Part shown: piece after piece, positions 1 through 58,589 of the stretch
Layout of the letters: each line of letters begins with the position of its first letter
Position numbering within the stretch: the first letter of the stretch is position 1
Origin: an uncultured Woeseiaceae bacterium
GTDB taxonomy: Bacteria; Pseudomonadota; Gammaproteobacteria; Steroidobacterales; Woeseiaceae
DNA length: 58,589 bases
Direction: 5' to 3'
NCBI GenBank assembly: GCA_947259285.1
Contig: CAMYMR010000004.1
Span: 56,797 to 115,385 of the forward strand
Made by a program: the position numbers and the translations under genes
Notes under the pieces: model-generated
Database searches by the model: none
Told to the model about the DNA's origin: nothing
Seen by the model: the letters and a program-made list of their open reading frames with translations, nothing else

Positions 1-711
1 GGCATTATCGCGGCCGAATCACCAAACCCGATTGTCAATTCACTCGTGATCATGCCGGATATGGAGAAGCGCCTCGAAGCCTTTGTGCGACTCGGACACG
101 GCATAATCGTCTTCCCGGGCGGCGTTGGAACGGCTGAGGAAATCCTCTACTTACTGGGCGTGCTGATGCATCCGGACAACAAACAGCAGCCTTTGCCGAT
201 GATCATGACCGGGCCGGCATCCTCCGAGAGTTATTTTCAGCAGATCGACGAGTTTGTGGCAGCGACACTCGGCGATGAGGCACGGAATCACTACCAGATC
301 ATTATCGATAATCCGGGCGAAGTTGCGCGCCAGATGAAGCAGCGCCTGGATCACGTCCACGATTTTCGAGACAAACACGGCGACGCATACTATTTTAATT
401 GGCGGCTTCGAATTGAACATTTCTTTCAACAGCCGTTTCGTGCAAGCCATGAATCGATGCAGAGTCTCGATCTGAATGAGGACCTGCCAAAATACCTGCT
501 CGCGGCAAATCTGCGACGCGTCTTCTCGGGCATAGTTTCGGGCAACGTGCGCGAAGACACGGCCGAACTCATCGAGCGTGATGGTCCTTTCGAGATAAAT
601 GGCTCACAGCGAATCATGGCATTGCTCGACGACCTGCTCGCGGACTTCGTTGCCAGGAAACGCATGAAGATTTCATCCGGTGAGTACCACCCCTGCTACG
701 TGATTAAGTAA
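1..711 (+). CDS. ppnN: Nucleotide 5'-monophosphate nucleosidase PpnN (LOG family), C-terminal part
   Basis: The frame is open from the first base, so the gene starts upstream; about 236 C-terminal residues are visible of a family usually near 450. The LOG signature PGGVGTAEE (PGGxGTxxE type, around nt 115-140) identifies the nucleotide-binding and catalytic loop. The long C-terminal segment with [14 protein letters not shown] and [13 protein letters not shown] is typical of the large PpnN (YgdH) form rather than short cytokinin-activating LOG proteins. PpnN cleaves nucleoside monophosphates into base and ribose 5-phosphate in the cytoplasm, and in E. coli it responds to (p)ppGpp. The gene ends with TAA and the next gene begins about 120 bases later, so it is probably the last gene of its unit. 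Confidence 0.9.
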
Positions 712-831
712 AACCGCCAGCTAACCACCTGAAAATGTGACGAAAAAAGCATTTGGCACTGTGATCCAGTTCCTGTGATTTCCAGCCTGCCCGACATAGT
801 ATTTAGTCAAAGGATTGACCGAGTAACCTCA

Positions 832-1101
832 ATGTCAGATACCAAGAACATGAGATGGGTCGATGGCTTTGGCACGGATGCCAAACCCGACTCGAAGACC
901 GATGAAGCGGCGGTGGACAAAGTCGATACGGCTGCCAACGACGCGGACGGATGGCAGCAATACCGACGCTGGATTACAAAAGCACCTGCAACGCGCAATC
1001 GACGCACCGGCCTGGATCCCGCTCTGTATTCGTGGAAAGGCTATCGTGACTGGTCGGACCAGGTAAAACGTAACTGGATAAAAGAATCCGATAGCGACTG
1101 A
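832..1101 (+). CDS. Small hypothetical protein, 89 aa
   Basis: I do not recognise this family. The reading frame is open from 775, but the ATG at 832 gives the more plausible start, MSDTKNMRWVDGFG. The protein is hydrophilic and acidic in the first half (D/E/A-rich, TDEAAVDKVDTAANDADG). The second half is aromatic and basic, with WQQYRRW, YSWKGYRDW and VKRNW. There is no signal peptide or membrane segment. A strong intrinsic terminator follows within about 25 bases, which supports a real transcribed gene. It is probably monocistronic. Confidence 0.6.
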   Translation: MSDTKNMRWVDGFGTDAKPDSKTDEAAVDKVDTAANDADGWQQYRRWITKAPATRNRRTGLDPALYSWKGYRDWSDQVKRNWIKESDSD

Positions 1102-1122
1102 AAGCAACGATTTTACATAGTC

Positions 1123-1150
1123 AAAACGCCGGCATATCGCCGGCGTTTTT
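1123..1150 (+). terminator. Rho-independent terminator
   Basis: Perfect 11-bp arms (aaaacgccggc and gccggcgtttt) surround a 5-base loop and run into five T. It lies 22 bases after the 89-aa gene and should end its transcript. The 228 bases between it and the next start contain nothing else I can support. Confidence 0.85.
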
Positions 1151-1378
1151 CGTTTGTAAATACTCGAATACGCAACTCTGAATTAGAGCCTGTTAACGCT
1201 TGCCGCGCTATCGAACCGTGATTCTTGTCTCCTGGCAAAACGGGACCTGCGTCTGGTTTCCGTAACAAACGTCGCGTGTATCGAAAGATCAGCAGCAAGC
1301 TGTGATCTGCCTCACGGCCGGAAAAAATGCACCGCCCTATAGTGCATCTAACTTATCCAGCAACGTTTGATTCAGAGT

Positions 1379-1567
1379 ATGGCAAGCAACAAGAAATCGG
1401 AAATGCCCTTCGACACGCTAACGAACGAATCGGCTCGTCAGCGCTGGGAGCTGTTCCATCGTGCGATTGCACACGCCAAGGAATCCAACAACGATTCGCT
1501 GCTCGAGGCAGATACGCGCGACGGCGACGTGGAAAGCGCCGGACCCATTCTATCGGTCGTCAGGTAA
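1379..1567 (+). CDS. Small hypothetical protein, 62 aa
   Basis: I recognise no family. Starting at ATG 1379 (MASNKKSEMPFDTL), the protein is soluble, polar and largely helical by composition, with RQRWELFHRAIAHAKESNND in the middle and an acidic tail. An upstream in-frame ATG at 1367 is also possible. The next frame begins 9 bases after its stop, so the two probably form a bicistronic unit whose products may act together. Support is context and frame length only. Confidence 0.45.
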   Translation: MASNKKSEMPFDTLTNESARQRWELFHRAIAHAKESNNDSLLEADTRDGDVESAGPILSVVR

Positions 1568-1576
1568 GCAACGACG

Positions 1577-1831
1577 ATGGAACGACTGCTCCAGTACGCG
1601 GATGATCTTGACGACCTTTTCGGCGCGTTCGCGCTGATCTACGAGCCGCTGCGGAGACTATTCCTCACCGCCATCGCCGCTTTCATTAGCGCTGTCCTGG
1701 CCGCCCTTGGGGTTTGGCTGGCGCTCGCGCATCCACCAATGGCGCTGGCAACCTGCTCGCTCTTATTCGTAACGCTCCTGTACCGCGCCGTGACCAGGGC
1801 GCCGCGCGGCCGGTTGCCGATAAGCGGATAG
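1577..1831 (+). CDS. Small inner-membrane protein, 84 aa
   Basis: The protein begins MERLLQYADDLDDLFGAF, an amphipathic and acidic segment. Two hydrophobic stretches follow (about residues 28-51, LFLTAIAAFISAVLAALGVW, and 55-68, MALATCSLLFVTLL), ending in a basic tail RAVTRAPRGR. This fits a two-helix inner-membrane protein with both ends cytoplasmic. It follows the 62-aa gene by 9 bases. I know no function; a membrane partner of the upstream small protein is only an inference. Confidence 0.55.
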   Translation: MERLLQYADDLDDLFGAFALIYEPLRRLFLTAIAAFISAVLAALGVWLALAHPPMALATCSLLFVTLLYRAVTRAPRGRLPISG

Positions 1832-1856
1832 CCTCCTGCGGTGCCCGACCGGTGGG

Positions 1857-1882
1857 CTTGAATTCAACCGCATAGACCCCAT
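1857..1882 (+). promoter_or_regulatory. Sigma-32 (RpoH)-type heat-shock promoter of htpG
   Basis: CTTGAA at 1857-1862 and CCCCAT at 1877-1882 are separated by 14 bases. Both boxes match the recalled RpoH consensus (CTTGAA, 13-17 bp, CCCCAT) exactly. Transcription would begin near 1889, about 25 bases before the htpG start. HtpG is a classical RpoH target, so position and gene agree. Confidence 0.85.
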
Positions 1883-1914
1883 ACAGTTCGCCTTTCCTTG
1901 AGGGGGTATTGGGC

Positions 1915-3807
1915 GTGGCGAACAATTCGAATCGTGAAACACTGGGTTTTCAAACAGAGGTGCGTCAACTTCTGAAGTTGATGATCCACTCCTTGTACAG
2001 CAACAAGGAGATATTTCTTCGAGAGCTGATCTCGAACGCATCCGATGCGGCGGACAAACTGCGGTTCGAGTCACTCGCAAGGCCGGAGCTCCTGGGCGAT
2101 GACGCCGATCTATCGATTCGAATCGAGCTGGACAAGGACAAGCGACAGCTGTCGGTGATCGACAACGGCATCGGCATGTCTCGCGACGAGCTCGTGGACA
2201 ATCTCGGCACGATCGCCCGATCCGGCACAGCCGAATTCCTGGAAAAGATGACCGGTGACGCGAAGCACGACGCGCAACTCATCGGCCAGTTCGGCGTCGG
2301 GTTTTACTCGAGTTTCATCGTTGCCGATAAGGTGACTGTCGAGACTCGTCGTGCCGGTCTGGCCGACGGTGAGGCGGTGCGGTGGGAGTCGGACGGACAG
2401 GGCGAATATTCCATTGAGAATATCGAGCGCTCCGAACGCGGTACCCGCGTAATGCTGCACCTAAAGGAAGATCAGACCGAGTTTGCCGAGCAATTCCGCA
2501 TCGAATCGCTGATTCGAAAGTACTCGGACCACATCGGTTTTCCGGTATCGCTGCTCGTCGCCGATGATAAAGAGCAAGAGGCGAAGGTGGTTAATTCTGC
2601 GACGGCGCTCTGGACGCGCCCGCGCGGCGAAATTTCCGACGACGAGTACAAGGAGTTCTTCAAATACCTTTCGCATGACTTCGCAGACCCCCTCGCCTGG
2701 AGTCATAACCGAGTTGAAGGAAAGCGGGAATACACGAGTTTGCTGTACATACCGGCAGCGGCACCGTTCGATCTATGGAACCGTGATGCGCCGAGAGGGC
2801 TCAAGCTCTATGTCCAGCGAGTATTCATCATGGACGAGGCGGAGCAGTTCCTGCCGCTGTACCTGCGGTTTGTCAAAGGCGTCGTCGACTCGTCCGATCT
2901 GCCGCTCAACGTGTCGCGCGAACTACTTCAGCAAAACCCGGAGCTGGTCGCAATGCGCAGTGCATTAACACGACGCGTGCTCGATATGCTGGAGAAGATG
3001 GCGTCCGGCAATACGGACGACTATAAGACCGTCTGGCAGGAGTTCGGGCAGGTTCTCAAGGAAGGTGTCGTAGAGGATCACGCGAACAAAGACAAGCTGG
3101 CTAAACTGTTGCGATTCGCGACGACTCATAACGGCAGCGACGAACAGGATCAGTCACTCGACGGCTACGTTGGTCGAGCCGGTCCTGGCCAGGACAAGAT
3201 TTACTATATTCTCGCGGAGAATTACGAGACAGCAACGGCAAGTCCGCATCTGGAACAACTGCGAAAGCGCGGTATCGAAGTCTTACTTCTAACGGACCGA
3301 ATCGACCCGTGGCTGGTCGACAGCCTTGCCGAATATGACGGCAAGAAGCTGGTCGATGTTGCGCGCTCGGAACTGGAGCTGCCAGAGGGTGAGCAAAAGG
3401 ACGAAGAGGACGCGGACGAGAGTGAGCACCGGGCCCTGCTCGAAAAGATCAAGTCTGTGCTGAGCGACAGGGTTGAATCTGTCAAGGTGAGTCGTCGTCT
3501 CGTGGATTCGCCGGCCTGCGTGGTTGCGGGAGACAATGATCTGAATCCACAGCTTCGGCGCATGCTCGAAGCCAGCGGCCAGCCGATTCCCGAGTCAAAA
3601 CCGATTCTTGAGATCAACGTACAGCATCCCCTCGTCAGCCGGCTGTCAGCAGAGCCCGACGAGGCCCGATTCGGCGATCTGTCACATATCGTCATGGATC
3701 ATGCGCTGCTCGCGGAGGGCTCTCAACTGGATAATCCGGCGCAATACGTGCAGCGTATGAACAAACTCTTGCTTGATATCGATTCGGGAGCGACCAATGA
3801 GCAGTAA
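1915..3807 (+). CDS. htpG: Molecular chaperone HtpG (Hsp90)
   Basis: Bacterial Hsp90: an ATP-dependent dimeric cytoplasmic chaperone that remodels late folding intermediates with DnaK. The N-terminal GHKL ATPase is unmistakable: [17 protein letters not shown] with the catalytic Glu and Mg-binding Asn, DNGIGMS, and [11 protein letters not shown]. The middle domain contains [12 protein letters not shown] with the conserved Arg. The product is about 630 aa, the normal length. I prefer GTG 1915 ([12 protein letters not shown]) over TTG 1909 because aggggg at 1901-1906 is then 8 bases away instead of 2. The gene sits behind a perfect RpoH promoter and overlaps msrB by 11 bases, which suggests a heat- and oxidation-stress operon. 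Confidence 0.97.
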
Positions 3808-4207
3808 AAGCAACAGCCGACAGCTTCGCAGCAAACTCACGGAAGAGCAGTACCAGGTGACGCAGAATGCCGCGACTGAACGTCCATTCACGGGCAAGTA
3901 TGTCGACCATAAGGGTGACGGTAGCTACCGCTGTGTTTGCTGCGATGCGCCGCTGTTCAGTTCGGATCACAAATACGATTCCGGGTCCGGTTGGCCCAGT
4001 TTCTGGCTGCCGCTTGCAGGTGACGCGGTGCGCACCAGGACCGATACGACGCATGGCATGACGCGGGTCGAGGTGTTGTGTGCCGGCTGCGACGCGCATC
4101 TCGGCCACGTTTTCGAAGATGGCCCTCAGCCGACCGGTTTGCGATACTGCATCAATTCCGCATCGCTGGATTTCACGGACAGGCATATCGAAGGCGCAGA
4201 CGAATGA
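3797..4207 (+). CDS. msrB: Peptide-methionine (R)-S-oxide reductase MsrB
   Basis: Reduces methionine R-sulfoxide in oxidised proteins. Visible motifs are the two zinc-binding CxxC pairs (YRCVCC near residue 50 and [10 protein letters not shown] near 95), SGSGWPSF, and [11 protein letters not shown] carrying the catalytic Cys. Length is 136 aa, typical for a stand-alone cytoplasmic MsrB. ATG 3797 is chosen over the upstream frame start because gggagcga lies just before it. The gene starts inside the last codons of htpG, and its TGA overlaps the next ATG (ATGA). Chaperone, repair enzyme and prolyl isomerase are thus translationally linked. Confidence 0.95.
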
Positions 4208-4635
4208 GACTCCGGGATCTATCATTAAGCAGCCTGGGTGCAGAGGCCGATGCAAAAGGAAATGTCGCAATCGCACCCGGCCTGAGCGCGAAAATTACCA
4301 ATAAAGGTTACGGCCGTGCGGCGGTTTCCGGCGATTACGCCGACGTTCATACGACGTTGTGGCTGTACGACGAAAATGCGCCTGGCGGACGCGGCACCGA
4401 AATATGGACATCCGGCGGCGAGCGGCCCTTCCAGTTCCAGATCGATGCCGGGCAGGTCATCAAAGGTTGGGATCTTGGCGTCGCCTGCATGCTGGTCGGC
4501 GAAACCCGGGAGCTGAAGATCGCGCCCGAACTGGGCTACGGGGCTCGAGGCAAGCCGCCGGTGCCGCCTAATGCTGAGCTGCTGTTCGAAATCGAGCTGG
4601 TAAAGCTTACGGAACCGGAGAATCCCGCTTCCTGA
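4204..4635 (+). CDS. FKBP-type peptidyl-prolyl cis-trans isomerase
   Basis: A compact single FKBP domain (143 aa) that should isomerise Xaa-Pro bonds during folding. Typical elements are [38 protein letters not shown] and [15 protein letters not shown]. No signal peptide is seen, so it is probably cytoplasmic. The sequence before the domain is short and hydrophilic. ATG 4204 overlaps the msrB stop in an ATGA junction. Third gene of the htpG-msrB-FKBP unit, consistent with a protein-quality-control role. Confidence 0.93.
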
Positions 4636-4692
4636 TTCATTCCCGGCCGCCCCGGGGTTTTGCCGCGTCCCCAAAATGGCGCAACAGCTGCA

Positions 4693-5631
4693 TTAAGCCC
4701 GTCTGTCACGGTCCTGGAGTTCTCGCGCCTGGCCAATCCAATTCTCGCGATAGATGCGACTGTGAAAGCCCTTCAGTCGTTCGGCTACGCGGTCGATGTC
4801 GTACTCCGTCATATCGGCTATCTGCTGAAGACGATAAATACCCATGTCATTGAGCGTCTTTTCGATCGCAGGCCCGATGCCTTTGATCTGCTTCAGATCG
4901 TCGCGCAGCGGGTGGTCATCGCCAGCCTCGTTGGCCGTCAACGATGATCCCGCCTCCTGATCGGCAGCGCCTTCATCCGAATCGCTGGGATCGTTAGATG
5001 CGCCGCGTCCGCTCGTCAGCGCATCGGGGTCCCGTACCGCCTCAATTTGAGTTTGATCTGCATTATCGGCCGCCTGTAGTTCTTCGATTTGCCGACGTGC
5101 CTCAGCAAGATCTGCTGCAAGCCGCTCCGCCTCCTCATTTCGGACCCGGTAGCGTTCGAGAAGAGGCGGCAGGCGCTGGTGCCAGCTTTCGAGCTCACGG
5201 CTCAGCTGGAAGATCTTTTCGTCTTTTTCCTCCGAGTCGGCCTTCTCACGATCCTGATGCGCAATGTCGCTTCGCAGCTTGTCGCGCTGGCTCAATACGG
5301 TTTCGAGATTACTGCGAACATCCTTGATTTCTCGTTGTAGCTCGTCGCGGCGTTCGTACGCTTTCCGCGCTTCTTCCGACAGTTCTTTCGCACGATTCTT
5401 GGCGTCCTGATTCGAGGCCTGAAACTGGCTGATCTGATCCATCAGGCTCTTGTTCTGGTTGACCAGCCGCTGATGCTCGATTCTTTGCGCTTCCATCTGG
5501 TCCTGCCAGCCTGAGTTTATCGCGGCTTTTTCCTGCTGAGATCTTTTGCTGCGTATGATCCAGCCTGCGAGGCCGCCGACCAAAACCATCATGCCCAGAA
5601 GAGCGATGTGAATAACAGTGAATTCAGGCAT
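4693..5631 (-). CDS. Membrane-anchored coiled-coil protein with C-terminal helix-hairpin-helix domain
   Basis: 312 aa with a clear three-part layout. One N-terminal membrane helix (residues about 7-26, HIALLGMMVLVGGLAGWII) is followed by a basic stop-transfer RSKRS. A long charged coiled coil spans about residues 30-195. An acidic low-complexity linker (about 200-245) leads to a helix-hairpin-helix domain of about 60 residues starting LKQIKGIGPAIEKTLNDMG. Such IKGIGP modules occur in ribosomal L21-like and NADH-dehydrogenase-associated proteins and can bind nucleic acid or protein. Function is unknown; tethering DNA or a complex to the inner membrane is inference. Convergent with the FKBP gene. 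Confidence 0.8.
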   Translation of the reverse strand: MPEFTVIHIALLGMMVLVGGLAGWIIRSKRSQQEKAAINSGWQDQMEAQRIEHQRLVNQNKSLMDQISQFQASNQDAKNRAKELSEEARKAYERRDELQREIKDVRSNLETVLSQRDKLRSDIAHQDREKADSEEKDEKIFQLSRELESWHQRLPPLLERYRVRNEEAERLAADLAEARRQIEELQAADNADQTQIEAVRDPDALTSGRGASNDPSDSDEGAADQEAGSSLTANEAGDDHPLRDDLKQIKGIGPAIEKTLNDMGIYRLQQIADMTEYDIDRVAERLKGFHSRIYRENWIGQARELQDRDRRA

Positions 5632-5652
5632 TCGTCGATTCCGGTGCGAGCA

Positions 5653-5844
5653 TCAAGACGTGAGTCGACGCGACTTCATCTCGCCGAGCAGTTGCTGAAT
5701 CCGAGGGACCGCCCGGTCGATAAGCGCTGCGGCGGTGCCAATCTCATTTCTGACGAATACACCTTTGCCACATGTCAGCACGGCCGCTAACGGACGGTAA
5801 CTACGCGCACAATACTGGGTCTCGATGTGCGTCGTCGAGCTCAT
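5653..5844 (-). CDS. Possible small protein, 63 aa
   Basis: Open frame of 63 codons from ATG (MSSTTHIETQYCARSY), ending 21 bases before the start of the coiled-coil membrane protein on the same strand. The product has a mixed helical profile (NEIGTAAALIDRAVPRIQQLLGEM) and a basic tail. I do not recognise it. A purine-rich aggtgag lies 12 bases upstream of the ATG, a little far. It could be a short leader gene of that unit or a chance frame. Confidence 0.35.
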   Translation of the reverse strand: MSSTTHIETQYCARSYRPLAAVLTCGKGVFVRNEIGTAAALIDRAVPRIQQLLGEMKSRRLTS

Positions 5845-5964
5845 AGCGTCATGTTGCTCACCTGGCGGTCCTTTCAATCAAGGCCAGTATTGCATAAGGT
5901 CATAATTTTACAGCAATAACCAGCAAACAGGCCACCCTTCTCAGGATCTGGATCCGGGCCAACT

Positions 5965-6621
5965 ATGTCAAAACAACCGACAAAAGACGCGTTATTCATC
6001 GCCGGTCCGGTGGGTCAACTGCAAGCCGTGCTGGAAACTCCATCAAACGACGATCTGTCCGGGGCGGTCGTCGTCTGTCATCCGCACCCGCAGCATGGCG
6101 GTACGATGCACAACAAGGTAGCTCACACGCTGGCCCGAACATTTGTTCGTTTAGGCTTCGCCGCTCTGCGCTTCAATTTTCGTGGTACCGAAAATAGTGA
6201 AGGGCGTTTTGACGACGGCGTCGGCGAACTTGACGATGCGTTGGCAGCGGTCGATTGGATGCGCAACAGACTACCGGGTCAGCCACTGTGGTTGGCAGGA
6301 TTCTCATTTGGCGCCGCTATCGCCGTGCGAGCTGCAGTCGAGACAGACGTGGCCGGCTTGATTACTGTCGCGCCGGCCGTTTCGAGATTCGCGTCGGACA
6401 TGGAGACACAGCCGGTGTGTCCGTGGCTGGTTGTTCAAGGTGACCAGGATGAGCTCGTCGACATCGACGCGTTGATCGACTGGATGAACACACTGCAGCC
6501 GGGACCGGAGTTGCTGATCCTTGAAGATGCGGAGCACTTCTTCCATGGGCGGCTGATGGATTTGCGCGAGGTCGTGTCTGCGTTCGTCAGTGACAGGATC
6601 CGAGACCAATCCCGGACATAA
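5965..6621 (+). CDS. Alpha/beta hydrolase (dienelactone-hydrolase-like, COG2945 type)
   Basis: 218 aa, cytoplasmic serine hydrolase fold. CHPHPQHGGTMHNKV after the first strands is the hallmark of this subfamily. The nucleophile elbow is AGFSFGA (Ser near residue 115). The acid is probably Asp in VQGDQDELVD and the base His in EDAEHFFHGR. Substrate is unknown; relatives are annotated only as hydrolases. RNFRGTENSEG is the conserved segment after the second strand. It is transcribed towards the HU gene and ends in a shared bidirectional terminator. Confidence 0.85.
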   Translation: MSKQPTKDALFIAGPVGQLQAVLETPSNDDLSGAVVVCHPHPQHGGTMHNKVAHTLARTFVRLGFAALRFNFRGTENSEGRFDDGVGELDDALAAVDWMRNRLPGQPLWLAGFSFGAAIAVRAAVETDVAGLITVAPAVSRFASDMETQPVCPWLVVQGDQDELVDIDALIDWMNTLQPGPELLILEDAEHFFHGRLMDLREVVSAFVSDRIRDQSRT

Positions 6622-6648
6622 AAAAGCCGGGGAGACCCCGGCTTTTTT
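6621..6648. terminator. Bidirectional intrinsic terminator
   Basis: aaaaagccgggg and ccccggctttttt flank a 3-base loop, with A- and T-runs on both sides. It lies between the convergent hydrolase and HU genes and can end both transcripts. Confidence 0.9.
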
Positions 6649-6668
6649 ATTCAGAGTGATTCCGAGTT

Positions 6669-6989
6669 TCAGACCATGTCTTTCAGGCCCTTCAAAGCGG
6701 AAACCTTCACTGCCTTCGAAGCTGGCTTCGCTTTGAACATCATTTCTTCACCCGTGAACGGGTTGGTTCCCTTGCGAGCCGGGCGTGCTGGCTTCTTTAC
6801 GACTCGAAGTTTCAAGAGACCCGGTACCGTGAACATTCCCGGGGCACCACGACCACCAAGGTTCTTCTTGATCTGACCGTTGAGTGATTCGAAAACTGCT
6901 GCAACGTCTTTGCGCGACAGGCCCGTATCATCAACGATCTTCGCGTAGATTTCGGACTTGGTGGGTGGCTTTTTGGTGTTTGTGGCCAT
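6669..6989 (-). CDS. HU-family DNA-binding protein
   Basis: 106 aa histone-like protein that bends and compacts DNA as a dimer. It has the helical base TKSEIYAKIVDDTGLSRKDV, the VFESLNGQIKKNL helix, and the arm and tail RKGTNPFTGEEMMFKAKPA. ATG 6989 is chosen because taggag lies 10-15 bases before it. The N-terminal extension (ATNTKKPP) and C-terminal VSALKGLKDMV differ from HupA/HupB and match the longer form I know from xanthomonads and related bacteria. Its leader holds a terminator-like hairpin and an upstream 8-bp dyad (separate entries), so expression may be regulated. Confidence 0.92.
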   Translation of the reverse strand: MATNTKKPPTKSEIYAKIVDDTGLSRKDVAAVFESLNGQIKKNLGGRGAPGMFTVPGLLKLRVVKKPARPARKGTNPFTGEEMMFKAKPASKAVKVSALKGLKDMV

Positions 6990-7010
6990 GAAAAACTGAC
7001 TCCTAAAAAG

Positions 7011-7029
7011 AAAAACGAGCAAAAGCTCG
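7011..7029 (-). promoter_or_regulatory. Terminator-like hairpin in the HU leader
   Basis: Read on the minus strand, cgagc-tttt-gctcg is followed directly by five T and then the HU ribosome-binding site. A larger 14-bp self-complementary stretch (cgggctcgagcccg, 7039-7052) lies just upstream and could pair alternatively. The stem is only 5 bp, so attenuation is a possibility and not a demonstrated function. Confidence 0.4.
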
Positions 7030-7079
7030 TGGTAAAGACGGGCTCGAGCCCGCGTAAAATGCAGCGCGACGATACCACA

Positions 7080-7101
7080 TGTCTTACAGTCGTGTAAGAC
7101 A
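7080..7101. promoter_or_regulatory. 8-bp dyad in the HU upstream region (candidate operator)
   Basis: tgtcttac and gtaagaca are perfect inverted arms around 6 bases. The site lies about 90 bases before the HU start, next to ggtatcgt, which could serve as a minus-strand -10 element. A repressor or activator binding here is inference. Confidence 0.45.
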
Positions 7102-7213
7102 AAAAAGCGCCTTTTTTAAAGGTTTTTTCAGGGAAAGCATCGCCGTCGACAGTGCGCGAAAAGAGGCTTCCCTGCGGCGACTGCCGTCGCCTTCGGACGT
7201 CAGGGCAAACCTA

Positions 7214-7687
7214 CTAGTCTGTGTAGAACTGTCGCTTGAATCGAAGCTCGGACGCGCGGTCCTCGCCTTCGGGAATCACGCTGATATCGAAGACCAGCGT
7301 CTCGCGATTGGCCACCGCGGTTTCGCCGATGTAGTAGATCGCTTCCTGTTCGTCAATCTGTCGCATCGTGACGTTCTTTAGCTGGCCGGTCAGATTGACC
7401 GTCTTGACGTTGACGGTAGCGGTTACCGGGGCGTTGTCCGATTTACGAATAACCGAGACATTGAGCATCGCCCGGTTCTTGCTGCGAAGAATGTTGTATG
7501 CCTTGGCAATTTCCGGCGGTAGCTGGTCTGTCGAAAGGGCGCTGAAGTGAACAACGTGGTCCCCAATATCCGCCGACGTAGCGCCTGCCGGCTGTGCCTC
7601 CGGTACGTCGGCTGAGTCGCCCGGTCCGCCACAAGCCGCGACCAGCACGAGCAAGGACAAAGAGAACATCGTTCGGGTAATCGTCAT
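7214..7687 (-). CDS. DUF4426-family lipoprotein
   Basis: 157 aa. The N-terminus is a lipoprotein signal: MTITRTMFSLSLLVLVAAC, with the lipobox ending at Cys19. The mature part has the features I recall for DUF4426: HVVHFSALSTDQLPPEIAKA, YNILRSKNRAMLNVSV and a C-terminal ELRFKRQFYTD. Function is unknown. ATG 7687 follows an aaaaggggg tract. It is the last gene of the yggS-proC-yggT group on the minus strand, the position where relatives also occur in other gammaproteobacteria. Confidence 0.85.
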   Translation of the reverse strand: MTITRTMFSLSLLVLVAACGGPGDSADVPEAQPAGATSADIGDHVVHFSALSTDQLPPEIAKAYNILRSKNRAMLNVSVIRKSDNAPVTATVNVKTVNLTGQLKNVTMRQIDEQEAIYYIGETAVANRETLVFDISVIPEGEDRASELRFKRQFYTD

Positions 7688-7789
7688 GACACTGGCCCCC
7701 TTTTTTACCCGACTATAAACCATAGACGGCTGTTTGCGCACGCATCGCGGCAAACAACGCGCTGATTCGTGCTTTGACAGGGGCCCGGG

Positions 7790-8350
7790 CTAGATTCCTA
7801 AGGGTTTGAATCCATTCACAACTATCGTCGCTGCAAGCAGCAGGATAACCGCGAAGATCGGGGAAAGGTCGAATCCGCCCAAAGGTGGAAGCAGACGCCG
7901 AAAAGGTCTTAACAGCGGCTCAGTAAGCGTCGTTATAATCGCCGTCGCCGGGTTGTAGCCGCCCTGCGAGATCCAGCTCAGGATGATGCGGATAAATATG
8001 GCGTAAACGAAAAGGTTAATCGACAGGACAGCGAGCTTGACGATCGACGTGACCGCAATCGCCGCGATACCTGCGGTCTGTCCCAGGATCAGCAGCAATA
8101 GCAGGACCGTTAGATACTGGATGACAAACGCAACGAGCACCGTGGCGGTGTCCAGTCGCCCAAACGACGGCACTATGCGGCGCACAGGAACGACAACCGG
8201 TGAGGTAAATCGCAGTATTCCCTGCGCCAGCGGGTTCCGAAAATCTGCTCGCAGCCACGGCATCCAGAATCTGAGCAGCAATACCAGCAGGTAAAGGCTC
8301 GTCAAAGCGTTGACGATAAACACGATCGCGGAAGAAATGTTGGAGGGCAT
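7790..8350 (-). CDS. yggT: YggT family inner-membrane protein
   Basis: 186 aa with two copies of the YGGT hydrophobic module (about residues 5-85 and 95-180), each with paired membrane helices and a conserved basic R-P-x-R/P turn (PVRRIVPSFGRLD and LLRPFRRLLPPLGGFD). YggT proteins are linked to cell division, osmotic tolerance and envelope integrity in different bacteria; no biochemical activity is established. The gene begins 3 bases after proC ends, and yggS-proC-yggT is a widely conserved block. Confidence 0.93.
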   Translation of the reverse strand: MPSNISSAIVFIVNALTSLYLLVLLLRFWMPWLRADFRNPLAQGILRFTSPVVVPVRRIVPSFGRLDTATVLVAFVIQYLTVLLLLLILGQTAGIAAIAVTSIVKLAVLSINLFVYAIFIRIILSWISQGGYNPATAIITTLTEPLLRPFRRLLPPLGGFDLSPIFAVILLLAATIVVNGFKPLGI

Positions 8351-8353
8351 TTG

Positions 8354-9193
8354 TCAGTCCTTACCTGCTTCGTGAGCCGCGTCGGCGAGTTCGACCGCGC
8401 GATCACGAGCCGCAATGACGGCCGCGCTGAAGATATCACGAAAGCCGTTGGACTCAAGACTGTCAAAGGCAGCAGCTGTGGTGCCCCCCGGCGAGCGAAC
8501 GCGAGCGATTAACGTATCCATCGTTTCCCCGGATTGTTCCGCGAGCTCGCCCGCACCCCGCGCGGTTTCGAGCGACAGTTTAAGCGCGGAGTCATGGTCC
8601 AGCCCCAGCTTCTCGGCCACTTTAACGAGCATGTCGACCAGAAGGTAAAAATAGGCCGGGCCCGTACCGGATACTGCCGTCACCGTGTCGATGTCCTCTT
8701 CGGTCCGCACGGGTATAACGGGACCTGTTGTCTCGATAATGTTACTGGCGATCCTGAACTGTTCTTCCGTGGTCCGTTCGTTCGCGTACATGCCGGAGAT
8801 TCCAAGCCGCAGAAGCGCGGCCTGATTCGGCATCACACGGACCACCGCCAGGCCACCCCCGAGCCACGCATCGATATCATGACTGCGGACGCCGGCAGCG
8901 ATCGATATGATCAAGGGTTTTGTGCGCTGCACGGTTTCAGCCAGCGGTTTGCAAACCTGGCTCAGGATCTGCGGCTTAACGGCGAGCACCACGCACTCGG
9001 CCTGACCGACTACCGTCTCGTTATCTTCGTGGATCATCGCGCCCGGCGCCGCTTCTGCGACGCTCTGACGATGTTCGGCAAGCGGCTCGGCAATCAGAAG
9101 GTGACTCGGCTCGTATCCTGCCGCGAGCATCCCAGCCGTCAGCGCTCGTGTCATATTGCCCCCACCGACAAAGGCCACTTTTCCATAGTCCAT
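8354..9193 (-). CDS. proC: Pyrroline-5-carboxylate reductase
   Basis: Last step of proline synthesis: NAD(P)H-dependent reduction of 1-pyrroline-5-carboxylate. 279 aa. The N-terminal Rossmann motif is VAFVGGGNMTRAL. RVMPNQAALLRLGISGMYAN and TAVSGTGPAYFYLLVDML are the family signatures, and RVRSPGGTTAAAFDSLE is the C-terminal substrate loop. It is preceded by yggS with 12 bases between and followed by yggT with 3, so these three are co-transcribed. Confidence 0.97.
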   Translation of the reverse strand: MDYGKVAFVGGGNMTRALTAGMLAAGYEPSHLLIAEPLAEHRQSVAEAAPGAMIHEDNETVVGQAECVVLAVKPQILSQVCKPLAETVQRTKPLIISIAAGVRSHDIDAWLGGGLAVVRVMPNQAALLRLGISGMYANERTTEEQFRIASNIIETTGPVIPVRTEEDIDTVTAVSGTGPAYFYLLVDMLVKVAEKLGLDHDSALKLSLETARGAGELAEQSGETMDTLIARVRSPGGTTAAAFDSLESNGFRDIFSAAVIAARDRAVELADAAHEAGKD

Positions 9194-9205
9194 CGTTCTT
9201 CCTGC

Positions 9206-9889
9206 TTACTTGCGTGCACCAAACACGGCAGTGCCAATGCGTACAATCGTCGCACCTTCGAATATCGCAGCGCGATAGTCCGCGGTCATACCCATCGACA
9301 GCGTATCGATTGCTAAGCCGCTGTCCTGCAACGCTTCGCCGAGCTCGCGGAGTTTGGCGAAGGGCTGGCGCTGCGCTTCGAATCCTTCCCGTATCGCCGG
9401 CAGGCACATCAGCCCGCGCAGCCGGATGTTTGGCAATTCGCTGCACGCCGCCGCGAGTTCCGGCACGGCGTCGATACTGGTACCTGACTTGGACGGCTCG
9501 TTGTCGATATTAACCTGTAAACAGATATTGAGTGGCCCGAGTTCGGGCGGACGCTGATTGCTCAGGCGGTTAGCCGTTTTTGGCTTGTCAATGGTGTGCA
9601 CCCAGTCGAAGTTTTCTGCCACGACTCGGGTCTTGTTGCTTTGCAGGTGGCCGATGAAGTGCCAGATAAGGCGCTCGTCGGCCGCGGCCCGGATCTTTTC
9701 GAGACCTTCCTGCACGGTGTTTTCGCCGAAATCCCGCTGCCCCAGGGCGGCGGCCGCGAGCACGCTGTCCACGGGTTGTTTCTTGCTCACGGCGAGCAAA
9801 CGGACGGAATCCGGGTCGCGACCGGCCTCTGCAGCTGCGCTCGCCAGCAAATCTCTGATTATTCCGAGGTTTTCCGTGACTCTAATCAC
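9206..9889 (-). CDS. yggS: YggS family pyridoxal-phosphate homeostasis protein
   Basis: 227 aa, a single alanine-racemase-like TIM barrel binding PLP. Motifs are LLAVSKKQPVDSV with the Schiff-base Lys, GENTVQEGLEKI, WHFIGHLQSNKTR, LRGLMCLP and SMGMTADYRAAI, which holds phosphate-binding residues. It buffers or delivers PLP and affects amino-acid metabolism when lost. The start is GTG at 9889. The gene is divergent from pilT, as in Pseudomonas. Confidence 0.95.
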   Translation of the reverse strand: MIRVTENLGIIRDLLASAAAEAGRDPDSVRLLAVSKKQPVDSVLAAAALGQRDFGENTVQEGLEKIRAAADERLIWHFIGHLQSNKTRVVAENFDWVHTIDKPKTANRLSNQRPPELGPLNICLQVNIDNEPSKSGTSIDAVPELAAACSELPNIRLRGLMCLPAIREGFEAQRQPFAKLRELGEALQDSGLAIDTLSMGMTADYRAAIFEGATIVRIGTAVFGARK

Positions 9890-9916
9890 GTTTTAGTCCG
9901 AGTGCTTCGCTATACT
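9889..9916 (+). promoter_or_regulatory. Possible pilT promoter
   Basis: TATACT at 9911-9916 is a good -10 box. The -35 candidate (cgtttt, 9889-9894, 16-base spacer) is poor. Position fits pilT transcription (start codon 9975, with gagggaga before it). Confidence 0.3.
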
Positions 9917-9974
9917 AGGCCCAGTTCGTTCCGGGTTATGGTAAGTCCGGAACCTAATCATATGAGGGAGAGAT

Positions 9975-11015
9975 ATGGCTGTCGACGTCGCCCAGTTACT
10001 GTCGTTCGCTGTAAAGAACAATGCGTCGGACCTGCACTTGTCAGCTGGTGTGCCGCCGATGATTCGAGTTGATGGCGACATCAAACGTGTCAACATGCCG
10101 GCGCTCACCCACAAGGACGTCAATAGCATGGTGTACGACATCATGAATGACAAGCAGCGTAAGGACTACGAAGAGTTTCTTGAGACCGACTTTTCCTTTG
10201 AAATCCCGAAGCTGGCGCGTTTTCGCGTAAATGCTTTCAATCAGAATCGAGGCTCCGCGGCCGTGTTTCGGACCATTCCCTCCGAGATCCTGACCCTGGA
10301 CGACCTCGGTGCGCCGCCGATTTTCAAGGATGTCTCCATGCACCCCCGCGGCATCGTGCTGGTAACCGGCCCTACGGGTTCCGGCAAATCGACGACGCTC
10401 GCGGCTATGGTTGACTACATTAACGACAACAAGCCGGACCACATTCTCACGATTGAGGATCCCATCGAGTTTGTCCATGAGTCGAAGAAGTCGCTGATCA
10501 ACCAGCGCGAAGTTCACCGCGACACGCTGGGTTTCAACGAAGCACTGCGTTCGGCGCTGCGCGAAGACCCTGACGTCGTGCTTGTTGGCGAGCTGCGCGA
10601 CCTCGAAACGATTCGTCTCGCGCTGACCGCGGCGGAAACGGGCCACCTGGTTTTCGGCACGCTTCATACCAGTTCGGCCGCCAAGACCATTGATCGCGTG
10701 GTCGACGTATTTCCTGCCGCTGAAAAAGAAATGGTGCGGGCGATGCTCTCCGAGTCACTGCGCGCCGTTATTTCGCAGACGCTCTTGAAGAAGGTCGGTG
10801 GCGGTCGTATTGCTGCACATGAAATCATGATCGGTACGCCGGCAATTCGTAACCTCATTCGTGAAGGCAAGATCGCTCAGATGTATTCGGCAATCCAGAC
10901 GGGCCAGGGCGCCGGCATGCATACACTGGATCAGAATCTTGCCGAACTGTTGCAGAAAGGCCTGATCAACAAGGAAGAAGCGCGCTTCCGGGCGGTCAAC
11001 AAGGAGAATTTCTAA
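9975..11015 (+). CDS. pilT: Type IV pilus retraction ATPase PilT
   Basis: Hexameric cytoplasmic motor that depolymerises the pilus. 346 aa, normal length. The N-terminal PAS-like domain contains NNASDLHLSAG. Walker A is GPTGSGKST (about residues 132-140). The Asp box is ILTIEDPIEF and Walker B is PDVVLVGELRD. The His box is GHLVFGTLHTSSAAKTIDR, and the PilT-specific AIRNLIREGK lies near residue 290. First of three tandem ATPases. It is divergent from yggS, and a purine-rich gagggaga precedes the ATG. Confidence 0.98.
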   Translation: MAVDVAQLLSFAVKNNASDLHLSAGVPPMIRVDGDIKRVNMPALTHKDVNSMVYDIMNDKQRKDYEEFLETDFSFEIPKLARFRVNAFNQNRGSAAVFRTIPSEILTLDDLGAPPIFKDVSMHPRGIVLVTGPTGSGKSTTLAAMVDYINDNKPDHILTIEDPIEFVHESKKSLINQREVHRDTLGFNEALRSALREDPDVVLVGELRDLETIRLALTAAETGHLVFGTLHTSSAAKTIDRVVDVFPAAEKEMVRAMLSESLRAVISQTLLKKVGGGRIAAHEIMIGTPAIRNLIREGKIAQMYSAIQTGQGAGMHTLDQNLAELLQKGLINKEEARFRAVNKENF

Positions 11016-11058
11016 GGCTGGCGTCTCCGATCACCGGCCTAGCGGGAGATACTAAACG

Positions 11059-12216
11059 ATGGAACGCGAACAAGCGGTACGACTGACACAGAACCTGTTG
11101 CGAAAAATGGTCGAACGAGATGGTTCGGATCTCTTTTTGACCGCGGGATTTCCCCCGGCGATCAAAGTCGATGGCACCGTTCATAAAGCGACCGATACGC
11201 CGCTATCGGCGGATCAGGCCGCCATGATGGTCAGGTCGATTATGAACGACAAGCAAATCAAGGAGTTTGACGCGAGCAAAGAATGCAACTTTGCGATCGC
11301 TCCGCAGGGCATCGGCCGCTTCCGTGTCAGCGCTTTCATTCAGCAGGGCATGGTCGGCGCCGTTCTACGAACGATAACGACGGAAATACCGACGCTCGAA
11401 GATCTTGATTTGCCGCCCATTCTGAAAGACATCGTAATGAACAAGCGCGGTCTTTGTATCGTTGTGGGCGGCACCGGCTCGGGTAAATCGACCACGCTGG
11501 CCGCCATGATCGGTCATCGCAATGCGAATTCTCGCGGCCACATCATTTCCATCGAAGATCCCGTCGAATACGTTCATCCGCATGATGGTTGCGTAATTAC
11601 GCAGCGAGAGGTCGGAGTCGACACGGAAACCTGGCACGCTGCACTGAAAAACACGCTGCGCCAGGCACCGGACGTCATATTGATCGGTGAGATACGCGAC
11701 AGGGAAACGATGGAATACGGCATTCAGTTTGCGGAGACGGGCCACCTTTGTCTCGCGACGCTGCATGCCAACAGCGCGAACCAGGCGATGGACCGTATTA
11801 TCAACTTCTTCCCGGAGGAGCGGCGCCAACAGCTGCTGATGGACCTGTCGCTGAACACGAAAGCGTTCATTGCGCAGCGCCTGATTCCGCGTGAAGGCGG
11901 CATCGGTCGCATCGCAGCGATGGAGATTATGCTCAACACGCCGCTGGTTCAGGACCTGATATTCAAGGGTGAGGTCGGGCAGATCAAGGAGATCATGTCG
12001 AAGTCGACCCGACTCGGCATGCAGACCTTCGACCAGGCGCTTTTCTATCTGTACGAAGACGGCATCATCAGCTATGAAGAAGCCATGCGGAATGCCGACT
12101 CGAAGAACGAGCTAAGGCTGCGAGTCAAACTGGAAAGCAAACGCGACGCATCGGTCGCGGAACAGCAGGCAGAAAGCCTGGCTATCATGGAAGAGGACAC
12201 GGCTCGGACTTTTTGA
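11059..12216 (+). CDS. pilU: PilT-dependent retraction ATPase PilU
   Basis: 385 aa paralogue of PilT that assists retraction. It has DGSDLFLTAGFPPAIKVDG, Walker A VGGTGSGKST, the Asp box ISIEDPVEY, Walker B PDVILIGEIRDRETM and the His box HLCLATLHANSANQAMDR. The AIRNLIRE element of PilT is replaced by NTPLVQDLIFKGEVGQIK, as expected for PilU. The C-terminal tail is long and charged (residues about 350-385), also PilU-like. It begins 43 bases after pilT. Confidence 0.95.
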   Translation: MEREQAVRLTQNLLRKMVERDGSDLFLTAGFPPAIKVDGTVHKATDTPLSADQAAMMVRSIMNDKQIKEFDASKECNFAIAPQGIGRFRVSAFIQQGMVGAVLRTITTEIPTLEDLDLPPILKDIVMNKRGLCIVVGGTGSGKSTTLAAMIGHRNANSRGHIISIEDPVEYVHPHDGCVITQREVGVDTETWHAALKNTLRQAPDVILIGEIRDRETMEYGIQFAETGHLCLATLHANSANQAMDRIINFFPEERRQQLLMDLSLNTKAFIAQRLIPREGGIGRIAAMEIMLNTPLVQDLIFKGEVGQIKEIMSKSTRLGMQTFDQALFYLYEDGIISYEEAMRNADSKNELRLRVKLESKRDASVAEQQAESLAIMEEDTARTF

Positions 12217-12238
12217 GCCGCAGAGGGACGACCTGTAG

Positions 12239-13297
12239 ATGAACGTCAAACCGTTATTCAAGTTAATGGTCGAGAAAAACGCGTCCGACCTTTTCTTCGC
12301 ACCATTTACCCCGGCCAAGATCAAGATTGAAGGCAAGATCATGCCGGTTAACAAGCTCGAAATGACGCCCAAGATGGTGAAGCAGGCCGCGCTCGAGCTG
12401 ATGAACGAAGAGCAGCTGGAGCAATTCAACAAGGAGCTGGAGATCGACTTCGCCTTGTCCGAACAAGGCCTTGGCCGGTTTCGTGTCAATGTCTTCCACC
12501 AGCGCGGCAGTGTTTCGATGGTGTTGCGCTACATCACGTCGGACATGCCCACGCTTGATGAACTTGGCATGCCGAAGCAGCTTAAAGAGCTGGTAATGCT
12601 ACGGCGCGGCCTGATCCTGATGTGCGGTTCGACGGGCGCCGGCAAGTCGACGACGCTGGCCGCGATGATCAACCACCGCAATGAAAAGACGTCGTCGCAC
12701 ATCATTACCATCGAGGATCCGATCGAGTTCCTGCACCCGAACAAGCAGTCGATCGTGAATCAACGCGAGATAGGACTGGATACAAAATCTTACGGCCGCG
12801 CGCTCAAGAGCGCTGTCCGTGCTGCGCCTGATGTCATACAGATTGGTGAGATCAGGGACACGGAGTCGATGCGCGCGGCACTGGACATGGCGGGTACCGG
12901 CCATCTCGTGCTGGCGACGGTGCACTCGAATAATTCGGCCGAAACGCTGGATCGAATCATTAATCTGTTCCCCCAGGAGCAGCATGCCCAGGTGTTCATG
13001 GACCTTGCGCACTACCTGCGCGCGATTCTGTCACAACGACTGGTGCGTGCGAGAAACGGCAAACGCGTTGCGGCCGTCGAACTGCTGCTCAATACGCCGC
13101 ATATCAAGGACCTGATCCTGAAGGGCGACATCACGGCGGTTAAGGAAGCTCACCGGGATAGCGGCGAGGCGGGCATGAAGACCTTCGATGACGCGTTGCT
13201 CGAATTGTACAAGGACGGCACGATTACGATGGAAGAGGCAATGTCACACGCCGATTCGCGCGCCAACCTCGAAGCGAAAGTCAACTTCGGCGGCTGA
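12239..13297 (+). CDS. Third PilT/PilU-family ATPase
   Basis: 352 aa and clearly a member of the retraction-ATPase family: NASDLFFAPFTPAKIKIEG, Walker A CGSTGAGKST (about residue 129), the Asp box ITIEDPIEF, Walker B PDVIQIGEIRDTESM and the His box GHLVLATVHSNNSAETLDR. Like PilU it carries NTPHIKDLILKGD in place of AIRNLIRE. It is shorter than PilU because it lacks the long charged tail. It begins 22 bases after pilU, so all three motors are probably one operon. Whether it assists PilT or acts on another pilus is unknown; it could be a recent pilU duplicate that has diverged. Confidence 0.93.
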   Translation: MNVKPLFKLMVEKNASDLFFAPFTPAKIKIEGKIMPVNKLEMTPKMVKQAALELMNEEQLEQFNKELEIDFALSEQGLGRFRVNVFHQRGSVSMVLRYITSDMPTLDELGMPKQLKELVMLRRGLILMCGSTGAGKSTTLAAMINHRNEKTSSHIITIEDPIEFLHPNKQSIVNQREIGLDTKSYGRALKSAVRAAPDVIQIGEIRDTESMRAALDMAGTGHLVLATVHSNNSAETLDRIINLFPQEQHAQVFMDLAHYLRAILSQRLVRARNGKRVAAVELLLNTPHIKDLILKGDITAVKEAHRDSGEAGMKTFDDALLELYKDGTITMEEAMSHADSRANLEAKVNFGG

Positions 13298-13327
13298 CAG
13301 GCCGCCCGTCAGCTTGATAGATTCTTG

Positions 13328-13367
13328 ATCGCGGCTTCCCCCGTTCGGGGACAATGCCAGCCGCGAT
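13328..13367 (+). terminator. Nested stem-loop after the ATPase operon
   Basis: Outer arms atcgcggct and agccgcgat enclose an inner ccccgttcgggg hairpin. Only three T follow, so termination may be weak. It lies between the third ATPase and the pyrB relic, and could instead be a remnant of a pyr leader. Confidence 0.4.
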
Positions 13368-13421
13368 TTCGTGCCGAAGCGGGTGGTGGGTTATCAAGAA
13401 TGCCCGTAGAATTGCCCCGCC

Positions 13422-13640
13422 ATGAGCGCCATACTAAAACCAGCAAAAGCCGACGATGAGGCCGCCCTGCAGCTCGATGCCAACGGCAATCATCGCTATC
13501 TCCTGACCCTGAAAGACCTCGAATTGCAATGCGCGGTCACAGGCGGCGCGCGTTCGGTCATCACGAAGCAGGTCACCAATGGGGTAGCGGTTCGCATGGC
13601 CGTACTCGACCGCGTCAGCCGAAGCCTGGCCACGCAGTGA
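13422..13640 (+). pseudogene. pyrB: Internally deleted aspartate carbamoyltransferase relic (72 codons)
   Basis: The frame is intact, but only the two ends of PyrB remain. Residues about 16-31 (LQLDANGNHRYLLTLK) match the start of the Pseudomonas-type enzyme, which reads LQL..G..RH.L.L. Residues about 33-66 (for example CAVTGGARSVITKQVTNGVA) match its C-terminal helix, recalled as SAVADGAQSVILNQVTYGIA followed by IRMAVL. The roughly 260 codons between, with the STRTRT carbamoyl-phosphate site, the HPTQ motif and the aspartate loops, are gone. The peptide cannot be a working ATCase. No good ribosome-binding site precedes the ATG. Its TGA overlaps the GTG of the next gene. The position beside ruvX-yqgE is where pyrB is found in Pseudomonas. 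Deletion in the organism or an assembly collapse are both possible. Confidence 0.75.
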
Positions 13641-14533
13641 TCACTGCAGTTCAGCGCAAGGCGCAAGAAAATCGCGGTACGCTTTTTGTCGAGGATGGTG
13701 AGGTGATCGCGACCGAGTCGTTTCCGGGCGAACAATTCGTGATGCGTATTCGTGCGCCGCTGTGCGCCCAGGCCGCCAAACCCGGGAATTTCGTGCACAT
13801 CAGTTGCCACGAATTGCGACCGATGCGCCGCCCCATGTCCATCATGCGAGCCAAAGACGACTGGATTGAGATCCTTTTCAAAATAGTGGGTGACGGTCTT
13901 CACCTGCTGTCGAAAAAGCAGCCCGGGGATTCTGTTAACGTTCTGGGTCCCATTGGCAGGCCGTTCTCTCCGTCGTCTGAGCGCCCCAACATACTGCTGA
14001 TCGGCGGTGGGGTGGGTATTCCGCCGATGGTGTTCGTTGCTGATGATCTGCGTAAGCGCGACGGAAACTGGCGACCGCTCGCGATTCTCGGTTCCGAGAT
14101 TCCGTTTCCTTTTGATCTGGTTACTTCGACAATTGCCACGCCGTGGCTGGATGCGGCTATTGACAAGTCGATGCCGCTACTTGAGAGCTGGGGCATCCCC
14201 ACCCGGCTCGCAACGCTCGCAGGCTTCGAGGGGTGCTACGACGGTTATGTGACCGAGCTTGCCGACCAGCGGTTGTCGGCACTGTCCGCGGCTGAACTGG
14301 CCGGTACCGAGATCTTCGCGTGCGGCCCAACGCCGATGTTGAGGGCAGTTGCGACATTGGCGGCAAACTATGACTTGCCCTGCCAGGTATCTCTCGAAGA
14401 ATACATGGCCTGTGCTGTCGGAGGCTGTGCGGGCTGTACGGTCAAGATACGGACGCCCGACGGACCCGCCATGAAACGCGTGTGCGTCGACGGCCCCGTC
14501 TTCGATGCCACGACGGTCGTCTGGGAGGCCTGA
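13637..14533 (+). CDS. Dihydroorotate dehydrogenase electron-transfer subunit-like protein (PyrK-like)
   Basis: 298 aa ferredoxin-reductase-like flavoprotein. The N-terminal FAD-binding barrel contains AAKPGNFVHISCHELRPMRR. The NAD-binding half has LLIGGGVGIPPMVF and FACGPTPML. The C-terminal cluster CAVGGCAGC plus a further Cys about 16 residues on (KRVCVDGP) fits the [2Fe-2S] site of PyrK. PyrK transfers electrons from the class 1B dihydroorotate dehydrogenase to NAD, but no pyrD lies in the window. The start is taken as GTG 13637, overlapping the pyrB relic stop. The partner enzyme, and therefore the real role, is unknown; other PyrK-like reductases exist. Confidence 0.8.
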   Translation: MITAVQRKAQENRGTLFVEDGEVIATESFPGEQFVMRIRAPLCAQAAKPGNFVHISCHELRPMRRPMSIMRAKDDWIEILFKIVGDGLHLLSKKQPGDSVNVLGPIGRPFSPSSERPNILLIGGGVGIPPMVFVADDLRKRDGNWRPLAILGSEIPFPFDLVTSTIATPWLDAAIDKSMPLLESWGIPTRLATLAGFEGCYDGYVTELADQRLSALSAAELAGTEIFACGPTPMLRAVATLAANYDLPCQVSLEEYMACAVGGCAGCTVKIRTPDGPAMKRVCVDGPVFDATTVVWEA

Positions 14534-14564
14534 ACCCACCGCCGGCACGGAGGCGATGTTCTGA

Positions 14565-14703
14565 GGGTCCTGCATTGGGGGAGTTTCACGAGCGTCGTGC
14601 GAAGCGCCGTGACGCAGGATGCCAAAGCAAGCGGAGCCCGAGGCGAGCGAGGCAGGGATGCCGAGCGAGGTTTAGCGAGCGGAACTCCCCCAATGCAGGA
14701 CCC
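14565..14703. repeat. 139-bp element with 21-bp perfect terminal inverted repeats
   Basis: The arms at 14565-14585 and 14683-14703 are exact reverse complements. The 97-base interior is rich in gcgagcg motifs and has no convincing frame. It fills most of the gap between the PyrK-like gene and ruvX, which are convergent. The look is that of a miniature inverted-repeat element or REP-type palindrome; it could also act as a bidirectional terminator. Confidence 0.75.
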
Positions 14704-14747
14704 CAATGTCGTCCGGGGGGAGGTTAGGCGGTGGGCTCGTGGCGGGG

Positions 14748-15191
14748 CTACGAGTTCGCCAGGTACCGTTCCGCGATGAGGACCGCCGCGGCGCTGTCGA
14801 TCATCTCCCTGGAAATTCGTCCGCGTGTGCCCGCGGCGCGCGCATCCTTGAGTACGCGCTCGGCTTCGATAGACGTATAGCGCTCGTCGACTGTCTCGAT
14901 CGGTAAGCCGTAGCGAGCGAGCTCGGCAGTAAAGTCCCTGACCAGGTCTTCCATATCGCTGGCCGATCCGTCGGCGTGGAAGGGCATCCCGACAACCAGC
15001 TGGGTCGGCCGCCACTGCCGTATCAGCTCATCCAGCCGCGCGTAGTCCGGTCCTTCCGGCCGGTTTGCGATGATGCCGAGCGGGCTTGCGGAGCCGGTAA
15101 CGTCCTGACCCACCGCCACGCCGATGCGGCGCAGTCCGAAGTCGAGAGAAAGGACGGTCCTCGGTCTCGTCAAGCTAAGCGTGACCCGCAT
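14748..15191 (-). CDS. ruvX: RuvX/YqgF family Holliday-junction resolvase-like protein
   Basis: 147 aa RNase H-like nuclease; the family is tied to 16S rRNA 5'-end processing and to junction resolution. Motifs are LSLDFGLRRIGVAVG (first catalytic Asp), QLVVGMPFHADGS, ETVDERYTSIEAE (catalytic Glu) and DSAAAVLIAERYL (last Asp). ATG 15191 is chosen because it gives the normal length; it overlaps the yqgE stop by 17 bases. The yqgE-ruvX pairing is widespread. The usual pyrR after it is missing here. Confidence 0.93.
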   Translation of the reverse strand: MRVTLSLTRPRTVLSLDFGLRRIGVAVGQDVTGSASPLGIIANRPEGPDYARLDELIRQWRPTQLVVGMPFHADGSASDMEDLVRDFTAELARYGLPIETVDERYTSIEAERVLKDARAAGTRGRISREMIDSAAAVLIAERYLANS

Positions 15192-15738
15192 CCGATGACA
15201 TCTGGGCAATGTCGATACCCAACGTGCGAGCGGCATAGTCCCAGCGTTTGGCGAAAGGTGTATCGAAAACAAGTTCTGGCGTCGCGGGCACGTTGAGCCA
15301 CGAGTTAGCCAGCATTTCGTATTCAAGCTGGCCCGCTTCCCAACCCGCATAGCCCAGAGCAACCAGTGATTTTTCAGGACCTTCACCGCTTGCCATCGCG
15401 TCGATCACGTCTCTCGACAGCGTCAGCTGAATATCGTCGGACACCTGCAAGGTGTTGTCGTAAATCCAACCAGGGCTGTGCAAGACAAAACCGCGTTCGG
15501 TGCCGACCGGCCCACCCGACAGGACCGGATCAGCGCCTGCGACGGGATCGGCTTGGTCGACGCAGAGCTGCTCGAAAAGACCTGACAATTTGAGCGTCAG
15601 CGGACGATTGATGACGATACCTAATGCGCCGTCGACATTATGTTCACAAATCAGGGTGACCGTGGTGCTGAAATTGGGGTCCGCCATGCCGGGCATGGCA
15701 ATAAGTAGTTGATTCGTAAGTACCGTTTCGAGTCCCAT
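15175..15738 (-). CDS. yqgE: YqgE/AlgH family protein
   Basis: 187 aa. The family hallmarks are present: NQLLIAMPGMADPNFSTTV at the start, DGALGIVINRPL, LSGGPVGTERGFVLHS, and GYAGWEAGQLEYEMLANSWL, ending in a WDYAARTLGID segment. AlgH influences alginate expression in Pseudomonas, but no molecular activity is settled. ATG 15738 aligns with the family start; the open frame further upstream is non-coding. It lies between tonB and ruvX on the same strand. Confidence 0.95.
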   Translation of the reverse strand: MGLETVLTNQLLIAMPGMADPNFSTTVTLICEHNVDGALGIVINRPLTLKLSGLFEQLCVDQADPVAGADPVLSGGPVGTERGFVLHSPGWIYDNTLQVSDDIQLTLSRDVIDAMASGEGPEKSLVALGYAGWEAGQLEYEMLANSWLNVPATPELVFDTPFAKRWDYAARTLGIDIAQMSSDAGHA

Positions 15739-15790
15739 ACGGACAGTATCAATCGTACGGTCGCCGGGCACAAGTGAGCGGATCGAAGAC

Positions 15791-16708
15791 TCAGTCTGCG
15801 TTTGCCGCAGTTGAGACCAGCTGCTCGGCAAACAGCCATTTGTATTCGAAGCGCACCGTCTCGTATTCGGCTGCAATTTCAGGGGGGAATGGATTAAAAG
15901 GCGATGCGCGCTGAAGGATATCGAGGGCCGCGAGGTCGAGAACGGTCGATCCGCTGCTCTTGCGAATTACTGCCTCGTCAAGGTCACCCGATGCGTCGAT
16001 GCTCACCATCAGCGTCGGGCTGCCCGACAGAGCGCCCACGTCACCGAGCTCGGGAAGGTAGGTTGCGCCGACCGCCTCGATACGCCGTTTCCAGTTGTCG
16101 AGGTATGCGGCGACAACGGATTCGCGGGTATCGGCACTGATGATCAGCTGGCGTGGATCATCATCGTGAATCAGCATCGATGCCTGGTCTTCCTGGGGCA
16201 GTGGCAAAGTGATTTCGCGGCCGGCCTCCATGGCGATCGCTTTGCTGTTGAAGGGCTGCGGATCGGAGCGCGGGTCGATGATCACCCGCTGATTGCTGTC
16301 ATTCTGCGACACAATGACTTCGTCTGCTGTTTGTCTGTGAGCATTCGCATCGATCAGGCCGGTGCCGTCTTCATGGCCGATGTTATCGACTGGCATCGCG
16401 CTTTGCAGCGGAGCCGCCGGCCGCACCTGATCGGTGGTGTTGCCGCCACCTTTCTGGCTCGCCTGGGCGAGATACGAGGCTTCATCCGGTCGATCGATCC
16501 TCTGATCCGGATCCGCAACGATCGTGACTTCGAGCGAGATAGCATCGGCGAACGGATCCGCAAGGGTCGCGTTAAAGGTGACGCCAATGATCAGGATTCC
16601 GTGGACAAGCGCGGCCAGAAAAAGCATGGCGGGCAGCCGGTCGGGTGCGGCTGGCGGCACCAGCAGCAGTTCTTCAAGTGGATCCTGTTTCAGGGCAATG
16701 TTTCGCAT
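15791..16708 (-). CDS. tonB: TonB-like energy transducer
   Basis: 305 aa. One membrane helix near residues 28-47 (AMLFLAALVHGILIIGVTF) is preceded by a short cytoplasmic tail. A long hydrophilic periplasmic stretch follows. The C-terminal TonB domain includes YLDNWKRRIEAVGATYLPEL, LMVSIDASGDLDEAVIRKSS and ASPFNPFPPEI. The linker is D/Q/N-rich rather than the usual Pro/Lys-rich type. The gene occupies the place of Pseudomonas tonB3 beside gshB and the pil-chp genes, which has been linked to twitching motility. Either that role or powering receptors such as BtuB is possible. Confidence 0.88.
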   Translation of the reverse strand: MRNIALKQDPLEELLLVPPAAPDRLPAMLFLAALVHGILIIGVTFNATLADPFADAISLEVTIVADPDQRIDRPDEASYLAQASQKGGGNTTDQVRPAAPLQSAMPVDNIGHEDGTGLIDANAHRQTADEVIVSQNDSNQRVIIDPRSDPQPFNSKAIAMEAGREITLPLPQEDQASMLIHDDDPRQLIISADTRESVVAAYLDNWKRRIEAVGATYLPELGDVGALSGSPTLMVSIDASGDLDEAVIRKSSGSTVLDLAALDILQRASPFNPFPPEIAAEYETVRFEYKWLFAEQLVSTAANAD

Positions 16709-16855
16709 ACGCCGGAGAATGTTCCGCTTTTCCGTTTACATAAACAAGTGAACCGCGGTTGCCAATCAGTGTAAATGCTCATGCCGCCCTAAAATGAGAC
16801 CCGCGTCACCGCTCCAGATATCGTAGACCGCGGTAATTCGTGGGCCAATCCGGCG

Positions 16856-17812
16856 TCAGGCAAGTTTTCTTTCGATGGCGTCAAACATCAGACCGGAGAT
16901 ATTGAGATCGAACTGCCGGTCAAGCTCGCGAATGCCCGTCGGGCTGGTAACATTCACTTCGGTGAGGTAGTCGCCGATGACGTCGATACCCGCGAAAAGA
17001 ACGCCGGCGTCCCGAAGCACGGGACCGACTCGATCGCAAATCGCACGGTCAATGTCTGACAGGGCCTGGCCTATGGCGGTCGCGCCAGCCACGATGTTGC
17101 CACGGTTGTCATCGCCGGACGGAATACGCGCGAGTGCGTGCGGTACCGCCTCTCCGTCGATAAGCAGTATGCGCTTGTCGCCCATCGCAATTTCGGGAAT
17201 GAATACCTGCGCCATCGCGAAGCGCCCACCGTGATCGGTCAGGGTCTCGAAGATGACATTCGCATTGTTGTCGCCCTTCTGCACGACGAAAATCGAGCGT
17301 CCACCCATGCCATCCAGCGGTTTCACGACGACCCTCCCGTGGTCGTTGAGAAAGGACCTCATATCCTCCATCGAGCGAGTGACCAGCGTGATAGGAGTGC
17401 ACTCGGGAAACCAGGCCGTGTAGACCTTTTCATTCATATCTCTGAGCGCCTGTGGTTCGTTGACGATCAGTGCGCCGGCGAGTCTGGCCCGGTCCAGGAT
17501 GTACGTCGTGTAGACGTACTCCATGTCGAAAGGAGGATCTTTACGCATGAGAATAACGTCCAGGTCACCCAGCTCGACCTCCGCCTGCTCGCCCAGCGCA
17601 TACCAGGCATCGGGATCGTCCTGAACCTCGAGGCGCCTCGATCGGCCCATCGCTTTGCCTGCCAGCATGCAAAGATGGCGCTGCTCGAAATAGTGGATTT
17701 CAGCAGAACGTCGCTGTGCTTCCAGCAACATTGCGAACGAGCTGTCTTTCTTCGGCACGATGGATTCGATCGGGTCCATCACGATGCCGACTTTGAGTGC
17801 ATCTGAGGTCAT
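16856..17812 (-). CDS. gshB: Glutathione synthetase
   Basis: ATP-grasp ligase joining glycine to gamma-glutamylcysteine. 318 aa, normal length. Visible are GIVMDPIESIVPKKDSSFAM at the N-terminus, MRKDPPFDMEYVYTTYILD, VVVKPLDGMGGRSIFVV (ATP-binding loop), MAQVFIPEIAMGDKRILLID and TSPTGIRELD near the end. It is transcribed away from pilG, as in Pseudomonas. The class III alcohol dehydrogenase at 40.5 kb and gamma-glutamyltransferase at 39 kb are other glutathione-linked enzymes in the window. Confidence 0.97.
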   Translation of the reverse strand: MTSDALKVGIVMDPIESIVPKKDSSFAMLLEAQRRSAEIHYFEQRHLCMLAGKAMGRSRRLEVQDDPDAWYALGEQAEVELGDLDVILMRKDPPFDMEYVYTTYILDRARLAGALIVNEPQALRDMNEKVYTAWFPECTPITLVTRSMEDMRSFLNDHGRVVVKPLDGMGGRSIFVVQKGDNNANVIFETLTDHGGRFAMAQVFIPEIAMGDKRILLIDGEAVPHALARIPSGDDNRGNIVAGATAIGQALSDIDRAICDRVGPVLRDAGVLFAGIDVIGDYLTEVNVTSPTGIRELDRQFDLNISGLMFDAIERKLA

Positions 17813-17971
17813 CTTCTACTGAACTTCAACGCTTTCGGCGAGACGCGCCCAACTATACAGCGAAAACGGCCGTAAGCGCCCGATTTCGGACGATTTTGCG
17901 TTTCGTGGCGAGCGTCGTAGCAGGACTTATGTCAATATGGTAAAAGTCGGTTTTGATCGTGGGGAAATTCG

Positions 17972-18364
17972 GTGTCAAGTAACGCAACCCGCTCTTTGAG
18001 CGGCTTAAAAATTCTTGTTGTGGACGATAGTAAGACGATCCGCCGAACGGCAGAGACCTTGCTGACGAAAGAGGGTTGCCAGGTGTTCACGGCTATCGAC
18101 GGGTTCGACGCGCTGTCCAAGATCGCGGATCATCAGCCCGACCTCATATTTGTCGATATCATGATGCCGCGGCTCGACGGCTACGAAACCTGCTCTCTGA
18201 TCAAACACAACAAGGTGTTCAAGGAAACACCCGTGATCATGCTGTCGAGCAAGGACGGGCTCTTCGATCGTGCCCGAGGCCGCATCGTCGGCTCCGAGCA
18301 ATATTTGACCAAGCCGTTTACCAAGGACGAACTGCTTGGGGCGATTTCCAACCAGATCAACTAG
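17972..18364 (+). CDS. pilG: Type IV pilus response regulator PilG
   Basis: 130 aa single receiver domain without output domain (CheY-like). The acidic pocket is VVDDSKT, the phosphoacceptor Asp is in LIFVDIMMPRLDG, and the conserved Thr/Ser and Lys are in MLSSKDG and YLTKPFTKDEL. It is phosphorylated by ChpA and favours pilus extension in Pseudomonas. The start is GTG with gggga 6 bases upstream. First gene of the Pil-Chp operon; pilH follows after 12 bases. Confidence 0.95.
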   Translation: MSSNATRSLSGLKILVVDDSKTIRRTAETLLTKEGCQVFTAIDGFDALSKIADHQPDLIFVDIMMPRLDGYETCSLIKHNKVFKETPVIMLSSKDGLFDRARGRIVGSEQYLTKPFTKDELLGAISNQIN

Positions 18365-18376
18365 GAAAGCACGATT

Positions 18377-18742
18377 ATGGCCGTCGTTCTAATTATCGAT
18401 GATTCGCCGACCGAACTGCATTTGTTTCAGAATATGCTTGAAAAAGCCGGCTTTGAGACGCTCGTTGCCGACAGCGGTGAGGAAGGTCTGAAAACCGCCC
18501 GGACAGCCCAGCCGGACTGTATCCTGATGGACGTCGTGATGCCGGGCATGAACGGATTTCAGGCAACCCGCAAATTGACCAGGGACCCGATCACCGCAGA
18601 TATACCCGTCATAATGATCACGAGCAAAGACCAGGAGACCGACAAGATCTGGGGCATGCGACAAGGTGCCGTGGAGTACGTCGTCAAGCCGGTATCGGAC
18701 AAGGATCTCGTCGCCACAATCAGCTCGGTCATGGCAGGCTGA
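18377..18742 (+). CDS. pilH: Type IV pilus response regulator PilH
   Basis: 121 aa CheY-like receiver: LIIDDSPTELHLFQNML, phosphoacceptor Asp in CILMDVVMPGMNG, then MITSKDQETDKIWGMRQGAVEYVVKPV. In Pseudomonas PilH opposes PilG, acting as a phosphate sink or promoting retraction. Its stop codon touches the pilI start (TGA then ATG), so translation is coupled. Confidence 0.95.
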   Translation: MAVVLIIDDSPTELHLFQNMLEKAGFETLVADSGEEGLKTARTAQPDCILMDVVMPGMNGFQATRKLTRDPITADIPVIMITSKDQETDKIWGMRQGAVEYVVKPVSDKDLVATISSVMAG

Positions 18743-19306
18743 ATGAGTAATTCCGCTGATCTCGCGGCGCTGGTAGAGCAACCATTCGCGTTGTTGCAGG
18801 AAATGGAGCATCGCAGTCGCGCGGCCCATTCGGGCCACGGCGTGGGTGCCCTGCCATCCGAATGGGTCGGCGTGGGATTTCGTATTGGCGAGGAGCAGTT
18901 TGTTGCCAGTCGCGAGCAGGTCCGTGAGGTCCTGATGTTGCCCGACGCAATTACGCGCGTGCCGGGTTCGGAGCGCTGGCTCCTCGGTATCGCCAACCTT
19001 CGCGGCCAATTGTTGCCGCTCATTGACTTGAAGCTGTTGTTGGGCAGCGGCAGGACGACGCTGCGCCGCACGACTCGGGTCATTTCAATCAATCACCGTG
19101 AAGTGCCGGCCGGCCTTGTCGTCGACGAGGTGCTCGGCTTTCGTCGCTTTACGGACCATGAGTATTCGACGACGGTGGCGAAGACCATCGTGCGTTGTGA
19201 AAGCTTCCTGGCCGGGACGTACAAGCGGGGCGACGATTCCTGGCCCGTATTCAATTTTTTCGATCTCGTCGAAAGCAAAATGTTTCTGCAGGCGGCTGCG
19301 GAATAA
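18743..19306 (+). CDS. pilI: CheW-like adaptor PilI
   Basis: 187 aa with a CheW domain from about residue 40: WVGVGFRIGEEQFVASREQV, RVPGSERWLLGIANLRGQLL and LIDLKLLLGSGRTT, then VDEVLGFRRFTDHEY. The preceding 40 residues resemble the usual PilI extension (LVEQPFALLQEMEHRSRAA). It links the receptor PilJ to the kinase ChpA at the cell poles. It follows pilH with no gap and precedes pilJ by 14 bases. Confidence 0.94.
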   Translation: MSNSADLAALVEQPFALLQEMEHRSRAAHSGHGVGALPSEWVGVGFRIGEEQFVASREQVREVLMLPDAITRVPGSERWLLGIANLRGQLLPLIDLKLLLGSGRTTLRRTTRVISINHREVPAGLVVDEVLGFRRFTDHEYSTTVAKTIVRCESFLAGTYKRGDDSWPVFNFFDLVESKMFLQAAAE

Positions 19307-19320
19307 AGGTCCGAAAAGCT

Positions 19321-21318
19321 ATGGCCATCAAAACTGAAAACTCGTCGACATTCAAAACGATAGCGGCGCTCATCGCGCTCCTTCTTATCGTGGCGGCTAT
19401 CCTGATCTACCTGCAGCCTGGTGGCGGGAACTCATCTGCGACAGAACTGGCAGCATTGTCTCAGGCGATACCGACTCAGGCGACTCGGGCGCTGGAGGGA
19501 GAGGAAGGCGCATTTGAGCAACTTGACGGCAGCGTGAACAGACTCGGGTCCCTGTCGCGCGACGGGGCACCTGGCCGTTCTTCGGACTGGCGGCAACTCG
19601 AATCCGCTGCCGCAGCGATACTCGGCAAGCGCAATGACATTGAGTCCATAGAGAGCGCAAGAAACGCGGTCGAGACCGATGCAGACGCAATCCTCGAGCA
19701 GTCGAATGAGCTGCTTGACCGTGCGGGCTCTACCGCGATGATCCAGGAATTTCAGCAGCGTGCTGATCGTGTTCGGCGGACAGCCGCAGGGCTGGCTTTT
19801 GGTGACGAGAGCGCCGCACAGGGTATCGTCGAGGATGTTGGATACCTGCGCAGCGTCGCGGATGCCCTGGCCGGTGAGCAGTCCGACCTTGATATCAGGC
19901 CTCTGGACGACGAGGGGCGTGAAATCGCATTGCTGCCGATCATCGGCAGTCTTACACGCCTTGAGGAGACGTCGAATTCGCTGGGAGGTTTACTGGCCCA
20001 GGCCGGCGACCTCGAGGCTGCGCAGGCAGAACTAAACGCGAGCGCGGGCAAGCTGCTCGCGGCGACGTCCGGCTCGTCAGGCGGTGAGGGTTTGCTGCCA
20101 TCGTTCCTCGGTACGCCGTGGATTCCGGTCGGTGCCATACTGCTGGCGCTGTTGTTTGTCGGTGGCCTTCTTGCGCTGCATTCCAAGTCTTCCGTTTTCG
20201 AGAAGGCGGCCAAGGAACAGGCCGACCAGAATGAGCGCAATCAGCAGGCCATCCTGCGGCTGCTCGATGAAATGGGCAGTCTTGCTGATGGCGATCTGAC
20301 CGTTGAGGCGACCGTAACCGAGGATATAACCGGGACCATTGCAGATTCCTTCAACTATGCGATTGAGGAGCTACGCAAGCTGGTTGCGACGGTTAATGAC
20401 ACGGCCCTCATGGTCGACAATGCGACCAAACAAACCGAGAACACAGCGGCGCACCTGGAGCATGCCGCCGAAAATCAGGCGAACGAAATCAATGCGGCAA
20501 CGGAATCGATCGTGTCGATGGCGGCCTCTATCGAGGAGGTGTCCGGCAATGCGGAACGCTCGTCCGACGTCGCTCGTCATTCGGTCGAGGTTGCGCACAA
20601 GGGTGGCGAGGCCGTCCGTCGCACCATTGACGGCATGAACGCGATTCGCGAGACCATTCAGGAAACGTCAAAACGGATCAAGCGACTGGGTGAAAGCTCT
20701 CAGGAAATCGGAAATATCATCGAGCTCATCAACGACATCGCCGAACAGACCAACATTCTCGCACTGAACGCATCGATCCAGGCGTCGATGGCCGGTGAGG
20801 CGGGCCGTGGTTTTGCCGTCGTGGCCGATGAGGTACAGCGGCTGGCGGAACGGTCCACAAACGCGACCAAGCAAATCGAAGTGCTGGTAAGAACGATCCA
20901 GTCGGACACGAACGAAGCAGTGATTTCCATGGAGCGCAGCACTACCGACGTGGTAGGCGGCGCACTGCTGGCCGAGAATGCCGGCGCCGCGCTGGATGAG
21001 ATCGAGCAGGTATCCAACCAGATTGCGAGCCTCGTGCAGAATATTTCAAGCTCGGCCAGGCAACAGGCAGGTTCCGCGGCCGACGTGACGCGGCGGACAA
21101 CGCGATTACGGGAAATCGGCCAGCAGACCGGTCAGGCTACGGCGGCGACGGCCGCATCAATCGCGAAACTTTCCGAACTTGCAACGAAGCTACGAAAAAC
21201 CGTGGAAGGCTTCGCGCTGCCACCGGAGATGATGCAGGCGAGCATACTGGCAAGGACGACGTCGAAAGCAGAATTGCCGCCCGCCGCAGAGCCGAAACCC
21301 CAGGCGAAGACGGGCTAA
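19321..21318 (+). CDS. pilJ: Pilus methyl-accepting chemotaxis receptor PilJ
   Basis: 665 aa. Membrane helix 1 is near residues 12-31 (TIAALIALLLIVAAILIYL). A periplasmic region of about 230 residues carries PilJ-type helical repeats. Helix 2 is near residues 265-287 (WIPVGAILLALLFVGGLLAL). A HAMP-like linker and signalling domain follow, with the conserved tip NDIAEQTNILALNASIQASM and GRGFAVVADEVQRLAERS. It senses pilus state in Pseudomonas. A Pro/Ala-rich tail ends the protein. The pilK methyltransferase that normally follows is absent; chpA comes 41 bases later. Confidence 0.95.
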   Translation: MAIKTENSSTFKTIAALIALLLIVAAILIYLQPGGGNSSATELAALSQAIPTQATRALEGEEGAFEQLDGSVNRLGSLSRDGAPGRSSDWRQLESAAAAILGKRNDIESIESARNAVETDADAILEQSNELLDRAGSTAMIQEFQQRADRVRRTAAGLAFGDESAAQGIVEDVGYLRSVADALAGEQSDLDIRPLDDEGREIALLPIIGSLTRLEETSNSLGGLLAQAGDLEAAQAELNASAGKLLAATSGSSGGEGLLPSFLGTPWIPVGAILLALLFVGGLLALHSKSSVFEKAAKEQADQNERNQQAILRLLDEMGSLADGDLTVEATVTEDITGTIADSFNYAIEELRKLVATVNDTALMVDNATKQTENTAAHLEHAAENQANEINAATESIVSMAASIEEVSGNAERSSDVARHSVEVAHKGGEAVRRTIDGMNAIRETIQETSKRIKRLGESSQEIGNIIELINDIAEQTNILALNASIQASMAGEAGRGFAVVADEVQRLAERSTNATKQIEVLVRTIQSDTNEAVISMERSTTDVVGGALLAENAGAALDEIEQVSNQIASLVQNISSSARQQAGSAADVTRRTTRLREIGQQTGQATAATAASIAKLSELATKLRKTVEGFALPPEMMQASILARTTSKAELPPAAEPKPQAKTG

Positions 21319-21359
21319 GGCACTAGCAGCGGACTCTCGCAGGTAACATGGACGACTAG

Positions 21360-24300
21360 ATGACGGGCAAGACGGGGATTCATGAACAGGTAGTCGGCGA
21401 CGAAAGCGCCCAGGGCGCGGTTCGTGCGCTGGTGATCGTCAGTGCCGAACTCATGGAAACCATTCGCAATGCGCACCTCGCATTGGAAGACTGTGTCGAT
21501 GGGCGCGGCGGAACCGCCGCCCTTGTTCGCACTGGAGAGTTACTGCACCAGGCGCACGGCGCACTGCAGATGTCAGAGACCTATGGTGCAGCCTTACTCG
21601 TCGAGGAAATGGAGCTCGCCTGCAAGTATCTGGCGAATCTTCGCGCCGGAAAGGGTCGTGAGGACGGTCTCGATGCGCTGACACGATCCATGGTACAGCT
21701 GCCCGTCTATATCGAAAAGCTGTTGGGCGGCGGCCGAGATATGGCGCTCGTGCTGTTACCCATTCTCAACGATCTGCGCGCCGCTCGGGGACAGCCGCTG
21801 TTGTCCGAGGGGACGCTGCTGTTGCTGAATCTGTCGCCAAGTCGTGCCGGCAAGAAGTCGGCGGAACGCGCCGGTAGCGGAGAAGATCCGATTGTCGTTG
21901 CGAGGCGGCTGCGGCCGAAGTTTCAGTTGGCACTGTTGGGCTGGATTAAAGGCGGTGACAACAAAACCCACCTTGAAACGCTGGGGAAAGTCGCCGACGC
22001 TCTGGCGAATTCGGCGACGCGCGAAGACATGTACCAGCTTTGGTGGGTGGTTGGCGGCGTCCTCGAATCCCTGCAAAATGGGGGCCTCGAGACATCGATT
22101 TCGATCAAGCGCCTGCTGGGCCAGGCAGACAGGCAGCTCAAGTACGTCATCGATGAAGGGTTGCTCGCTTACGACAGGCACCCGGTCACCGACCTCCTGA
22201 ATAACCTGCTTTACTACGTTGCGCGCTCAACGAATGCGGGGGAGCGGATTAGTGAAATCCGAGCCGCATTCAACCTGTCCGAGCTGATGCCAGGCGACCA
22301 GCAGGTCGAAAGTGCGCGCGACGCGCTGTCGGCACCCAGCGCCAAGCTCATGGCGACGGTGGGCTCCGCAATCAAGGAAGACTTGAGTCGCGTGAAAGAC
22401 GTGCTCGATATCTTCGTGCGAACCGGTATGAACAAATCGTCGGAGCTCGTGCCGCAACTCGAGCTTCTGAAAAAGATCAGCGACACGCTGGGAGTGCTGG
22501 GGCTCGGAGAACTTCGTGGTGATATCGACGGGGAGATCGATCGCCTTAAATCGGTCGTCGAACGCGGCGGCGTAGCGAACGATCATATCATTCTCGATAT
22601 CGCATCCACGTTGCTGCGAGTAGAGGATCGTCTCGACCAGCAGCTTCTACGTCTGACGATGCCGCAGGAAGCCGATGCCGGCAAATCCGCTGCCGAGTCG
22701 TCCGAAGACGATGAGGCATTCCAGCAGGTTGCCGAGTCCGTAATGCGGGAGTGCATCATCAATCTTGCCCGCATCAAGGAGACGATCAGCCAGAGCTTTA
22801 GTGAGCAAGCGCCATCGCAGGGTCTCGACAGCGTGCCGGCTCTCATCAAAGGGATAAAAGCCGGCCTCTTGATGCTTGGCAAACCCCGCGCCATGGAGGT
22901 CGTTGAGCGTATAGGCAGCCTGGTCACCGCGATGCTAAACAGCGGCGGCCCCAAACAGCTGTCGCAGAGAGAAACGGACCGGTTGGCAGATGCGATCGTA
23001 AGCATCGAGTACTACATGGAGACTGTAAAGGCGGGCCGAAGCGAACCCTGGTACATGCTGGATAACGCGGAAGCTTGTCTCGCCGTATTGCGCGACGTCG
23101 AGCAGCGCATGCTGAAGGCTGTACCCGAAGAGGGTGTACCGCTGGAGCAGGCGACGAAGCTGTCTGTTGCAGAAATTCAGGCAGCCGCCGAAGCGAAGGT
23201 CGCGCCACCGGAGGTGCCAAGCCCGCAGGCCACCGAGGTTATTCCATTGCCGGTAGTTGCGCCCAGTGCCGAGCAGCTGGATCCTGAACTCCTCGAGCTC
23301 TTCATCGAAGAAGCAAAAGAAGAGGTTGCGTCGGTCAAGCGCAATCTGCCTACGTGGGCCAGCGCGCCGGATGACATGGAGACCCTTATTACGGTGCGGC
23401 GCTCTTTCCATACCTTGAAAGGCAGTGGCCGAATGGTCGGCGCCGAGCGTATCGGCGAATATTGCTGGGCCGTTGAAAACCTTTTGAACCGGCTTATCAA
23501 TCGTACGCTTATACGAACACCGCCGATGGTGGACTTCATTAATCAGGCGGCGGCGGCGGTTCCCGAGCTGATCGAGCAGCTTGAAGTAGGAACCGATCCG
23601 GAAGCCGATATCAGCCTGTTGATCGCGCGAGCTAACGCGTTCGCGGACGGTGATCCGAACGCTGCCGTGCTAACCCTGAAGCGGCCCGAGAAAGAGGAAC
23701 CCGCCAGCGACGAAGCCGCGCTCGAAATGGATCCGGTCCTCTACGATATTTTCGCCAAAGAGACCGCGGGGCATCTCAAGGTTCTGACAGACTACCTTGC
23801 GGCTTGCGAGGGATTCGATCCGCCGTTTGAAGTAACCGACAAGTTATACCGCGCATGCCATACGCTGCACGGCAGCGCGAATATGGCCAATGTACAGCGC
23901 GGAGTGGCGGTCGCATCGACATTGAACCGGTTTGTGCGACGCGTTTACGAGCACAAGGTCGGGTTCCAGGCGGCGGGCCTCGCCGCGCTCAAGGCCGCGG
24001 CGACAGCAATCGCGACAATTGTCAAAGACATTAATCATCCGGAGCGCGATCGCGCCGATTACTCGGCGTTGATTGATCACATTTCAACGCTTGCGGACGA
24101 AGTGCAGCCGACCGAGACGATTGTCGAACAGCCGGCAGAGGTAGCGGCGCCGCCCGTCGAGCCGAAACCGGTCGTTGAAGTGGTCAGCGACGAACCCGAA
24201 TACGATGCGGAAATCGCCGCGATATTCACGGAGGAATCCGCGGAGCTTCTGGAATCGGCGGACAAGGCCCTGATCGATTGGGTTCGCGAGCGATCCGCGC

Positions 24301-26918
24301 AACCGATGGATGAATTGAAGCGCCACCTGCACACGCTTAAAGGCGGCGCGCGCATGGCCGGAATTACGGCAATGGGCAATCTGAGCCATGAGCTCGAGAC
24401 CTTGCTGATTTCGGTTGACGAAGGCCGCGTCAAGGCGACGCCCGTCGTTGAGGACTTGCTACAGCACAGTGTCGACGAGCTGCATCGCATGCGCGACCTT
24501 GTAATTGCGGGCAAGGCAGTCCGGACCGCGACGGATCTCGAGGAACGAATTCAGCAGGCGAATGCAGGCTTTGAAATCGCGGAAGAAGCAGAGCTCGAAC
24601 CGTCGCTCGACGACACCAATGTTCAGGAAGCTCCCGGTGCCGCCTTCACCTTTGAGCCGGATGACACGGTCAGCATGGTGATCGTCGATTCGGGTATTGC
24701 TGATGAGCTGGCTGAGATCGGCGAAGCTGCGAAAGAGGAGCCGCCGCTTGTTGAGGCACCTTCAACAGCGCATGAGGCCGAAGCCCCGGCCGCGGTTGGG
24801 CCCGAGTTCCAGCCCGAGCCAGAGATCGCAGCGGAGCCGGAGCCGGAAGCCGAGCCGACAGAGGTCGACCTGGAGCTCGAGTCCGAACTTGCGTCCGAGG
24901 TCGGGCCTGAAGCGGAGATCGTGGTCGAGCCCTATGCAGAGGAGACGCCGTCAGCTGAGGCCGAGCCCGAAGTTGAGCCTGAGCCCGAGCCGCAGCCCGA
25001 ACCTGAACCTGAACTTGAATTCGAGGCTGAGCCGGAGCCGGAACCTGCGGTCGCATCCAGCGGCATGGGCGAAATACGTGCCCTGCGCGCGCCGGAACAA
25101 CGGCCGGAATTCGCGCGAGTTGACGCGGATTTGCTGGAAGACCTTCTGAATGCGGCCGGCGAAATCAGCATTTACCATTCCCGCCTGAATCAGCAGGTCA
25201 GCTCGTTCGAGTTTCACGTCGATGAGCTGGAGCAGACAGTGGCGCGCCTTCGTGAGCAACTGCGCAAACTGGAAATCGAGACCGAGGCGCAGATCATGCA
25301 CGGCCATCAGGATACCCTGGTGGCGCGCGATTTCGATCCACTGGAACTCGACCGTTACTCCAATATCCAGCAGCTTTCCCGTGCACTAGCGGAATCGGCA
25401 AGTGACCTCGGCAGCTTGAAGGACTTGTTGAAATCCGTCACGACCGAAGCAGAGGGGCTACTGGTCCAGCAATCTCGTGTAACGGCAGAACTTCAGGACG
25501 GCCTCATGCGAACGCGCATGGTGCCCTTCGAGAGACACGTGCCGCGATTGACGCGACTGGTCCGGCAGGCGGCCCAGGAAGTCGACAAACGCGCCGAACT
25601 CGCTGTCGAAGGCGCCTCTGGTGAGCTCGACCGGCAGGTACTCGAAAAGATGCTGCCGCCATTTGAGCACATGCTGCGAAACGCGGTGATTCACGGCATC
25701 GAGGACCCGAGCGAGCGCCAGGCGGCGGGCAAGCCCGGTATGGGGCGAATCACCATACGACTGCACCGGGAAGGCGCCGAGATGGTCATTGACGTGGCGG
25801 ATGACGGCAGAGGTCTGGATGTCGATGCCATACGTCGCAAAGCGTATGAACTCGATATGCTGAAGGCGGACAGCAAGGTAACGGACGAAGAGATCATGGA
25901 ACTGATCCTGACGCCCGGATTCACAACCGCTGGCTCTATTACGCAGTCGGCGGGCCGCGGCGTTGGCATGGATGTGGTCGCCAATGAGGTGAAAAAGCTC
26001 GGCGGCAGTTTACGTATCTCGTCGGTAGTCGGGGAGGGAACCAACTTCACGGTGCGTTTGCCGTTTACTCTGGCGATTACCCAGGCGCTGATCGTCCGCA
26101 CCGGCGAGGAGGTTTACGCTTTGCCGTTGCCAACCGTCGAGGGCGTGGCGCGCATACCGCGCGGCGAACTCGAAAACCTGTTGAGCCAGAGCGAACCGAG
26201 CTATCAATACGGCGAACAGGACTACAAGTTCCGCCATCTCGGCATGTACCTTGGCGGCCAGGCGGCTAAGCTGCCGGAGGAGGATACTTCTGTCCCAGTG
26301 ATTCTGGTTCGCGCCGGCGAATACTCCGCCGCACTCCTGGTGGACGAGATGCTGGCTAGCCGGGAGGTGGTCGTGAAGGCCGTGGGACCTCAGCTTGCGA
26401 GCATACGCGGCATATCCGGCGCGACTATCCTGGGCGATGGACGAATCATCCTGATACTCGACATCAGTGCACTGGTTCGAACCGGTGCTCCGGTTGTCGA
26501 GCTCAAGAAGGCCGCGCCGACGCCGGCCGATACACGGCCGCTCGCACTGGTCGTTGACGACTCGATTACCGTACGCCGCGTGACTGAGAGGTTCTTGCAG
26601 CGACACGGCATGCGCGTTGCAACGGCCAAAGACGGGCTTGATGCGATTAGTGTCATGCAAGACCATAAACCCGATGTAATCCTTCTCGATATAGAAATGC
26701 CGCGGATGGATGGCTACGAGTTCGCATCGCATGTGCGCAACGACGAGCGGGTCAGCGACGTGCCCATAATCATGATTACCTCACGCGTCGGCGATAAACA
26801 TCGGGCCAGGGCGATCGAGCTTGGCGTCAATGACTACCTCGGCAAGCCGTACCAGGATTCGCAGCTACTCGAGGCGATTCGTCGGCAGCTCGAGGACAAG
26901 GGCATAGAGCTACCGTGA
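21360..26918 (+). CDS. chpA: Hybrid CheA-like histidine kinase ChpA (PilL)
   Basis: 1852 aa core kinase of the Pil-Chp system. The first roughly 650 residues are FimL/ChpA N-terminal type; HQAHGALQMSETYGAAL near residue 62 looks like a degenerate phosphotransfer site. Three canonical Hpt domains follow with phospho-His at about 684 (FHTLKGSGRM), 834 (CHTLHGSANM) and 991 (LHTLKGGARM). An E/P-repeat linker spans about 1140-1235. Then come the dimerisation segment, the HATPase (HMLRNAVIHGIEDP near 1437; DVADDGRGLD; SAGRGVGMDVV), a CheW domain (about 1565-1700) and a receiver with Asp near 1777 (VILLDIEMPRMDG). It is shorter than the roughly 2470 aa Pseudomonas protein, which has more Hpt units. 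chpC overlaps its stop. Confidence 0.95.
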   Translation: MTGKTGIHEQVVGDESAQGAVRALVIVSAELMETIRNAHLALEDCVDGRGGTAALVRTGELLHQAHGALQMSETYGAALLVEEMELACKYLANLRAGKGREDGLDALTRSMVQLPVYIEKLLGGGRDMALVLLPILNDLRAARGQPLLSEGTLLLLNLSPSRAGKKSAERAGSGEDPIVVARRLRPKFQLALLGWIKGGDNKTHLETLGKVADALANSATREDMYQLWWVVGGVLESLQNGGLETSISIKRLLGQADRQLKYVIDEGLLAYDRHPVTDLLNNLLYYVARSTNAGERISEIRAAFNLSELMPGDQQVESARDALSAPSAKLMATVGSAIKEDLSRVKDVLDIFVRTGMNKSSELVPQLELLKKISDTLGVLGLGELRGDIDGEIDRLKSVVERGGVANDHIILDIASTLLRVEDRLDQQLLRLTMPQEADAGKSAAESSEDDEAFQQVAESVMRECIINLARIKETISQSFSEQAPSQGLDSVPALIKGIKAGLLMLGKPRAMEVVERIGSLVTAMLNSGGPKQLSQRETDRLADAIVSIEYYMETVKAGRSEPWYMLDNAEACLAVLRDVEQRMLKAVPEEGVPLEQATKLSVAEIQAAAEAKVAPPEVPSPQATEVIPLPVVAPSAEQLDPELLELFIEEAKEEVASVKRNLPTWASAPDDMETLITVRRSFHTLKGSGRMVGAERIGEYCWAVENLLNRLINRTLIRTPPMVDFINQAAAAVPELIEQLEVGTDPEADISLLIARANAFADGDPNAAVLTLKRPEKEEPASDEAALEMDPVLYDIFAKETAGHLKVLTDYLAACEGFDPPFEVTDKLYRACHTLHGSANMANVQRGVAVASTLNRFVRRVYEHKVGFQAAGLAALKAAATAIATIVKDINHPERDRADYSALIDHISTLADEVQPTETIVEQPAEVAAPPVEPKPVVEVVSDEPEYDAEIAAIFTEESAELLESADKALIDWVRERSAQPMDELKRHLHTLKGGARMAGITAMGNLSHELETLLISVDEGRVKATPVVEDLLQHSVDELHRMRDLVIAGKAVRTATDLEERIQQANAGFEIAEEAELEPSLDDTNVQEAPGAAFTFEPDDTVSMVIVDSGIADELAEIGEAAKEEPPLVEAPSTAHEAEAPAAVGPEFQPEPEIAAEPEPEAEPTEVDLELESELASEVGPEAEIVVEPYAEETPSAEAEPEVEPEPEPQPEPEPELEFEAEPEPEPAVASSGMGEIRALRAPEQRPEFARVDADLLEDLLNAAGEISIYHSRLNQQVSSFEFHVDELEQTVARLREQLRKLEIETEAQIMHGHQDTLVARDFDPLELDRYSNIQQLSRALAESASDLGSLKDLLKSVTTEAEGLLVQQSRVTAELQDGLMRTRMVPFERHVPRLTRLVRQAAQEVDKRAELAVEGASGELDRQVLEKMLPPFEHMLRNAVIHGIEDPSERQAAGKPGMGRITIRLHREGAEMVIDVADDGRGLDVDAIRRKAYELDMLKADSKVTDEEIMELILTPGFTTAGSITQSAGRGVGMDVVANEVKKLGGSLRISSVVGEGTNFTVRLPFTLAITQALIVRTGEEVYALPLPTVEGVARIPRGELENLLSQSEPSYQYGEQDYKFRHLGMYLGGQAAKLPEEDTSVPVILVRAGEYSAALLVDEMLASREVVVKAVGPQLASIRGISGATILGDGRIILILDISALVRTGAPVVELKKAAPTPADTRPLALVVDDSITVRRVTERFLQRHGMRVATAKDGLDAISVMQDHKPDVILLDIEMPRMDGYEFASHVRNDERVSDVPIIMITSRVGDKHRARAIELGVNDYLGKPYQDSQLLEAIRRQLEDKGIELP

Positions 26919-27385
26919 GCGCCGAATCCGCCGAGCTTTACAGCCTGCTCGTGCCTTTGTCCGGGGACAGGCTGATCGTGCCGCGTGCCTGCGTTGCCGA
27001 AGTGGTACGCTTCAGCGAGCCGACGCCGGAGGCGGGATCGCATCACTGGATGCTCGGCAATGTCGACTGGAACGGCCGCCCATTGCCCGTCGTGTCATTC
27101 GAAGGGGCGCTCGGCAGCGAGGTACCCGTCTCAACCGGTCGTACGCGCATCGTGGTGTTTTACGCAAGCACCGGGCAGCTAAGGAACGGTTTTTTCGGCG
27201 TTCTGACGCAGGGGTTTCCGCAGCTCGTGCGCGTCAATGAAGAGGTCCTCAAACTCGAGGCCAAAGAAGGCTGGCCTGATGACGCGCCGGTGCTCTGTCG
27301 AGTGCGCATGATCAACGAGTACCCGCTGATACCGGACCTCGAAAGGCTCGAAAATTTGCTGGCCGGCGAATCGGTCCAGGCTTAG
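26915..27385 (+). CDS. chpC: CheW-like protein ChpC
   Basis: 156 aa single CheW-like domain: LYSLLVPLSGDRLIVPRACV, HWMLGNVDWNGRPLPVVSFE, then MINEYPLIPDLERLENLL. The start is GTG 26915 in a GTGA overlap with the chpA stop, which fixes it well. In Pseudomonas ChpC is an extra adaptor with a role in responses to long-chain compounds. The chpB methylesterase gene that would lie between chpA and chpC is absent. Last gene of the operon. Confidence 0.9.
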   Translation: MSAESAELYSLLVPLSGDRLIVPRACVAEVVRFSEPTPEAGSHHWMLGNVDWNGRPLPVVSFEGALGSEVPVSTGRTRIVVFYASTGQLRNGFFGVLTQGFPQLVRVNEEVLKLEAKEGWPDDAPVLCRVRMINEYPLIPDLERLENLLAGESVQA

Positions 27386-27406
27386 CCCGGATCTTGCTCC
27401 CCAACT

Positions 27407-28144
27407 CTAGGTAAAATCTCCCCACTCGGATTGCAGTGTCGCGATCGACGCGATTGCAGCAGTCTCGGTACGCAATATCCTGGGACCGAGCGATACGGCC
27501 TGGAAACCGGCCACCTCGGCATCCTCATACTCCGTCTCGCTGAAACCGCCTTCCGGACCGATCAACACGCAGATTTTGGTCACCGGACTCTCGATGTGCT
27601 TCAGCGGGGTCGTTGCACCGGGTTTCAAGATGATCTCTGAATCAACGTGTTGTGGTTTACTGCCGAACCAGTTTTTCAATGGAATCGGCTCGTCGATCAA
27701 GGGCAGCCGCACCCTGCCACACTGTTCGCAAGCGCTGATAGCGACCCGATGCCAGTGTTTGCGGCGCTTTACGCCGCGCGCAGCATCGAGCTTGACGACG
27801 CCAAACTCGGTCAAGACCGGTGTTATGCGCTTGACCCCCAGTTCCGTGGCCTTTTGCACGATGAAGTCCATGCGCTCGCCGCGCGAGATTCCTTGCACGA
27901 GATGAACACGCAGCGACGATTCGGTCGAGGTGAGAGTCCTCTCGCCGACACGCAATGTCGCACTCGTCTTGCCGATCGCGGCGATCGTTGCCTCGAATTC
28001 GCCGCCCTCCCCATTAAAAACCAGCAGAAGATCACCAGTACGATGTCGTAAGACGCGGCCCAGGTATCGTGCCTGTTCGGATCCGAGTTCTATGTCCGAC
28101 CCGGCGTCGTATGAGCCAGCCACGTGGAGTCTGGTCTGAGGCAT
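27407..28144 (-). CDS. rsmE: 16S rRNA (uracil-1498-N3) methyltransferase RsmE
   Basis: 245 aa SPOUT-class, SAM-dependent enzyme. The N-terminal PUA-like part contains LGRVLRHRTGDLLLVFNG. The C-terminal knot has ICVLIGPEGGFSETEYEDA and VSLGPRILRTETAAI. The basic segment RSVKRRKHWHR-like region (about residue 125) and SACEQCGR are also typical. It methylates U1498 in the decoding region of 16S rRNA. Convergent with chpC and divergent from ampD. Confidence 0.95.
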   Translation of the reverse strand: MPQTRLHVAGSYDAGSDIELGSEQARYLGRVLRHRTGDLLLVFNGEGGEFEATIAAIGKTSATLRVGERTLTSTESSLRVHLVQGISRGERMDFIVQKATELGVKRITPVLTEFGVVKLDAARGVKRRKHWHRVAISACEQCGRVRLPLIDEPIPLKNWFGSKPQHVDSEIILKPGATTPLKHIESPVTKICVLIGPEGGFSETEYEDAEVAGFQAVSLGPRILRTETAAIASIATLQSEWGDFT

Positions 28145-28200
28145 GGTTTACTATGGTTGCTCCCTGGTACTTTCGCAACCGTGGCAAATGACGCAGCACT

Positions 28201-28785
28201 ATGCAAACACGATTTGACGTTGATCCGACTTCCGGTCGTTTGCAGCCGGCAGCATGGTGCCCCAGCCCGAACCAGGACGCGAGGCCGCAGAATGGCGAGG
28301 TCTCAATGGTGGTGTTGCATGGCATTAGTTTGCCGCCTGGGCAGTTCGGCGGGACTGAGATCGAAGCGTTCTTTCTAAACGCGCTCGACCATGATGCGCA
28401 CCCGTATTTTGACGAGATTCGCGGCATGCAGGTATCCGCGCATTTGCTCATCAAGCGCGACGGCTCGGTGACCCAGTTTGTGCCATTTACCGCGCGTGCC
28501 TGGCATGCCGGGAAATCCTGTTTTCGCGGGCGGCATCGCTGCAACGATTACTCGATCGGCATCGAACTCGAAGGCGAGGACGAAACGGCGTATGACGACC
28601 GGCAGTACGAGACCTTGCAACAGGTCCTGCATGCGATTTTTGACGCCTATCCCGAGATATCGGCCCGGATGGTTGCGGGCCATTGCGACATCGCCCCCGG
28701 GCGCAAGAGCGATCCGGGGCCTGCTTTCGACTGGCTGCGATTGTATGATGGTCTCGCCAAAGGCCGACATCCTTCGTTCGCCTAG
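28201..28785 (+). CDS. ampD: 1,6-anhydro-N-acetylmuramyl-L-alanine amidase AmpD
   Basis: 194 aa cytoplasmic zinc amidase of peptidoglycan recycling. It removes the peptide from anhydro-muropeptides and so keeps AmpC-type beta-lactamase induction low. It has VVLHGISLPPG (zinc His), VSAHLLIKRDGSVTQFVPF, WHAGKSCFRGRHRCNDYSIG (up to the active-site region), and GHCDIAPGRKSDPGPAFDW with the second His and the Asp ligand. No signal peptide. ampE follows 30 bases later. AnmK at 52.3 kb acts downstream in the same recycling route. Confidence 0.96.
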   Translation: MQTRFDVDPTSGRLQPAAWCPSPNQDARPQNGEVSMVVLHGISLPPGQFGGTEIEAFFLNALDHDAHPYFDEIRGMQVSAHLLIKRDGSVTQFVPFTARAWHAGKSCFRGRHRCNDYSIGIELEGEDETAYDDRQYETLQQVLHAIFDAYPEISARMVAGHCDIAPGRKSDPGPAFDWLRLYDGLAKGRHPSFA

Positions 28786-28815
28786 AATCTGAAACCGCAA
28801 CAGAGCTGACACTTT

Positions 28816-29733
28816 ATGAACCTGATTGCCTTACTCATAGGACTGGTTGTCGAACGGCTGGCCACGCAGCTGTTTCACTGGCGACGAATGCGCTGGCTCG
28901 ATCGCATCATCGATTCGGGTTTCGAGCAGGCGGAGCGTATTGCCACCTGGCCTTCGCTAATACCCGTGCTGCTGCTGGCGGTGGTGCTGGTGCTGCCTGT
29001 GTTTCTGGTCATTTTCGCCCTTGGCGATACGCTGGCGGGGTTTACCTACCTCCTGCTGGCAATCGTGGTGCTGTTCTTCTCACTGGGGCCAGAAGATATC
29101 GGCGAAGAGGTCGATGAGTATTGCAGAGCGCTGGAATCCGAGGACGAAGAGGCGATCCAAATCGCCGCGAGGGCCATCCTCGAAGGCGAGGTACCGGATG
29201 ACGCGCGGCAGCGCATTCAGCATGTGGAGGAATCGGTCTGTGTGCAAGCGAACAATCGCCTGTTCGCTGTCGTGTTCTGGTTCGTTCTTCTTGGCCCGCT
29301 TGCAGCATGGGCCTACAGGGTTACCGATATGATTCGGCGACGTGCCGTCTTCAATGCGTCACGGACCGCAGAGTCCGATCGCAAGGACAACGCGGCAATG
29401 GTTCGGGACGCGGCCTTGATGCTGCATGGGTGGCTCGCCTGGATACCAGCGCGATTGACCGCGGTTGGCTACGCGACCGCTGGCCATTTTGATGAGGCAA
29501 TTTCCGCGATGCGCGCGCCCACAGAGCAGCGAGACGCGACGACCTCGGAAAAGAGCGAACATCTACTGGCCCGAGTCGGCACGGCCGCGCTAGCGTTGCA
29601 GGACAGACCCGGTGAGTCGATCACGGAACGCGGCGTGCGTGGCGCAGTGTCGGCCAAGCAACTTGTATTCCGCCAGCTCATTATCTGGGCTGTCATCATT
29701 TCGGCCATGACCCTGTATGGCCTGACTCGGTGA
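28816..29733 (+). CDS. ampE: AmpE-like regulatory membrane protein
   Basis: 305 aa inner-membrane protein of the AmpE/CobD-like family. Four hydrophobic segments are visible: near the N-terminus after LIALLIGLVVERL, about residues 48-70 (LIPVLLLAVVLVLPVFLVIF), about 150-170 (LFAVVFWFVLLGPLAAWAYR), and the C-terminal LVFRQLIIWAVIISAMTL. FALGDT and GPLAAWAYRV are conserved in AmpE. Its function is poorly defined; it is co-transcribed with ampD. Its TGA overlaps the GTG of the next gene. Confidence 0.92.
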   Translation: MNLIALLIGLVVERLATQLFHWRRMRWLDRIIDSGFEQAERIATWPSLIPVLLLAVVLVLPVFLVIFALGDTLAGFTYLLLAIVVLFFSLGPEDIGEEVDEYCRALESEDEEAIQIAARAILEGEVPDDARQRIQHVEESVCVQANNRLFAVVFWFVLLGPLAAWAYRVTDMIRRRAVFNASRTAESDRKDNAAMVRDAALMLHGWLAWIPARLTAVGYATAGHFDEAISAMRAPTEQRDATTSEKSEHLLARVGTAALALQDRPGESITERGVRGAVSAKQLVFRQLIIWAVIISAMTLYGLTR

Positions 29734-30596
29734 TTCGAGTCTTTGTGCTCGCCGGACTGGCCGCCGCCTTGTGCGCTTGCCAGGAGGCGGCGCAGACGAC
29801 GCCGGAGCCCCGAATCTATGCGCGTATCGTTACGCTGGCGCCGAACCTGACCGAACTCGTGTTTGCGGTCGGAGCAGGTGATCAGCTGGTCGGGGTTAGC
29901 GCCTGGTCGGATTTTCCGCCGCAGGCACTCGAACTGCCGCTGGTGGGGGACGCGTTTACCGTCGATCAGGAGAAGCTTGCGCTGCTGGATCCGGACTTGT
30001 TGCTGGTTTGGGAAAGTGGCACGCCGCCGCACACCGTCGACGAACTTCGAAACGCAGGGTATACGGTCGAAGCTATTCGCACCCGGAGTCTGGGTGACGT
30101 TGGCGACGCATTGATGCGTATCGGCGAGTTAACAGGTCGAGCGGCCGAAGCGGAGAGCGTCGCGGCAGAATTCGAGGCTGGACTGCGTGCTCTGCGTGCA
30201 GCCCAGGAAGGTCGGCCACCAATCAGCGTTTTCTATCAGGCTTCCGCGCGGCCGCTTTATACGGTCAACCGGGAGCACTACGTCAGCGAACTCATCGAGA
30301 TTTGCGGCGGCACGAACATCTTTCATGATCTTGACGAGCTTGCTCCGGCGATATCAGTGGAAGCGGTTGTCGAACGAAATCCGGAAGTCATGATTGCGAG
30401 CACCGATGCCGGCGATGAGGCATTTGCAGAGTGGCGACGCTGGCCCGCGATGTCGGCGAATCGTTATGGCAACCTGTTCCTGCTGCCCGCCGATGAAATT
30501 GGCCGGGCGACACCGAGATTGGTTATTGCTGGCGGTGCGATGTGCGTCGCGATGCAGAAAGCTCGCTCTAATCGCGAAGCCGTAAGCCGAAGGTAG
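29730..30596 (+). CDS. Cobalamin-type periplasmic binding lipoprotein (BtuF-like)
   Basis: 288 aa. The N-terminus is a short lipoprotein signal ending LAAALCAC. The mature protein has the two-lobed class III binding-protein pattern: IVTLAPNLTELVFAVGAGDQ, LVGVSAWSDFPPQALELPLV, LLDPDLLLVWESG, then FYQASARPLYTVNREHY and ICGGTNIF. It would hand corrinoid to a BtuCD-type importer. BtuD-like and BtuC-like genes lie at 34.9 and 45.3 kb. GTG 29730 overlaps the ampE stop (GTGA). A haem- or siderophore-binding role cannot be excluded from sequence alone, but btuB and cobO nearby favour B12. Confidence 0.85.
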   Translation: MIRVFVLAGLAAALCACQEAAQTTPEPRIYARIVTLAPNLTELVFAVGAGDQLVGVSAWSDFPPQALELPLVGDAFTVDQEKLALLDPDLLLVWESGTPPHTVDELRNAGYTVEAIRTRSLGDVGDALMRIGELTGRAAEAESVAAEFEAGLRALRAAQEGRPPISVFYQASARPLYTVNREHYVSELIEICGGTNIFHDLDELAPAISVEAVVERNPEVMIASTDAGDEAFAEWRRWPAMSANRYGNLFLLPADEIGRATPRLVIAGGAMCVAMQKARSNREAVSRR

Positions 30597-30759
30597 CCCG
30601 GAGATTTCACCAGTATGACGCGCTCTCGCTTAGTCTTTGATCGCCTGAAGGATTTTCCTCGCTCGGCAATAGAAGCCGCTATTGCGCTCACTCGGAAAAT
30701 TCTTCAGCCAATCAAATCCTTAACCGATCTTACGCGCCAACCGGCGCAATCTCCGGGCT
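30595..30759. repeat. 165-bp imperfect palindromic element
   Basis: Terminal 12-bp perfect inverted repeats (agcccggagatt at 30595-30606, aatctccgggct at 30748-30759) continue inward as an imperfect palindrome. ctgaaggattttcc (30645-30658) pairs with ggaaaattcttcag (30694-30707), and ggcaatag pairs with ctattgcg at the centre. It contains the last bases of the BtuF-like stop codon and ends 6 bases before the next ATG, filling the whole gap. No coding frame is credible. It resembles a small palindromic mobile repeat; a large RNA hairpin would form if transcribed. Confidence 0.75.
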
Positions 30760-30765
30760 GGCCCC

Positions 30766-31191
30766 ATGCTTATCCGTGACGCGACCGCAGGCGACTTACC
30801 ATTCGCGGTGGAGCTGCTCGGCGCGGCAGCACTACCTACTAGCGATCTCAACCCAGACCATCTCGCCCTCGTTGCCGAGGGCGGCGTCGGTCTGGCCGGC
30901 GTGATTGGACTGGAACGATTTGGTGATGTTGCGCTGCTGCGTTCGCTCGTGGTTTCGCCGCCCGCCCGAGGCGCCGGCGTGGGTCGCGCTCTCGTGCAGG
31001 CTCTTGAAGCGTTGGCGAGAGAGCACGGCGTTCGCGAACTGTGGCTCCTGACCATCGATGCAGATGCATTCTTCTGCGGGCTTGGATTCGTCGTGCGCGA
31101 CCGTGCTTCGACTCCGCGCGCTATCCGAGGCAGCACCGAGTTTTCGTGTCTGTGTCCTGCGGACGCTGTTCTGATGAGCAAACAACTGTAG
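30766..31191 (+). CDS. ArsN2-like GNAT N-acetyltransferase
   Basis: 141 aa GNAT fold. It has LLGAAALPTSDL, the core VGLAGVIGLERFGDVALLRS, the acetyl-CoA loop VVSPPARGAGVGRALV, ELWLLTIDADAFF and a C-terminal GSTEFSCLCPADAVLMSK. This matches the pattern I recall for proteins annotated as arsenic-resistance N-acetyltransferase ArsN2. No ars genes are nearby, so the substrate is uncertain. The start codon lies 6 bases after a palindromic element and its stop codon is inside another repeat, so the gene is boxed in by repeats and might have moved as a unit. Confidence 0.8.
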   Translation: MLIRDATAGDLPFAVELLGAAALPTSDLNPDHLALVAEGGVGLAGVIGLERFGDVALLRSLVVSPPARGAGVGRALVQALEALAREHGVRELWLLTIDADAFFCGLGFVVRDRASTPRAIRGSTEFSCLCPADAVLMSKQL

Positions 31192-31319
31192 GAGCGGGCT
31201 CTGGCGCGCCACGTGCCCCAGGGGTGCGAAGCAAAGCTGCGGCCGTCAGGTCGCTTCAAATTGTCGGCCGCCGGGGTGGCCTCCTACGAAATGTTGCTCG
31301 AAGCGGCGGCCTCCTACAG
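31186..31319. repeat. REP/BIME-like repeat cluster
   Basis: ctgtaggag at 31186-31194 (followed by cgggctctggcgcg) is inverted as ctcctacag at 31311-31319, with a further ctcctac at 31281-31287. The opening resembles the TGTAGGAGCGGGCT-type REP units common in Pseudomonas and Xanthomonas. It overlaps the acetyltransferase stop codon and lies between convergent genes. It may stabilise or end transcripts. Confidence 0.7.
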
Positions 31320-31344
31320 AACGCAGCATAGCCAGGCCGCGCCG

Positions 31345-31896
31345 CTACGATCGATGTCGGTTCCACAGCACTTCCTGCCCCGACTCCGCCCTGGCAATAA
31401 CCCGCGCTACGACAAACAGCAGGTCCGACAGCCGGTTCAGGTACTTCACTACTTCCGGCCGCACGTCTTCGACATTCGCCAGGGTGTAGGTACGGCGTTC
31501 AGCGCGGCGAACGATGGTTCGCGCAAGATGACAGGCCGCTGCGGCCTGACCGCCACCGGGCAAGATGAATTCCTTCAGGCGGGGTAGGTCATCATTGAAT
31601 CGGTCGAGCTGATTTTCGAGGCGCTCGATGAAGGCATTCGTAATCGCGACGTGGCCGGGTATACATAGCTCGCCGCCAAGCTCGAACAGGTCGTGCTGTA
31701 CTTCGATCAGGCACTCCCGAACATCGTCGGGTATGGCAGCCGCAGCGAGGACCATGCCGATGGCGCTGTTGGCCTCGTCGACTGTTCCGTACGCTTCAAC
31801 ACGCGCACTGTCTTTTGAGGTTCGACTGCCGTCACCGAGACCGGTCGTCCCATCGTCGCCAGTCCGCGTGTATATATTACTGAGCCGGTTTCCCAC
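31345..31896 (-). CDS. Cob(I)alamin adenosyltransferase, PduO type
   Basis: 183 aa. It converts cob(I)alamin to adenosylcobalamin with ATP. It has the N-terminal IYTRTGDDGTTGLGDGSRT ATP loop, VEAYGTVDEANSAIG, and the C-terminal RTIVRRAERRTYTL and LNRLSDLLFVVARV signatures. The start is GTG 31896 with ggagaa a few bases before it. It begins 14 bases after btuB ends, so it should be controlled by the same cobalamin riboswitch. The role is activation of imported corrinoid. Confidence 0.95.
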   Translation of the reverse strand: MGNRLSNIYTRTGDDGTTGLGDGSRTSKDSARVEAYGTVDEANSAIGMVLAAAAIPDDVRECLIEVQHDLFELGGELCIPGHVAITNAFIERLENQLDRFNDDLPRLKEFILPGGGQAAAACHLARTIVRRAERRTYTLANVEDVRPEVVKYLNRLSDLLFVVARVIARAESGQEVLWNRHRS

Positions 31897-31910
31897 ATTC
31901 TTCTCCGTGA

Positions 31911-33686
31911 TTACTGCCAGCGGTATCTCAGTTCGACGAAACCGCTGCGTTCCTGCATACGGTAGCTGGCTGCCGTCTGATACTCCGTGTCTGCCAGGTT
32001 CTCGATGCGCGCATTGAGTTGCCAGTCCTTGCCCAGGTTAATCTGGCCAGTCAGGTTTGCGACCACAAATCCCGCGAGCTTGCTGCCACCAAAGTCCTCC
32101 CGGTCGCCGCCTGCAAGTATGGACAGCCCGAGACGATGTGCACCGATGCTCTGAGTATAGCTAAGCGTCGCGCTACGTTCGGCGCGGCGCAACAATCGTG
32201 CACCGGTCGCTTTGTTGTCAGCACGCTGACGCACGAGATCGGCGCGCAGCACAAAGTTCTCCCCACGATATTCGTAGCCGATCTGAGCCCCGCGAATTTC
32301 GGCCTCATCGAGGTTCTGCAGCGTGAAGGTTTCGAAGTTGAATTCGATAAGATCCTCAATGTTGTTCGCGTACAGCTCAATATCGAAGCTGTGACGATCG
32401 TCCGGTGTATACCGCAGGCTCAATTGCCGTTCGTCCGCGAGCTCCGGTTCGAGATCGGGTCTGCCGCCGAAGCCGAACCGATCGCTGGCATCCGGCGCCC
32501 GAAACGCGTGCCCCAGTCCCAGGTTGAGGCTCAGCGCGTCGTTGATTTCGAATGCGTATTCCGCGTTCCACGTCGTGTGACTACCGAAGTTTTCGTGGTT
32601 CGTAACCCGCATCGCCAGAAATCCCTTGTGGCGCCCTAGCGAGAGCTGATTCTGTAGAAATACGGCGCGTATCAGGGTGTCTTCATCGAAGCCTGTGCCA
32701 AACGACAAGCTGCTGGCGCTTTCGTCGACAACATACAGACCGCCCGTCACGGTATTGTTTTCAAACGCATGGCTGTATTGCCAGTCCAGACCCAACCGCT
32801 CGGACTTAACGAAGTCCGGCGCCTGATTCTGTCCGATTTCGTCTCTCGCCAGTGACAGCATCAGTTTGCTGACGCCCTCTTCAGAGAGCCTGCTTTCGAG
32901 TGCAATTGACGTGACAGCGTTTTCGAAATCCTGATCGACCGGGTTGAGAAAAAAATCGAGGTACTCTGCGGTGCCCTCGGCGCGCCAGTGGCGGACGCTA
33001 ATTTCGGTAGAGCCGAAGCGCTTCAGACCGTAAACATTCGCCGATAGATTGTCATAGCCGCGCTCGATGTCGGAATCGATGCGCGGTGCGTAGCCATCGG
33101 TACTCTGCGAATTCAGGCTAAATCCGAACTCACTGTCGATACCACGATTCCCGCCGGACAATCGCCACGACTGCGTCGCAAAGCTTCCCACGCCAACGCT
33201 TCCCTCGATATGCCGCTCGTCGGCACGCCGCGTGATGACGTTGACGACGCCGCCGATCGCATCCGTGCCATACAGCGCCGAGCGTGCTCCTTTGACAATC
33301 TCAACCCGTTCGATCGTTTCGGGTGCGATATTCTGCACTGCGGCGCCGCCGATGGTGCTCGGATTCATGCGCACTCCGTCGATGAGCACTAGCGTGTGAT
33401 TACTTTCCGTCCCGCGCAGGAAGACTGAGGTTGCCTGTCCCGGTCCGCCGTTGCGGCCAATGTCTATTCCTGCCTGAAATCGCAGCAGCTCCGCGAGGTC
33501 AGACGATAGTGACAGTTCAATATCCTCGCGAGTGATGACAGCGACGGGGACGGTCGCGTCAGATAAGGGGATCGGTGTTCGCGTCGCCGTTACAACGATC
33601 GTGTCGCCCTGAGTGATATCGGCCGCCGCCGCGAGAGACGAGATTGCCAGCGCTGCCGGGAGCGCGATGAAAAGTTTTGCCCGCAT
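31911..33686 (-). CDS. btuB: TonB-dependent cobalamin receptor BtuB
   Basis: 591 aa outer-membrane beta-barrel receptor. The Sec signal is MRAKLFIALPAALAISSLAAA. The TonB box is DTIVVTATR. The plug domain contains VPVAVITREDIELSLSSDLA, GGPGQATSVFLRGTESNHT and RVEIVKGARSALYGTDAIGG. The barrel ends with an aromatic strand SGFVELRYRWQ. ATG 33686 was chosen for the signal peptide and the upstream agggac. The cobalamin riboswitch about 120 bases upstream identifies the substrate as a corrinoid. The TonB-like protein at 15.8 kb could power it. Confidence 0.95.
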   Translation of the reverse strand: MRAKLFIALPAALAISSLAAAADITQGDTIVVTATRTPIPLSDATVPVAVITREDIELSLSSDLAELLRFQAGIDIGRNGGPGQATSVFLRGTESNHTLVLIDGVRMNPSTIGGAAVQNIAPETIERVEIVKGARSALYGTDAIGGVVNVITRRADERHIEGSVGVGSFATQSWRLSGGNRGIDSEFGFSLNSQSTDGYAPRIDSDIERGYDNLSANVYGLKRFGSTEISVRHWRAEGTAEYLDFFLNPVDQDFENAVTSIALESRLSEEGVSKLMLSLARDEIGQNQAPDFVKSERLGLDWQYSHAFENNTVTGGLYVVDESASSLSFGTGFDEDTLIRAVFLQNQLSLGRHKGFLAMRVTNHENFGSHTTWNAEYAFEINDALSLNLGLGHAFRAPDASDRFGFGGRPDLEPELADERQLSLRYTPDDRHSFDIELYANNIEDLIEFNFETFTLQNLDEAEIRGAQIGYEYRGENFVLRADLVRQRADNKATGARLLRRAERSATLSYTQSIGAHRLGLSILAGGDREDFGGSKLAGFVVANLTGQINLGKDWQLNARIENLADTEYQTAASYRMQERSGFVELRYRWQ

Positions 33687-33804
33687 AGAAAGTGTCCCTG
33701 CGTGCCGCCCGCACGCGCATCGTTTTCGAGTCTCTATGGTGCGATAGGAGAAGGGACGCATTGAGAATACGCCCGAACATGCGCCCGCCGCGCCATTCGT
33801 GGTT

Positions 33805-34047
33805 CATCCGGCCGGTCTCCGGGCTGACGAGCGGAATTCTCCTGCCATAACGCCTTCCCGCGAAACTTCACCTGTTCGCAGTGGCTCTGCATCGCATACC
33901 ATTCCAGGAATGGTCCGCGACCCAGGGGTTACGGTCTTGACTCGATCACCGTTGCGGGGGCAGCGCCGGAATCGTACGGTCGAACAGCGTATCGATCGTG
34001 GAACACCGGCTTCCCGTTCACCCGAAACAAGCCATTTCGGGTTCACC
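33805..34047 (-). ncRNA. Cobalamin (AdoCbl) riboswitch
   Basis: On the minus strand the conserved blocks appear in order: gaacgggaagccggtg near the 5' side, gctgcccccgcaacggt, ccactg, gcgggaaggcg, and the B12 box gtcagcccggagaccggcc at about 33808-33830. Together these are diagnostic. It precedes btuB-cobO and should switch them off when adenosylcobalamin is plentiful. The ends are approximate. Confidence 0.95.
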
Positions 34048-34160
34048 TGATGAGGGACGGACGATAGGCAGGTGCCGGCGGGCTGTCAAGCGCCGGCTTG
34101 TCAATCAACGCGTATGCGGCCATAGTGGCGCGGATTTCAATAGATGGCAGGAAACCGTTC

Positions 34161-34955
34161 GTGGCAACCTATTTGGACGGCAGCGCGTCAGAGCACCTGG
34201 AGGTTGCGCTGGCAGCGGCCAGGGAAGCGGCAGACATCAGTCGGCACTACTACGCTGGTAATTTCACCGTCAGTACCAAAGCAGACCTGACGCCGGTCAC
34301 GCAAGCGGATGTCGAATGCGAGCAAGCGATCCGCAGCCGGATTCTGCGGCATTTTCCGAGCCACGGTTTCTACGGAGAGGAGACCGGTCGAACTCACGGC
34401 GATGCCGAATACCTGTGGCTGGTTGACCCGATTGACGGCACGAAGGGCTTCGTTCGCCAGTATCCGTTTTTTTCAACGCAGATCGCACTGATGCATACCG
34501 GGGAGATCATACTCGGCGTGTCCAGCGGTACGATGATGGATGAGCTGGCCTGGGCTGAAAAAGGTCAGGGCGCCTGGCTCAACGGACAGCGGCTATCGAT
34601 CAGCGACATTGACGATCCGCGTAAAGCCGCGGTCTCGGTGGGTAACCTCAAATCACTCGCGGACTCGGACGGGTGGTCATCGTTGGGTCGCATCGTGCAG
34701 CAGGCTGATCGAATTCGCGGCTACGGCGATTTTTATCATTACCATCTGCTCGCCGCGGGCAAGATCGAAGCCGTAATCGAATCGGATGTGAATATCCTGG
34801 ATATTGCCGCGTTGTCGATAATCGTCGGCGAGGCTGGCGGCCGCTTTACCGACCTGAACGGGAATGGGCTCACGCTCGATACGCGCTCCGTTCTTGCCGC
34901 CAATCCGACCTTGCACGCCAAATACCTGGCACACTTAAGCGGGTACGTTGCCTGA
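34161..34955 (+). CDS. Inositol-monophosphatase-family phosphatase (histidinol-phosphatase-like)
   Basis: 264 aa from GTG 34161, chosen because caggaaa lies about 9 bases before it; the frame is open from TTG 34098. Lithium-sensitive phosphatase motifs are VTQADVECEQAI, GFYGEETG (metal Glu), WLVDPIDGTKGF (metal site) and a degenerate third site ESDVNILDIAALSIIVGEAGG in place of WDxAAG. This pattern is closest to HisN-type histidinol phosphatases and CysQ relatives. The substrate is uncertain. The gene is divergent from the riboswitch and overlaps the 3' end of the ABC ATPase gene by 21 bases. Confidence 0.85.
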   Translation: MATYLDGSASEHLEVALAAAREAADISRHYYAGNFTVSTKADLTPVTQADVECEQAIRSRILRHFPSHGFYGEETGRTHGDAEYLWLVDPIDGTKGFVRQYPFFSTQIALMHTGEIILGVSSGTMMDELAWAEKGQGAWLNGQRLSISDIDDPRKAAVSVGNLKSLADSDGWSSLGRIVQQADRIRGYGDFYHYHLLAAGKIEAVIESDVNILDIAALSIIVGEAGGRFTDLNGNGLTLDTRSVLAANPTLHAKYLAHLSGYVA

Positions 34956-35729
34956 GGCCACGAACAGATTCAGCGACCGCCAGCTGACCGCTTCCATCGG
35001 CGTCGCGTAGAGTTCGCTCAAGCGGCGCGCGTCCAGAATGTCGTCGGTAATACCTAATTCCCAACGGCCGTCGCCGTACAGCAGCAAACAGCGATTCGCG
35101 TAACGCACCGCCAGGTTAACGTCGTGCAGACTTGCGATTACGATAGCGCCCGCATCTGCTTTGTCACGGAACAACTGCAGCGCATCCAGCTGATGCTGTG
35201 GATCGAGGTGGTTGGTCGGTTCGTCGAGCAGGTAAACGTCAGGGTCCTGTGTCAGCACCTGGGCGATCGCCAATCGTCGTCGCTCGCCGCCCGACAGGGT
35301 TAGCACGTCGCGGTCAGCAAGATCTGCCAGCCCGACTGCTTCCAGCGCCGCGTTCGCGATGGCGAAGTCCCTGTCGGACTCCCAGCTCAGGCGCCCGATA
35401 TGCGGGTGTCGGCCGATCATGGCGGTATCCAGGACGGTCGCCGGAAATATGTCGTCCACATGTTGCGGCAACAGCGCTAACCGTCTCGCGATATCTTGCC
35501 GACGCGCCGTTGCGAGATTCCTGCCATTGAGACGTATGCTCGCCGATTCCGAGCTTCGCAGTCCGGCCAGCGTGTGCATTGTCAGCGATTTTCCGCAACC
35601 GTTCTGTCCAAGCACTGCCACCATCTCTCCGGGCGAGATTTGAATCGACAGGGCGTCCACCAGCAAGCGGTGAGGAACGCTTACTCGGAGATTTTCACAA
35701 GAAAAGTTTTTCTTGCCATTGCCGCTCAT
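34935..35729 (-). CDS. ABC transporter ATP-binding protein (BtuD/FecE-like)
   Basis: 264 aa ATPase for a FecCD/BtuC-type importer. Walker A is LGQNGCGKS, the Q-loop is LPQHVDDIFPATV, the signature is TLSGGERRRLAIA, Walker B is DVYLLDEPTNHLD and the H-loop is ASLHDVN. ATG 35729 (MSGNGKKNF) is taken as start; another frame start lies 30 bases upstream. No permease is adjacent. The BtuC-like permease is 10 kb away and the BtuF-like protein 5 kb away, so it probably completes a dispersed B12 importer. Pairing with a siderophore permease elsewhere is the alternative. Confidence 0.88.
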   Translation of the reverse strand: MSGNGKKNFSCENLRVSVPHRLLVDALSIQISPGEMVAVLGQNGCGKSLTMHTLAGLRSSESASIRLNGRNLATARRQDIARRLALLPQHVDDIFPATVLDTAMIGRHPHIGRLSWESDRDFAIANAALEAVGLADLADRDVLTLSGGERRRLAIAQVLTQDPDVYLLDEPTNHLDPQHQLDALQLFRDKADAGAIVIASLHDVNLAVRYANRCLLLYGDGRWELGITDDILDARRLSELYATPMEAVSWRSLNLFVASGNVPA

Positions 35730-35770
35730 GTCGAGAGCGTAGCTCACGGCTGGGCGCATAAAAAGGCGCG

Positions 35771-36541
35771 TCAGTCTGTCAGGTTGATTTCGCTGGCAGT
35801 AAGCGGGCCGATAACGGCGTACTTGAGGCTCTTAGGTATTACCGATTCGTCCGCGGCAAGGGCGATTCGACCGCCCATGATCTCCGCAAAACGCTGCGGG
35901 TACAGCGGAGTTCGGTCGGGCTCTGCCAGGCCGTCAGGGCCTATCGGATGGCCATCCGCCCGGCTGTATTTGTCGGTCGCTCCCAGCGTGTGCAGGAATT
36001 CGTGGGCAATGATTACGTTATTCGTTCCGCGATATTGGCGGCTCGCATAGCCATTGACGATACCGACCATGCCTTTTTGCAGTCCGACCGAGTTTTCGAG
36101 TTCGATGTAAGAACGCGGAGCATGATAGCGGACGAAGATTCTGGCGTCGGGCTTGATGCGATCCTGGTCATTCGTAATGCGGCCTGCCCACCAGCGCATC
36201 TTTAGTGACCAAAGCATCACCGACAATGCATTCGGTTTGCCGCCGAGTTCGGGCGGTTGCTCTTTTACTGTTTGGCCAAGTTCAATTCGAACCGGCTGCT
36301 CCAGCCCGCGCCCGTACTTGCCGGTTTCACGCGCGAGGAAATCCTCAATGTCCTCAAAGTCGCGGGGTGCGAGACGCTCGATGTAAGCCGCTGCCTCCCC
36401 GCTGTTATCGCCATTGATCGGGTAAACCTTGATCCAAAGGCTGTTGTTCCAGTCCGTGCTTCGCGCCTGAGTCAGCCAGGTGCTGACTGAGACGAAGAAC
36501 AATACGAACAGCAAAATCGAAATCCGAACGGTTTTGAACAT
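35771..36541 (-). CDS. Predicted secreted or membrane-anchored metalloprotease (metzincin-like motif)
   Basis: 256 aa. An N-terminal hydrophobic segment (SILLFVLFFVSVSTWL, about residues 8-23) could be a signal anchor. IIAHEFLHTLGATDKY near residue 180 has the zinc motif HExxHxxGxxD, the metzincin form in which Asp replaces the third His. FAEIMGG about 40 residues later could be the Met-turn. The middle contains a W-rich stretch, LWSLKMRWWAGRI. I do not know a named family. Proteolytic activity is inferred from the motif only. It begins a gap of about 600 bases and sits alone on the minus strand after the ABC ATPase gene. Confidence 0.7.
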   Translation of the reverse strand: MFKTVRISILLFVLFFVSVSTWLTQARSTDWNNSLWIKVYPINGDNSGEAAAYIERLAPRDFEDIEDFLARETGKYGRGLEQPVRIELGQTVKEQPPELGGKPNALSVMLWSLKMRWWAGRITNDQDRIKPDARIFVRYHAPRSYIELENSVGLQKGMVGIVNGYASRQYRGTNNVIIAHEFLHTLGATDKYSRADGHPIGPDGLAEPDRTPLYPQRFAEIMGGRIALAADESVIPKSLKYAVIGPLTASEINLTD

Positions 36542-36655
36542 TACATGGACCGGAAGTGAGAGAGGGCTCAGGACGGGTGCCCACAGCTTGCTTCATTGCG
36601 TCGGCAATCTCCATGAGCTGATTCTCAGTATGCGCATCCGGCGGTGTAATCCCCC

Positions 36656-36688
36656 AAAGAAAAAGCCCCGCGGCGTTAGCGGCGGGGC
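36656..36688 (-). terminator. Intrinsic terminator reading leftward
   Basis: On the minus strand a GC-rich stem (gccccgc with gcggggc, 10-base loop) is followed by tttttc. It lies about 115 bases upstream of the metalloprotease start, so it ends some transcript coming from the right. A second A/T hairpin (ctctttttt with aaaagag, 36695-36713) precedes it. Confidence 0.7.
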
Positions 36689-36805
36689 CAGGATCTCTTT
36701 TTTATCAAAAGAGGTAACTGCAAAGAGGGTAACCGGTGACAGAGAATAATTATTATTATTGGATTTCGATCTTCTTGTTTTTGTAGTTATTTTTCTTCTG
36801 GCGTC

Positions 36806-36955
36806 TTAATCCTGTTTCTGACCGTTTTCGTTACCAACCGCAGTTACACTTCGCTTGGGCATAGTAATAAAAGCAATTCCTGTGCCAACGCACTCGGAGG
36901 CCCGCCAGTACAGGGGACCGGCCCTTTCTGGGCCGATCAACGGGGTTTTCGGCAT
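36806..36955 (-). CDS. Possible 49-aa small protein in a structured gap
   Basis: Open frame from ATG 36955 (MPKTPLIGPERAGPLYWRAS) to TAA 36806. The C-terminal half contains an internal Met (FITMPKRSVTAVGNENG). No clear ribosome-binding site is present, and the start codon is only 10 bases beyond a terminator. I do not recognise it. The region from 36542 to 37158 otherwise holds only hairpins and AT-rich sequence, so a small RNA is an equally good reading. Confidence 0.2.
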   Translation of the reverse strand: MPKTPLIGPERAGPLYWRASECVGTGIAFITMPKRSVTAVGNENGQKQD

Positions 36956-36964
36956 CGGTTTTGT

Positions 36965-36985
36965 AAAAAACCCCGACAATTCGGG
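36965..36985 (-). terminator. Short intrinsic terminator reading leftward
   Basis: On the minus strand cccga-attg-tcggg is followed by gtttttt. It lies about 175 bases after the end of the propeller/amidohydrolase gene and would end the ggt-propeller transcript. Confidence 0.6.
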
Positions 36986-37158
36986 ACCCTAAACGTCACA
37001 TTTTGCCGCAAGACCCTGTAACAAGCCGATGATAGATATAGAAAACCTGGGCTTTGTACGCGAAGAACTGCAGGATATGGTCATTCTGACGCTTTCTTAT
37101 TATGTTCAATTGCGGGCATTTCGCCGATCAGATCCCCGTTTCTGCCGGTTCTGTCAAA

Positions 37159-38910
37159 TTATTCGACACTTTCGGCGATATTGACACGATCCAGCAGGCC
37201 CCTGACGCTGAAGAAGCGGCCGTTTCGGACGACTGCAACAACGTTAAGCGCTGCCTCGATGCCGGAAAGCGGGTCGCCGTCGACGAATACGAGGTCCGCG
37301 GCCGCTCCGACCCCGATCCGACCTATTAGCGGGTCGAGCCTGAGCGCGGCTGCCGCATTCACTCCGGCCGCCTTCAACGATTGTTCAGGTTTCAAACCGG
37401 CCGCAACCAGGGCGCGAAATTCGGCGTGCAGGGCGATCCCCGGGGGCAGGCCGTTCTGATAGCTACCCAGAACAAAAGCGCTGGCGCGGGCTTTAAGGTC
37501 AAGAGGTTCGGAGAAACGCCTGGGAACCGGCGCCGACGAGCGAACCAGCCGCCCCTGCCTCGACTGCAGCAGGGCAGCCAGCCCCGGCGTCATCGAGTCA
37601 GCGACAGACTGCAGGCGGGGCGGCGGCCAGTCGGCCTCGTTCAGCAACCTCGGTCCGGGCATCGCCTTGCCCGACCATACCGCGTTAAGGCGTTCGCTCT
37701 CGCCGGCACGGCCGACAATTGTCGTGATGCCACTTGCGAGCAATAGCGGACCGGAGCGATCGCCGAGTTCACCGGTCAGTTGGGGCAGATTGGCGAGGGA
37801 GTCGATAAAGCCGGGCAAAACGGTAAGATCGCCCATGTCGATTACAATTGCATCGGACCGATCGTAGTGCGGCTCGACGGCCGTAATACGGCCTCCATCG
37901 ATAATGATATCGCGGTCGACCTGGTATCCGCCTCCGACACCATCAAACATTCGAGTGGCGTGAACGATCAGGCGGCCATCGGGCTCGTCTATGCTCGGCA
38001 GCGGACGGCGCTCTGGCCGTTGCGCCAACGCATGGGGTTTCTCCGCCTCGATCGTTGCCTGAAAAGGCAGCGTTGACGACGTCCAGGCGTTGAACAGTCG
38101 CTGTCGGATAATGCCGTCCGCGGTATAGACCATGCGGTGCCGGTCGAGCCAGCTAACCGGAGCCATTCCGTAACTTTCGCCACGCGCGTATTGTCGGACC
38201 AATCGCGGCTGCGACAGGATGACGATTTCGACGACAGGGCCGGCCTCAGTGTCTCGGAAGTAGCTGATCAGGCTGCCATCGGGTCGCCACGATGGCCCCG
38301 CGAGTCTGTCTGCCGCAGATAGCAGGGTTTCCTCCGGCAGACCATGTCGTCGCAGGATCAATGACCAGCCTTCCGCATGCCGATGAACATAGACGAGATC
38401 GCGCCCGTCCGCCGACCATGCGGCATCGCTTTCATCGCCGGCACGATCACTCAGCCGCCAATGCAGGCCCGACAGCAAATCCACTTCCCAGAGATCGAGT
38501 CCCGTGCCAGCGGCGTCCGACGCATAGACCAGGCGCTCCCCGCCCGGATGCCAGGCCGGGTGCATGTCGAAAGACGAACCGCGACCGAGGTGACGCGATT
38601 CGCCGCTATCGAAACTGTAGATCCAGATTCCCTGCAATCCCTGAGAGACGGCCTGGTAGGCGATCTCGGAAGCGTCGGGCGACCAGCGCGGTCGTTGTGC
38701 CGATTTGAGATTCGGCGTGAGTCGCTTTGCAGTGCCGCCGCGCGGCGGCACGATCCAGATGTCGCCTGCGAGATCGATCGCGATACGGCCGTCGCGAGCC
38801 GCGTCGGCTGACAGGTTTGTGCCGCGTGAAACCGTCTGCTGAGCAGCGAGCGGTGACGCAAGCAAGACGGACAGTCCGACGACTGCGAATGCGATGTTTC
38901 GAATCATCAT
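37159..38910 (-). CDS. TolB-like beta-propeller fused to a degenerate amidohydrolase domain
   Basis: 583 aa secreted protein with signal NIAFAVVGLSVLLASPLAA. Residues about 30-290 are WD40/TolB-like blades: DIWIVPPRGGTAKRLT, RPRWSPDASEIAYQA, HPAWHPGGERLVYAS, DAAWSADGRDLVYV. From about 310 an amidohydrolase-like part begins (DIIIDGGRITAVEP; DLTVLPGFID) and ends typically (AADLVFVDGDPLSGI). The metal-binding HxH expected after PGFID is replaced by SLA. The catalytic Asp region reads LGSYQNGLPPG. The central part with the other His and Lys ligands is too short. I infer a binding protein or pseudoenzyme. It overlaps ggt in an ATGA junction. Confidence 0.82.
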   Translation of the reverse strand: MMIRNIAFAVVGLSVLLASPLAAQQTVSRGTNLSADAARDGRIAIDLAGDIWIVPPRGGTAKRLTPNLKSAQRPRWSPDASEIAYQAVSQGLQGIWIYSFDSGESRHLGRGSSFDMHPAWHPGGERLVYASDAAGTGLDLWEVDLLSGLHWRLSDRAGDESDAAWSADGRDLVYVHRHAEGWSLILRRHGLPEETLLSAADRLAGPSWRPDGSLISYFRDTEAGPVVEIVILSQPRLVRQYARGESYGMAPVSWLDRHRMVYTADGIIRQRLFNAWTSSTLPFQATIEAEKPHALAQRPERRPLPSIDEPDGRLIVHATRMFDGVGGGYQVDRDIIIDGGRITAVEPHYDRSDAIVIDMGDLTVLPGFIDSLANLPQLTGELGDRSGPLLLASGITTIVGRAGESERLNAVWSGKAMPGPRLLNEADWPPPRLQSVADSMTPGLAALLQSRQGRLVRSSAPVPRRFSEPLDLKARASAFVLGSYQNGLPPGIALHAEFRALVAAGLKPEQSLKAAGVNAAAALRLDPLIGRIGVGAAADLVFVDGDPLSGIEAALNVVAVVRNGRFFSVRGLLDRVNIAESVE

Positions 38911-40436
38911 TCGGTCAGAGAAACGAAAATGCCGCCTTCACGTCGCGGATCCGCGGCCGCCTCGAAACCGCTGGTTCGGTCGTAAACGGCCGCCGCAACA
39001 CCGCCGAAATACATGACGAGGTCCGGGAACACCGTCAGCGGCAGGCCGGTATCCGGCAGATCGAGACCCGGCTCTGCCATCAGTCGCTCAAGCTCGCCGC
39101 TGGTATCGACATGCAAGCGCGGATGAGCAATTGCCTGCTGCAGCGGCATCCCGAAACGCAGGTAGCTAATCAGGAACTGTTGCAGCGCCGTCGTGATTCG
39201 GTCGGCGCCGGGTGAACCCGCAGCCAGTACAGTTCCGTCTCGTCTGGCAACGCTGGGCGCCATATTGGAGGGCAGGCGCGACCCGGTAGGGCCGGCATCC
39301 AGTCCACGCCGATTCAATTCGATCTCGCCCAGGCAGTTATTCAGCCACAGTCCGGTGCCCTCCGGCATCTCGCCGGAGCCGTACCCCGACGATGCGGTGA
39401 CGGCGCAGCCGGTACCGCTCTTGTCGACAACAGAAGTGTGCACGGTCGATGCTGATGTCCAGCGCGTCAGGAGTCGCCCGTTGCGCGCCAATTTGACAAG
39501 GCGCGCAGCTTCGGAACCGACATCGTCGGCGAGATCGAGATTACGCTTGCGAAAATCGAGACAGGCGCGCTGCGATTGAACGAGCTGCAACAGGGCGCCG
39601 CGTGTCCAGCTGTCGTCCGGCAAATCGGAGCACGCCAGGATCATCGCGGCCAGCATACTGCCGCCGACGGCCGGCGGCGGGGTGCTTGCAATCGACCAGT
39701 CTCCGATGTCGACTCGCATCGGCGTTCGCTCTGTCGCACGATACATGCGGAGATCGTCAGCGGTCAGCATACCGTCGCCGTCCTGGCAGTGAGCGGCGAT
39801 CGCCGTCGCGATTTCACCTTCGTAGAAGATACGGGCACCTTCATCCGCAATTGCTGCGAGGCTCCCGGCGAGATGCGGCACGATAACCGTTTCGCCAACG
39901 TCCAGCATTGAACCATCGTTATGGTGCAGAGCGGAGAATCCGTCGCTGCTGCGATTGAAAATACTGTCGCCCGAATACCCGAGATAGTAGCGACACGAAG
40001 CTGGGAGCGGGAAACCTTCTTTGCAAGCGCGCACGGTCGGCTCAAAAATAGCTTGCCAGGGCGCGCTGCCAAATCGTTTCCAGGCGTGTTCTATTGCCGC
40101 CAGCGTCCCCGGCACTGCGACCGAACCGGGTCCGACCAGCGTGGTGATACCGCCGCCGTAGTCCAGCGTCACCTTTACGGCCCCACGGCCCCGCTGGTCA
40201 TCCGTCAACCCGGCGCCGGGGACAGCGACATTGCCGTCGATCGTCACGGGATCGCCGTCTTCGCGCCAGACGGTAACGAAAGCGCCGCCACCCAGGGCGC
40301 AGACGCCGGGTTCCGTATTGATCGAGTACAGTGCGGCGGCAAGTGCGCAGTCGACGGCATTGCCACCAAGGTCCGCAACCTCCCTCGCTGCGTCGGCAGC
40401 AGACTGCGAGGTTGTCGCGACAGCAATCTGGGTCAA
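38907..40436 (-). CDS. Gamma-glutamyltransferase family protein
   Basis: 509 aa Ntn-hydrolase precursor. Expected features are GGNAVDCALAAALYSI, GGGAFVTVW and GPGSVAVPGTLAAIEHAW. The self-processing site STVHTSVVD should expose the nucleophile Thr. LPSNMAPSVA and LAAGSPGADRITTALQQF are the glutamyl-binding and glycine-rich loops. In place of TTH the site reads TVH, so the second Thr is Val. No signal peptide is visible, whereas most GGTs are periplasmic. Likely activity is hydrolysis or transfer of gamma-glutamyl groups, for example from glutathione. The next gene begins within its stop codon. Confidence 0.85.
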   Translation of the reverse strand: MTQIAVATTSQSAADAAREVADLGGNAVDCALAAALYSINTEPGVCALGGGAFVTVWREDGDPVTIDGNVAVPGAGLTDDQRGRGAVKVTLDYGGGITTLVGPGSVAVPGTLAAIEHAWKRFGSAPWQAIFEPTVRACKEGFPLPASCRYYLGYSGDSIFNRSSDGFSALHHNDGSMLDVGETVIVPHLAGSLAAIADEGARIFYEGEIATAIAAHCQDGDGMLTADDLRMYRATERTPMRVDIGDWSIASTPPPAVGGSMLAAMILACSDLPDDSWTRGALLQLVQSQRACLDFRKRNLDLADDVGSEAARLVKLARNGRLLTRWTSASTVHTSVVDKSGTGCAVTASSGYGSGEMPEGTGLWLNNCLGEIELNRRGLDAGPTGSRLPSNMAPSVARRDGTVLAAGSPGADRITTALQQFLISYLRFGMPLQQAIAHPRLHVDTSGELERLMAEPGLDLPDTGLPLTVFPDLVMYFGGVAAAVYDRTSGFEAAADPRREGGIFVSLTE

Positions 40437-40469
40437 TTTATTTCCGAGTCGTACGCTGCAGAAACAGGT

Positions 40470-41663
<1,194 letters not shown>

Positions 41664-41788
41664 TCAATCACTTCCGACATTCATCTTCTGTTCATAAAAT
41701 TAATAAAAACAATAGCTTGCCTTCATTCCTCGTTCATGTTCGCTGGCTTATCGTGGAGCCGTACTCATGAGAGGAAGCGGAGACTGTT

Positions 41789-42145
41789 ATGAACAAGATG
41801 ACTACTGTAGCGCTAATCGCCAGCGGCCTGTTATTTCTGGATGCCCCGGAAGCCGCCGCCCACAGCGAGGTACGCGTAACCTACCAGCCGTCGGCGTACT
41901 ATCGATTCGAACACCGGCGCCCGCAGCACATGCCATACTGGCTGAAGCGGGACCGAGGTTTTCGAAAGTGGTATCGAAGCACGCGCCTGCGTCAGCACCG
42001 GCATCTCTCCTGGCACCGATTATTCGATATCTATCACTGGGAACGCGTTGCAAAACGAAAGCATCGTCGTGCCAATCGTTATGTCGACAATCACCATCAT
42101 TATCCCTATCGAGATCGGTACGAGCGACGCAGGTACAGACATTAA
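41789..42145 (+). CDS. Secreted basic His/Arg/Tyr-rich protein, 118 aa
   Basis: An N-terminal signal MNKMTTVALIASGLLFLDAP with AAAHS is followed by a mature part very rich in Arg, His, Tyr and Trp (for example DNHHHYPYRDRYERRRYRH near the C-terminus). agcggag lies just before the ATG. Composition could suit metal, nucleic-acid or polyanion binding in the periplasm, but I recognise no family. A strong terminator 30 bases after the stop makes it a single-gene unit. Confidence 0.75.
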   Translation: MNKMTTVALIASGLLFLDAPEAAAHSEVRVTYQPSAYYRFEHRRPQHMPYWLKRDRGFRKWYRSTRLRQHRHLSWHRLFDIYHWERVAKRKHRRANRYVDNHHHYPYRDRYERRRYRH

Positions 42146-42175
42146 GTTATCCAGATTTGTCGCCTGAATCCGATC

Positions 42176-42206
42176 AGCCGGCCCGAATATCGTCGGGCCG
42201 GCTTTC
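42176..42206 (+). terminator. Intrinsic terminator after the His/Arg-rich protein
   Basis: Perfect 11-bp arms agccggcccga and tcgggccggct with a 6-base loop, followed by ttc. The T-run is short but the stem is strong. Confidence 0.75.
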
Positions 42207-42267
42207 ACTGCGAACGAGTCTGCTGTAAAACTGGATACTCGATGTACTCGAAAAACCCGTTTTCTTC

Positions 42268-43353
42268 ATGACACTGGAACAACTGCGCAACAACCTCTCG
42301 GCGCTCGATCGGCGGCTGGTAGAGCTCATCGCCGAACGACAGCAGATCGTCGGCGCTATCGGCAAGAACAAACTTGAAAGCGGAGCCGGGACGCGCGACT
42401 ACGCGCGCGAAAAAGACGTACTCGACATGGGGCGCGAGCAGGCGAAACAGCTGGGCGTCGACCCGGACCTCGTGGAGAGCATTCTGCAGCAGCTTATTCG
42501 GACGTCGCTGGAAAGCCAGGAGCGCGATCGGGTTATCGCCGAGGGCAAAGGGGACGGACGCCGCGCGCTCGTCATCGGCGGCGCCGGCAAAATGGGCCGC
42601 TGGTTCGTGGATTTCTTCGCGTCCCAGGGTTTCGCGACGACGATCGCCGATTCCGCCGTCGACGATGCGCGCGGCCAGTACAAGAACTGGACTGATGCCG
42701 GCGTTGATTTCGACGTTATCGTCGTCGCAGCGCCGCTGGCTGTATCCGGCCGAATCCTCGCGCAGCTGGCGGTCCTGAAGCCAACGGGGCTGGTTTTTGA
42801 TATCGGTAGTTTGAAGTCACCTTTGATGGATGGCCTCCGCGAGCTCAGGTCGGCGGGCTGTCGCGTGACCTCTCTGCATCCGATGTTTGGCCCGAATACT
42901 CGCCTGTTATCTGGCCGGCACCTGATCATCTGTGACGTGGGAGATAGCGACGCGACGGCGGCCGCAAAGGAGCTATTCGCGTCGACAATGGTTGAGCAGC
43001 TCGACATGGGGCTCGAGGATCACGATCGCCTTATCGCCTATGTGCTCGGTTTGTCGCACGCGCTGAATATCGCGTTCTTTACTGCGCTGGCCGAGAGCGG
43101 CGAAGCTGCCCCGAAACTTGCCAGATTGTCCTCCACGACATTTGACTCGCAGCTACTTGTGTCCGCGGCGGTAGCCGAGGACAACCCGTACCTGTATTTC
43201 GAAATTCAGAATCTCAACAAATTTGGTCTCGGACCGCTGGATGCGCTGTGCGATGCGGCGGCCCGCATCCGTGAGACGGTCGCCGCCGGTGACGAAGAGG
43301 CCTTCGTTGATCTAATGCAGAAAGGCCGCGAATACCTTGCGCTGAGAGGCTAA
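42268..43353 (+). CDS. tyrA: Bifunctional chorismate mutase / prephenate dehydrogenase (T-protein)
   Basis: 361 aa, the size of the E. coli T-protein. Residues about 1-85 are an AroQ chorismate mutase (MTLEQLRNNLSALDRRLVEL, ERQQIVGAIGKNK). A Rossmann dehydrogenase follows (VIGGAGKMGRWFVDFFASQG; FDIGSLKSP; SLHPMFGPNTRLLSGRH). It makes 4-hydroxyphenylpyruvate for tyrosine synthesis. The diguanylate-cyclase gene begins 4 bases after its stop, an unusual neighbour for an amino-acid enzyme. Confidence 0.95.
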   Translation: MTLEQLRNNLSALDRRLVELIAERQQIVGAIGKNKLESGAGTRDYAREKDVLDMGREQAKQLGVDPDLVESILQQLIRTSLESQERDRVIAEGKGDGRRALVIGGAGKMGRWFVDFFASQGFATTIADSAVDDARGQYKNWTDAGVDFDVIVVAAPLAVSGRILAQLAVLKPTGLVFDIGSLKSPLMDGLRELRSAGCRVTSLHPMFGPNTRLLSGRHLIICDVGDSDATAAAKELFASTMVEQLDMGLEDHDRLIAYVLGLSHALNIAFFTALAESGEAAPKLARLSSTTFDSQLLVSAAVAEDNPYLYFEIQNLNKFGLGPLDALCDAAARIRETVAAGDEEAFVDLMQKGREYLALRG

Positions 43354-43357
43354 GCGT

Positions 43358-44458
43358 ATGGCAAACATCGAGGAACTGACTGAGGAGCTTGAAGCGACCA
43401 ACCGCAAGCTCGAGGCGATGACGGCGGCGGTTGCCAGCAACGACGAGAAAATGCGCCGGACGCATCGACGTGAGCTGCGCCTGCTGCAGGCCGATACGCT
43501 CGACTCTCTGATCTACGCTATGACGGAGGGCTTGCGGGTGAGCTACGGCCTCGAATACGTAAGTCTGGTGCTCTGCGATCCTGATCACGATGTTCGCCAT
43601 TTGCTGATCGCAAACGGCACGCCCGCCGAAGATTTCGACAGTCTGCTGATCGTTGAGTCAATGACGGGTCTCGCGCCGCAGTACATTTCGCTGCAACGAC
43701 CATGGCTGGGTGCTTTCACCCATTGTGACCATCAGCTGATATGTCCTCGGGCGGACGAGGCCGAGAGCATCGCGATGATTCCTCTGACGTACCGCCAAAA
43801 GCTGCTTGGCAGTATCAATCTCTGCAGCGCTGACCCCGATCGTTTTACACGGGCGCATGCCACTGATTTTCTCGCGCATCTTGGCGTTATCGCCTCGTTC
43901 TGCGTCGAGAACGCTGTGAACCGGGCGCGACTGTTGCGCAGCGGATTCACGGACGTTCTTACCGGGTGGCACAATCGCCGTTATCTCAGCGTTCGCCTGA
44001 GCGAAGAGTTAGCGCGCGCCCGTCGCGACGGCTCGCGGCTGGTGTGCCTGATGCTGGACATCGATCATTTCAAACGGGTCAATGACAACTGGGGACACGC
44101 CGCGGGTGATGTAGTACTGCGAGAAATCGCGCAGCGGATCGAATCCCAGGTTCGCGCAAGCGATGTTGCGGCACGGTACGGCGGCGAGGAATTCGTCGTG
44201 TTGCTGCCGGGCACTGAGGTTGGTTCCGCGATGCTGCTTGCCGAACGGATTCGAACGGCCGTTTCTGCGAAACCTGTCGATTTGCCAAACGGTGACTCGG
44301 TGACGATTACGGCGTCGATTGGTATTTCAGAGGTTCATCCTGCGCCGCAGGCGATCGATCTCAAGACTGTCGGCGATGCGCTGATCGCACGTGCCGACGT
44401 CGCGCTGTACGCGGCGAAATCGGCCGGCCGTGATCGCGTTGTGGTCGAGGCGGCATGA
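43358..44458 (+). CDS. Diguanylate cyclase with N-terminal DUF484/GAF-like domain
   Basis: 366 aa cytoplasmic protein. A short coiled coil (residues 1-45) leads to a DUF484/GAF-like sensor (about 46-200; RVSYGLEYVSLVLCDPDH, MIPLTYRQKLLGSINLCSAD). The GGDEF domain has DVLTGWHNRRY, MLDIDHFKRVNDNWGH, and the active-site RYGGEEFVVLLPG. RASD five residues before GGEEF is the inhibitory c-di-GMP site. It should make c-di-GMP, which controls type IV pili and surface attachment. It follows tyrA by 4 bases, and the next gene overlaps its stop in ATGA. Confidence 0.94.
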   Translation: MANIEELTEELEATNRKLEAMTAAVASNDEKMRRTHRRELRLLQADTLDSLIYAMTEGLRVSYGLEYVSLVLCDPDHDVRHLLIANGTPAEDFDSLLIVESMTGLAPQYISLQRPWLGAFTHCDHQLICPRADEAESIAMIPLTYRQKLLGSINLCSADPDRFTRAHATDFLAHLGVIASFCVENAVNRARLLRSGFTDVLTGWHNRRYLSVRLSEELARARRDGSRLVCLMLDIDHFKRVNDNWGHAAGDVVLREIAQRIESQVRASDVAARYGGEEFVVLLPGTEVGSAMLLAERIRTAVSAKPVDLPNGDSVTITASIGISEVHPAPQAIDLKTVGDALIARADVALYAAKSAGRDRVVVEAA

Positions 44459-45348
44459 CCCGAGTCGCCCGGTTCGCTCTGATAGTCGGATTATGGATGA
44501 CGGCCTGCGACTCCGGGCCAATACTGGAACCTGTGGTCGTTTACGCCAGCGCTGAGCAAGAAATCCGGCTTGCCGCAGAGTTCTCACGGTTTACCCACGA
44601 AACACGCGTTCCGGTGAAGGTGATCGTTGGTGACAGCAACGTGCTTACCGACAACGTCATTGACAACCGCGGCACGCCGGCTGCGGACGTTTTGCTGACC
44701 TCCAATGTTGCAGACATTTGGCGCGCCGCCGATCGAGGTGCGCTACGGCCGCTGACGGGCACGGCCGTGGTTGACGTGCCGCCGCTTATCAGGGATCCCG
44801 ACCGGCTTTGGGCAGCGATTCAGGTCCGGTATGCGATTATCGGCGTTTCGCCCGATGCCGGGCATACAGGCCCTGGCAGCTACGCAGATTTGGCGAAGTC
44901 CGACTTTCGCGGGTCAGTGTGTCTTTCCTCTGTAGTGCTCCCGCTCAACCGATCACTGGTCGCGATGCTGGCCGAAGACCTCGGCGTCAAACCTGCCGAA
45001 CGCATCGTGCGGGCCTGGGTGAGAAATCTGGGGGCGGAGCCTTTTGCAACCGAGGGTGAATTGCTTGATGCACTGCGATCCGGCACTTGCGCATACGCAA
45101 TCTTTTCGAGCTCGATCGATAGCGAGGGCCTGTCCACTATCCGACCAAACCCGCTCTATCTGGATATCGATGGCATTGGCGTCGCGCGGCATGCGCATAA
45201 CCCCGCATCGGCGCAAGCCCTTGTCGACTGGCTGCTGCGAGAGACACGCTTGCGCGGCCCCGAATTGTCCAATGGCAAGAACATCGGAGTTGCGGGCTGG
45301 CGGGACGAAGACGCAAGGCTGCTAGCCGAGCGCGCCGGTTATCGATAA
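44455..45348 (+). CDS. FbpA-like extracellular solute-binding lipoprotein
   Basis: 297 aa. The signal MTRVARFALIVGLWMTAC ends in a lipobox Cys. The mature part follows the ferric-ion/thiamine-type binding-protein pattern: VVVYASAEQEIRLAAEFSRF, RGTPAADVLLTSNVADIWRA, RYAIIGVSPDA, and DLAKSDFRGSVCLSS. The tyrosines that usually bind iron are not all evident. No matching permease or ATPase lies beside it. ATG 44455 overlaps the diguanylate-cyclase stop. It may sense a ligand for that operon or belong to a transporter elsewhere. The 3' end overlaps the BtuC-like gene by 10 bases. Confidence 0.8.
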   Translation: MTRVARFALIVGLWMTACDSGPILEPVVVYASAEQEIRLAAEFSRFTHETRVPVKVIVGDSNVLTDNVIDNRGTPAADVLLTSNVADIWRAADRGALRPLTGTAVVDVPPLIRDPDRLWAAIQVRYAIIGVSPDAGHTGPGSYADLAKSDFRGSVCLSSVVLPLNRSLVAMLAEDLGVKPAERIVRAWVRNLGAEPFATEGELLDALRSGTCAYAIFSSSIDSEGLSTIRPNPLYLDIDGIGVARHAHNPASAQALVDWLLRETRLRGPELSNGKNIGVAGWRDEDARLLAERAGYR

Positions 45349-46328
45349 CGCGACTGCCGAGCCCGGCTCATCAGAATCAAAAACAGGGGCACGCCGATCG
45401 CGGCCGTCAATGCCCCGACAGGCAGTTGTCGCGGCGCCATCAATGTACGTGCCATCGTGTCGGCGACGACCAGTAAAGCGCCGCCTGCAATCGCAGACGC
45501 TGGCAACACCAGGCGATGGTCGCTGCCCGCCACCAGGCGTACCAGGTGCGGAACGACCAACCCGATAAAACCGATGACGCCGGCTGTGGTGACGGCCAGG
45601 GCGGTCGCCATCGCCGCGGCGACAAAGATTATGTAGCGAAATGCCGGTACGGGCAGGCCAACGATAGCGGCCTGCAACTCGCCGCGCGAAAGCACGTTGA
45701 GATGCCGGGCTCCAAGGGTTCCGCCGATGATAAGTACACCAAGCAGTAGCAATGCCCGGGCAGGTTCGTAAGCGAAGCTCAGATCGCCCATCAGCCAGAA
45801 CAGCATGCCGCGAAGATTCTGGTCCGGCGTCAGTGCGAGAATCAAGGTTGTCGCCGCGCTGAATCCCGCGGCGAGGACAACGCCGGTCAGCAGCAGCCGC
45901 GTGGGCGTCCAGCTGCCGGTGCCATGCGCAATCGAAAACACCAGCAGGGTTGCCGCCATCGCGCCGGCAAAAGCGGACAGGTCTACGACAGCCGCGCCCA
46001 TGCCGAATAACATGGCAAGCAACGCCGCGACCGCTGCTCCGCCGGAACTGCCCAGAATATAAGGCTCGGCGAGCGGGTTTCTGAGTAACACCTGCATGAG
46101 GACCCCGGCAACGGCGAGCAAGCCGCCGACCGCAAAGGCCGTCATCGCGCGCGGCAAGCGCAGCTCAATGACCAGTGATCTCACCTGGGGCGTTGCCTCG
46201 CCGCGCAACGCGCCAAGCATCTCGGAAAAGCTGACATCGGCACTGCCCGATGCCAGGGCAACCATGAGCGCACCCGCCGCGAGCAGCAGCAATCCGACGA
46301 GCAGGATCCCGTTGCGGCCTGTGGACAC
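45339..46328 (-). CDS. FecCD/BtuC-family permease
   Basis: 329 aa inner-membrane permease with about ten helices. Typical segments are VIELRLPRAMTAFAVGGLLA, VLMQVLLRNPLAEPYILGSS, PTRLLLTGVVLAAGFSA, FWLMGDLSFA, and GVIGFIGLVVPHLVRLVAGS (the EAA-like coupling region), then ADTMARTLMAPRQLPVG. GTG 46328 is chosen because aggaga precedes it by 6 bases and it gives normal length; the longer frame is antisense to rppH. It probably works with the BtuD-like ATPase and BtuF-like protein of this window, though a siderophore substrate is possible. Confidence 0.88.
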   Translation of the reverse strand: MSTGRNGILLVGLLLLAAGALMVALASGSADVSFSEMLGALRGEATPQVRSLVIELRLPRAMTAFAVGGLLAVAGVLMQVLLRNPLAEPYILGSSGGAAVAALLAMLFGMGAAVVDLSAFAGAMAATLLVFSIAHGTGSWTPTRLLLTGVVLAAGFSAATTLILALTPDQNLRGMLFWLMGDLSFAYEPARALLLLGVLIIGGTLGARHLNVLSRGELQAAIVGLPVPAFRYIIFVAAAMATALAVTTAGVIGFIGLVVPHLVRLVAGSDHRLVLPASAIAGGALLVVADTMARTLMAPRQLPVGALTAAIGVPLFLILMSRARQSRYR

Positions 46329-46400
46329 GAAAAATCTCCTGGGGCGATTGGCGGTGGATAGTGTAAAGTAAACGGCAGTTAGAGTTTCAGTACGGTTGCT

Positions 46401-46976
46401 ATGGGCAACGATTGGATTGACGCCGATGGGTTTCGCGCCAATGTCGGCATCATCCTTGCGAATGCTGACAACAAGCTCCTGCTTGGTGGTCGGATAGGCG
46501 CCAAGGGCTGGCAGTTTCCGCAAGGTGGCATGCTGGAAGGCGAGGACCCCTTCGATGCGATGTTTCGCGAGCTGCACGAAGAGATTGGTCTCGAAGCGGG
46601 CGATGTCGAGGTGCTCGGCGTAAGCAGTGACTGGCTGCGTTACCGGCTGCCGGATAAATTCGTTCGCCGCAACAGCCGGCCCCTGTGTATCGGACAAAAA
46701 CAGCGCTGGTTCATGCTGCGGCTGATCACTGACGATTCCAGGGTCCGTTTCGATCGTTGTGATAAACCTGAATTCGACCGGGCGCGCTGGGTTCAATTCT
46801 GGCGTCCAGTTAATGAAGTCATCTATTTCAAACGGCGCGTGTATGCGCGTGCGTTGCACGAACTCGGTCCCGCGCTCTTCCCGAATGGATTGCCGCGGCG
46901 TCCGCGATGGTGGCCGAAGCGTTGGCGCGCCGCATTTGACAAGGATATTGCCAAGACCGTCATAGCGGCAGACTAG
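46401..46976 (+). CDS. rppH: RNA pyrophosphohydrolase RppH
   Basis: 191 aa Nudix hydrolase that removes pyrophosphate from mRNA 5' ends and so triggers RNase E decay. It begins DADGFRANVGIILANADNKL, and WQFPQGGMLEGEDP opens the Nudix box, completed by FRELHEEIGL. WLRYRLPDKFVRR and RWVQFWRPVNEVIYFKR are characteristic of RppH. The C-terminal basic tail is common. Divergent from the BtuC-like gene. Confidence 0.96.
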   Translation: MGNDWIDADGFRANVGIILANADNKLLLGGRIGAKGWQFPQGGMLEGEDPFDAMFRELHEEIGLEAGDVEVLGVSSDWLRYRLPDKFVRRNSRPLCIGQKQRWFMLRLITDDSRVRFDRCDKPEFDRARWVQFWRPVNEVIYFKRRVYARALHELGPALFPNGLPRRPRWWPKRWRAAFDKDIAKTVIAAD

Positions 46977-47067
46977 CGTGTCAATCCGTGACCTGGTGCA
47001 CTTCTGTTTAAACGATACGCCGCGTAACATAACGTCAATCGAGTCATACCCGACATAGCGGAGCGCT

Positions 47068-47787
47068 GTGGCCACCAATTCTCATCTGCAAATGCACGGA
47101 ACGGGCAGGAACTGGGCGATGCGAGGCCTGGTGCTTCTGCTTATCGTAATAAGTGGCTATCTCATCTTCGAATTCGGGCGCATTTCGGCGGGCTACGACG
47201 TTGTCGACGCGGCCAAAGACCGGCAGGCCTACCAGGAGCGTATCAAGCGGCTTGACGACGAAATCGTGGAGCTCAAGCAGGAAGTTGCATTACTGGAGAC
47301 GCATCGGGAAATCGATCGAGCGGCGTACAAAGAAGTCGAAGGCAGCCTGATGTCGCTGCAGGCCAAGATTCAGGAGCAGCGCGATGCGATCGCCTTCTAC
47401 CGCGGAATAGTGTCGCCCGCCGACGGAAAAAGGGGTCTCCGCGTGCAGGATCTGAAGGTGACTCGTGGTAATGCGGAACGCGAATTCAATTTGCGGCTGG
47501 TTCTGGTACAAGCGATGCAGCACGATCGCAAGGTATCCGGCGATGTCAACCTCAGCCTACAGGGTAGCCAGGATGGCGTTGCAACGGTCTACACGCTGAA
47601 ACAGCTGATTCCGGCCGATGCCGATCAGGGTTGGGCATTCTCTTTTCGCTATTTCCAGGACTTCGATCGGCAATTGGTGTTGCCCGATGGCTTCACACCA
47701 GAGCGTATTCGTGTTGAAGTGCGCTCGAAAACCCGCTCGATCGAGAGTATCGATGAAAGTTACGCCTGGACAACGAGCCCGGGCTGA
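47068..47787 (+). CDS. Membrane-anchored coiled-coil protein (DUF6776-like)
   Basis: 239 aa from GTG 47068, with gcggag just upstream. One membrane helix (about residues 19-37, MRGLVLLLIVISGYLIFEF) is followed by a coiled coil (about 50-115, rich in Q, E, K and L) and a C-terminal beta-rich domain (FNLRLVLVQAMQHD; AFSFRYFQDFDRQLVLPDGF). I recall such proteins next to bactofilin and erpA in gammaproteobacteria. Function is unknown; a role with the bactofilin scaffold at the membrane is inference from position. Confidence 0.8.
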   Translation: MATNSHLQMHGTGRNWAMRGLVLLLIVISGYLIFEFGRISAGYDVVDAAKDRQAYQERIKRLDDEIVELKQEVALLETHREIDRAAYKEVEGSLMSLQAKIQEQRDAIAFYRGIVSPADGKRGLRVQDLKVTRGNAEREFNLRLVLVQAMQHDRKVSGDVNLSLQGSQDGVATVYTLKQLIPADADQGWAFSFRYFQDFDRQLVLPDGFTPERIRVEVRSKTRSIESIDESYAWTTSPG

Positions 47788-47825
47788 GTGTGTGACGCCG
47801 CAGTTCGCGGTAATTGGAGATGTCA

Positions 47826-48251
47826 ATGTTCGGTAAGAAGCATCGCAGGCACACCGTTGTTGAATCGCTGGTCGGCGCCAACAGCAAGTTGAGCGGTGAC
47901 CTGCATTTCAAGGGCGGTTGCCATATCGACGGCACGGTCCATGGTAACGTTACCGCGGATCCGGATACCGAATCGGCGTTGAGTATCAGTGATATAGGCA
48001 ATGTCGACGGGGGAGTGACGGTGCCGTATGTGGTACTCAACGGCATCGTGCGGGGCGACGTGTTTGCGAGCCAACGAGTGGAACTCGGACCGACCGCGCG
48101 TGTCATTGGCAATGTGTATTACAATCTTATCGAGATGGCCATCGGCGCGGAGATCAATGGCAAGCTGGTCCATCAGCCGGAAGGACAGGTGCCGCTGCTG
48201 GAGCAGACGTCTCGAATTGACAAATCGGCTGCTGCTGTAGGCGAGTCGTAG
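47826..48251 (+). CDS. Bactofilin (polymer-forming cytoskeletal protein)
   Basis: 141 aa. The central beta-helix core has the usual repeats: [71 protein letters not shown] and NGKLVHQ. Short polar tails flank it. ATG 47826 is preferred to ATG 47820 because ttggag then lies 6 bases upstream. Bactofilins self-assemble without nucleotide and organise cell-shape or wall enzymes. The upstream membrane coiled-coil protein may be an anchor. Confidence 0.94.
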
Positions 48252-48283
48252 CAGCCCCGGACGGAAATCAGGAAATAGCAATT

Positions 48284-48646
48284 ATGGTAAATGCAGTATC
48301 CCAGTCACCACCACCGCCGCCGAGCGTCGTATTCACCGACGCGGCAGCGACCAAGGTGGGCCAGCTCATCGCTGAGGAGGACAACCCGAATCTCAAGCTC
48401 CGCGTATTTATTTCGGGCGGCGGCTGCTCCGGTTTCCAGTACGGCTTTACGTTTGATGAGGATATCGAGGATGGCGACAGCCAGGTCGAAAACCAGGGCG
48501 TTACGCTGTTGATCGATCCCATGAGTGTGCAGTATCTCATGGGCGCCGAAATCGATTACAAAGAAGATCTTCAGGGTGCGCAGTTCATCATCCGGAATCC
48601 AAATGCACAAACCACCTGCGGCTGCGGATCGTCTTTTACCGTCTGA
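48284..48646 (+). CDS. erpA: Iron-sulfur cluster insertion protein ErpA
   Basis: 120 aa A-type carrier. It has [40 protein letters not shown] (first Cys), [18 protein letters not shown], and the C-terminal CGCGSSFTV (two further Cys). These three cysteines hold the cluster for transfer to apo-proteins such as IspG and IspH. A poly-Pro stretch follows the first residues. The ppx gene begins inside its 3' end. Confidence 0.97.
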
Positions 48647-50144
48647 GCTCACCCAGCCCGAAATAATCGCAGCCGTTGATCTCGGCTCAAACAGTTTTCA
48701 TATGATCGTCGGCGAGCTGCGCCACGGGCAGCTCGCGATCCTCGATAGAATCCGCGAGACCGTCAGGCTCGCCGAAGGCCTGTCACCGACCGGCGATCTT
48801 CTCGACGATGCCCGGCAAAGGGCGATTGCCTGTCTGTCACAATTTGGCGAGCGGCTGCGGGAAATGCATGCCGGTAACGTCCGTGCCGCCGGAACCAGCA
48901 CGATTCGACGAGCCCGGGAAGACTCGTCGTTCATGACAGAGGCCGAAGACGCGCTGGGCCATCCGATCGAGATCATTTCGGGAATCGAGGAAGCGCGCCT
49001 CATCTACAATGGTGTGACGCACAGCCTTCCCCCCGCAGATGGCCTGAGGCTGGTAATGGATATCGGTGGTGGCAGCACCGAACTCATACTCGGACAGGGC
49101 CGACAGCCCAAGGCGCTCGAAAGCTTGCAGTTGGGCTGCGTGTCGATGACCGAGCGTTTCTTTCCGGACGGCAAGCTTACCCGGCAAGCGTTCGACAAGG
49201 CGCGCATGGCCGCGCGACTCGAACTGCGTCCGATCAAGGCTTTCTTCCGCGGCGCGGCCGATGTCGAGGCGATCGGCACGTCCGGCACCATTCGCTCAAC
49301 CGAAGTCGTGTCGATGAGTTTGGGGATTTCTGATTCGGACATCACGCCGGCAGCCATCGAGCAACTTATCGATGAGGTGTTGAAGTTTGACACCGTCGCC
49401 GACCTGTCTCTTCCGGGACTCAGCGAACGACGCGCGCAGGTCTGGCCGGGTGGGCTGTCGATTCTCGCTGAATTGCTTGGTGTGCTGCGCATCGGGAACC
49501 TGAAGATCTCCGACGGCGCGCTGCGGGAAGGGCTGCTATACGATCTGCTGGGCAGGCTGCAGCACGAGGATGCGCGCGAGCGTACGGTCCAGGCTATGGC
49601 CGGTCGTTACAATGTGGATACGGACCAGGCTCATCGGGTGGCCGCTACGGCGGCAGCGCTGTACGGGCAGTGCGCCACGGACTGGGGGCTGCTTGGCGAA
49701 TTGGAGGCGCGAATGCTCGACTGGTCTGCACGGCTGCACGAGATCGGTCTCGATATCTCTCACGACGGTTACGAGCGGCACGGCGCCTACATCGCGGAGA
49801 ATGCAGACATGCCGGGCTTTCCGCGCGCGGAACAACGTTATCTGGCCTTCCTCGTGGGCAGTCAGCGGCACAATCTGTGGAAGACCCAGCTAAAACAGTT
49901 ACCAAAGAAATGGCGCGTATCGGCATTACGTGTCGCACTGCTGCTACGTCTTGCCGTATTACTGAATCGCAGCCGCAAGAACGACGTAGCGCCGGCGCTC
50001 GAAATTCAGACTAAAAAGAAATCCCTACGTCTCAGTTTCGATCAGGCTTGGTTAAAGGCCAATCCGCTCACCGTTGCTGATCTTGAGCGCGAACAGGAAC
50101 TACTTACGCTCGTCGATTACCGACTGACGTTCGACACAACTTGA
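48603..50144 (+). CDS. ppx: Exopolyphosphatase (Ppx/GppA family)
   Basis: 513 aa. ASKHA-fold phosphatase that removes phosphate from polyphosphate ends and may also act on pppGpp. It has [64 protein letters not shown] and [14 protein letters not shown]. The C-terminal part (about 320-500) is the helical HD-like domain. ATG 48603 overlaps erpA by 44 bases; no shorter start fits the family. The gene faces ppk1. Confidence 0.95.
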
Positions 50145-50214
50145 TATCGTATTGTAAGGCCGTGGGGCCGCCGCCTGCGCGAATGAGGCTCCCCTTGAAG
50201 GCCTGGTAATTGCC

Positions 50215-52269
50215 CTACAACGGTGTCGTGAGCTGTTGCAGGAACGTCTCCTGGGCCGAGACGCGTTGCTCGTCTCCGGGCGAGAGACGTGTGTAACTGC
50301 CGTTACCGTTTAACACCCAGGCCTGGCAATTATCGGCCAGGAACAAGTCCAGGTGCGTGCGCAGCTTGTCTTTCATGGCTTTCTGACGAATCTCGAAACA
50401 GGACTCGTTGCGGCGGAACAGGTTGCGCTCCATCCAGTCGGCGCTTGAACAATAGAACTCCTCATTGCCGTCATTGTGGAAGTAATAGACGCGCGAATGC
50501 TCGAGAAAGCGACCGACGATCGAGCGCACATGGATATTTTCCGACAGACCTTTCACGCCCGGGCGCAAAGAACAGATGCCGCGAACAATCAGGTCGATCT
50601 TCACGCCTGCCTGTGAGGCTTCGTAAAGGGCGTCGATGAGCTGCGGTTCGTTCACTGAGTTGACCTTCGCAATAATGCGAGCATCCTTTCCGGCCTTCGC
50701 GATACTGGTTTCACGCTGTATTTTGTCCATCAATGCCGGGAAAAGACTAAACGGCGAGGCGAGCATGCGCGTCATGCCGGTGGCTTCAGTCAGGCTGGTG
50801 AGCTGCAGGAACAGCTTGTGCACGTCCTCACCCAGAGGTTGGCCGCTCGACAGGTAGCCATAGTCGGTATAGACCGACGTCGTTGCGTGATGGTAGTTGC
50901 CGGTTCCGAGGTGCACGTAACGCACGAGCTTGTCGTCCTCACGGCGCACGATGAGCAACATCTTCGCATGTGTCTTGAACCCGACCAGTCCGTAGACGAC
51001 CTGCGCCCCGGCCTCCTGGAGCCTGTTCGCGAGCGCGATGTTGGCCGCCTCATCGAAACGAGCCATAAGCTCGATGACAACGGTGACCTCTTTTCCAGAG
51101 CGCGCGGCTGTCACCAGGTGATCCACGATTGGCGAGTCGGCACCCGTGCGATACAGAGTCTGCTTGATCGCGAGCACGTCAGGATCGACTGCCGCTAACG
51201 CGATGAAGTCAATGACCGGAGCGAAGGACTGATACGGGTGATGCAGCAGCACGTTCTTCTTGGACAGGATTTCGAACATGTTCTCGTCCGTCTGCATTTC
51301 GTCGGGTAGGCCCTGGGCGAATGGCTCGTAAAGAAGTTCCGGATGATCCGTAACATCGCAAACGGTGCTCATGCGATTGAGGTTTACCGGGCCCTCGACG
51401 AGGTACATATCGGATTTTTGCAGAGAGAAGTGGTCGAGCAGAAATTCCTGCAGATCTTCGGGGCACTCATGTCCGATTTCTATGCGAACGGCCGCGCCAT
51501 AGCGGCTGGCCTCGAGCTGACCTTCCAGCACCCGGACCAGGTCGCTGACTTCCTCGTCGTCAATATAAAGGTCGCTGTTTCGCGTGACACGAAACTGATA
51601 GCAGCCATCGACCTCCAGCCCCGGAAACAGGCGATCGACATGCACGCGAATGACCGAAGAGAGGAATACGTAGTTATGTTCGCCGGGCTTACTCAGGTGC
51701 TCCGGAAGTTCTATGATGCGCGGCAACGATCGCGGCGCCTGTACCATGCCTCGATGCCGGCGCCGACCGAACGCATCGCGACCGTGTAGGCGCATGATGA
51801 AGTTCAGGCTCTTGTTGAGAATGCGCGGGAATGGCCGCGACGGATCGAAGGTCAGCGGCGTCAGCACGGGAATGACCTGCTCGTCGAAATACTGGCTGAG
51901 CCAGGCCTGTTGTTCGTCGTTCCACTCGTGGCTTTGCACGAAGCACATGCCGGCCTTTTCCAATTCGGGGAACATTACCTTATTCAGCAGCTCGTACTGC
52001 TGATCCACGAGTTGGCCGACCTCTTCACGCAAGCGGTCGAACAACTCCTGTGACGGCATCTTCTCAGGACCTTGCGCGGGCGCCCCGATTTCCATGCGCT
52101 GCTTGAGCCCCGCGACGCGGATTTCGAAGAACTCGTCGAGGTTGGTACAGCTGATGCAAAGGAAGCGCAGCCGCTCAAGCAGCGGTATGTCGGGATCGCC
52201 TGCTTGCGCGAAAACGCGCTTGTGGAACTCGAGCAGGCTGAGTTCGCGATTAATGTAGAGGCTGTCCAT
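50215..52269 (-). CDS. ppk1: Polyphosphate kinase Ppk1
   Basis: 684 aa enzyme that builds polyphosphate from ATP. The N-terminus is YINRELSLLEFHKRVFAQAG, then NLDEFFEIRVAGLKQRM. The body contains HHPYQSFAPVIDFIALAAVD, IKQTLYRTGADSPIV and RYVHLGTGNYHHATTSVYTD with the phospho-His region, and the end has GICSLRPGVKGLSENI. Convergent to ppx, the opposing enzyme, with about 70 bases between them and no strong terminator seen. Confidence 0.97.
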   Translation of the reverse strand: MDSLYINRELSLLEFHKRVFAQAGDPDIPLLERLRFLCISCTNLDEFFEIRVAGLKQRMEIGAPAQGPEKMPSQELFDRLREEVGQLVDQQYELLNKVMFPELEKAGMCFVQSHEWNDEQQAWLSQYFDEQVIPVLTPLTFDPSRPFPRILNKSLNFIMRLHGRDAFGRRRHRGMVQAPRSLPRIIELPEHLSKPGEHNYVFLSSVIRVHVDRLFPGLEVDGCYQFRVTRNSDLYIDDEEVSDLVRVLEGQLEASRYGAAVRIEIGHECPEDLQEFLLDHFSLQKSDMYLVEGPVNLNRMSTVCDVTDHPELLYEPFAQGLPDEMQTDENMFEILSKKNVLLHHPYQSFAPVIDFIALAAVDPDVLAIKQTLYRTGADSPIVDHLVTAARSGKEVTVVIELMARFDEAANIALANRLQEAGAQVVYGLVGFKTHAKMLLIVRREDDKLVRYVHLGTGNYHHATTSVYTDYGYLSSGQPLGEDVHKLFLQLTSLTEATGMTRMLASPFSLFPALMDKIQRETSIAKAGKDARIIAKVNSVNEPQLIDALYEASQAGVKIDLIVRGICSLRPGVKGLSENIHVRSIVGRFLEHSRVYYFHNDGNEEFYCSSADWMERNLFRRNESCFEIRQKAMKDKLRTHLDLFLADNCQAWVLNGNGSYTRLSPGDEQRVSAQETFLQQLTTPL

Positions 52270-52323
52270 CTAGAGGTCCAACACCGTCATTTGGATTGGT
52301 TCAACGCGCTCTGAAGCGGTTGA

Positions 52324-53430
52324 TCACGAGGCGTAGTGTATCGCGCCCAGTATGACTTTGTGACTCGCACCCGTCACACTCGGTAGGTTGCCGGTCTTTT
52401 TTCTGATTGTTCGCATTGCCAGCCAGGCGAACGCAGCCGCCTCGACCCAATCGGGGTCAAGCCCGACGGCCTGCGTACTCTCGACAGCACTTTTGGACAG
52501 ACGGCGTCTCAGGCGCTGCATCAGATCGTGGTTGTGCACGCCGCCGCCGCAGACATAGGTCTCGCGGGTCGCAGGCGCATACCGCTCAATCGCCGCGGCA
52601 ACGGAGATGGCCGTGAGTTCGGAGAGCGTTGCCTGAACGTCGCAGGGATCATGTTTGTCAACGCCAAATCCGCTCAGCCATTCCAGGTTGAAGTGCTCGA
52701 AGCCGGTACTTTTCGGTGGCGGCGCCTTGAAGTACTCGTCGTTGACCAGCGCGTCGAGCAAATCGTCCGCCACGCTACCGGCGGCCGCCCACTGACCGTT
52801 TTCGTCATACTGTAAGGACCGCCGCGCGCCAATCCACGCGTCCAGTAACGTGTTGCCGGGGCCGGTATCGAATCCCGTTATCGGCGCAGCGTCGCCCGGA
52901 AGCACGGTGACATTGGCAATACCCCCGAGATTGAGAACGACCCGATGTTTGCCGGGCGCTCGGAACAGCCACTCGTGGAACGGGGGCACCAGCGGAGCGC
53001 CCTGCCCACCAGCCACGATGTCGGCGCGGCGAAAGTCGGCCACCGTGGTAATAGCGGTTCCCGCGGCAATGGTCGTCGGGTCCCCGACCTGCAGGGAGAA
53101 CGGCCGCAAGCCGTCCGGCTGGTGGCGAAGCGTCTGACCGTGACTTCCGATCGCGACGATGTCGGCCGCAGAGATGCCGCTCTTTTCAATGAGCGCCAGG
53201 GCGGCGTCCCGAAAACACTCGCCGACCCATCGGTCGAGCGCGCCCAGCCTGTCGAGGCCGCAGGCGTCCGGTTTCGCAATCAATGATCGCAGTGCGTCGC
53301 GGAGTTCTGCGGGATAGGCATGAACATGAGTTTCGCGAAGCTCAAACGCGTCGTCAGCAATCGTTGCCAGGACAGAATCTATTCCGTCCATGCTGGTGCC
53401 GGAGATCAGACCAATGTAATCGTCAGGCAT
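52324..53430 (-). CDS. anmK: Anhydro-N-acetylmuramic acid kinase
   Basis: 368 aa ASKHA kinase. It opens the 1,6-anhydro ring and phosphorylates MurNAc during murein recycling. It has IGLISGTSMDGIDSVLATI, IGSHGQTLRHQPDG, GGQGAPLVPPFHEWLF, VVLNLGGIANVTVLPG and GFDTGPGNTLLDAW. It lies directly after the M23 endopeptidase gene (6 bases between), so murein cutting and reuse are co-transcribed. AmpD elsewhere in the window supplies its substrate route. Confidence 0.97.
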   Translation of the reverse strand: MPDDYIGLISGTSMDGIDSVLATIADDAFELRETHVHAYPAELRDALRSLIAKPDACGLDRLGALDRWVGECFRDAALALIEKSGISAADIVAIGSHGQTLRHQPDGLRPFSLQVGDPTTIAAGTAITTVADFRRADIVAGGQGAPLVPPFHEWLFRAPGKHRVVLNLGGIANVTVLPGDAAPITGFDTGPGNTLLDAWIGARRSLQYDENGQWAAAGSVADDLLDALVNDEYFKAPPPKSTGFEHFNLEWLSGFGVDKHDPCDVQATLSELTAISVAAAIERYAPATRETYVCGGGVHNHDLMQRLRRRLSKSAVESTQAVGLDPDWVEAAAFAWLAMRTIRKKTGNLPSVTGASHKVILGAIHYAS

Positions 53431-53436
53431 CGGGCA

Positions 53437-54843
53437 TTACTGGCCGCCGTATCCGAGAGAGGCGACCTGTCCGCGCTTGAATTGTTCCAGCTCTCTCATG
53501 ATCGGCTTGGCAGCCGCGAAAAAAGCCTCCCGGTATTCATCAGCAATCGGCTCAGCGTCGGGCAGGCGCACCGTACGCGGATTCCGGTGCACTCCATTGA
53601 CGCGATACTCGTAGTGGAGGTGATTGGCGGTCGCAAGGCCGGTCGCGCCGACGTAACCGATGGTCTGCCCCTGGCGCACGCGCGACCCGATTCTCGCCTT
53701 GGCCGCAAAGGACGACATATGCGCATACAGTGTCGTGATGTTACCGCCGTGTTGGAGGATTACCGCTTTGCCGTAGCCTGACTTGGTGCCCCGGAATATG
53801 ACTTTGCCATCGCCCGAGGCCTTGATTGGCGTCCCGCGCGGCGCCGCGTAGTCGACGCCGCGGTGTGCACGTATCGTATTCAGAATCGGATGGCGGCGAT
53901 TCGGATTGAAGTTTGAACTGATTCGGGTGAAATCCACTGGATTGCGGAGGAACGCTTTGCGTACGCTTTTGCCTTCCGGAGTGAAGTAGTCCGTGCGGTC
54001 TTCCTTATTTTTGAATCGAACGGCCTGAATCGATCGGCCTCTGTTGTTGAATTCGGCTGCGATGATCTCACCGTCGGTAACGAACTCACCGTCCTGCCAG
54101 ATTTCCTCATACTGAACGTAGTAGTTGTCGCCACTGCGGATATCGAGAACGAAATCGACATCCCAGGCGAAAATGCCGGCTATGTTCATGATCACCTTGT
54201 CTGACAGGCCGGCTTCTGCAGCGCTCTCAAACAACGAGGTATCGATCACGCCATAAGCATGTTGTTTTCGGGTTTCGACCGGCCGCTCGATAAGCTTTGC
54301 GACGAAGCTCGAGGCATCTTTGTCGATCCTGAGCGCACTGGTCAGGTTCAGTTCGGAGTAGATACTGATGAGTTCGCCCTGATCGTGCGTGATTTCAAAG
54401 ACGTCGCCCGGTTTGATCTTGCGAAACAGCTGCTTGGCCTCGTCGAGCCTTGCGATAGTCATTAGCTGCCCGAGGTTTAGCTGGTTCTTACGGAACAGCC
54501 TTTCCATGGTGTCGCCGCGCCCGACCGTTAACACCAAGGTATCAAACTCAGGTTCAGGTTCCGCAGCTATGAGCGGTTCTGCCAATTCCGGCATTGGCGA
54601 TTCGGATGCCTCCTGATCGCTGTCTGCCAGAGCAGGCACGCTCGTAGTCCTGGTTGCCGTCAATTCGGGAGTGTCCGGGATAGTCGGCTTCGGGTCGCTC
54701 GAATTCAGTCCTTTAAAGAGCGCCAGGCCGATCAGCGGTAGCCCCAGGCCGACAAAAAACCAGTGAAGAGCGCGGGATTTTGCGGGTCCTTTCGCTGCAG
54801 ATGGCTTGTAATCGTGAAGAAGTGGACTGACCGGACGATTCAA
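53437..54843 (-). CDS. M23-family murein DD-endopeptidase (MepM-like)
   Basis: 468 aa. A membrane helix at about residues 27-43 (LHWFFVGLGLPLIGLALF) anchors it. A Pro/Glu-rich stretch leads to a LysM/OapA-like domain (LVLTVGRGDTMERLFRKNQL). The C-terminal LytM peptidase has zinc ligands in RAHRGVDYAAPRGTPI, TTLYAHMSSF and NHLHYEYRVNG. It cleaves peptidoglycan cross-links to let the wall grow. It is divergent from tyrS and upstream of anmK, an arrangement (tyrS, mepM-like, anmK) common in gammaproteobacteria. Confidence 0.94.
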   Translation of the reverse strand: MNRPVSPLLHDYKPSAAKGPAKSRALHWFFVGLGLPLIGLALFKGLNSSDPKPTIPDTPELTATRTTSVPALADSDQEASESPMPELAEPLIAAEPEPEFDTLVLTVGRGDTMERLFRKNQLNLGQLMTIARLDEAKQLFRKIKPGDVFEITHDQGELISIYSELNLTSALRIDKDASSFVAKLIERPVETRKQHAYGVIDTSLFESAAEAGLSDKVIMNIAGIFAWDVDFVLDIRSGDNYYVQYEEIWQDGEFVTDGEIIAAEFNNRGRSIQAVRFKNKEDRTDYFTPEGKSVRKAFLRNPVDFTRISSNFNPNRRHPILNTIRAHRGVDYAAPRGTPIKASGDGKVIFRGTKSGYGKAVILQHGGNITTLYAHMSSFAAKARIGSRVRQGQTIGYVGATGLATANHLHYEYRVNGVHRNPRTVRLPDAEPIADEYREAFFAAAKPIMRELEQFKRGQVASLGYGGQ

Positions 54844-55014
54844 GTCTGCGTCCCCCGAAGTTAGTGCGCCGCACTGAAAGCCGCTACTCTACCGTGCGTC
54901 ATTTTCAAGGTCAAAGAAAAGGGTTATAAGTCATGGTGTTAACGGGCACAGGGATGCTACAGTTTCGCAGCCGATCACTCGGCGAAATTTGACAAGGATT
55001 GGCAAGTCACTGTC

Positions 55015-56214
55015 ATGACCGAATTCGACCAACAAATCGCAGAACTCAGCCGCGGTGCTGACGAGGTACTGCCGGCAGACGGGCTTCTCGCAAAGTTGAA
55101 GCAGAAGAGACCGCTGATCGTTAAAGCCGGCTTCGATCCGACGGCGCCCGACCTGCATATCGGTCACACGGTACTCATCAACAAGATGAGGCAGTTTCAG
55201 CAACTGGGTCACGACGTCGTGTTCCTGATCGGTGATTTCACCGGCATGATCGGCGATCCATCGGGTAGGAGCGCGGTGCGCCCTCCGTTATCGCCAGACG
55301 AGATCAAGGCCAATGCCGCGACCTATGAGGCGCAGATCTTCAAGATTCTGGACAAGGACAAGACGCGGGTCGAATTCAATTCAACCTGGATGGGAAAAAT
55401 GGATGCGGCCGGTCTCATCAGACTGGCTGCACGGCATACGGTGGCACGCATGCTCGAGCGCGATGACTTCAACAAGCGTTACGCCGGCGGCCAACCCATT
55501 TCGATCCATGAATTCCTGTACCCGCTCGTGCAAGGGTACGACTCCGTGCAGCTCAAAGCCGATGTGGAGCTCGGCGGCACGGACCAGAAGTTTAATCTGC
55601 TTGTCGGTCGCCAACTGCAGCAGGACTATGGCCAGGAGCCGCAGGTCGTGATGACGACTCCGTTGCTGGAGGGCCTTGACGGTGTTCAGAAGATGTCGAA
55701 ATCACTGCACAACTACATCGGCATTACGGATCCGCCCGGCGAGATGTTCGGCAAAATAATGTCGATTTCCGACGATTTGATGTGGCGATACTTCGACGTT
55801 CTCAGCTTCCGCAGCCTTGACGATATCGCCGAACTGCGGCGCTCGGTCGAGGCTGGCCTGAATCCCCGCGACGCAAAATTTGAACTTGGGACCGAAATCG
55901 TTGCCAGATTCCATAACGAGGCGCTGGCGGAGAGCGCGAAAGCAGAGTTCATCTCCCGTTTTCAGCAGGGTGCGATGCCCGATGATATTTCCGAAATCGC
56001 GCTCCAGAGTCAGGATGGCCAATTGGGCATTGCCCATCTATTAAAGGGCGCCGGACTCGTAAGCAGCACCTCGGAGGCTTTTCGAATGATCGATCAAGGC
56101 GCCGTCAGGATCGACGGCCAGCGAATTGACGATCGTTCGTTACAGATCGCGGCCGGGAGCTCTAATGTTTACCAGGTCGGCAAACGCCGGTTCGCACGCG
56201 TCACTCTCGCCTGA
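55015..56214 (+). CDS. tyrS: Tyrosyl-tRNA synthetase
   Basis: 399 aa class I synthetase. The HIGH motif is in [20 protein letters not shown] and the KMSKS motif in [29 protein letters not shown] and the C-terminal S4 RNA-binding domain ([19 protein letters not shown]) are typical of the TyrRS-Z branch found in many gammaproteobacteria. Start ATG 55015 has aagga about 20 bases upstream, a somewhat distant site. It charges tRNA-Tyr. Confidence 0.97.
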
Positions 56215-56277
56215 GCGCGGCGCGATGGGGACGGCAATTCCGCGCTGCCGAGCCACGATCAGACCGGAGGTGCAGCA

Positions 56278-57438
56278 ATGAACTGGATTAGGAACCTTGC
56301 AGCTACGGCCATAGTCGCTGGCCTGATGGCACCCGCGGCAGCGATGACCGATGCCGAGGTTGACGAGCTTCGCGCACAGTTCCAAAACGTGATCGACGGT
56401 TTGAACGACGATTCGTTTGATCGATTCAATCGGGCGATCTCCAAGAAAGACATGACAGCCCGCATCTTCGGCGGCCGGTTGATTGAGCCCGACGTGAAGC
56501 AGGCCTTCTCTTCCGACTTTGCGTCGTCGCTTCAGGGAATGTTCGTTTCATCGTTTCCACAATCGAAAAGCGAAATCCTTGGGACTCTGATCGACTTTCA
56601 GTTCAGCGAGGATCAGGGACAAGCGGTCGTGCGCTACGCTGCCTCAGGCTATCGCTATTCCTACCATGTCTATGAGCTGGGCCTGGACTCAAGAGGGCGC
56701 ATGCTGATCGTGGACTGGCTCGACTACTTTCAGGGCAACCGCTTCTCCGACGAGGCGGGGCAGGCGCTGGTCATGGCCATGCCCAGCAAGCCGTCGACCC
56801 GTAACATGCTGCAAAACAAAACGCTGGGCGACGGCGAAATTTTTCAGGCCGGCGAACTTTTCAAGGCGGTACGCGACAAAGAGGCCGAGCGATTCTTCCA
56901 GATATTCGATGGACTGGATCCCGCGCTTCTCAAAGAGCCTATGGTCCTGCGGCTTAACCTGCAGCTGTCGTTGGTGTTCCCGGAAAGCCCCCGAGCAGCA
57001 AACGCGGTTCAGATGATCGTCGATACGTTTCCGGACGATCACCTCAATAGCCTGAGATTGGTCGGTTACTTCATTGCGAACCGACAGTACGAAGAAGCCA
57101 TTGACGCGATAGAGCGATTTCAGGAGGGTAGCGGTATTCGTGATGGTGCAATGGAATCCGTGAAGTCGGCCGCGGCCCTGGCGATGGGAAATTTGGACGA
57201 CGCGGAAAAACACGCATTGCAGGCCACGGTCGTCGAGCCGTCGCTCGAACTGGGATGGTGGTCGCTGCTGCGCGCGCGGACCCGCGCCAAAGACTACGAT
57301 GGCGCAACGGAGGCGCTGACGCGGCTTGAAGACGAATTCGGCCATACGCTCGATGCCGCCAAGCTAAAACGCGATCGCTTTCTCAAGGTGCTGGCTGACA
57401 AGCAGGAATACCTGAACTGGCGTGCGTCCCGAGAATAA
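56278..57438 (+). CDS. Secreted protein with TPR-like helical repeats
   Basis: 386 aa. The Sec signal LAATAIVAGLMAPAAA is followed by a soluble protein. The first half (about 25-190) resembles unknown periplasmic domains (RIFGGRLIEPDVKQAFSSDF, YRYSYHVYELGLDSRGRMLI). The second half has paired-helix repeats (VGYFIANRQYEEAIDAIERF, ALAMGNLDDAEKHALQATVV, RTRAKDYDGATEALTRLED) of the tetratricopeptide type. The role is unknown; such proteins usually act as scaffolds. ggaggt lies just upstream of the ATG. The GNAT gene overlaps its stop. Confidence 0.85.
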   Translation: MNWIRNLAATAIVAGLMAPAAAMTDAEVDELRAQFQNVIDGLNDDSFDRFNRAISKKDMTARIFGGRLIEPDVKQAFSSDFASSLQGMFVSSFPQSKSEILGTLIDFQFSEDQGQAVVRYAASGYRYSYHVYELGLDSRGRMLIVDWLDYFQGNRFSDEAGQALVMAMPSKPSTRNMLQNKTLGDGEIFQAGELFKAVRDKEAERFFQIFDGLDPALLKEPMVLRLNLQLSLVFPESPRAANAVQMIVDTFPDDHLNSLRLVGYFIANRQYEEAIDAIERFQEGSGIRDGAMESVKSAAALAMGNLDDAEKHALQATVVEPSLELGWWSLLRARTRAKDYDGATEALTRLEDEFGHTLDAAKLKRDRFLKVLADKQEYLNWRASRE

Positions 57439-57919
57439 GAGCAACGTCGAAATTGTCGAATACTCCGCTCGTTACGGAGATGCCTTTGAGCGTCTGAACG
57501 TTGAATGGCTCGACAAGTACTTCGAGGTAGAGCCGATTGACCGGCAAATCCTGTCGGATCCGATGAGCACCATCATCGCGCCGGGCGGTGTTATTTTGTA
57601 TGCCCGCGTTGAGGCGGAGGTCGTTGGCACTGTGGCGCTCAAGTACGCCGGCGACGGAGTCTACGAGCTGACCAAAATGGCGGTCACTGAGCGGCGGCAG
57701 GGTCTGGGCATCGGCCGCAAGCTGCTGCAGGCGGCCATCCGGAGGTTTCAGCAACTGGATGGGAATACGCTCTATCTCGAGTCGCACAGCTCCCTGGGGC
57801 CGGCGATTGCGCTGTATGAATCTGCGGGATTTTGCCACGAAACTCCGCCGGCGCCCTCAGAGTATGCGCGTGCCGACGTCTTCATGGTGTACCGGGGGGA
57901 AGCCGCCCTGACTGCCTGA
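57422..57919 (+). CDS. GNAT family N-acetyltransferase
   Basis: 165 aa. It has the core GTVALKYAGDGVYELTKMAV, the acetyl-CoA loop RRQGLGIGRKLLQAAI, and SSLGPAIALYESAGFCHE. The start is GTG 57422 inside the last codons of the upstream gene (17-base overlap). The substrate is unknown. About 100 bases with nothing else recognisable separate it from the rRNA promoters. Confidence 0.88.
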   Translation: MRPENKSNVEIVEYSARYGDAFERLNVEWLDKYFEVEPIDRQILSDPMSTIIAPGGVILYARVEAEVVGTVALKYAGDGVYELTKMAVTERRQGLGIGRKLLQAAIRRFQQLDGNTLYLESHSSLGPAIALYESAGFCHETPPAPSEYARADVFMVYRGEAALTA

Positions 57920-58028
57920 GGGCCCATTATTCGGGGAAGAATAGCCGTTATCGGGCCTGTGTGCAGCCCGACCGGAGCCCCCGCCGGGCCTGGATTTGCG
58001 GCTGCTTCAAAAAACATGAAGAAAGATG

Positions 58029-58056
58029 TTGACGGAGGGTCGTTGGCCGCTATAAT
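58029..58056 (+). promoter_or_regulatory. rRNA operon promoter P1
   Basis: TTGACG (58029-58034) and TATAAT (58051-58056) with a 16-base spacer, then a GC-rich discriminator gccccgc. This is the classic growth-rate- and ppGpp-regulated rrn P1 design. Start expected near 58063. Confidence 0.9.
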
Positions 58057-58126
58057 GCCCCGCTCGCTGAGGACACGGTGTTCCTCGGAGAACCCAGATT
58101 AGAGATTTGCAGGCGCCGGAGGGCTG

Positions 58127-58154
58127 TTGATTGGTCCGCTTTCGCCTGTATAAT
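58127..58154 (+). promoter_or_regulatory. rRNA operon promoter P2
   Basis: TTGATT (58127-58132) and TATAAT (58149-58154) with a 16-base spacer, about 98 bases after P1, matching the tandem P1-P2 layout of rrn operons. Confidence 0.85.
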
Positions 58155-58184
58155 TGTGGGTCCCCTCGAATGGGGGTAGGAATT

Positions 58185-58255
58185 GGGGACATTCTTAATT
58201 TGGACCACCATCCGGTCGGGCCAAATGGCTGGGAAGCCGAATTAAGAATGTCCCC
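58185..58255. repeat. 71-bp inverted-repeat element in the rRNA leader
   Basis: ggggacattcttaatt (58185-58200) is exactly inverted as aattaagaatgtcccc (58240-58255) around 39 bases. It lies after P2 and ends 9 bases before boxA. Arms of this kind (ggggaca...) resemble termini I associate with REP-type repeats of RAYT transposases. In RNA the arms would form a 16-bp stem, which might take the place of boxB. Confidence 0.8.
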
Positions 58256-58264
58256 GTTTTCGAT

Positions 58265-58300
58265 CGCTCTTTAAAAATTCAATCAGATAATTTGTGTGGG
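58265..58300 (+). promoter_or_regulatory. rRNA antitermination signal (boxA, boxC)
   Basis: cgctctttaaaaa (58265-58277) matches boxA, and tgtgtggg (58293-58300) matches boxC, with spacing as in the E. coli rrn leader. The transcript here binds NusB-NusE and lets polymerase read through the operon. Confidence 0.88.
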
Positions 58301-58403
58301 TGCTTGCGCTGGACTTTGCGAAGGCAAAATCAAGCGTAAATACCTAAGTTTAATTTTAGTAATTAAGCTGGGGATTACGTCTTTAGATAAAGCTCAAAGC
58401 TTT

Positions 58404-58589
58404 AAACTGAAGAGTTTGATCCTGGCTCAGATTGAACGCTGGCGGCATGCCTAACACATGCAAGTCGAACGGTAACGCGAAGAGCTTGCTCTTTGGCGAC
58501 GAGTGGCGGACGGGTGAGTAATACTTAGGAATCTGCCCAGTAGTGGGGGACAACTCGGGGAAACTCGAGCTAATACCGCATACGCCCTA
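58404..58589 (+). rRNA. rrs: 16S ribosomal RNA, 5' end (partial)
   Basis: The start aaactgaagagtttgatcct is followed by ggctcagattgaacgctggc, acacatgcaagtcgaacgg and gacgggtgagtaat. These are universal 16S 5'-domain sequences. The gene runs off the right edge after 186 bases. The variable region 1 hairpin (gcgaagagcttgctctttggc) is of gammaproteobacterial type. The mature 5' end is placed by analogy with E. coli. Confidence 0.97.

Follow-up and report, generated by a model that had tools for sequence, protein, structure and literature searches.

Why does an open reading frame that joins the two ends of an aspartate carbamoyltransferase (ATCase, PyrB), with its middle gone, still stand directly before a pyrK-like gene? 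The question is raised by a 58,589-nucleotide stretch of DNA (here called the window) from an uncultured Woeseiaceae bacterium. The window lies in contig C4 of genome G000, a metagenome assembly of 166 contigs that is 84.8% complete.

A relic of pyrB

The frame occupies positions 13422-13640 of the forward strand and encodes 72 amino acids. The original prediction of an in-frame PyrB relic free of stops and frameshifts was borne out: the frame is open from its ATG to its TGA with zero internal stops, and both ends matched PyrBs of the same genus (60 relatives searched), in agreement with a codon comparison. In those relatives, residues ~31-72 matched open frames of 328-337 amino acids at 50-65% identity (best E = 3.7e-11), and residues ~10-36 gave a second matching piece in many of the same frames, ~255 residues further upstream. 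The best match of this N-terminal piece was in G029 (77% identity, E = 1.9e-6). The curated profile NCBIfam NF002032 detected residues 31-65 alone (E = 2.1e-6, 27 bits against a cut-off of 263), so the N-terminal part would escape a search by profile alone. The proposed likeness to PyrB at both ends thus held against the frames of relatives, and by the curated profile for the C-terminal part only.

The N-terminal remnant (13422-13523, + strand) has its start at the pyrB position and comprises codons 1-34 as counted in G066, G009, G083 and G023. The C-terminal remnant (13521-13637, + strand), placed by frame matches, profile and codon comparison, equals codons 294-332 of the intact relatives; its C-terminal block SVITxQVTNGVAVRMAVL is partly well kept. 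A working ATCase, an essential enzyme, has a catalytic chain of ~300 residues with sites for carbamoyl phosphate and aspartate. Lacking codons 34-293 and scoring far under the cut-off, the frame does not encode such an enzyme. Its ends are homologous to PyrB and collinear with it, and it stands in the orthologous place, as befits a relic of the pyrB gene.

The deletion junction and sequence divergence

The junction was defined by codon comparison with the same four relatives, each of which has a PyrB of 332 amino acids. Codons 34-293 of 332 are missing, in frame. Since codon 34 at the junction is also codon 294, exactly 260 codons (780 bp) were lost, matching the earlier estimate of about 260. 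The junction lies at TCGA (13519-13522, + strand). This 4-nt microhomology is present at both edges in G009 and G083, preceded by C on the 5′ side (CTCGA) and by A on the 3′ side (ATCGA).

To either side of the junction, the relic differs from seven clade relatives at positions where these all agree, with 10 private substitutions in total. Each intact relative has 0-3 private changes (seven clade members, 61 aligned end residues), a count that is depressed by changes shared among close relatives; G033 and G066, with 1 and 3 private changes, have terminal branches (0.084 and 0.072) similar to that of G000 (0.089). Values of pN against relatives were 0.156-0.193 for the relic and 0.015-0.140 for the intact genes. 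Relative to PyrK, the pN of the relic (0.97-1.31) fell inside the intact range (0.32-1.76). The dN/dS test proposed earlier, made pairwise, gave values below 1 for the relic ends (0.10-0.18), covered by the spread among intact pairs (0.042-0.240). Some measures, the private changes and pN, thus suggest relaxed constraint on the protein, and others do not. As both ends are still readable, the deletion is likely young relative to the lineage, and in this relative sense the earlier suggestion of a recent deletion can be retained.

Gene order around the locus

Upstream of the relic lies a PilT/PilU-type ATPase gene (12239-13297, + strand), and beyond the pyrK-like gene lies ruvX (14748-15191, - strand), facing it; both names come from reading the sequence. 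A place between the pil ATPases and ruvX-yqgE had been proposed, and these flanks were found. The gene next to the relic, however, is pyrK-like; ruvX and yqgE come after it and are encoded on the other strand. Usually the four genes read yqgE-ruvX-pyrB-pyrK, all in one direction. The window, G009, G023, G066, G083 and G094 instead have pyrB-pyrK inverted, placed after pilU and pointing towards ruvX; in G036 the pair is directly behind pilU and the contig stops before ruvX. Among 40 loci picked from the order and the family, pyrB lies between ruvX and pyrK in 39, the exception being L206. The order yqgE-ruvX-pyrB also occurs in Pseudomonas, and the site may correspond to the pyrB position there, as had been proposed; the difference is that here pyrK follows pyrB and that the pair is inverted in the window clade.

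A flipped pair between pilU and ruvX was seen in L038 (pyrK alone), L051, L052 and the G000 clade. As these carriers are apart on the tree, the pair seems to have been flipped more than once. A perfect 21-nt inverted repeat (14565-14585 and 14683-14703, 97 nt between arms) sits in the pyrK-ruvX gap, near one edge of the flipped segment. G061 has two pyrB-pyrK sets, L047 (G061:C22) and L048 (G061:C47), the second more divergent and with its own yqgE-ruvX.

The pyrK-like gene and its overlapping start

The downstream gene (13637-14533, + strand, 298 amino acids) encodes a PyrK-like FAD/NAD-binding protein of the electron-transfer subunit family of dihydroorotate dehydrogenase. The best PyrK model, NCBIfam NF000799, gave 129 bits (E = 1.2e-37) against a curated cut-off of 314, and none of the curated PyrK models was matched over its cut-off; we therefore call the gene PyrK-like (pyrK below). 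A relative of it was present in 72 of 73 genomes of the genus and in 268 of 296 genomes of the order.

At GTGA (13637-13640, + strand), the relic ends and pyrK begins with GTG, the two frames sharing these 4 nt. The overlap had been noted in the original prediction as a coupled start, and the arrangement is what would be expected of coupled frames, with a stop overlapping the downstream start and a downstream gene that has no strong ribosome-binding site of its own. When the Shine-Dalgarno score was taken as the longest match to the consensus, TAAGGAGGTGA, within -20 to -4, the match before pyrK was 3 nt in the window and at most 4 nt in 45 of 45 loci of the genus. Among 51 intact genomes of the genus, 46 have the same 4-nt overlap when pyrK is taken to start at the in-frame codon closest to the end of pyrB; in the other five, stop and start lie within 4 nt of each other.

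A class 1 PyrD, a possible partner of the PyrK-like protein, was found in G000 on contig C8 (TIGR01037, 327 bits, cut-off 270; NF005574, 364 bits, cut-off 269); we take it to be a class 1B dihydroorotate dehydrogenase. A strong PyrD match of ~250 bits was seen in 11 of 13 genomes searched; in G009 it was in pieces, and in G023 (98% complete) there was no strong match.

Four genomes of the genus without pyrB

Of the genus genomes, 72 have pyrK, and in 68 of them the gene just upstream on the same contig is a pyrB that scores above the family cut-off (match coordinates compared by eye). The genomes with pyrK and no upstream pyrB are G000, G028, G035 and G080. In all four, TAGAAT is present without mismatch and followed 8-9 nt later by an ATG, from which a frame leads into pyrK.

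What follows the ATG differs among them. In G000 it is the remnant of 34 + 38 codons with the GTGA overlap. G035 has an ORF of 63 amino acids whose stop is one base before the ATG of pyrK. The first part of this ORF is identical to the PyrB of its sister G018 at 35 of 56 positions (63%, E = 2e-22, BLASTP), and its last codons match the end of the G018 pyrB at 13 of 15 nt (by eye), so the ORF joins the two ends of the gene in frame. In G028, the frame opens with MNSAD from pyrB (MNSAE in the PyrB of its sister G006) and continues in frame as pyrK; the two genomes are nearly identical in the 50 nt upstream. G080 has an ORF of 46 amino acids whose stop overlaps the TTG of pyrK. It gave no BLASTP alignment with the sister PyrB even at E = 100, and its final stretch matches the sister's pyrB end at 15 of 18 nt (by eye). 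The frames of G035 and G028 are traceable to pyrB, and that of G080 by position only; its presumed descent is read from its place, start, box, stop overlap and final nucleotides. The same fused peptide, which it had been proposed to look for in relatives, is not common to the four genomes, whose products are 72, 63 and 46 amino acids and a 5-codon fusion.

In a tree of neighbouring genes from 45 of the 73 genomes of the genus, each of the pyrB-less genomes groups with intact ones: G028 with G006 (support 1.000), G035 with G018 (0.878), and G080 with G071 (0.867). G000 sits in an otherwise intact clade (1.000). A common origin of the four losses was rejected because intact genomes lie between them in this sample. 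Two or three relatives thus seem to have reached much the same state independently. Among the causes that had been considered for the open frame, the retention of box, start and frame into pyrK in 4 of 4 genomes favours selection for translation into the next gene.

In the family, 97 of 107 genomes scored over the TIGR00670 cut-off. The 10 below it were the four just described, G060, G332, G346, G341, G334 and G354. No pyrK match at 1e-30 was found in G060, G332, G346, G341 or G334 (G354 was outside the pyrK search).

The TAGAAT box before the start

The box, TAGAAT (13407-13412, + strand), ends 9 nt before the ATG of the relic. It resembles a -10 element, and we propose it as the promoter element of a leaderless, or nearly leaderless, mRNA on the basis of its conservation in 45 loci. 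The motif was picked after the sequences had been inspected, and the 45 loci are related; with this in mind, exact TAGAAT was found 8-9 nt before the ATG of pyrB or the relic in 32 of 45 genus loci, against 0.14% of shuffles, and with at most one mismatch in 41 of 45, against 3.5% of shuffles. For two of the four exceptions (G069 and G073), the measurement apparently used a wrong start, as the box can be seen a few bases further along. The Shine-Dalgarno match before the same ATG was at most 3 nt in 41 of 45 loci.

In unflipped genomes such as that of L054, the TAG of the box can be supplied by the ruvX stop codon, and the box may also be conserved on that account. The flipped clade (G000, G009, G023, G036, G066, G083 and G094) has no ruvX upstream of the box, which is still exact there.

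According to the available part of PMC3160421, TA-like boxes before starts are taken as a sign of leaderless genes, a TANNNT box stands ~12 bp from the start in such genes, and leaderless genes are reported in just 15 of 239 gammaproteobacterial genomes. In the window, such a -10-like box is close to the start codon, and by analogy with the reasoning in that part of the source it suggests a leaderless transcript. The first T of the box is 14-15 nt before the start, 2-3 nt more than the spacing given there, so a leader of a few bases is possible. TANNNT at such spacing preceded 1 of 48 large ORFs of the window, not above shuffles.

A second ATCase-like gene

The search for an intact pyrB elsewhere in G000, also proposed earlier, yielded none over the cut-off. 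A gene on contig C101 (ATC2) scored 231.2 bits with the ATCase model, its best of all models, against a cut-off of 236.95; all other models stayed below their own cut-offs. As the score is under the cut-off, we refer to this gene as ATCase-like. G080 has an ATC2 on C5 with 236 bits, just below 236.95. ATC2 was thus present in 2 of 4 pyrB-less and 0 of 68 pyrB-bearing genomes of the genus (P about 0.002 by our own arithmetic), and no match in its score range was found in other genomes of the genus or family.

Contamination was considered for C101 and rejected: the oadA-like neighbour of ATC2 is 91% identical to that of G094 and 84-89% identical to those of seven other genus members. The contig thus fits the genus, though such a close copy occurs in just these 8 of the other 72 genomes. 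A gene on contig C39 of G000 was likewise rejected as a native PyrB, as it scores best as an ornithine/YgeW-type enzyme and is below all cut-offs. This carbamoyltransferase gene (L025, G000:C39:10000-24000) has neighbours that we take to encode xanthine dehydrogenase, an ammonia-lyase and carbamate kinase.

Relatives of ATC2 were found in other gammaproteobacterial assemblies and beyond (best 80 of 519 matches). In their tree, G080 groups with L096 (support 0.985) and G000 with L076 (only 0.182), and G000 and G080 are not sisters. Separate gains of ATC2 are weakly compatible with this tree.

In G028 and G035, there was no ATCase-range match; such matches as they have score only like the C39 gene or like ornithine-type genes. 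Both have pyrC-type and pyrE matches. These genomes are incomplete (84% and 83%), so an ATCase may sit in the missing part, or they may require uracil. G080, which is 96% complete and has ATC2, showed no convincing TIGR00857-type dihydroorotase (best E = 1.3e-9), unlike eight other genomes searched.

pyrK outside the genus

Of 43 ATC2-bearing genomes searched outside the family, 37 have pyrK, and 30 pyrK loci were examined. There was no pyrB beside pyrK in these 30 loci by tblastn, a search that also misses the remnants of G080 and G028 and that very short remnants would escape. The ruvX stop could be placed relative to pyrK in 23 loci: 8 had a gap within 4 nt, 13 had one of 10-81 nt and 1 had one of 843 nt, and in the remaining locus the two genes overlapped by 20 nt. 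Given pyrK without pyrB at such varied gaps, pyrK can dispense with a leader of this kind. Coupling to a pyrB remnant is therefore at most a stage, with no permanent need for it. In L162, L164 and L167, also outside the family, ATC2 adjoins pyrK in divergent orientation.

Five genomes of the family (G192, G204, G276, G298 and G339) have PyrB over the cut-off and no pyrK match at 1e-30. Together with the PyrD results for G023 and G009, they indicate that the need for PyrK is not general.

Proposed mechanism and alternatives

We consider it fairly probable, on a sample of four fresh pyrB losses, that the dead pyrB has been kept as a translational-coupling leader for pyrK. From the sequence, the frame, the conserved box and the separateness of the losses, we infer a leaderless start, coupling, selection and displacement, which would act together as follows. 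Transcription directed by TAGAAT would begin on the ATG or no more than a few bases from it. Ribosomes would initiate on the relic, translate its 72 codons, terminate at the TGA and reinitiate at the GTG that overlaps it; pyrK has no clear Shine-Dalgarno site. PyrK is presumed to be useful as the electron-transfer partner of the dihydroorotate dehydrogenase encoded elsewhere, and if so, pyrB losses that break the path into pyrK would be selected against. ATC2 on C101 presumably took over aspartate carbamoylation, making pyrB dispensable. The relic peptide itself probably does nothing.

The relic could instead be neutral: a redundant pyrB lost its middle by chance, in frame, at a microhomology, and the remnant has merely not been erased yet. 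The 4 nt shared at the junction and the readable ends fit such an event, and a dN/dS no different from that of intact pairs is expected if the deletion is young. The other pyrB-less genomes are harder to accommodate. All four that have pyrK keep box, start and frame while being separate on the tree, no frameshifted or start-less remnant was found among them, and the chance of the frame alone would be 1/27 for the three traceable cases (1/81 for four, by our own arithmetic). We regard neutral loss as possible and clearly the less probable account. A peptide with a function of its own, such as a small regulatory protein made of two PyrB ends, would account for the open frame and good start, the well-kept part of the SVITxQVTNGVAVRMAVL block and a dN/dS below 1. 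We find it improbable, as the four genomes share no peptide and residues invariant in relatives are changed in the relic. Least probable of all is an artefact of assembly or binning in which a full pyrB was collapsed. Collapse had been listed as a possible cause in the original prediction, and the fragmentary, incomplete state of the assembly would allow it. It is opposed by the 10 private substitutions found to either side of the junction, where relatives have 0-3 (with G033 and G066 on branches of similar length), by only 4 nt being common to the junction edges, by comparable states in other genomes and by the presence of another ATCase-like gene, next to an oadA-like gene 91% identical to its counterpart in G094.

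If retention as a coupling leader is the right explanation, it may extend beyond this genus. When an operon loses a first gene with a leaderless start, a short in-frame remnant would be left behind, repeatedly and convergently, and selection would keep it only for delivering ribosomes to the next gene. Dead enzyme genes would then give rise to cis-acting relics as a predictable class, one overlooked because annotation throws them out as pseudogene scraps. We are evenly divided on this generalization. Separate losses of the same upstream gene that leave start and frame in place are natural experiments on translational coupling, and suggest that the survival of a deletion in a redundant gene can depend on its polar effect on a neighbour. 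They also indicate how short ORFs that deliver ribosomes might originate, and carry a warning for annotation: some pseudogene scraps and small hypothetical proteins may be cis-acting elements. No description of this locus, or of a leader arising by decay of an enzyme gene, was found in the literature searched, whose coverage leaves out most subscription journals.

Comparison with known systems

The TAGAAT before the ATG, and a Shine-Dalgarno match of at most 3 nt in 41 of 45 loci, are shared with the leaderless TANNNT genes described in the available part of PMC3160421. The differences are the position of the first T, at 14-15 nt and not ~12, and the lack of enrichment of such boxes in the window.

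Other gene pairs with such overlaps have served for tests of termination-reinitiation, which an early stop in the upstream gene abolishes (PMC6728339, in the part available). With those pairs (PMC6728339 and, as far as its accessible text goes, the review PMC12548453), the locus shares the 4-nt overlap, the unidirectional arrangement and the absence of a clear downstream Shine-Dalgarno site. It differs in that its upstream ORF is the remnant of a dead enzyme and not a working gene, and in that coupling is here deduced from the arrangement. The same text of PMC12548453 reports a proposal that some short ORFs merely deliver ribosomes. Such ORFs and the relic have in common a short frame directly before a gene and a peptide that is apparently unimportant. 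Here, in contrast to the ORFs in that text, the origin is traceable: an internal deletion of pyrB in G000 and G035, a fusion in G028, and position only in G080.
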